The translations under genes were made by a program, and so were the position numbers. From an uncultured Spirochaetia bacterium (GTDB taxonomy: Bacteria > Spirochaetota > Brachyspiria > Brachyspirales > Brachyspiraceae), in contig CAMRCO010000011.1 in NCBI GenBank assembly GCA_947040945.1, positions 1-36,730 of the forward strand: a stretch of DNA of 36,730 nt, given 5' to 3'. Positions 1 to 36,730 of the stretch are shown here, piece after piece; the stretch's first letter is position 1, and every line of letters begins with the position of its first letter. The notes below the pieces were generated by a model. The model did no database searches and was not told the origin of the DNA. It worked only from the letters and a program-made list of their open reading frames with translations.

Positions 1-26
1 ATTAAACTTTTTTACAAAAAATTAGA

Positions 27-662
27 TTAAACTTTTTTGTATACAAAGAAATGTATTGAAAGTCCTTTGGCTCTCATTTTCTCTTCATACAGAGTAACTT
101 TATAGCCTTCTAAATATGGCTTATACTTTTCATCTAATGTATTTTCAAATAGGGTAGTACTTTCGAATACTGGGTTTATAGTTTCTAATGCATAACATTT
201 ATCATCTGTAACAGCATGAAATAATGCATCACTTTTTAATATTGAATGTACTAGGCTTAAAAAATTATGTGTGAATATGCGTCTATGTGTATGTCGTTTT
301 TTAGGCCAAGGGTCTGGGAAGTTTAGGTATGCTTTGTCGAAATAATAATTTTCTTTAAGTAAGTTTTCAATAATGGTATTTGCTTCACCAAATAATATTG
401 TAATATTTTTTAGGTTTCTTTTGTATGCTTTTGATAATGTTTTTTTGGCAGCTTTGAGTGAATACTCTATACCTATAAAATGTGTTTGAGGATTTTCTAA
501 TGCATGTTCAACTAAAAATTTTCCATTGCCAGAACCTATTTCTATTTCATAATTTGCAAATGATTCTAACCTTTGTTTAAGGCATTCTTTTGTGTCCTCA
601 TCAGATGCTGTTAATATATATTGTTTTATAATTTCGTCTGTAAGTGTAATATTGTTTCTGAT
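27..662 (-). CDS. trmB: tRNA (guanine-N7-)-methyltransferase TrmB; apparent ATC (or ATT) start
   Basis: Manual minus-strand translation: RNNITLTDEIIKQYILTASDED...YEIEIGSGNGKFLVEHALENPQTHFIGIEYS...KAYLNFPDPWPKKRHTHRRIF...; SAM motif and PDPWPKKRHxKRR signature are TrmB-like. Absent from the ORF track because no ATG/GTG/TTG start lies in frame. Confidence 0.85.
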   Translation of the reverse strand: MRNNITLTDEIIKQYILTASDEDTKECLKQRLESFANYEIEIGSGNGKFLVEHALENPQTHFIGIEYSLKAAKKTLSKAYKRNLKNITILFGEANTIIENLLKENYYFDKAYLNFPDPWPKKRHTHRRIFTHNFLSLVHSILKSDALFHAVTDDKCYALETINPVFESTTLFENTLDEKYKPYLEGYKVTLYEEKMRAKGLSIHFFVYKKV

Positions 663-681
663 ACTAATTCTCCTTAATTTC

Positions 682-1788
682 TTAAAAAACTATTTTTCCC
701 ATTAAATAATATCTTTCATCGGTCGAGCCTTGAAATCCAAAAGTAAACTGATTATATTTTATATATGCAGTATATTCAAGTAGGAATAAACTGTTGTCTT
801 TATTAACATTATTATCACTACTATAGGGTAAATAAAACATAGGTCTTATGGCTATATTAAATACGCTATACTCAATGCCAATTTCATTTCTTATATAATG
901 GGCAACATCGACTTTTAACGTGTATTCTAAAAGCAAATTAATCCATAGCTTTTCATCTAAGAGTGGAATTTTACCTGCACTTGATACTTGAAATAAATGC
1001 TGTGAGAAGTCGAAGTCATCTGGTGAAAGAGAGCTTTTGCTATTATTCTGATATAAAGCAGACACTTCAAAATATTCAAAATTAAATTTTACCAATGCTG
1101 CGAGTGGGATTGAGTCTTCCCAAAAACCTTGAGAGTATGATACTTCATAATAATTTCCGATTAATCCAGCTCTAAATCCAGGCTGATTTTCTATTCGAGG
1201 TAAATACCAATGAGGCGTATTTGCATTATAAGAATCTGAATCAATAACCGAAGGCATTAACATAAAAGTAAAACCATTCACATCATTTACACTTCTTGTT
1301 CGCATAGATATAAGTATTCTAGTAAAAAAAATAGTTTCGATGCCAGCATCATAAAGTGATAAGTCAGCAGTAGGTTCAGTATTTACACCAAGGTCAAATT
1401 TGCTTGAAACTGTTATAAATGGTTTTATAGAAGTTGACCAATGAGGATAAAAATTGCGACTTACCATAAGATACATACTAGGCATATAAAATATTGACCT
1501 GCTAAAATCAGCCCCAATATCCATTGTTAGGTGAACATCTATTTTTGAAAGCTCACCTAAAAGTGTGGTAGGGCCAAGGCTTTCTATTGTTCTAACTTTT
1601 TTATAACTATTATGTATGTAGTCGTATGGGATTAATCTTCTTGTGTATCTTTTATTTTCAAAGCCTATATAAGGATGTATATTTTTATATGTAGAGAGGA
1701 GATCTTGAAATTTTGTAGTGTATGGGGACACTCCATATAGTGTTAGTCCATAAAATATTGTTAAAAAAATTATTATAATTATTTTCAT
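682..1788 (-). CDS. Hypothetical exported protein, possibly outer-membrane beta-barrel
   Basis: 368 aa ORF with hydrophobic N-terminal signal-like segment (MKIIIIIFLTIFYGLTLYG) and alternating aromatic/polar strand-like sequence ending in F. Confidence 0.6.
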   Translation of the reverse strand: MKIIIIIFLTIFYGLTLYGVSPYTTKFQDLLSTYKNIHPYIGFENKRYTRRLIPYDYIHNSYKKVRTIESLGPTTLLGELSKIDVHLTMDIGADFSRSIFYMPSMYLMVSRNFYPHWSTSIKPFITVSSKFDLGVNTEPTADLSLYDAGIETIFFTRILISMRTRSVNDVNGFTFMLMPSVIDSDSYNANTPHWYLPRIENQPGFRAGLIGNYYEVSYSQGFWEDSIPLAALVKFNFEYFEVSALYQNNSKSSLSPDDFDFSQHLFQVSSAGKIPLLDEKLWINLLLEYTLKVDVAHYIRNEIGIEYSVFNIAIRPMFYLPYSSDNNVNKDNSLFLLEYTAYIKYNQFTFGFQGSTDERYYLMGKIVF

Positions 1789-1812
1789 ATATAAAATATA
1801 TCATAGTGTGCA

Positions 1813-1851
1813 AAAATAGACAAATACATAAATACTGTATTTGCCTATTTT
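1813..1851. terminator. Hairpin, probable terminator between the symporter remnant and the downstream gene
   Basis: AAAATAG-a-CAAATACA taaatac TGTATTTG-c-CTATTTT: 15 paired bases with one internal mismatch. Confidence 0.55.
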
Positions 1852-1860
1852 ATATTGTGA

Positions 1861-2316
1861 TTAATTTTTTGTGCTAACCTCTTTATCCCAACACTGCATA
1901 GCTTCGTGCTTTAGTTCAGGAGTTCGGTATACTGTATACACAGGTGTTTTTATTTCTTCTTTTAATTGCTTTTCATAATCGTTTAGAACTATCATTGCAG
2001 GTTTAATCATTATAAATATAACAACAATATTCATAAGTGCCATAAAGCCCATGAAAAAATCTCCAAGATTCCAAGCAAGTGGCATATTTATAAGAGCATC
2101 TGCTATTACCATAAATAAATTCATAGCAATAACTATATACTCAAGTTTTACTGGGCTATTGATTGATCCAGCTACCGCTTTTATATAAAAGAAGTTTCCA
2201 AGCACAGGACTATAGGCAAATAGAAGTACGCATAAAGTAATGAATCCTCCACCAAATGCCCCTAAATGCCCTGCCATTGCAAATTGTAAAAGAGCTATGC
2301 CTTGTAGACTTTCCAT
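1861..2316 (-). pseudogene. C-terminal fragment of an AgcS/AlsT-family sodium:amino-acid symporter
   Basis: 151 aa ORF: GIALLQFAMAGHLGAFGGGFITLCVLLFAYSPVLGNFFYIKAV...WNLGDFFMGFMALMNIVVIFIMIKPAMIVLNDYEKQ, which resembles the last third of AgcS transporters. The N-terminal two thirds are missing. Confidence 0.75.
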
Positions 2317-2375
2317 TTGTCAGATATAAGTGATAATGTTACTTCTACTGGACAAGACTTTTGGCTAAATTTCAT
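2295..2375 (-). pseudogene. N-terminal fragment of a HxlR-type winged-helix regulator, fused out of frame to the symporter remnant
   Basis: Minus-strand translation MKFSQKSCPVEVTLSLISDKWKVYKA*, preceded by AAAGGAG Shine-Dalgarno; CPVExTLxLIxxKWKV is the characteristic HxlR-family N-terminus. Confidence 0.7.
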
Positions 2376-2403
2376 TGAGAGTTACTCCTTTAGAAAATAT
2401 TTT

Positions 2404-3378
2404 TTACTCAGTAGCTCCATTCTTCATTAAATACTCTACAATTTCAGTATGATTATTCTCTGAAGCGACCATTAAAGCAGTATGTCCCCAATGATTTTTA
2501 ATGTTAAGGTCAGCGCCATTTTCTACTAGGTACTTAACTATTTCTAAATGTCCATCTTGAGAGGCACTAATCAAAGGGGTATATTCCATAGCATTCTGAA
2601 AATTAATATCTACGCCTAAGTCTAGTGATTCTTTTACTTTCTGAAGCCAGCCTGCAGATGCTCTGTCTACAATATCTACATCACTAATATCCGCTTTGTT
2701 TTCTATTAAGTAGTTAATTATTTCTGTTGAGTTATATTCCATAAGCTCTTGCCAAACTGTGTTTCCACTATAGCTATAGTTAAACCCTTTGATGGCATTG
2801 AGGTCAGCGTCCGCATCAATTAAATATTTCACTACCTCAGGGGTCTCGCCTCCATGTTGCATAGAAGCCGTTAATGCTGTGTGGCCATATTCTGTTTTGA
2901 AGTTAATGTTCGCTCCACTTTTTATTAAGTATTTTACTATTTCTAAATATTTAATAGCTTTTGCCTCGTCATCATTATAAGAAGCGGAATATGAAGCCTT
3001 GATTAATGCAGTATATCCGTCATAATTATCACTGATGTTTGGGTCAGCACCAGCATTAATTAAATATTTAACGACATCTATTTGCCCTTCGCTTGAAGCG
3101 AGCATTAAAGCTGTGAATCCTGAACTTTCACGCTTGAAATTCACTGAAGCCCCACTTTTAATTAAAGCTTTCACGGCTTCTAAGTCGCCACTTTCAGAGG
3201 CTTCTGTTAGGGTTTCGTTTTTTTCATCAAGCGACATATTGTCATAAGGAGTTGTGTCTATAATTTCTATTACTTCTTCTTTTACTCCTAAAACTACTTT
3301 GTCTTCTTCTATAACTTTATTTTCGTTTTCACTGCAAGAAACAAATAATATGAGCAACATTAATAAAATCGTTTTCAT
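2404..3378 (-). CDS. Ankyrin-repeat lipoprotein
   Basis: Signal peptide with lipobox (MKTILLMLLILFVSC) and multiple ankyrin repeats (GxTALMxASxxGxxxVVKYLIxxGADxN). Confidence 0.85.
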   Translation of the reverse strand: MKTILLMLLILFVSCSENENKVIEEDKVVLGVKEEVIEIIDTTPYDNMSLDEKNETLTEASESGDLEAVKALIKSGASVNFKRESSGFTALMLASSEGQIDVVKYLINAGADPNISDNYDGYTALIKASYSASYNDDEAKAIKYLEIVKYLIKSGANINFKTEYGHTALTASMQHGGETPEVVKYLIDADADLNAIKGFNYSYSGNTVWQELMEYNSTEIINYLIENKADISDVDIVDRASAGWLQKVKESLDLGVDINFQNAMEYTPLISASQDGHLEIVKYLVENGADLNIKNHWGHTALMVASENNHTEIVEYLMKNGATE

Positions 3379-3654
3379 TTTTTATACCCTAATTTTTTTA
3401 CTAAATAGAGCTTGATTTTACTATATAATTAAATATAAAACAAATATAGATGGTGAGTGTGAGGTTTAAGTCACTAAAAATACATCATATAAAATTGTTA
3501 TAAATAAAGTCTTCGTCAGTTATTTTTTTAATATTTAATAAATACCCTTTAATAGAATGTTGTATTGACAGTAATTTATGCTATATAATGCATATATTAG
3601 TCTTCAAGGAGTGTTTGTCTTGATTAAGATAATCTTTTATGATAGCATGTATAT

Positions 3655-5487
3655 ATGTCTTATAATAATACTCAAGATAAAGAAAGCGATAATAAAGTGA
3701 TAAGAGTATTGCCTCAAAATGTAGCGAACAGAATTGCTGCAGGCGAGGTTATAGAGCGACCTGCTTCAATGCTTAAAGAATTGCTTGAGAACTCTATTGA
3801 CTCAAATGCCATAAACATAAGCGTTACGGCTGTTGATGGTGGTATTAAGAGCTTAATTGTGGAGGACGATGGAGAAGGAATTGATTTTGATTCGCTTCCA
3901 TTAGCACTCACTCATCATGCAACAAGCAAAATTAATTCAATTGATGACCTAAACGCTATATATACTCTTGGTTTTCGTGGAGAGGCTTTGGCGTCTATTT
4001 CTGATGTCGCTCACATCGAAATTGTGTCGAGTAGGGGACTTGATACAAGTGGTGGTAAAATTGTTACACATGGTGGAGAGCTTATAACACATACTCCGCA
4101 TCCATATCCTAAAGGTACTCGCATTACTGTTCAAAATTTATTCTATAACATACCCGTTAGGTTTAAGTTTCTTAAAGCAACTTCAAGAGAGTTTATTATG
4201 CTTAAAGAGGTTTTTGAGAAGGTGGCTTTAGTTAATTATGATAAGTCAATGATTCTTAAAAATGGGGACAGGGCTACATTAAGTTATAAGAAAAAAGATA
4301 CTATTAGTGAGCGTGTGTTCGACTATTTAGGCACGGCTTATAATGACGAGAGTTTTATTGAGATTGAAGCAAAACGAGACTCTTTTTCGTTTTATATGAT
4401 ATGTTCAAATCAGCGTGTTATGCATTCAAACCGTAAGCACAACTTTATATTTCTTAATGGACGAGTAATTGAAAATAAAAGCATAGGCTACTCAATTAAA
4501 AATGCTTATAATGGCATTATTCCAAAAGATAAATTCCCACTCTATTTTTTATATATAACTCTTGATCATGAAAAAGTTGATGTTAATGTGCATCCAAGTA
4601 AAAAAGAGGTGAGAATAAAAAATGAAAGAGAAATAGCAGGTGTTCTTTATAATGAAATTCTTGCACATTTTAATGCTACAAATAAGTTTGTAAGTGTTGA
4701 TATATCGAGTGGTGTTAAATATTCTGATGAGAATAGAGACTATCAAAATAATGAAGAGCCTACTTTTGACAGTTTAGGTTTAGCAAGGGACTACACTACT
4801 ACTAATACATATTCAAACTCTGACTATAATAGCACTAATCAAAAACATGAGAATGATTACTCTTCTTTATATAAAGGAACTACAACTCATTATGAGGACA
4901 CAACATTTTCTAATTATACAGTAGCTTTGTGTCAAGTATTTTCGTCCTATATAATAGCCTCTAAAATGGGGCATATGTATATAATTGACCAACATGCAGC
5001 ATATGAGAGACTTAATTATGAAAGAATGTATAAGGTTATGGTTAATGAGCGTATTGAGTATGAAAAGCTACTTATTCCACTTGAAATAGAATATAAAGAC
5101 TACGAAATTGATATTCTAGAAGATGGCAGAGAAGTGTTAGAAGGTATTGGAATAAAGTTTGAAACTAGGTCGAAGAACACAGTTATTTTAGAAGATATTC
5201 CAATTTACTTTCCTAAAAATAGTAATATAGAAATTATCATAAAGAATGTGCTTGATAACTTTATAGCGAAAGATAAAACAGATACTATTGATAAGCTCAT
5301 TAAAAATACATGCAATATGATAGCCTGTAAATATTCACCTAAAGCAGGGGACACTCTTTCTTTAAGTGATATGCAAAAATTAATAGATATGCTTGAAAAT
5401 GAAAATATACTCACAAGTTGCCCTCATGGTAGACCATTTATACTAAGAATGTCAAAAGAATACTTAGATAGCAAATTTTTTAGATAA
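3655..5487 (+). CDS. mutL: DNA mismatch repair protein MutL
   Basis: N-terminal GHKL ATPase motifs (IAAGEVIERPASMLKELLENSIDS, TLGFRGEALASIS) and C-terminal endonuclease motif DQHAAYERLNYE, plus CPHGRP. Confidence 0.97.
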   Translation: MSYNNTQDKESDNKVIRVLPQNVANRIAAGEVIERPASMLKELLENSIDSNAINISVTAVDGGIKSLIVEDDGEGIDFDSLPLALTHHATSKINSIDDLNAIYTLGFRGEALASISDVAHIEIVSSRGLDTSGGKIVTHGGELITHTPHPYPKGTRITVQNLFYNIPVRFKFLKATSREFIMLKEVFEKVALVNYDKSMILKNGDRATLSYKKKDTISERVFDYLGTAYNDESFIEIEAKRDSFSFYMICSNQRVMHSNRKHNFIFLNGRVIENKSIGYSIKNAYNGIIPKDKFPLYFLYITLDHEKVDVNVHPSKKEVRIKNEREIAGVLYNEILAHFNATNKFVSVDISSGVKYSDENRDYQNNEEPTFDSLGLARDYTTTNTYSNSDYNSTNQKHENDYSSLYKGTTTHYEDTTFSNYTVALCQVFSSYIIASKMGHMYIIDQHAAYERLNYERMYKVMVNERIEYEKLLIPLEIEYKDYEIDILEDGREVLEGIGIKFETRSKNTVILEDIPIYFPKNSNIEIIIKNVLDNFIAKDKTDTIDKLIKNTCNMIACKYSPKAGDTLSLSDMQKLIDMLENENILTSCPHGRPFILRMSKEYLDSKFFR

Positions 5488-5557
5488 ACAAGCTCATGTT
5501 TAACATAGTGTTTTCCGTTAATGCTTATAGAACTAATTAAATTTGGAGATATTTAAG

Positions 5558-6409
5558 ATGAAACATATAACTTTTATTGCCTTTTTGTACGTTGTAATGG
5601 CATTGCCTGTTTATTCTTACGAAGCAGTACCTATTAAGTACTGGGATATAGTGTACGGTTCAACTATTGACGAAGTAAATGAAAAGCTTGTTGAGGCACA
5701 GATAATAACTGCTGCTATTGTGCCTGAAGAAGGTACATTATATGTAAGTCCTTATGCTGATCCTGATTTTACTTGGTATAATTATGCTTTGTCAGAATGG
5801 ATAAATATTACTTTTACTACAAGAAAGATAGAGGAGGTTTTTACAAGAGACACTTCTATTTTGCATTTTTCAAGACCTAAAGATGGCGAAGTAAAACGTA
5901 TTACAGTTAAAGGTTCTGACTTGGGAGCGAATGCTAATTCAGCTGTAGGGGATAGTACTCTTTGGGTTTATAGACTTTATTTTTATAATGATAAGCTTTT
6001 TACTGTGAGTGCGAGATATGAAAATGCTACTGTTATAAAAAGAACTAAAGCTCTAAATGATTATGAGTATGCTAATCCTGGATATGTTATGCATAAAGAA
6101 TTGTTTAAAAGAACATTAGGTTTAATGCATAATAAACTTGGTGGTTTTCATAGACAAAATACAAAAACTTTAGATGAATACACAACATTGTATTATGGTG
6201 GTTTTGAATCTCCTAATACGGGTACATTTGTTTCAGTATTTTATGGGGATAGCTTTAATGGTAAGTTTAATTATACGATTACTTTTGCTGATAATTTTTA
6301 TCTAAATACAATAGCTAAGAGATTCCAAAGAGGAAGCTATGAGCCCGGAACTGCTGGAAGTGATGTTCCTATTGAACTAGATAATGACTTGCCTGTATTT
6401 ATGGATTAA
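5558..6409 (+). CDS. Hypothetical exported protein
   Basis: Signal peptide MKHITFIAFLYVVMALPVYS; GGAG Shine-Dalgarno at 5545-5549 supports the ATG at 5558 rather than the TTG at 5543 used in the track. Confidence 0.65.
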   Translation: MKHITFIAFLYVVMALPVYSYEAVPIKYWDIVYGSTIDEVNEKLVEAQIITAAIVPEEGTLYVSPYADPDFTWYNYALSEWINITFTTRKIEEVFTRDTSILHFSRPKDGEVKRITVKGSDLGANANSAVGDSTLWVYRLYFYNDKLFTVSARYENATVIKRTKALNDYEYANPGYVMHKELFKRTLGLMHNKLGGFHRQNTKTLDEYTTLYYGGFESPNTGTFVSVFYGDSFNGKFNYTITFADNFYLNTIAKRFQRGSYEPGTAGSDVPIELDNDLPVFMD

Positions 6410-6434
6410 AAGTTAATATAATAATAATTTTTCT

Positions 6435-6472
6435 AGAGACATTTAATTTATTTTAAGTGTCTCTATTTTTTT
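6435..6472 (+). terminator. Rho-independent terminator
   Basis: AGAGACATTTAA tttatt TTAAGTGTCTCT (12-bp stem with one T-G pair) followed by ATTTTTTT. Confidence 0.85.
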
Positions 6473-6626
6473 ATGTTTTAAGTCTAAAGTTTTTAATGCT
6501 TTTATTTAATAGGTTCGATAAGTGTAAAATCTTGTAACAATAATTAGTAAATATTTATTTCTATTTTTTATTTTATTTGCCATAATGATTAATAGTTTTA
6601 ACCTGTAGTATTTTAGTTTTATATAA

Positions 6627-6660
6627 TACCATAGACGAAAATGATGTTTTGTCTATGGTA
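6627..6660. repeat. Inverted repeat at the putative start of a small ORF
   Basis: TACCATAGAC - 14 nt - GTCTATGGTA, perfect 10-bp arms. Confidence 0.6.
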
Positions 6661-6906
6661 AATAATGATTATAATTCTGCAAGTAATATAGCTTTTCTTC
6701 TTGATGTTTCTGAAGTATTAGAAGATTATGCTAAAAAGATATCGGTAAATAATCTCAAAGATTCTCTGATGTTGCAAAATGATACAGCACAATTGGTCAA
6801 AGACAATCAAGAGTTTAGTGTATATGTGAGCTTATTAATAAAAGGTAATATAATTATAGTTAGAAAATGTGAAAAAGTATCAGACTTAAACTTGCTGCTT
6901 GCTTAG
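6649..6906 (+). CDS. Small hypothetical ORF, possibly a gene remnant
   Basis: 85 aa with TTG start and no convincing RBS. The frame is open upstream to 6589, so the true start is uncertain. Confidence 0.3.
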   Translation: MSMVNNDYNSASNIAFLLDVSEVLEDYAKKISVNNLKDSLMLQNDTAQLVKDNQEFSVYVSLLIKGNIIIVRKCEKVSDLNLLLA

Positions 6907-6949
6907 AAGAACATTTTTCTCATTCTTTGGAGAAAGTATTTGAATAGAC

Positions 6950-6985
6950 TAATAAAAATGTTAGAATAGCTTGACATTTTTATTA
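6950..6985. repeat. Perfect inverted repeat upstream of the TonB receptor remnant
   Basis: TAATAAAAATGT - 12 nt - ACATTTTTATTA, perfect 12-bp arms. Confidence 0.6.
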
Positions 6986-6990
6986 AAAAG

Positions 6991-7008
6991 TGTTAGGTTG
7001 ACCTAACA
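6991..7008. promoter_or_regulatory. Putative metal-regulator operator (DtxR/IdeR-like palindrome)
   Basis: TGTTAGGT-TG-ACCTAACA, 8-bp perfect arms with 2-nt centre, next to iron-uptake genes; core TTAGGTTxxCCTAA resembles DtxR/IdeR boxes. Confidence 0.45.
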
Positions 7009-7012
7009 TATA

Positions 7013-7713
7013 AAATATGTGTTTTAACAACTGCAAATGGGTCAGCTATATCTTCAGGGCGTTTTGGAAAGCAAGTTTCTTTACGTGGTTTTGATACTCA
7101 AAATGTAGTAGTTGTTATTGATGGATAAAGGGTCGAAACACCAAGTCATCATGGTTTTGAAATATTAAGAAGTATTCCTGTATCAATGATTGAAAGAATA
7201 GAAATACTTGAAGGAGCTAGTTCATTCCTATGGGGAAGTGACGCTATGGGTAGTTTTGTATATATTCAAACAAAACAAGGAGCATGTACAAAAGGTTTAT
7301 CTGGTTCTTTTGGGGCAAGTTATGGGAATAATTTTGAATTAATGGGACAGGTAATAAAACAAGACCATATATGAATCTAAGTTATGGTTTTGAAAATTAT
7401 TCTATAAATAGCACTAGTGAGGCATTTGTTGTTTGGTATATTAATGAGATATTCACGCTAAAAGATGGCTATAATTTTAACTTAGGAAATCCAAACTTAA
7501 AACCTGAAAATGCTTGGAGTTATGAAGGAACAGTTGAATTCTATCCTACAGATGGATTAGTTTTTTTAGTGGGTATTTTTAGAACTGATGCTACAGACCT
7601 TATTGAAAATGTTGATGCTGGTGTGTCTGTGGTTATGGGCAAAAAATGTTAGTGATGCTGATATTGACAAAGAAGGAATTAATTGTCTATTTGGTTTCGA
7701 TTTATACTTTTAA
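7013..7713 (+). pseudogene. TonB-dependent outer-membrane receptor, degraded
   Basis: Plug fragment SGRFGKQVSLRGFDTQNVVVVIDG*RVETPSHHGFEILRSIPVSMIERIEILEGASSFLWGSDAMGSFVYIQTKQG with in-frame TAA at 7126-7128. A barrel fragment in another frame (NFNLGNPNLKPENAWSYEGTVEFYPTDGLVFLVGIFRTDATDLIENVDAG) is followed by a further frameshift (NVSDADID). Start codon, signal peptide and most of the barrel are missing. Confidence 0.85.
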
Positions 7714-7742
7714 ATCTTAATATTGTAAAAAATGCAGTGATA

Positions 7743-7787
7743 AACTTATTTGTTACAATATAATACAATTATGGTAACAAATAAGTT
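7743..7787. promoter_or_regulatory. Large perfect dyad enclosing a TATAAT element upstream of the ABC importer
   Basis: AACTTATTTGTTAC - aaTATAATacaattatg (17-nt centre) - GTAACAAATAAGTT, perfect 14-bp arms. Confidence 0.6.
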
Positions 7788-7806
7788 ATTAATAGAAAAA
7801 AACTAT

Positions 7807-8799
7807 ATGGATACTACAATTAAATATTATAAATATTCTTTTGCTATGTTTTTGTTGATAGTCATTTTATCAATTGTTTCACTTTTTGTTGGAGTAATTG
7901 ATATATCACTAGAGGGAATATTAAATAGTGATTTTAAGCAAATTAATATTTTGCTTATTTCTCGTCTACCTAGACTATTAGCTATTTTTTGTGCGGGTAT
8001 TGGTATGAGTGTAGCAGGACTTATTATGCAAAATTTATGTATGAATAAATTTGTTTCCCCTTCTACAAGTTCAACCATTGCTTTTGCTCAATTTGGAGTA
8101 CTACTATCATTAATTTGGTTTAATGGTTTAGTTTTATGGCAAAAAACAACTATTATTTTTATAATTTCAATAATGGGGACATGGATTTTTATTTGGTTTA
8201 CGCAGAAAATTAAATTTAAGAATATAATTATGGTTCCACTCATTGGTATTATGTTTGGAAATGTAATTGGTGGGATTACAACTCATTTTGCCTATACTCA
8301 TGGAGTTATGCAATCATTAAACTCGATACTTGTAGGTGACTTTTCTTTAATTATTAGAGGAAGATATGAAATAGTATTTTTAGTTATACCACTAATTATT
8401 ATTTCGTATATTTATGCGAATCATTTTAATATTGTGGGTCTGGGTGAAGATTTTTCAAAAAATTTAGGAGTAAATTATAAAAAGATTTTATTTTTAGGTT
8501 TATCTATTGCCGCACTTATAACGACAAGTATTGTAATTACTGTTGGAACTATATCTTATCTTGGTTTAATTGTTCCAAATATTGTATCTATGTTTCGTGG
8601 AGATAAAATTAGAGGAAATCTTTTAGATGTTTCTTTGTTTGGAGCGTTATTTGTTCTTGTATGTGATATTTTGGGTAGGATTTTGATATATCCTTATGAG
8701 CTACCTATAGACTTGATTACAGGTGTTGTGGGGAGTTTTATTTTTCTTATGCTTATGCTTAAAAATTTAAGTCCTACTGTAAAGGTAAAAAATAAATGA
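7807..8799 (+). CDS. FecCD-family iron/siderophore ABC transporter permease (1)
   Basis: Multi-spanning FecCD permease motifs (RLPRLLAIFCAGIGMSVAGLIMQNL, GTISYLGLIVPNIV). Start could be 7771 or 7750; neither has a strong RBS. Confidence 0.9.
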   Translation: MDTTIKYYKYSFAMFLLIVILSIVSLFVGVIDISLEGILNSDFKQINILLISRLPRLLAIFCAGIGMSVAGLIMQNLCMNKFVSPSTSSTIAFAQFGVLLSLIWFNGLVLWQKTTIIFIISIMGTWIFIWFTQKIKFKNIIMVPLIGIMFGNVIGGITTHFAYTHGVMQSLNSILVGDFSLIIRGRYEIVFLVIPLIIISYIYANHFNIVGLGEDFSKNLGVNYKKILFLGLSIAALITTSIVITVGTISYLGLIVPNIVSMFRGDKIRGNLLDVSLFGALFVLVCDILGRILIYPYELPIDLITGVVGSFIFLMLMLKNLSPTVKVKNK

Positions 8800-9755
8800 T
8801 TAAAACTATATATGCAAAAAAAATGCTTATTATAGCTATATTGACATTAATTCTTATTTTAGTTTATCAATTTATTTTTGTTGATATGGATTTTTTATAT
8901 TATGCTATGTATATAAGAACACCAAAACTTATAGCTATGATTATAGCCTCTTTTTGTATTGGTTGTGCAAGTATAGTTTTTCAATCTATTATAAATAACC
9001 GAATTGTAACACCTTGCCTTTTGGGGATGAATGCTTTGTATATTCTTGTGCATACTTCTATAGCATTTGTTTTTGGAGTATCAAGTGTTTTTTTATCGAA
9101 TAAGAATATATCTTTTACTATTGATATAGTATTAATGTCATTTGTATCTACAACGGTTTATAGTTTTCTATTTCGTAAAACAAAATATAATATTTTATAT
9201 GTACTTTTGTCAGGTACAGTAATGGCAACATTATTTAGAAGTATATCAAATACTTTAATACGAACTATTGACCCTAATGAATATGATGTGCTTCAGGCTA
9301 GTTTAATTGCAGGGTTTTCTGATGTGAATAGTGATATTATTTTAATGTCAGTTATAATTATAATTTTTGTTATTTTTATATTTAGAAAAGAGATAAAACT
9401 GTTAGATGTAATTACATTAGGTAAAAATCAGTCCATAAACTTAGGTGTAGACTATGATAAAACTATAAGCAAGCTTTTACTTGGTGTAACGCTTTTTATT
9501 ACAGTTGCAACAGCTTTAGTAGGTCCAATTTCTTTTTTAGGTTTAATCATTGCTAATCTATCAAGAGAATTATTTAAAACTTATCGCCATTCATATTTAA
9601 TGATGGGTTCGTTTTTAATTGGCGTTATTGTGCTTATTTTTGGGCAAATTCTTATTGAACATGTGTTTTCATTTAACACAGTAATTTCTGTTTTTATTAA
9701 TCTTTTTGGTGGAATATATTTTTTATACTTAATTCTAAAAAACAAAGGCATGTAA
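8796..9755 (+). CDS. FecCD-family iron/siderophore ABC transporter permease (2)
   Basis: RTPKLIAMIIASFCIGCASIVFQSIINNRIVTPCLLGMNALY and GPISFLGLIIANLSR; 4-bp ATGA overlap with the preceding gene. Confidence 0.9.
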   Translation: MIKTIYAKKMLIIAILTLILILVYQFIFVDMDFLYYAMYIRTPKLIAMIIASFCIGCASIVFQSIINNRIVTPCLLGMNALYILVHTSIAFVFGVSSVFLSNKNISFTIDIVLMSFVSTTVYSFLFRKTKYNILYVLLSGTVMATLFRSISNTLIRTIDPNEYDVLQASLIAGFSDVNSDIILMSVIIIIFVIFIFRKEIKLLDVITLGKNQSINLGVDYDKTISKLLLGVTLFITVATALVGPISFLGLIIANLSRELFKTYRHSYLMMGSFLIGVIVLIFGQILIEHVFSFNTVISVFINLFGGIYFLYLILKNKGM

Positions 9756-9758
9756 TCT

Positions 9759-10511
9759 ATGAAAATTAAATTATTAAATAAATCTTATGGTTCAAATAAA
9801 ATTGTAGAAGATGTTAGTTTTAAATTACCACGTGGCAAAGTAATTTCTTTTATAGGACCAAATGGTGCTGGAAAATCTACAGTTTTAAATATTATTACAA
9901 GGTTAGTAAAAAAAGATAGTGGAGAAATTGAATTTGATAATAAAAAAATGGAAAAATGGAAAAGTAATGAATTATCAAAAAGGCTTGCTATTCTAACGCA
10001 AACTAACAATATAACAATGAAACTTACTGTAAAAGAACTCGTGTCTTTTGGTAGATTTCCTTATAGTGGAAGTAATCTGACAAAAGAGGATCATGATAAA
10101 GTTTATGAAGCTATAAAATATATGGAGCTTCTCGAACTTGAAAATAGATTTATTGATGAATTATCAGGTGGGCAAAGACAACGTGCTTATATTGCTATGG
10201 TAATTGCTCAAGATACAGATTTTGTATTTTTAGATGAGCCTACTAACAGTTTAGATATATATCACTCATCAAATATGATGAAAATACTTCGTAGATTATG
10301 TGATGAATTTGGGAAGACTGTTATTTTGGTACTGCATGAAATTAATTTTGCTGCTACCTATTCTGATTATATAGGGGCATTCAAAGACGGAAAATTATAT
10401 AAATTTGATGAGGTATCAAAAGTCATAACAAGTGAAACCTTAAAAGAATTATATAATGTAGATTTCTCTATTAAGATGATAAACGGCAAACCAATTTCGA
10501 TTTATTACTAG
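9759..10511 (+). CDS. Iron/siderophore ABC transporter ATP-binding protein
   Basis: Walker A GPNGAGKST, signature LSGGQRQRA, Walker B FVFLDEPTN. Confidence 0.95.
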   Translation: MKIKLLNKSYGSNKIVEDVSFKLPRGKVISFIGPNGAGKSTVLNIITRLVKKDSGEIEFDNKKMEKWKSNELSKRLAILTQTNNITMKLTVKELVSFGRFPYSGSNLTKEDHDKVYEAIKYMELLELENRFIDELSGGQRQRAYIAMVIAQDTDFVFLDEPTNSLDIYHSSNMMKILRRLCDEFGKTVILVLHEINFAATYSDYIGAFKDGKLYKFDEVSKVITSETLKELYNVDFSIKMINGKPISIYY

Positions 10512-10573
10512 TTAATATAAAGGTTAGACTATAGCCTATTATATAATAATATACTTCAAAGGAGATTTTAAAA

Positions 10574-11521
10574 ATGAAAAAAATATTTTATATTATTTTT
10601 ATGGTTGTTATGAGTATGTCTTTTTTAGCTTGTGCTTCTAATGATATAGACACAAAGGCAGAAATGATTGTAATACAAGTGGATAATGGAAAAAAAGAAA
10701 TGATAGACGTAGAGGTTCCATTTGATCCACAGAGAGTAGTTTGTTTAAATTATATTTCTATTGATATTCTTGATAAGTTGGGACTTGGAGACAGAATTGT
10801 AGGTATGATTAAAAATGGTTCTGTTCCTGAGCATCTTAAAAAATATGAAGATAATGAGAACATTGCTAATTTAGGTGGAATGAAAGATATTGATATGGAA
10901 GCTTTAATGGCATTGCAGCCTGATATAATACTATCAAGTGATAGAACTGCCTCAAAATATAATGAGTTTATAAAAATCGCTCCAACTGTGGCTTCTTATA
11001 TTGATTATAAAAAAGGTTTTTATAATGGATTTAAAGAAAATGTTCTAAAACACACCACTATTTTTAATAAAAGTAATGAAGTGGAGGTAATTATAGCAGA
11101 TTATGACAAAAGGATTAAAGCATTAAAAGAAAAGAGTAGTGGTAAAACTGCTATATTGGGTATTTTCTCTGGTGGAACATTTAATACATTAGGCAATAAT
11201 GGGCGTATTTCTATTATAACTACTGACTTGGGATTTGAGAATACTGCTTCTGATATTGATGTAAACCATGGTAATATTTCATCTTATGAATTATTGCTAG
11301 CTAAAAACCCTGAGTATATTTTTGTATTAGATAAAGATACTGCTGTCGGTGCAGAGGCTAAATCGGCAAAAGAAATGCTTGATAATGAACTCGTACATCA
11401 GACTGAAGCATATAAAAATAACAATATCATATACTTAGAGCCGGGTGGGGTTTGGTATTTAGCAGATGGAGGAATTACCTCAATGGATATTATTCTTAAA
11501 AATTTAGAGAATTCTATTTAA
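10574..11521 (+). CDS. Iron/siderophore ABC transporter substrate-binding lipoprotein
   Basis: Lipobox (MSFLAC), periplasmic-binding fold motifs (DPQRVVCLNYISIDILDKLGLGDRIVGM, LGGMKDIDMEALMALQPDIILSS), AAGGAG RBS. Confidence 0.92.
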   Translation: MKKIFYIIFMVVMSMSFLACASNDIDTKAEMIVIQVDNGKKEMIDVEVPFDPQRVVCLNYISIDILDKLGLGDRIVGMIKNGSVPEHLKKYEDNENIANLGGMKDIDMEALMALQPDIILSSDRTASKYNEFIKIAPTVASYIDYKKGFYNGFKENVLKHTTIFNKSNEVEVIIADYDKRIKALKEKSSGKTAILGIFSGGTFNTLGNNGRISIITTDLGFENTASDIDVNHGNISSYELLLAKNPEYIFVLDKDTAVGAEAKSAKEMLDNELVHQTEAYKNNNIIYLEPGGVWYLADGGITSMDIILKNLENSI

Positions 11522-11624
11522 ATGCTTAGAGTTTTATTTTATCTGAATAGTAAGCAAATGTATTTTTCATAAAACATAATAAAAAAGAGTTGTTATTTTC
11601 TAAAAAAGGATTGCAGAACTTTAA

Positions 11625-12281
11625 GTGCTAGTAAAAAAACTTTATGAGGGAAATATCAAAACAACATCTAAAGAGGTAATGCTAACTCCTACATTAAAAG
11701 CGAAGTCCACGCATAATTTTGAAAACGGTACTAGTCATAATACGAAAACTATTAATGTTAGTATAGTCATGATTAAGAGTAGTTCTCCACCGCCTGATTA
11801 TTATATGGAAGATATTAATTTTGAAATTGAAAATAAGTTTATAGATGCAGCTTGGAAAATATATTGGCTTTGATATAGTTTTTTATGTGGTAGTGATTCT
11901 GATATAGATAGTGTTGTAGATTTAGATGTTACAGCAGGTGTTCGTTATCAATTAAATATTCGTGATGCGTCTGGTTTTTCGAATACAAATCCTTTACATT
12001 CACTTTTTCCTGAAGTAGGTATAGTATTAAAATCTGTTGATATGCTTACTATTAAAGGTCATGGTGAAATATTAGATATTTTTGAAAAAGATATTGAAAC
12101 TATAATTGACTTGGAACTTGCGAGAATAAGTTTTTATTTTTTAATACTTGTTGATAACTCTAAAGTAATGGATATTATGACAGAGGAACAGTTTAGTAAA
12201 ATCAATGATATAAATTATGAATATCAAAAGTTTGCTTTAATATTAAAAAAGTTAAAATCTTATAGTATGCTAATTAACTAG
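11625..12281 (+). pseudogene. Hypothetical ORF interrupted by a single in-frame TGA
   Basis: ORFs 11625-11873 and 12042-12281 share one frame. The only stop between them is TGA at 11871-11873; the intervening sequence reads YSFLCGSDSDIDSVVDLDVTAGVRYQLNIRDASGFSNTNPLHSLFPEVGIVLKSVD. Confidence 0.5.
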
Positions 12282-12436
12282 TATATAATAATAGTTTTTT
12301 TCTAGACTAATATAATTTAAGTTTTTTTTGTTAATGACATAGCATGCGAGTAGAATCAAAATAATATATGTCATTTACTTTGCAAAAAAGTATTTATTGT
12401 GATATCATTGTAAGAAATATAATATAGGATTTTTGT

Positions 12437-13888
12437 ATGAAATTAACAGATTTAACTATAAAGCAAGTACATGAGAAGTTGTACAAAAAAGAAATTAGTA
12501 CTAAAGAGCTTTTAGAAAGTGTGATTAATGCGGTTAAGGAAGACGATAAAAGAGAAGATAAAATATATTCTTATATAGAATTATTTGAAAGTGATGCATA
12601 TAATCAGGCAGAAAAAGCTCAAGAGAAAATAAACAAAGGCGAAACTTTGCCTCTATTAGGTATTCCTGTATCAATTAAAGATAATATTTTGTACAAGGGT
12701 CATTTAATGACAGCTTCAAGTAAAATGCTTGATGGATATGTCGCTCCATATACATCTCCTGTTGTAGAAAGGCTTATAGAAGCTGGTGCTATAATTGTTG
12801 GTAGAACTAACATGGATGAATATGCTATGGGTGGCACAACTGAGACATCAATATATGGCGTTACAAGAAATCCTCGTAACAGAAATTATGTGCCCGGTGG
12901 TTCATCAGGTGGTTCTGCTGCAAGTGTTGCTGGTAATTTTTCTTTTGGCTCTTTAGGTAGTGATACTGGTGGGTCAGTTAGACAACCCGCTTCTTTTTGT
13001 GGTGTTGTTGGAGTTAAACCTACTTATGGACGTGTGCCTCGTGAGGGCTGTGTTGCTATGGCTTCAAGCCTAGATCAAGTAGGAACATTTGGAAAAGATG
13101 TTTATGATGCTGCTTTAATGACAAAAGTGGTGTCAGGTTATAATAAAAAAGAGTCTACAACACTAAATATTCCTGTAGGTGATTATGATAAGGCTAATGA
13201 AAAAGATATTTCTGGTGTTAAAATAGGATTGCCTATTGAATATTTTGAGTCTAATTTAATATGTGCTGATGTTAGGAGAAATGTTGAGCAATCTATAAAA
13301 AATTTAGAAAAAAATGGTGCAAAAATAGTAAATATTAATCTTCCTCACTCTAAATATGGCTCTATGGTTTATACTGCTGTAATGTGTCTTGAGGTAGCGA
13401 GTAATATGGGGCGTTTTGACGGAATAAGATATGGTTTTCATCCTCAGGGCGACTTCAATCTTGAAGAATACTATATTGAAGCTAGAAGTAAATCATTTGA
13501 TTTTGAAGCTAAGGCTAGAATTATTTTCGGTAGTCTTTTAGCGGGTAATAAATGCTTTGAAAGTCATTATAAACATGCTTTAAAAGTTAGAGCTCTTATG
13601 CAGGCTGATTTTGAGAATGCTTTTAAGGAAATAGATGTTATAATTTCCCCAACAACACCTGTTACAGCTTCTTTGCTTGGTTCTCGTGACCAAACTGAAA
13701 CAGAATTAAACTTTTTAGCAGATAGTTATACATCAAATATTAACTTGGTGGGTCTTCCTGCGATGAGTGTTCCTTGTGGAGTTGATGGTAATGATATGCC
13801 TGTGGGGCTACAAGTTATAGCTAATAAATTTGAAGAGAGTACTATGTTTAGTGTTGCCTATGCGCATGAACGTTTGCTTAATTCTTAG
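12437..13888 (+). CDS. gatA: Asp-tRNA(Asn)/Glu-tRNA(Gln) amidotransferase subunit A
   Basis: Amidase signature: GIPVSIKDNI, GRTNMDEYAMGGTTETS, PGGSSGGSAASVAG, GSDTGGSVRQPA. Confidence 0.96.
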   Translation: MKLTDLTIKQVHEKLYKKEISTKELLESVINAVKEDDKREDKIYSYIELFESDAYNQAEKAQEKINKGETLPLLGIPVSIKDNILYKGHLMTASSKMLDGYVAPYTSPVVERLIEAGAIIVGRTNMDEYAMGGTTETSIYGVTRNPRNRNYVPGGSSGGSAASVAGNFSFGSLGSDTGGSVRQPASFCGVVGVKPTYGRVPREGCVAMASSLDQVGTFGKDVYDAALMTKVVSGYNKKESTTLNIPVGDYDKANEKDISGVKIGLPIEYFESNLICADVRRNVEQSIKNLEKNGAKIVNINLPHSKYGSMVYTAVMCLEVASNMGRFDGIRYGFHPQGDFNLEEYYIEARSKSFDFEAKARIIFGSLLAGNKCFESHYKHALKVRALMQADFENAFKEIDVIISPTTPVTASLLGSRDQTETELNFLADSYTSNINLVGLPAMSVPCGVDGNDMPVGLQVIANKFEESTMFSVAYAHERLLNS

Positions 13889-13966
13889 TTTAGTGCTTTA
13901 TTTTACATTTATTGTTTAAAATGGTTGGTTTTGAGTAAAAAAGTGTGAAAAAATTGGTATAATAGC

Positions 13967-13993
13967 TTGATTTTTTTATTATTTAGGTATAAT
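13967..13993 (+). promoter_or_regulatory. Candidate promoter for the ribosomal protein gene block
   Basis: TTGATT (13967-13972), then 15 nt, then TATAAT (13988-13993). A second TATAAT lies at 13958-13963. Confidence 0.4.
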
Positions 13994-14175
13994 ATAAACA
14001 GTATTGTCAGGTAGGAATTAAAGCTTTACAAATATAAGTGTTTTTGACCTTATAGTAAAAAGGCTCGTTACTTCTTAATTGGAATAGCGTTTTCGTACTA
14101 TTAATAATTTGAGTATTATAGTCATCGTTTGGTCGGTGATTGGTTTGAAATAAAAATATTTTAGAGGATTGTTGT

Positions 14176-14550
14176 ATGCCTACAATTAATCAGTTGATTA
14201 GAAAAGGTCGCAAGCGTATAGTTAATAAGACTAAGTCGCCTGCGCTTCAGAAATGTCCGCAAAGAGAAGGGGTTTGTACTCGTGTTACAACGACTACGCC
14301 TAAAAAACCTAACTCAGCTATGCGAAAAATTGCCCGTGTTCGTTTAACAAACGGTATTGAAGTTACAGCTTACATACCTGGAATTGATCACACACTTCAA
14401 GAGCACAATAGAGTTCTTATACGTGGCGGTCGTGTTAAAGATTTACCTGGTTGTCGTTACCACATTATTAGAGGTACTCGTGAAGCAACAGGTGTTGAAA
14501 ATAGAAAGAAAAGTAGAAGTAAGTATGGTTCTAAGAGACCAAAGGCTTAA
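14176..14550 (+). CDS. rpsL: 30S ribosomal protein S12
   Basis: [33 protein letters not shown]. Confidence 0.99.
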
Positions 14551-14562
14551 GTGGAGTAATAT

Positions 14563-15033
14563 ATGGCAAGACGAAGAAGAGCTAAAGTTAGGGTTGTCTC
14601 AGGCGATCCTATATATGGAAGTATCGTTGTTACTAAGTTTATAAATAGACTCATGTATGAAGGTAAGAAAAGTAAGTCTGAGGCTATTTTTTATAAAGCT
14701 TTGGAGATAACTAAAGAGAAAGTAGGTAAAGAAGGTTTGGAGGCTTTTAACGAGGCTTTAGACAATATAAGACCTAGAGCGGAAGTTAAGTCTAGACGAG
14801 TTGGTGGTTCTACATATCAGGTTCCTGTTGATGTTAGACCAGATAGACAAAATTCGCTTGCTTTTAAATGGCTTATTAATGCAGCGAGAGCACGTGGTGG
14901 AAGAAGCATGATAGAAAAGCTTGCTAATGAAATGATAGACGCAGTTAATAATACTGGTGGCGCTGTACGTAAGAAGGAAGAAATACATAGAATGGCAGAA
15001 GGTAACAAAGCTTTTGCTCATTTTAAATGGTAG
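14563..15033 (+). CDS. rpsG: 30S ribosomal protein S7
   Basis: 156 aa S7 sequence downstream of rpsL. Confidence 0.98.
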
Positions 15034-15050
15034 TATAGGGAGATTTTTAA

Positions 15051-17132
15051 GTGGCACGTGAATATTCATTAGAAAACACCCGTAATATTGGTATTATGGC
15101 TCATATTGATGCTGGTAAAACCACGCTCAGTGAACGTATACTTTATTATACAGGTAAAACATATAAGATTGGAGAGGTTCACGAAGGTGGAGCTGAAATG
15201 GACTGGATGGAGCAGGAAAAAGAACGTGGTATTACTATTACGTCTGCTGCTACAACTTGTTTTTGGAAAGGTAATAGAATTAACCTTATAGATACTCCCG
15301 GTCACGTTGATTTTACAGCTGAAGTTGAGCGTTCTTTAAGAGTTTTGGATAGTGCTGTTGGTGTTTTTTGTTCAGTTGGTGGGGTCCAGCCTCAAAGTGA
15401 AACTGTATGGAGACAAGCTAGCGATTATAAAATCCCTAGGGCAGTATTTGTTAATAAAATGGATAGGGTTGGTGCTGATTTTTATTCTGTTTTAGAACAG
15501 ACTAGAACAAGGCTTAAGGCTAATACTCATCCTATAGTGTTACCTATTGGTGCTGAGAGTAATTTCGAAGGCGTTGTTGATTTAGTTACAATGAAAGAAT
15601 TTGTTTGGTCTGGTACTGATGACGGAACAACTTACGATATAAAAGAGATTAGAGAAGAGCTTAAAGCTAAGGCTACTGAGTATAGAGAGGCTTTACTTGA
15701 GGCGATAGTAGAACATGATCATGATATCATGGAGAAGTATTTGAATGGGGAAACGATTGATGAGGCGACTGTTGTGTCTCTTATAAGGACTGCTACTTTA
15801 TCTGCTGAATTTTTTCCTATGATGTGTGGAACTGCTTTTAAGAATAAGGGTATTCAGTCTTTGATAGATTCTATCATAGCGTATATGCCTTCTCCTCTTG
15901 ATAAACCAGAAATTGAGGGTGTTGATGTTGATGGTAATCTCCTAACAAGATCTGTGTCTGATACTGAAAAGTTTAGTGCTTTGGCATTTAAGATTATGAC
16001 AGACCCTCATGTTGGTAAGATAGCATTTTTTAGAGTTTATTCTGGTGTTTTAGAATCTGGTTCTTACATTTATAATGCTACGAAAGGTAAACGTGAGAGA
16101 ATAGGTAGAATACTTCAGATGCATGCTAATAAGCGTGAAGAAATTAATGAAGTATATGCAGGAGATATTGCCGCTGCTGTTGGTCTTAAAGATACAACTA
16201 CAGGCGATACACTTTGTCCTGAAAATGCTCCTATAATTCTTGAGTCGATGAATTTTCCAGAGCCTGTTATTACAGTTGCTATAGAGCCTAAAACGAAAGG
16301 TGATAGAGATAAAATGTCTACAGCTTTATCAAGGCTTGCTGATGAGGATCCTACATTTAAGGTTAGCTTTAATGAAGAGACAAGTCAGACAATTATCGCA
16401 GGTATGGGTGAACTTCACCTTGAGATTATTTGTGATAGGATGAAAAGAGAGTATAAAGTTGAGGCTGACGTTGGTCGTCCTCAAGTTTCATATAGAGAAG
16501 GGATTAAGAATAAAGTTGAAGTTGAAGGTAAATTTGTTCGTCAGTCTGGTGGTAAGGGTCAATATGGTCATGTATGGCTTAAAGTTGAGCCTAATGAGTC
16601 TAATGCTGGATTCAAGTTTGTTAATGATATTGTTGGTGGATCAGTTCCACGTGAATATATTCCTGCTGTTGAGAAAGGTTGTATTGAAGCTTTAGCTACA
16701 GGTATTTTGGCTAATTATCCAATGCTTGATGTTATAGTTACTCTTTTTGACGGTTCATCTCACGATGTTGACTCATCTGAAATGGCGTTTAAGATAGCGG
16801 GTTCGATTGGATTTAAAGAAGGTTGTAGGAAAGCTGATCCTTATCTGCTTGAGCCTATGATGCAAGTTGAGGTCGTAACTCCTGATGATTACATGGGAGA
16901 TATTATAGGAGACTTAGCGTCAAGACGTGGACAGGTTCATGGATTTACGGATAGAAGTGGTTATAAAGTAGTTAATGCTACAGTTCCGCTTGCTGAGATG
17001 TTTGGGTATTCTACAAGTGTTAGGAACGTATCTCAAGGGCGAGCGAGTTATAACATGCAGTTTTCTCAGTATGAGGAAGTGCCTAAGAGTGTTGCCGAAG
17101 AGATTATCGGTGTACGAATGGGTGGTAAGTAA
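15051..17132 (+). CDS. fusA: Elongation factor G
   Basis: GTG start; [33 protein letters not shown]. Confidence 0.99.
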
Positions 17133-17206
17133 ATAGTTTGGTAAGATTAAGGTAATGAAAGTAAAAATAAATTGACTTTTTAGTAAGTATTTATGGAGGA
17201 TTAAAA

Positions 17207-18427
17207 ATGGCTAAGGGAAAATATGAAGGTACTAAGGTACACGTTAACGTCGGAACTATAGGGCACGTTGATCATGGAAAAACAACATTGACAGCGTCTA
17301 TAACAGCTGTTTCATCAGCTATGTTTGGTGGTACGTATGTTAAATATGATGAAGTTGCTAAAGCTTCAGAGAGTCAGGGACGTCGTGACTCAACAAAAAT
17401 TCTTACAATTGCGACATCACACGTAGAATATGAGTCTGATACTCGTCACTACGCTCACGTTGATTGTCCTGGACACGCTGATTATATTAAGAATATGATT
17501 ACAGGTGCGGCTCAGATGGATGGAGCTATACTTGTTGTGTCAGCTGAAGATGGAGTTATGCCTCAAACAAAAGAGCATGTACTTCTTTCTAAGCAGGTTG
17601 GTGTTGAGTATATAGTTGTGTTTTTGAACAAGTGCGACAAATTAGATGATCCAGAAATGGCTGAAATCGTTGAAGCAGAAGTTCTTGAAGTTTTAGATCA
17701 TTTTGGTTTTGATGGCGCTAAGTGTCCTATCATTCGTGGTAGTGCTACTAAGGCTATTCAAGCAGTTGAAGCTGGAAAAAATCCAAGAGAAGATGCTGAT
17801 TGTAAATGTATTTTAGATCTTCTAAATGCATTAGATACACATATTCCTGAGCCTATTCGTGAAACTGATAGAGATTTTTTAATGCCAATAGAAGATGTTT
17901 ATTCAATTCCTGGACGTGGAACTGTTGTAACAGGTAGAATTGAGCGTGGAAAAATTGAAAAGGCTACTGAAGTAGAGATAGTTGGAATCAAAGAGACACA
18001 AAAGACAATCTGTACTGGTGTAGAAATGTTCAAGAAGGAAGTTGTTGGAGTTGCTGGGTACAACGTTGGTTGTTTACTTAGAGGTGTTGAGCGTAAGTCG
18101 GTTGAGCGTGGTCAAGTTTTGGCTAAGCCTGGCACAATTACTCCTCATAAGAAGTTTGAAGCTGAGGTTTATGTATTAAGCAAGAAAGAAGGTGGACGTC
18201 ATAGCGGTTTTGTTACAGGTTATCGCCCACAGATGTATTTTAGAACAACAGACGTTACAGGTGTTCTTACATTAAAAGACGATGTTCCAATGATTATGCC
18301 TGGTGATAATGCTAACCTTTCAATAGAGCTTATAGTTCCTATTGCTATGGAAGACGGACAACGTTTTGCTATACGTGAAGGTGGTAAGACTGTAGGTAAC
18401 GGTGTTGTTACAAAGATTTTAGAGTAA
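17207..18427 (+). CDS. tuf: Elongation factor Tu, divergent switch I
   Basis: [40 protein letters not shown]-type domain 3; canonical RGITI is replaced by KILTI. Confidence 0.98.
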
Positions 18428-18477
18428 TTTATATTTCTATTGAAGTATAAAAATTATTAAAGCGAGAAATTCAGACT

Positions 18478-18789
18478 ATGAAAGAACAAAATATACGAGT
18501 AAAACTTAAGGCATTTGATGTTGAGCTTATTGATCAGTCAGCACAATCTATAGTTGTCAGTGTTAAGAAGACTAATGCTAGAGTATCTGGACCTATTCCA
18601 CTACCTACTAGTATTCGTAAGACTACAGTTATAAGAAGCCCACACGTTAACATTAAGTCAAGAGAACAGTTTGAGATGCGAATACATAAAAGAATAATAG
18701 ATATTTTTAATGTATCAGCACAAACAACTCAGGCTTTACAAGAATTAAAGTTACCTGCAGGTGTTTCAATTAAAGTAAACGAAGTATAA
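18478..18789 (+). CDS. rpsJ: 30S ribosomal protein S10
   Basis: GPIPLPTSIRKTTVIRSPHVNIKSREQFEMRIHKR. Confidence 0.98.
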   Translation: MKEQNIRVKLKAFDVELIDQSAQSIVVSVKKTNARVSGPIPLPTSIRKTTVIRSPHVNIKSREQFEMRIHKRIIDIFNVSAQTTQALQELKLPAGVSIKVNEV

Positions 18790-18849
18790 AAAAAGAGATT
18801 TTAGAGTTTGATTATGAGTAATATAAAAATTAGTATAGAGGGTGTGCCG

Positions 18850-19494
18850 ATGATTGGTATAATTGGCAGAAAATTGGGCATGACGACCATATTTGATGAG
18901 ACAGGCGGCGCTGTTGCTGTGACTGTTATTGAAGCAGGTCCATGTACCATAATGCAGATACGAGAAAATGAAAAAGATGGTTATAGTGCGATACAACTTG
19001 GTTATGGCGCTGTAAAAGAAAAACATTTAAAGAAGCCTCAAATAGGCCAATTTAAAAAGTTAAATTTAGAACCTAAGAAGTACTTAAAAGAGTTTAGAAT
19101 TGAGGATATTAGTCCTTATTCTATTGGACAAGAACTTAAGGCTGATATATTTCAGATTGGAGATTTTGTCGATGCTGGTTCTTTAAGTAAAGGATGTGGT
19201 TTCTCTGGTGTTATGAAAAGACATAACTATCAGGGTGGGCCTATGTCTCACGGTTCTAATTTTAGAAGACGTGCTGGTTCGATAGGGTGTAATAGTTATC
19301 CTGCTCGTGTTTGGAAAGGCAAAGGTATGCCTGGACACATGGGTGATGCTCTTACAACTATACAGAACTTGAAGGTTGTAGAAATAAGACCAGATGATAA
19401 TCTCATTATGGTTAAAGGTTCTATTCCCGGTTCTGTGAATAGCATAATAAAACTTACTGCGTCTGTAAAAAAACGTAATAAGAAAAAACAGTAG
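18850..19494 (+). CDS. rplC: 50S ribosomal protein L3
   Basis: MIGIIGRKLGMT...; GAGGG RBS upstream of 18850 favours this start over 18808. Confidence 0.95.
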   Translation: MIGIIGRKLGMTTIFDETGGAVAVTVIEAGPCTIMQIRENEKDGYSAIQLGYGAVKEKHLKKPQIGQFKKLNLEPKKYLKEFRIEDISPYSIGQELKADIFQIGDFVDAGSLSKGCGFSGVMKRHNYQGGPMSHGSNFRRRAGSIGCNSYPARVWKGKGMPGHMGDALTTIQNLKVVEIRPDDNLIMVKGSIPGSVNSIIKLTASVKKRNKKKQ

Positions 19495-19520
19495 ATTTTG
19501 TAATAAGGTAGGGTAAGATA

Positions 19521-20174
19521 ATGGAAGTAGTAATACTTAATGAACATGGAGATGAATCTGGCAAGCTAGAGGTTTTAGATGCCTTATTTATGTCAGATGT
19601 TAATAAGAATGTCCTTTATGAGGCTATTAAAAATGAGCTTGCTAACAAAAGGCAAGGAACTCATTCTACCAAAACGCGTGCAGAGGTTTCTGGTGGAGGA
19701 CGAAAGCCTTGGAGGCAGAAGGGGACAGGACGTGCAAGAGCAGGTTCGACACGTTCTCCTGTTTGGGTAGGTGGAGGTAAGTCTCACACACCTAAGCCAC
19801 GTGATTATAGTTATAGATTGCCTAGAAAAGTTAAGCGTAAAGCTCTTTTGTCAGTGTTATCTATGAAATATTCTACTAATATGCTTAAGGTTTATGAAGA
19901 TTTTACTTTTGAGCAAGCTAAGACTAAACGTATGGCTAGTTTTATTTCTAAGGCAAAAGGTCCTAATAGTAGAAGAATAGCTTTTGTTGTTGGTAAAGAG
20001 GATGCTTTAGGAGATAATTATAATAAACTTCTATTGTCTCTTAGAAATATTAAGGATTTGAAGCTTGTTAATGCTGACAGTATGTCGATTCATCCGCTTT
20101 ATTATGCTGATGAAATTTACTTTACAAAGACAGCGTTATCTAAATTAAATAAAAGGGTTCAATCCCTAGTTTAA
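19521..20174 (+). CDS. rplD: 50S ribosomal protein L4
   Basis: RQGTHSTKTRAEVSGGGRKPWRQKGTGRARAGSTRSPVWVGGG. Confidence 0.98.
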   Translation: MEVVILNEHGDESGKLEVLDALFMSDVNKNVLYEAIKNELANKRQGTHSTKTRAEVSGGGRKPWRQKGTGRARAGSTRSPVWVGGGKSHTPKPRDYSYRLPRKVKRKALLSVLSMKYSTNMLKVYEDFTFEQAKTKRMASFISKAKGPNSRRIAFVVGKEDALGDNYNKLLLSLRNIKDLKLVNADSMSIHPLYYADEIYFTKTALSKLNKRVQSLV

Positions 20175-20186
20175 GGGTGAAAGATT

Positions 20187-20492
20187 ATGGAAAAAAATAT
20201 ATATTCGCTTATAATTGAGCCAATACTAACTGAAAAGAGCAATTTGCTTAGAACCGAGCCTCGTAATACAGAAAAGCGTTATTATGTTTTTAGAGTAAGG
20301 CAAGATGCTAATAAGACAGAGATTAAGAAGGCTATTGAAAAGATTTACAATGTGAAGCCTATCGACTGTAAAATAATGAATGTGAAGCCTAGAAAAAAGA
20401 ATCGTAGAATGAGTAAAAGTGGATATACTCGCTCTTACAAAAAGGCGATAGTGGTTTTAGATGGTAAAGAAAAGATAGATATTCTTAAGTAA
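20187..20492 (+). CDS. rplW: 50S ribosomal protein L23
   Basis: Size, position and sequence typical of L23. Confidence 0.95.
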   Translation: MEKNIYSLIIEPILTEKSNLLRTEPRNTEKRYYVFRVRQDANKTEIKKAIEKIYNVKPIDCKIMNVKPRKKNRRMSKSGYTRSYKKAIVVLDGKEKIDILK

Positions 20493-20504
20493 GAGGGAAA
20501 ACTA

Positions 20505-21341
20505 ATGGCTATTAAGAAATTTAAACCAACAACTCCGAGTATGCGTTACCGTACAGTTGTTGATTTTGCTGAAATAACAACTGATAAACCTTGTAAAAGC
20601 CTTACAAAGGGAAAGAAGCGTATAAGCGGTAGAGGTTCTAATGGAAGAATAACTATGCGTCGCAGAGGCGGTGGGCATAAGAAGTTATTGAGATTAGTTG
20701 ATTTTAAGAGAGATAAGCATGATATAGAGGCTAAAGTAGCCACTGTAGAGTATGATCCTAACAGAAGTGCTCGTATTGCTTTACTTCATTATACTGACGG
20801 TGAGAAACGCTACATTTTATGGCCTGTTGGTCTTAATGTAGGGGATAGAGTTCTTAGTGGAGAGACTGCAAAGGTAAAAGTAGGTTGTACTTTACCTCTT
20901 TCAAAGATACCAATGGGTACTATAATACATAATATTGAACTTACTCCCGGAAAAGGCGGACAACTTGTTCGTGCTGCGGGTTGTGGAGCTCAGATAACAG
21001 CTAAGTCTGGTGGATATTGTGTTATAAGACTTAGATCAGGTGAAGAAAGACGTGTTCTTGAAAACTGTTATGCTACAATTGGTCAGGTTGGTAATGTAGA
21101 TCATTTCAATACGACTGATGGAAAAGCAGGTGTTACAAGACATAAAGGAAGACGTCCTAAAGTTAGAGGTGTTGTTATGAACCCAGTTGATCACCCGCAT
21201 GGTGGTGGTGAGGGTAAAAGTGGACAAGGTAATCCGCATCCAGTTTCACCAACAGGTGTTTTGGCTAAAGGTTATAAAACAAGAAAGAAACATAAATACT
21301 CAGATAGACTTATAATGAAGAAGAGAGGGGGTAAGAAATAA
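20505..21341 (+). CDS. rplB: 50S ribosomal protein L2
   Basis: [19 protein letters not shown]-like, [17 protein letters not shown]. Confidence 0.99.
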
Positions 21342-21610
21342 TGTCTCGCTCAATTAAAAAAGGACCATTTTTAGATAAGAATTTATTTAAGAAAGTACAG
21401 GCTGGCGATAATAAGCACCAGATTAAAACATATAGCAGAGCATCTACAATAATACCTGAAATGATAGGTTATACTATAAATGTTCACAACGGAAAAGCAT
21501 TTGTACCTGTATATATTCAAGAAAACATGATAGGTCATAAACTCGGTGAGTTTTCACCAACTAGAGTTTTTAGATCTCATGCGGGTGCTGGTAAAGTGGG
21601 AAAGAAATAA
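21341..21610 (+). CDS. rpsS: 30S ribosomal protein S19
   Basis: [15 protein letters not shown]...; TAATG overlap with rplB. Confidence 0.98.
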
Positions 21611-21619
21611 GGAATTATT

Positions 21620-22048
21620 ATGGAATACAAAGTAAAAGTTCGTTATATACGTGTGGGTAGAAGGAAGGTTTCAAGACTTATACCTTTTATTAAAGGGATA
21701 TATGTAGCAAGAGGGCTTGCTAACCTTACAACTATGCCACAAATGTCATCTAAAATTTTAAGAAAAGCTATAAAAACTGGTATAGCTGATGCACTTTTTA
21801 AGTCTAGAAATATCAATCCAGATACTTTGTGGGTTAAAAATGCTTATGTGGATCAAGGACCAACTCTTAAAAGGATACGTCCTGCAAGTCGTGGTAGTGC
21901 TGATCCGATACTTAAACCATTTTCGCATCTAACAGTAATTTTAAGTGATGACAAAATGCCAGATAAGAAAAGACGTGTTAAGTCTGGCGGTCATAAGAAG
22001 GTTAAAGTAGAGACTTTGGAAAATAAGCCAGTAGAGATGGAGGGGTAA
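21620..22048 (+). CDS. rplV: 50S ribosomal protein L22
   Basis: L22 sequence (DQGPTLKRIRPASRGSADPILKPFSHLTV). Confidence 0.96.
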   Translation: MEYKVKVRYIRVGRRKVSRLIPFIKGIYVARGLANLTTMPQMSSKILRKAIKTGIADALFKSRNINPDTLWVKNAYVDQGPTLKRIRPASRGSADPILKPFSHLTVILSDDKMPDKKRRVKSGGHKKVKVETLENKPVEMEG

Positions 22049-22049
22049 T

Positions 22050-22787
22050 ATGGGGCAAAAAGTTAGTCCAATAGGATTTCGTCTTGGAGTTAATAAGACT
22101 TGGTCAAGCAGATGGTTTGAAGATGTTAACAATTATGGTGATAGTCTACATGAGGACTTAAATATAAGACGTTGTATTAATACTTATTACTATAAGACGC
22201 TTAAAGATGAACAAAAGAAAATGGGTGGAAAGAAAGACTCTTTTGACGCGGCTATATCAAATGTCGAGGTCATCCGTTTTCCTGATAGAATAAATGTTTT
22301 TATCTCAACTTCAAGAGCTGGAGTTGTAATAGGTCCTAAGGGTGTTAGAGTAGAGGCAGTTAAGGCTAAAGTACAGAAGTTTGTAACAAAGCCTGTTCAT
22401 TTCTCAATAACTGAGGTTAAAGATCCTGAAGTTAATGCGACTTTGGTAGCACAGTCAGTTGCTCGTCAGCTTGAAATGCGTGTTGCTTTTAGACGTGCTA
22501 TGAAGGGTGTTATAACACAGGCTATGAAAAAAGGTGCTAAGGGTATAAAGGTTATGTGTTCAGGAAGATTAGCTGGTGCTGATATTGCGAGAACTGAGCA
22601 GTATAAAAATGGTTCAGTACCTCTTCATACTTTAAGAGCAAATATAGATTATGGTACAGCAGAAGCTCTTACTACTTTTGGTATCACAGGCATAAAAGTT
22701 TGGATATATAAGGGTGAGATTTTAGATAAGAAAGAAAAACTTCAAGACGATGCTGGTAAGGTTATCAGTGCGAAAGGAGATAGATAG
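22050..22787 (+). CDS. rpsC: 30S ribosomal protein S3
   Basis: [25 protein letters not shown]. Confidence 0.98.
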
Positions 22788-23200
22788 TGTTACAGCCATC
22801 AAGAATGAAATATCGCAAACACCATAGAGGTAGAATGCGTGGAAAGGCTAAAAGAGGTAGTGATTTGTCATTTGGAGATTATGGTCTAATGGCTTTAGAG
22901 CCTGTTTGGCTTACAGACAGACAAATTGAAGCTGCTCGTGTTTCTGTTTCAAGACATGTTAAACGTGTAGGTAAATTATGGATAAAAGTTTTTCCAGATA
23001 AACCTTACACTAAGAAACCTGCTGAAACTAGAATGGGTAAAGGAAAGGGATCTCCTGAGTATTGGGTAGCAGTAGTTAAGCCTGGTAAAATAATTTTTGA
23101 AATATCTGGTGTGTCAGAAGAACTTGCTATGAGTGCTTTTAGACTAGCGGGATTCAAGCTTCCAATTAAGACTAAGTTTATTAAGAGGGAGAATGTATAA
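22787..23200 (+). CDS. rplP: 50S ribosomal protein L16
   Basis: [22 protein letters not shown] start. Confidence 0.98.
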
Positions 23201-23406
23201 TGGCTACAAAGAAAGAATTATATAAAGATATGACGGTACAAGAGTTAAATGCGGCGTTAAATAAACTACAAAAAGAGTATCAAGAGTATAGATTTGAGAA
23301 AGTTGTAGGCGATGCTAGAAAGACACATGAAATAAAGCTAGCTCGTAAAAATATCGCTCGTGTTAAAACTTTTTTACATAAGCATGAACTTTTAGAAAAA
23401 AAATAG
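23200..23406 (+). CDS. rpmC: 50S ribosomal protein L29
   Basis: Size, position and L29 pattern ([12 protein letters not shown]). Confidence 0.93.
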
Positions 23407-23418
23407 TGAGGATTTATT

Positions 23419-23772
23419 GTGGAAAGTCAAGTAAAAAAATATAAAAGGGTACTTGAAGGCTTAGTTGTAAGTGATAAGATGGATAAAACTATAGTCGTTA
23501 AAGTAGAGAGTCGACAAAAACATCCTCTTTATGGTAAAACAATAAGTAAGAACAAGCGTTTTAAAGCACATGATGAAAAAAACGAGTGTATAGAGGGTGA
23601 TTTGGTTCGCATTATCGAATGCAGACCTTATAGTAAAGAGAAGAAGTTTAGATTAGTTAGCATTTTAAAACGTGCTGAGAGAGTTGAACTTGTGGGTGTT
23701 GAGTCTGATGTTCAAAACGTGTTAAAGCGTGAGAAACAAGCACCACAAGAAACTGTCGTGGAGGAGAACTAG
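23419..23772 (+). CDS. rpsQ: 30S ribosomal protein S17
   Basis: [21 protein letters not shown]...HPLYGK; GTG start; C-terminal extension. Confidence 0.95.
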
Positions 23773-23773
23773 T

Positions 23774-24142
23774 ATGATACAAGTACTAACAATGTTAAAC
23801 GTTGCCGACAATACGGGCGTTAAAAAAATTAAGTGTATTAAAGTTCTTGGCGGAAGTCGTAGACGTTATGCCACATTAGGTGATGTAATAGTATGTTCTG
23901 TTACTGATATAATTTCTACTTGTTCTATCGAGAAAGGTAAAGTTATTAAGGCTGTTATAGTTAGAGTTAAAAAAGAAGTTAGACGTAAGGATGGCTCTTA
24001 TATACGCTTTGATGAGAATGCAGCTGTTATAGTTGATGATAAAAGAGAGCCACGTGGAAAACGTATATTTGGACCTGTTGCTAGAGAGCTTAGGGAAAAA
24101 GGCTTTATGAAAATAGTATCTTTGGCACCAGAGGTAATATAA
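23774..24142 (+). CDS. rplN: 50S ribosomal protein L14
   Basis: [42 protein letters not shown] before ATG 23774, so the track start 23729 is too long. Confidence 0.97.
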
Positions 24143-24484
24143 ATGAAAAAGAAAATAGACGTAAGTTATAGAAAATATAAGATTAAGAAAGGTGATACTG
24201 TAGAAGTTATTGCAGGCTCTGATACCGGTAGACGAGGCGAAGTTCTCTCTATTGATAGACAGAAAGGTAGAGTTTTTGTTAAAGATATTAATTTAGTAAA
24301 AAAGACTATGCCTAAAACTCAAGAGAACCAGAAAGGTGGTATAGTTGAGAAAGAAGCTTCTATAGATATTTCTAATGTAATGTTTGTAGGAAAATCAGGG
24401 AAACCTGAGCGTATTGGACGTAAAGTTATAGATGGTGTTATTAAGCGTTATACTAAAAAATCAAACGAAATGCTTGATAAGTAG
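24143..24484 (+). CDS. rplX: 50S ribosomal protein L24
   Basis: [26 protein letters not shown] motif. Confidence 0.96.
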
Positions 24485-24495
24485 GGAGTTTTTAT

Positions 24496-25059
24496 ATGTC
24501 AGTGTTAAAAGATAAATATGAGAAAGAAATAAAACCTGCTATGCTTAAAGAACTGGGTATAAGTTCAATTATGGCTGTTCCTAAAATAGAAAAGATAGTT
24601 GTTAACATGGGTGTTTCTAATGCGGTAACTGATAAAAAGTTTGTAGACTCAGCAGTTGAAGAACTTAGTCGGATTGCAGGACAAAGAGCAGTTGTTACAA
24701 GAGCTAAAAAATCTATTGCTAACTTTAAGTTAAGAGAAGGAATGCCTATAGGTTGCCGAGTAACGCTTAGAGGGGATAAAATGTTCGACTTTTTAGAGCG
24801 TTTAATATTCATTGCGTTTCCTCGTGTTCGTGACTTTCAAGGTATACCTAGACGTGGTTTTGATGGAAAAGGCAATTATAATTTAGGTATTAAAGAGCAT
24901 ACTATTTTCCCTGAAATAAGCTTTGATAAAACAGATGCTGTAAAGGGACTTAATATAACAATAGTTACAACATCGGATAATGATGAGACTGCTCGTGATC
25001 TTTTATCACGTGTAGGATTACCATTTCGTCATAAACCTCAAACTCAGGAGAGTAAATAA
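24496..25059 (+). CDS. rplE: 50S ribosomal protein L5
   Basis: L5 sequence ([22 protein letters not shown]). Confidence 0.97.
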
Positions 25060-25244
25060 TGGCACGTTTAGCTTTAAGAGTGAAAGCAGAAAAAAAACAG
25101 AAGTATAAAACAAGAGCGTATAACAGGTGCCCAATATGTGGTAGACCTCGTGCTTTTATTAGACTCTATAAAATGTGTAGAATTTGTTTTAGAGATTTAG
25201 CTAACAAGGGTTTAATACCTGGCGTTACAAAGTCAAGTTGGTAG
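25059..25244 (+). CDS. rpsN: 30S ribosomal protein S14, zinc-binding short type
   Basis: 61 aa; [38 protein letters not shown]. Confidence 0.97.
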
Positions 25245-25257
25245 GGGAGGTATAGAT

Positions 25258-25659
25258 ATGAGTATTCATGATCCAATTGCAGATGCTTTAACTATTATAA
25301 GGAATGGTTGTATGGCTAAAAAAACTAGCGTTACTATGCCTTATTCTAAAAAAATGATAAATATACTTGAAATTTTGAAGAAAGAAGGTTATATTTATAG
25401 CTTCAAACAGATTGATGTTAAAGATAAAAACTTTTTTCGTATTCAAGTTGATCTTAAATATTATGAAAACAAGGCTGTTATCGAAGGTTTGAAGAGAGTT
25501 TCTTCTCCTGGTTTACGCATTTATGTTTCTGTAGACTCAATGCCTCAGGTTAAAAATGGATTTGGGGTGTCGGTAATATCTACAAGTAAAGGTGTTATGA
25601 CAGGTAGAGATGCTATTAAAGAGAAGGTTGGTGGCGAAGTTTTATGTTATGTATGGTAG
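25258..25659 (+). CDS. rpsH: 30S ribosomal protein S8
   Basis: DPIADALTIIRNG; GFGVSVISTSKGVMT. Confidence 0.97.
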   Translation: MSIHDPIADALTIIRNGCMAKKTSVTMPYSKKMINILEILKKEGYIYSFKQIDVKDKNFFRIQVDLKYYENKAVIEGLKRVSSPGLRIYVSVDSMPQVKNGFGVSVISTSKGVMTGRDAIKEKVGGEVLCYVW

Positions 25660-25668
25660 AGGTAATAT

Positions 25669-26241
25669 ATGAGTAGATTAGCAAATAAATCAATATCAAT
25701 ACCAAGCGGTGTTGAGGTTAGTATTCAAGGCTCTAAGGTTACTGTAAAAGGTAAGCGAGGGGAGTTGACAAGAGAATTTTTTGATTATATAATGATAACC
25801 AAAGAAGACAATTCTATATGGGTTAAACCTCCTAAAAGTGATCTTACTGATCCAGAAGAAATTAAATCACATAAGAAAAAATATTCTTCACAGTTGGGGC
25901 TTGTTTGGAGACTGATAAGTAATATGATTGAAGGCGTGAATACAGGTTATAAAAAAGTTCTGCTTTTAGAGGGTACAGGTTATCGTTCTAATGTGCAGGG
26001 TAATATAATAACTCTTCAACTTGGTTTTTCTAATGATATAAAGATGAATGTTCCAGAGGGTCTTACAGTTACTGTGGAAAAAGATACTAAGATAATCATA
26101 GAAGGCAATGATAAGGAATCTGTAGGTGAGCTTGCTATGGTTATAAAGAAGAAACGCCCAGTAGAGCCTTATAAAGGCAAGGGTGTAAGATTCGAAAACG
26201 AACGTGTGAAACGTAAAGAAAGTAAAAAGGCTTCAAAGTAA
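25669..26241 (+). CDS. rplF: 50S ribosomal protein L6
   Basis: GYKKVLLLEGTGYRS; RPVEPYKGKGVRFENE. Confidence 0.97.
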   Translation: MSRLANKSISIPSGVEVSIQGSKVTVKGKRGELTREFFDYIMITKEDNSIWVKPPKSDLTDPEEIKSHKKKYSSQLGLVWRLISNMIEGVNTGYKKVLLLEGTGYRSNVQGNIITLQLGFSNDIKMNVPEGLTVTVEKDTKIIIEGNDKESVGELAMVIKKKRPVEPYKGKGVRFENERVKRKESKKASK

Positions 26242-26253
26242 GGGGTAGATATT

Positions 26254-26610
26254 ATGAGTTTGCAAGATAAAATGAAAACGCAACGTGCTCGTAGAAAAAG
26301 AAGTATTCGTATTAAAATAGAGGGTACTCAAGATAGTCCTAGGCTTACTGTTTATAAAAGTCTTAAATATGTATCAGCACAAATAATAGATGATACAAAA
26401 GGCGTTACTCTAGTTTCTGCTAGTTCACAAGAAAAAAGTGTTACAAGTGGCAAAAATGTAGAGGTAGCTAAAGAGGTTGGTAAACTTTTGGCACAGAGAG
26501 CGAAAGATAAAAATATAGACAAAGTTGTTTTTGATAGAAATGGCTATATTTACCATGGTAAGATAAAGGCTTTGGCAGATGCTGCTCGTGAGTCTGGATT
26601 GAAATTTTAA
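26254..26610 (+). CDS. rplR: 50S ribosomal protein L18
   Basis: [45 protein letters not shown]. Confidence 0.97.
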
Positions 26611-26621
26611 GGAGTATTATT

Positions 26622-27143
26622 GTGGCTTATCATGATAAAAGGAACATGGACGAAAAAAGTCCTTATGAAGAAAGATTAATATCTCTTAATAGAGTAGCTA
26701 AAGTTATGAAGGGTGGAAGAAGATTTAGGTTTTCAGCTCTCATGGTTTTAGGTGATAAAAATGGTAAAGTTGGCATTGGTTATGGAAAAGCTAACGAAGT
26801 GCCAGATGCTATCAGAAAGGCTGTTGAACAAGCTAAAAAAAATATAGTCTCTATTAACTTGAAAGGGGAAACAATTCCTCATGATGTTGTTGGAGAATTT
26901 AGAAGTAGTAATATTATAATGAAGCCTGCTAGTCGTGGTACTGGCGTTATAGCTGGAGGTCCTGCTCGTGCTGTATTAGAGCTTGCGGGAGTGAAGAATA
27001 TACTTTCTAAGTCATTAGGTAATAATAATCCTATGAACTTAGCTAAAGCGACTCTTGAGGGTCTTATTTCTCTTAAGACAGCTAAGTATATAGCTGAAAA
27101 AAGAGGACTTACAGTAAATCAAGTATATGGGAGAGCTGAATAA
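26622..27143 (+). CDS. rpsE: 30S ribosomal protein S5
   Basis: [35 protein letters not shown] start. Confidence 0.98.
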
Positions 27144-27325
27144 TGAATAAAAAAGTTATTGTTACTTTAACAAAATCTCCTATAGGCTATGAAAAATCAC
27201 AAAGAGGAACAGTAGTTGCCCTTGGATTTAAGAAGAAGAGAAGAGTTGTGGAGCATGAATGTACTCCTCAAATAGCTGGAATGATAAATAAAATATCTCA
27301 TTTGGTAAAAGTAGAGTATAAGTAA
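27143..27325 (+). CDS. rpmD: 50S ribosomal protein L30
   Basis: [32 protein letters not shown]. Confidence 0.95.
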
Positions 27326-27340
27326 GATAAGGATTTACTG

Positions 27341-27841
27341 ATGTCAATGCAAACTAATGAAAAAATATTAAGTGCTCCTAGTGGGTGTAGTAAAAATAAA
27401 AGACGAGTAGGTCGTGGTCAGGGTTCTGGCTGGGGTTGTACAGCTGGTCGTGGTAATAAAGGAGCTAAGTCCCGTTCTGGTTATAGTAGAAGAATGGGTT
27501 TTGAGGGAGGTCAAACTTCTCTTGTTAGAAGAATTCCTAAATTTGGTTTTACTAATGGTGCATTTAAGAAAAAAGTTGCTATAATAAATGTTGGAGAATT
27601 AGAGTCTCTAGAGCTTAATGCGATTACTAGAGATGATTTCTTTAAATTTGGAATATTGCCTACAATGAAAGATTATATTAAACTTTTGTCTGTTGGTGAA
27701 ATTAAGACTGCTATAACTTTAACAGTAGATAAAGCAAGTAAAAAAGCAATAGAAAAAGTAGAGGCTGCTGGTGGTAAAGTTATAATAAATGAACGTAAGA
27801 AATGGGTTAGAGTAAAAGTGAAGAAAAGTGTTCAAGGGTAA
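27341..27841 (+). CDS. rplO: 50S ribosomal protein L15
   Basis: KRRVGRGQGSGWGCTAGRGNKGAKSRSGY. Confidence 0.97.
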   Translation: MSMQTNEKILSAPSGCSKNKRRVGRGQGSGWGCTAGRGNKGAKSRSGYSRRMGFEGGQTSLVRRIPKFGFTNGAFKKKVAIINVGELESLELNAITRDDFFKFGILPTMKDYIKLLSVGEIKTAITLTVDKASKKAIEKVEAAGGKVIINERKKWVRVKVKKSVQG

Positions 27842-27847
27842 TTTATA

Positions 27848-29176
27848 ATGTTTAAAATTATATCTAATATATTCCAAATAGCTGAACTAAGGCGCAGAAT
27901 TATATTTACTATGCTTGCTGTTGTGGTTTATAGGGTGGGTAGTCATATACCTACTCCAGGGATTGATCCTACTGCTCTTTTGTCGTATATTTCGACAGCT
28001 CAGGGTGGGCTTCTTACAATAATGGATTTGTTTTCTGGTGGTGCTTTATTTAGATTTTCTATTTTAGCATTAGGTATAATGCCTTATATTTCGGCTTCTA
28101 TCATTATGCAACTTCTTGGAATTGTTATTCCTGCTTTAGAACGTTTGCAGAAAGAAGGCGAGACAGGACGAAAAAAGATAAATCAATATGTAAGATATTT
28201 GACATTAATTTTATGTTTGGTTCAATCGACTGCGATGGCGTCTTGGATACAAAGTATAGAAGAAGGTTCTATGATATATATGGAGCCGGGTGTTGGATTT
28301 ATACTTTTGGTTGCTGTTACTGCTACTGCTGGAACTTTGTTCTTGATGTGGTTGGGTGATCAAATTACAGAGTCTGGTTTAGGTAATGGAATATCTATAA
28401 TAATATTCGCAGGAATTGTTGCTCGTATACCAGTAGGTGTTTATGATGTTATTCAAAAGAAAAATACACAGTACTTAAGTTCTTTAGTTATAGTATTGTT
28501 TTTCATAATATTTGCTATAGTGATATTTTGTGTTGTTTACGAAGAAAGTGGACAAAGGAGAATCCCTGTTCAATATGCGAAACGTGTTGTAGGAAGAAAA
28601 GTTTATGGGGCACAAGCTACTCATATTCCTTTTAAGATTAATCCATCGGGGGTTATTCCTATCATATTCGCATCAGCTTTAATTGCGATACCTTCACAAA
28701 TAGCAAGTCTTACAAGAGGTGTTGCTTGGCCTTGGCTCGATACCATTCTCGGATTTTTTTCTTATGGTAATTGGGCTTACATAGCTTTATACGGATTTTT
28801 GGTTATAATGTTTGCGTATGTTTACACATCTGTTCAATTTAATCCAGACGAGATAGCTGATAACCTTAAGCGTTCAGGTGGATTTATACCAGGGTACAGG
28901 CCCGGTACTCAGACTGCTGAATACTTGAAAGGTGTTTTGGGCAGAATAACAATTGGTGGTGCATTGTTTTTAGCGGCTATTGCAATTTTTCCAGATTTGA
29001 TGACTAAGATTCCTGTATTTACACCGTTTAAGGGATCGCAAAATTCTCTGGTCTATTTGATGGGTGGTACATCAGTTATGATTAGTGTAAGTGTTGCTGT
29101 TGAGCTTATAAAACAAATTGAGACGCATCTTCAAATGCACAATTATGACGGATTTTTAAAGAAGGCTAGGAGATAG
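27848..29176 (+). CDS. secY: Preprotein translocase subunit SecY
   Basis: [26 protein letters not shown]; multi-spanning SecY sequence. Confidence 0.98.
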
Positions 29177-29181
29177 TTAAT

Positions 29182-29400
29182 ATGGCTGAAAAAGAAACGA
29201 TCGAAGTCGAAGGTAGGGTGGTTGAGTCGTATCCTAATGCTACTTTTAGAGTAGAATTAGAGAATGGACATACTATATTAGCACATATATCAGGAAAAAT
29301 GCGTATGAATTTTATTCGTATACTACCTGGTGATAAAGTAACAGTAGAAATGTCACCTTATGATTTGAGTAAAGGTAGAATAATTTATCGTTATAAGTAA
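29182..29400 (+). CDS. infA: Translation initiation factor IF-1
   Basis: [54 protein letters not shown]. Confidence 0.98.
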
Positions 29401-29411
29401 TGGAGTAAAGC

Positions 29412-29528
29412 ATGAAGGTAAAAAGCTCAGTGAAAAAACGTTGCAATGATTGTCAAATTGTAAGACGTAAAGGGATAATTAGGGTTATTTGTAAAAAAAA
29501 TCCAAGACATAAACAAAAACAGAAGTAG
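29412..29528 (+). CDS. rpmJ: 50S ribosomal protein L36
   Basis: Manual translation [38 protein letters not shown]; too short for the ORF track. Confidence 0.96.
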
Positions 29529-29547
29529 TTTTAAGGAGTAAAGAAAT

Positions 29548-29940
29548 ATGGCACGTATAGTAGGTGTTGAAATACCCAATAATAAGCGAATAGAAATTGG
29601 ACTTACAGCTATATATGGAATAGGACGCTCACTTGCACATGTTATTTGTGACAAGGCGGGTATAGATTATTCTACAAAGGGTAAAGACCTAACAGACTCT
29701 CAAGTTACAGCATTAAGAAATGCTATTGAATCTACTACAAAAGTAGAAGGTGACTTAAGAACAGAAATACATATGAACATTAAACGTCTTAAGGATATAC
29801 ATTCTTATAGAGGTATGCGTCATATTAGAAGACTGCCTGTTCGTGGACAGCGTACAAAAACTAATTCAAGAAGTGCTCGTGGTGGTAGTGGGTCAAGAAG
29901 ACCTATCGCTGGAAAGAAAAAAGCACCGGGTAAAAAATAA
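29548..29940 (+). CDS. rpsM: 30S ribosomal protein S13
   Basis: [26 protein letters not shown]. Confidence 0.98.
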
Positions 29941-29957
29941 ATTAATGGGGGTACATT

Positions 29958-30371
29958 TTGGCTACAGGTAAAGGCGTTAAAAAAAACGTAAAAGATAAAA
30001 AGCAGAAAAAAGATAGAAAAGTAGAAGCTTTTGGTATAGTTCATATAAAATCTTCTTTTAATAATACTATAATTACAATTACAGATAGGAATGGAGATAC
30101 TTTGTCTTGGGCAAGCTCAGGGCTAGGTGGTGAATATAAAAGTAGTAGGAAGTCGACTCCATTTGCAGCTCAAGTTGCAAGTGAGAAGGCATCTAAAAAA
30201 GCTTACGAAATGGGCGTTAGGGAAGTAGAAGTGCACGTTAAAGGTCCTGGAATGGGTAGAGAGGGTGCTATTCGTGCTGTTGAAACCTCTGGGATTAAGG
30301 TTAAACTTATTAAAGATGTAACACCTATGCCTCATAATGGTTGTAGGCCTAAGAAAATGAGAAGAAACTAG
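29958..30371 (+). CDS. rpsK: 30S ribosomal protein S11
   Basis: [33 protein letters not shown] start. Confidence 0.97.
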
Positions 30372-30380
30372 GAGATTATT

Positions 30381-31001
30381 ATGGCAAGATATACGGATGC
30401 TACTTGTAGATTATGTCGAAGAGAGCGAATGAAATTAATGCTTAAGGGTGACAGATGTACAACTCATAAATGTGCTATAACAAAAAAGCGAGATGTACCT
30501 GGACCTGTTAATAGAAAAATGAAACAGCTTAGTGAATTTGGTGTTCAGATGCGTGAAAAACAAAAAGTTAAGCGTATTTATGGAATACTTGAAAGACAGT
30601 TTAGGAAATATTTTCAGGAAGCTACTCGTTTACGTGGCGTTGCAGGTCATAACTTGCTTCGTTTGCTTGAGCTTCGTTTAGATAATGTTGTTTATAGATT
30701 AGGTTTTGCTAAAAGTAGAGCACAGGCTAGACAATTTGTTTCGCATGGCTTTATAGCTATTAATGGTAGAAAAATGACAATTCCTTCATATAAATCTAAA
30801 GTGGGTGATAAGATTACACTTACACCAAAAGGTGAAACAGTAGGTTTCCTTAGAGAAATAGTGGAGAATATGAAAAGTGAGTATGTTCCTGCTTGGCTTG
30901 AGTTATCATCTAAAGAGGGTGCTGTTGTAACTCTTCCTATACGTGAACATGTTGAGTATCAAATCAACGAACAGCTCATTATTGAATATTATTCTAAGTA
31001 G
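30381..31001 (+). CDS. rpsD: 30S ribosomal protein S4
   Basis: [38 protein letters not shown]. Confidence 0.98.
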
Positions 31002-31019
31002 ACTTAAATTGGAGGAAAA

Positions 31020-31991
31020 ATGGTAGCGCTCAAAAAAATATTAGAATCTATTAAGCACCCGCATAAGGTTACTTTTGAAGCAGGAGATTTTACTCCTACT
31101 TATGGTAAATTTACAGCTCAACCTTTTGAACGTGGGTATGCTACGACTGTTGGAGTTGCTTTAAGGCGCGTTTTACTTTCTTCAATTCCTGGATATGCTA
31201 TATCCGCTATAAAGATTGAAGGTGTGAGTAATGAGTTTGAAAACTTTGCAGGAATAAAAGAAGATACGATAGTTATGATGATGCATTTTAAAGGTGTTAC
31301 AGTTTCATTGGCAGAACATCTTGATTTAAAAGTAATTCATATTAAAAAAGAAGGACCTTCAATGTTTACAGCAGCAGATATAGCAGCTGCAGACTCTGAG
31401 GTTACTGTGTATAATCCAGATCATCATATAGCTACTATAGAAGAAGGCTATACTTTAGAAATGGACTTACAGATTGAATGTGGATATGGTTATTCACCTG
31501 CTAATCTTGACAGTATGGAAGCGGTTGATGCTATAGGGCTTGATACTGTTTATTCACCTATTACAAGTGTGAAATATGATGTTAGTGATATAAGGGTTGG
31601 ACAGAGAACAGATTATGGTAAACTTACATTAGAGATTGAAACTAAAGGCAATATTGCTCCTGATAGAGCTTTATCGTATGCTACAAAAATTCTTCGTGAT
31701 AATTTAGCTACTTTTTTAATGCCAGAAGAAATTGATCTTAATGATGGTATAAAAACTGATACAAGTAAAAATGATGTTTTAGAAGTACTTAAGAAGAAAC
31801 ATGTAGAGGATCTTGAGTTTTCTATAAGAACTGCTAATTTCTTGATAGCGTCAGATTTGAAAACTTTAGACAAAGTAGCTCAAAAAACTGAGCAAGATAT
31901 TTTGAGATTTAAAGATTCTAATGAAATGATAATTGAAGAGATTAAAGAAAAACTTGATGAGTTTGGTGCACATCTTGGAATGAAATCATAA
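31020..31991 (+). CDS. rpoA: DNA-directed RNA polymerase subunit alpha
   Basis: GYATTVGVALRRVLLSSIPGYAISAIKIEGVSNEF. Confidence 0.98.
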   Translation: MVALKKILESIKHPHKVTFEAGDFTPTYGKFTAQPFERGYATTVGVALRRVLLSSIPGYAISAIKIEGVSNEFENFAGIKEDTIVMMMHFKGVTVSLAEHLDLKVIHIKKEGPSMFTAADIAAADSEVTVYNPDHHIATIEEGYTLEMDLQIECGYGYSPANLDSMEAVDAIGLDTVYSPITSVKYDVSDIRVGQRTDYGKLTLEIETKGNIAPDRALSYATKILRDNLATFLMPEEIDLNDGIKTDTSKNDVLEVLKKKHVEDLEFSIRTANFLIASDLKTLDKVAQKTEQDILRFKDSNEMIIEEIKEKLDEFGAHLGMKS

Positions 31992-32006
31992 AGAAAGGAT
32001 AATATA

Positions 32007-32387
32007 ATGAGACATAGAGTCAGTGTTAAAAAATTTAATAAAACATCAGCCCATAGAGTTGCTATGTTTAATAATATGCTTACATCATTTTTTAAATATG
32101 AAAAAATAGAAACTACTAAAGAAAAGGGTAGAGCATTAAAACAATTAGCTGATAGTATTATACATAAAGCTAAGAAAAATGATTTGCACAATAGAAGAAT
32201 AGTTGCTAGATATATAAAAGATAAAAAGATTTTAGCTAAACTTTTTGATGATATAGCTCCTAGATATACTGAAAGAAATGGTGGCTATGTTAGAAAATTT
32301 CTTACATATAAAAGATTTGGTGATGCTGCTGATATGTGTATGATTATGCTTTGTGAATCTGATAATTCATCTATAGATAAGAAATAG
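32007..32387 (+). CDS. rplQ: 50S ribosomal protein L17
   Basis: MRHRVSVKKFNKTSAHRVAMFNNMLTSF; GYVRKFLTYKRFGDAADMCMIML. Confidence 0.97.
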   Translation: MRHRVSVKKFNKTSAHRVAMFNNMLTSFFKYEKIETTKEKGRALKQLADSIIHKAKKNDLHNRRIVARYIKDKKILAKLFDDIAPRYTERNGGYVRKFLTYKRFGDAADMCMIMLCESDNSSIDKK

Positions 32388-32465
32388 CGTACTCTCGTAA
32401 TTTTCTTAATAATAATTTAATCAAACTAGAATAAATCATAAAATAAAAATCAATTAAATGTACAT

Positions 32466-32499
32466 TATACTCTCACCTAGATAATTTGGGGGGAGTATA
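32466..32499. other. Hairpin between rplQ and rho (possible terminator or leader structure)
   Basis: TATACTCTC - 16 nt - GGGAGTATA, 9 pairs including one T-G; weak T tract. Confidence 0.35.
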
Positions 32500-32523
32500 T
32501 TTGCTATATTAAGGCAAGAATCA

Positions 32524-34011
32524 ATGGATAATATAGAAAATACAAATGAAGATAAACAAGAAGGTTTTGTACTTAAAAAAAAAGTTAAACCTAAGTTTAC
32601 TGCAAAAAAAAATGTTGTAAAGTCAAAAACTTATAGTAAGCAACAATCTAAAGTAAAACCAACTGCCGATAAATATAGTAATTCTGAAACAACTGAAACT
32701 TATAATACACTCGATAGAGAAGATATCGCTTTAGAAGATGGAGTTAAGTATCCTCCTCTTTATGTACGTGAGATTAGCTCGCTTAGTTTTGACGAGCTTG
32801 TAATTAAGGCAGAAGAATATAGTATAAAAACAGATGCTAATAATATTAGACGGCAAGATATTATACATTCTATACTTAGATTTCATATAGCATCTGGAAG
32901 CAAAGTTATCGCAAATGGTACACTTGAAATACTTTCTGATGGGTATGGATTTTTAAGGTCTAAAAATAACAATTATTTAGTGGGTCCTGATGATATTTAT
33001 GTTTCCCCTACACAAATTAGACTTTTTGGGCTTAGAACAGGGGATGTAGTTTTAGGTGAAACTAGACCACCTAAAGATAGTGAAAAGTTTTTCGCTTTAC
33101 TACGTGTAGAGGAAGTTAATGGAGAGGCTCCTAATAATTTATTTAAGAGACCTTTATTTTATAAAATGACTCCGATATTTCCAAATGAGAGAATTAATTT
33201 AGAGTTTAGCCCTAATAAAATTTCTACTAGACTAATTAATTTAATTTCTCCTATTGGTAAGGGGCAACGTGGATTAATCGTTTCGCCTCCTAAAGCTGGT
33301 AAAACAGTTATACTCCAAGAGATCGCTAATGCTATATGTACAAATTATAGCGATATAATGCTTTTTATACTTCTTATTGATGAGCGACCTGAAGAGGTTA
33401 CAGATATGCATAGAAATGTGCCACAGGCTGAAGTTATCGCTTCTACTTTTGATGAGCCACCAGAAAAACATGTTCAAGTTGCTGATTTAGTTTTAGAAAA
33501 GGCAAAACGACTTGTTGAATGTGGAAAAGATGTTGTTATAATGCTTGACTCTATAACTCGTTTGGCAAGAGCGTATAACTTAGTCGTTCCTGCAAGTGGA
33601 AAGGTTCTTACAGGTGGAATTGATTCAAATGCTCTTCATAAGCCTAAAAGATTTTTTGGTGCTGCGAGAAATATTGAGCATGGTGGATCTCTTACAATAA
33701 TAGCAACTGCTTTGGTCGACACAGGTAGCCGTATGGATGATTACATTTATGAAGAGTTTAAAGGCACTGGAAATATGGAACTTCATCTTGAAAGGAAACT
33801 TGCAAATAGACGTATTTTCCCTGCTATTGATATAAACGATTCATCTACAAGACGTGAAGACTTACTTCTTACTGAAGAAGAGGTGGCTAAAATGTGGCTT
33901 TTAAGAAAGTCTATTCAAGATATGGATGGTTCCGATGTAATGGAGAAAATTTTAAGTAAAATGAACTCTACAAAGGATAATTCGGAATTTCTTAAAATCT
34001 TAAGTTCCTAA
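32524..34011 (+). CDS. rho: Transcription termination factor Rho with N-terminal basic/low-complexity extension
   Basis: [56 protein letters not shown]. Confidence 0.98.
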
Positions 34012-34017
34012 TGACTT

Positions 34018-34602
34018 ATGAGCGATATTTCTCAAGAAGAAAAAGATAAAAAACTTTTTGAGTTTTATGTAAAGCATGGCTATTTGCCAGATAGTTATAA
34101 AGATATTTATTTTCAAAATGAAAATAAAAATGTAAGCTCGAAAAACAAAATTGATATTAAAGAAAATAAAATTGATATTAAAAAAAATACTGAAGCCTCA
34201 TCTTTAGAAAGTGAAGAGGCTTTGTTTCTTGAAGCACTTAAAAACTCTAATTTTAATAACCACTATAAAAAATTACTTGCTACTGATAAAAAAAATAATC
34301 ATAAAAAACATAAACCAAATATTAAATATGCTAATCCAAAAGAGAAACTTGATTTGCATAACTTAACTCGTGAAAGAGCTTTAAGTGAGCTTAGGGAGTT
34401 TATAACAAAGTGTGTGAGGTATAATGTTAGTCCTGTTATTATTGTGCATGGTAAAGGATTTAGAAGCGAGGGAGGAATTGCTGTTCTTAAAGATATGGTT
34501 GAATGTTATTTAAACACAGAAGGGAAAGAATACATTTCTTATTATAGCGATGCCCCAGCAAACCTTGGAGGTAGTGGGGCAAAAATAGTTTATATAAAAT
34601 AG
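34018..34602 (+). CDS. Smr-domain protein
   Basis: C-terminal Smr domain LDLHNLTRERALSELREFITKCVRYNVSPVIIVHGKGFRSEGGIAVLK. Confidence 0.85.
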   Translation: MSDISQEEKDKKLFEFYVKHGYLPDSYKDIYFQNENKNVSSKNKIDIKENKIDIKKNTEASSLESEEALFLEALKNSNFNNHYKKLLATDKKNNHKKHKPNIKYANPKEKLDLHNLTRERALSELREFITKCVRYNVSPVIIVHGKGFRSEGGIAVLKDMVECYLNTEGKEYISYYSDAPANLGGSGAKIVYIK

Positions 34603-34609
34603 GGCTTTA

Positions 34610-34942
34610 TTAACGCATTGATGTTACTTCTTGATAGGCACGAACTGCTCTGTCAACTACAGCCTTTGTAAAGCTAAGTGACATTTCAGCTTCAGCAATA
34701 CTATTCATAACTTCAGCTATGTCAATTTGTTCAGGATTAACCCCTGCTTCAATAATTAAATTGTCAGAATGAACTTGTTTTTGATTCACAGAGTTTATAG
34801 CTTGGCTAAACATATATCCAAACTCTGACATGATGTCGCCTCTAGGTCCTCTGTTTACCATTTCAGGAGCACCAAAATGTCTGTCATTAGTTGTTTTTAA
34901 TGTAAACTTATAACCTTGACCTTCTATTAAATTTGTTTCCAT
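34610..34942 (-). CDS. fliE: Flagellar hook-basal body protein FliE
   Basis: 110 aa with FliE-like C-terminus (EVMNSIAEAEMSLSFTKAVVDRAVRAYQEVTSMR). Confidence 0.93.
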   Translation of the reverse strand: METNLIEGQGYKFTLKTTNDRHFGAPEMVNRGPRGDIMSEFGYMFSQAINSVNQKQVHSDNLIIEAGVNPEQIDIAEVMNSIAEAEMSLSFTKAVVDRAVRAYQEVTSMR

Positions 34943-34977
34943 TTTTATCCCCTTTATAATATATTTATTATGTTACC

Positions 34978-35439
34978 TTAATATCGGATAATATTCAAGG
35001 CACTATTAAACATATTTTTTGCTGATTGTATCATCGTTGCATTTGCTTCATAAGCACGTGATGCCTCCATCATATCAACCATTTCAGTTACAGGGTTAAT
35101 ATTAGGCATTTCGACATATCCTGCTTTCTCCCCATATTTCATTGCATCAGGGTGAGAAGGATCATAAATGAATCTTGTAGCAGTCTCTAAATCTTTTTCA
35201 ACGCTAAAAACACGAACCCCACTACCAACTTCAGGTGCTAATGCATCGGGCAAAAAAGTAGATTTATATTTAGCACTGTCATCACGAGGAGCAAAAACAA
35301 CACGGCTTCTTCTAAAAGCACCACCCTCAGTTGTTCTTGTTGTGTTCACATTTGCAATATTGTCGGCGATAACGTCAAGTCTTACTCTTTGAGCGGTTAA
35401 AGCGCTTCCAGATGTGTTTATAATTGAAAATATACCCAT
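34978..35439 (-). CDS. flgC: Flagellar basal-body rod protein FlgC
   Basis: INTSGSALTAQRVRLDVIADNIANVNTTRTTEGGAFRR; MVDMMEASRAYEANATMI. Confidence 0.97.
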   Translation of the reverse strand: MGIFSIINTSGSALTAQRVRLDVIADNIANVNTTRTTEGGAFRRSRVVFAPRDDSAKYKSTFLPDALAPEVGSGVRVFSVEKDLETATRFIYDPSHPDAMKYGEKAGYVEMPNINPVTEMVDMMEASRAYEANATMIQSAKNMFNSALNIIRY

Positions 35440-35457
35440 AATTAAATCCTTTGTCTA

Positions 35458-35880
35458 TTAACTGACACCTATTACTTTTCTAATTTGTCTATATTGAGAG
35501 TTTACAATTTGTGTAAACAACTGATAACGCATTGTGTTTTTTGCCTCTTCAGCCATTTCTTTATCAATATCAACATTGTTTTTATCGTTTCTGTAACTTG
35601 TATCATAATCTACTATTATATTTGGTTTTACAGTTTTATAATCTTGTGGAATTTCAAAAGGTATATGTCGAGGGTCTGTCATATTTGCTTTCATGCCAGT
35701 GTTTTTTTCACTATTTAAAGCACGATTAAGCTCATATTCAAATGTTACGTCACTTCTTTTGAAGTTGGGCGTTGAAACATTTGCTATGTTGTCGGCAATA
35801 ACTTCAGCTCTTATAGCATAGGTATTAACAAGACCCTTAGCTATAGTCATAGTTTTTGCGTAAGTTGTATCACTAAACAT
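35458..35880 (-). CDS. flgB: Flagellar basal-body rod protein FlgB
   Basis: IRAEVIADNIANVSTPNFKRSDVTFEYEL. Confidence 0.96.
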   Translation of the reverse strand: MFSDTTYAKTMTIAKGLVNTYAIRAEVIADNIANVSTPNFKRSDVTFEYELNRALNSEKNTGMKANMTDPRHIPFEIPQDYKTVKPNIIVDYDTSYRNDKNNVDIDKEMAEEAKNTMRYQLFTQIVNSQYRQIRKVIGVS

Positions 35881-35996
35881 AATATATATCCTAAAATTAT
35901 TCTATTATTAAATTATCGTGATATATTATGATGTCATTAACTTTTTTTTAATTTATATTTATAGGGAGTTTTGATATTAGTAATTAGCAAATATGA

Positions 35997-36036
35997 ACTC
36001 TATTAATCTAATTTTAATATTTCAGACTAATAGAGT
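35997..36036. terminator. Hairpin downstream of the minus-strand lipoprotein gene, possible terminator
   Basis: ACTCTATTA-a-TCT - 14 nt - AGA-c-TAATAGAGT. Confidence 0.4.
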
Positions 36037-36050
36037 GTATATTTATTAAC

Positions 36051-36584
36051 TTAAGCTTTGATCTTTACTTCATTAAATAGTCTTATTAATCTTTTAGCTT
36101 CTTTTTCTGTTACGGGTATATTAATAGATTCGTCTTTTGTTTCTATTTTAGCTGTTTTAAGTGTGCCAAAACTTTTTAATGGAGTATTAAGTGTAGCAAT
36201 TATTTTATGAGTATTATATGAATGTTCTGATATTCTTTTGTCATAGTCGAGTTTTAAAGTCTCGCCATCAGAAAATGTTAGAGTAACTTTATGATTTGCC
36301 CCAACAGTAATTGTGTTATTTGACAAGTATTCAAGCTCTAGAACTACATAGGCATTTTCGCCAACAGTTTTGAAGTTGATGTTTGTATTGAATCCGTTAC
36401 CAATACTTGACCAACGAATGTTTGAATATTCACTTTTGTCTATAGTTGTGTGAGTAGGAGTATTAGTAGTATCAGCGGTTTCAGTAATTTCAATTGGTGC
36501 GTCGTCTTTCAAAGCAATTTCTGTGGAAGTACAACCCACGAAAGATATGGCAATCACAATTAATGTGTATAGTGTCTTTTTCAT
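36051..36584 (-). CDS. Hypothetical lipoprotein
   Basis: Lipobox signal peptide MKKTLYTLIVIAISFVGC. Confidence 0.65.
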   Translation of the reverse strand: MKKTLYTLIVIAISFVGCTSTEIALKDDAPIEITETADTTNTPTHTTIDKSEYSNIRWSSIGNGFNTNINFKTVGENAYVVLELEYLSNNTITVGANHKVTLTFSDGETLKLDYDKRISEHSYNTHKIIATLNTPLKSFGTLKTAKIETKDESINIPVTEKEAKRLIRLFNEVKIKA

Positions 36585-36642
36585 TTAGCGTCCTTATTTT
36601 GTGTTCTATAGAATGTCGGAATTATAGGGTCAGTTTTTTACT

Positions 36643-36730
36643 ATGAGTAGGAATAAACGTCTTCTCTATGTTTTAGCAAATCCACCGTCTGTGTACCAAA
36701 ACCCGCTTTTACTTCCAGTACAGTGCACTT
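36643..36730 (+). CDS. Start of an ORF truncated by the window edge
   Basis: ATG followed by an open frame MSRNKRLLYVLANPPSVYQNPLLLPVQCT...; no family assigned. Confidence 0.35.
   Translation, partial: MSRNKRLLYVLANPPSVYQNPLLLPVQCT

Follow-up and report, generated by a model that had tools for sequence, protein, structure and literature searches.

The 36.7-kb window (the whole stretch of DNA that was analysed) carries a four-gene operon with intact reading frames and, directly upstream of it, a long perfect dyad that encloses a promoter-like sequence (Table 1). The earlier note had placed this dyad before an iron ABC operon, and the Pfam matches bear this out, since the genes directly downstream form a FecCD-type ABC operon, of the siderophore type by its nearest models. 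Note that all the NCBIfam siderophore-type models were below their curated cut-offs, and for this reason a siderophore is only the candidate substrate. As occurs with the VctPDGC, SstABCD and YclNOPQ siderophore ABC operons, two FecCD permeases, an ATPase and a binding protein are encoded together; unlike in those systems, the receptor gene is decayed here and the upstream control region is different. In the collections scanned, the closest homologues of the operon were those of Ferrimonas senticii (permease 70%), Epulopiscium genomes (60-66%) and an Anaerobiospirillum MAG (55%), while a genome of the same genus contained only a 27% paralogue. The plasmid-borne relatives include a vctD-annotated gene with 44% identity. 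A palindrome, GCTAATTAGTATATGCTAACTAGC, is present upstream of the Anaerobiospirillum permease homologue (L045:485-584) and is possibly a DtxR-like iron box.

Table 1. Features of the insert and, in the last eight rows, long dyads at other loci (L numbers) of the same genome
Feature	Coordinates	Strand	Basis or remark
Insert relative to relatives	6475..12380	.	ends approximate, estimated by eye
Heavy-metal P-type ATPase fragment	6649..6906	+	profile match
DtxR-like palindrome TTAGGTTGACCTAA	6993..7006	.	precedes decayed TonB receptor
Decayed TonB-dependent receptor	7020..7714	+	tblastn with Ferrimonas receptor (two pieces); Pfam barrel fragment
Promoter-like match GTGATA-N16-TATAAT	7737..7764	+	10/12; left arm in spacer, -10 in loop
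Dyad left arm AACTTATTTGTTAC	7743..7756	.	reaches 7760 with one mismatch
Dyad right arm GTAACAAATAAGTT	7774..7787	.	reaches inward to 7770 with one mismatch
FecCD permease 1 (VctD/SstA/YclN-like)	7807..8799	+	Pfam FecCD E 8.5e-58; probable start ATG 7807
FecCD permease 2	8796..9755	+	profile match
ABC ATPase, FecE-like	9759..10511	+	nearest NCBIfam model FecE, below curated cut-off
Periplasmic binding protein	10574..11521	+	nearest NCBIfam model SstD (catechol siderophore), below cut-off
Recurrent dyad	L105:16195-16244		
Recurrent dyad	L121:8843-8885		
Recurrent dyad	L059:1804-1848		
Recurrent dyad	L112:16552-16594		
Recurrent dyad	L109:9644-9684		
Recurrent dyad	L070:16043-16091		
Recurrent dyad	L070:4004-4045		
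Recurrent dyad	L065:14716-14749		

An insert with gene relics around the operon

In three family members (G001, G005 and G017) the gene found here at 5543-6409 and gatA (12437) are adjacent, approximately 180-260 bp apart; in the host they are separated by about 6 kb. Since the flanking genes are directly joined in the relatives, the dyad is part of an acquired insert and not of the conserved chromosome. On the left side of the insert, the 5543 gene seems to have kept its native terminator. The presence of the nearest operon homologues in Ferrimonas and Epulopiscium suggests, from sequence comparison, that the insert was transferred across phyla.

Upstream of the operon the insert contains relics. 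The plug of the TonB receptor is interrupted by an in-frame stop, the gene seems to be frameshifted and parts of the barrel are missing; just before the P-type ATPase fragment there is a near-perfect 14-bp dyad of its own (6627-6660; TACCATAGACGAAA and TTTTGTCTATGGTA, 6 nt apart). At the other end, between the binding-protein gene and gatA (11625-12290), more coding remnants are found, unassigned and possibly decayed. No regulator gene was recognised within the insert. The DtxR-like palindrome that precedes the receptor relic is perhaps, judging by its sequence and position, the old regulated promoter of a receptor-led operon. TTAGGTTGACCTAA has no other perfect copy in the genome, and this single copy is intergenic; most of its one-mismatch matches lie in or at coding sequence and look like chance, and one is near a contig end. 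We thus rejected a DtxR-type regulon around this site.

The start of the first permease determines how the dyad lies relative to the coding sequence. The first codon of most orthologues aligns 2-4 codons past ATG 7807, or with it, and the 12 extra residues that a start at ATG 7771 would add have no support among the homologues, so translation probably starts at 7807; ATG 7771, which had also been put forward as a candidate, is disfavoured by the alignment. Note that the dyad counts as coding in the output of the ORF caller, which had taken a TTG at 7750 as the start. No Shine-Dalgarno sequence precedes either ATG, and one is present in most of the other window genes checked and in most permease orthologues. 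The TATAAT begins exactly 12 nt before ATG 7771, and in genes of this kind, without a Shine-Dalgarno, -10-like hexamers are slightly enriched at 12-13 nt, although the neighbouring distances are raised too. A leaderless start at 7771 is therefore not favoured, since the homologues do not support the 12 extra residues and the hexamer excess is not confined to that distance.

Geometry, rarity and conservation of the dyad

The arms are perfect 14-bp reverse complements separated by a 17-nt spacer, which contains TATAAT (7759-7764), exactly as the earlier note had described. If one mismatch is tolerated, the arms grow to 18 bp (7743-7760 and 7770-7787, 94%) around a centre of 9 nt. This is the sole dyad of the window with perfect arms of at least 13 bp, and Markov simulations of the window (orders 1 and 3, 12 per order) generated no arms longer than 12 bp. 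To place it in the genome, we counted the perfect dyads with arms of at least 12 bp and 3-30 nt between them in the window plus 793 kb of other stretches (829 kb in total). Twelve had arms of at least 14 bp, the one in the window included, compared with approximately 0.05 expected from dinucleotide-shuffled intergenic DNA of the same 829 kb. The dyad is not explained by base composition alone, as had been proposed. Dyads of this length are non-random yet recurrent in the host genome, hence not exceptional: at one per approximately 69 kb, one would be expected in about half of all stretches as long as the window.

Neither the genome itself nor 40 relatives contain a further copy with up to 3 mismatches, and no matches to the arm pair were found in viral contigs. 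Since a second site is absent from the genome, the dyad does not define a regulon. The lack of further copies in the genome also discards a dispersed repeat (REP or MITE), and a regulon sharing only the inner core was rejected because TTGTTA-N13..22-TAACAA occurs at 6 places in the genome, compared with 14 for the reversed control. Conservation in orthologous loci, the lack of which the earlier note had listed among the points against its proposal, was not observed: dyad-like arms were found upstream of 0/6 of the closest homologous permeases and operons. A literature search with the arm sequence returned no paper that appeared relevant.

Known regulator sites and the other long dyads of the genome

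The operators of DtxR/IdeR-type iron regulators have a TTAGGTTAGSCTAACCTAA-like consensus. The arms of the dyad differ from it, and a DtxR/IdeR-type operator was discarded for this site; the insert does carry one DtxR-like palindrome, the one at 6993, which the dyad does not resemble. The BirA operator (TTGTAAACC-N14/15-GGTTTACAA) differs in both arms and spacer and was also rejected. Moreover, the dyad has no resemblance to the Fur consensus GATAATGATnATCATTATC (PMC545781), so the previous statement that the arms do not obviously match Fur or the DtxR-like motif stands.

The dyad has a partial likeness to the NikR operator of the delta-proteobacteria, GTGTTAC-[N13/14]-GTAACAC (PMC545781), which shares with the dyad its TGTTAC/GTAACA half-sites and a place before a metal-type transporter operon. 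The dyad sequences TTGTTAC and GTAACAA agree with these half-sites at 6/7 positions each, the first base being T instead of G. The spacer is 17 nt here, not 13/14, the transporter is of the siderophore type, and the 98.7% complete host genome gave no match to NikR_C (PF08753), a domain that the same search finds in control genomes. The spacer together with the absence of a detectable NikR led us to reject a nickel operator, to which we now attach almost no weight.

As mentioned above, the host genome contains other dyads of this kind: AT-rich, with perfect arms of 13-17 bp, located upstream of genes, mutually unrelated in sequence and far more frequent than in shuffled DNA. Their neighbours include arsR-family, lexA, response-regulator, cytidylate kinase and solute-binding-protein genes. 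The long dyads are found mainly in intergenic DNA that separates intact genes, not in relics; in convergent gaps some resemble terminators, and those in divergent or tandem gaps mostly have no T run and are unrelated in sequence. The nearest match in layout to the window dyad has 17-bp arms over TTGACA-N17-TATATT, covers -22 to +27 and lies 10 nt before an arsR-family regulator gene, which is followed by a P-type ATPase. By analogy, it is placed as expected for the operator of an autorepressor. Like the operators of ArsR/SmtB-family autorepressors, the window dyad is long, AT-rich and lies over a putative -10 and a predicted start; unlike them, it has arms of unrelated sequence and belongs to an operon without a regulator gene.

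Do all these dyads work in the same way? Other long dyads, for instance at the lexA and response-regulator genes, lie upstream of, or between, predicted divergent promoters and therefore outside those predicted transcripts, which favours DNA-level elements for the class. By contrast, the transcript predicted at L112 would include the dyad, which makes this a mixed class. The G001 stretches sampled mostly lacked the orthologues with which the conservation of these other dyads could be judged. One could propose that the window dyad belongs to a genome-wide class at promoters, with arms of 13-17 bp and a centre of 6-23 nt, that shares geometry and not sequence and would be read by its shape (as a cruciform, or by a hairpin-binding protein); we consider this quite improbable.

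Operator, hairpin or debris

Our preferred reading, to which we assign a probability of about 0.40, is that the dyad is an operator of the ordinary kind over a replacement promoter of the iron-uptake operon. The two-fold symmetric dyad would overlap the GTGATA-N16-TATAAT promoter of the intact VctDGCP/SstABCD-like operon, with a predicted start at about 7771, just ahead of the right arm, so that it would span -28 to +16. If a repressor dimer or tetramer occupied both arms, the spacer, the -10 and the transcription start would lie beneath it and the operon would be turned off. This candidate promoter may have taken over from an earlier one, close to the palindrome at 6993, that would have fed the now-decayed receptor gene. 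In favour of the operator are the non-random nature of the dyad, its overlap with a 10/12 promoter match, the like layout at the arsR-family gene and the position of other long dyads outside their predicted transcripts; against it are the poor -35, the lack of a second site in the genome and of a recognised regulator gene in the insert, the absence of a similar dyad before the operon homologues, and arms that are longer than most repressors need. The suggestion that the TATAAT is a -10 thus agrees with this match, but matches of this level are common, since the AT-rich window contains 46 of at least equal score on both strands. Because the match is weak against this background and no regulator was identified, we keep the probability of the operator where it is.

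The same dyad could act in RNA. Intercistronic stems act as processing or stability barriers, and a stem of 14-18 bp could play this role between the upstream and permease RNAs, in a longer transcript coming from near 6993 through the receptor relic. Note that an RNA started from the TATAAT, at about 7771, begins past the left arm and cannot fold the stem, which forms only in read-through RNA. The earlier note had proposed both a protein over the -10 and a hairpin in the transcript; each is possible, but for one and the same TATAAT-started RNA the two are incompatible. The plus strand folds with -16.4 kcal/mol (z -5.5; 0/200 shuffles were as good), and the hairpin ends 19 nt ahead of ATG 7807, leaving those nucleotides free; on the other hand, the minus strand folds nearly as well (z -4.6), as in any DNA palindrome. 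In 2/6 homologous operons the gap in front of the permease contains a stem without a U run, after the TonB receptor in Ferrimonas (z -2.7) and after the binding-protein gene in Epulopiscium Nuni2H (z -5.4). Both differ from the window dyad, the other 4/6 homologues have no intercistronic stem of this kind, and with the 3' end of the receptor missing the window stem cannot be shown to be ancestral. Since this reading also demands approximately 750 nt of read-through of the relic from a putative promoter, we regard the barrier as possible, but rather doubtful. Two other RNA elements were rejected: an intrinsic terminator, since there is no U run on either side of the dyad and the terminator scan was silent on it, and an Rfam leader or riboswitch, since a covariance-model search of 6300-12500 gave one sub-threshold chance match, located elsewhere.

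Template-switching palindromes are established mutation events in bacteria, and the dyad could be debris without present function that template switching, or a rearrangement, left behind in the decaying upstream section of the island. It sits among gene relics, is unique and is not conserved, and the lack of the Shine-Dalgarno that most window genes and orthologues have argues that the region has been rearranged. The arms have nevertheless stayed perfect in a region that gathered stops and frameshifts, which suggests a recent origin or selection, and relics are not where the long dyads of this host cluster. We judge this explanation about as probable as the hairpin.

Taken alone, the dyad matters little, as one candidate operator of an acquired iron-uptake operon; of more general interest is the excess of long, sequence-diverse dyads at the promoters of this host. 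If the operator over a replacement promoter is real, the locus would be an example of a transferred siderophore-transport operon that gained a new control region after the loss of its receptor gene and its first promoter.
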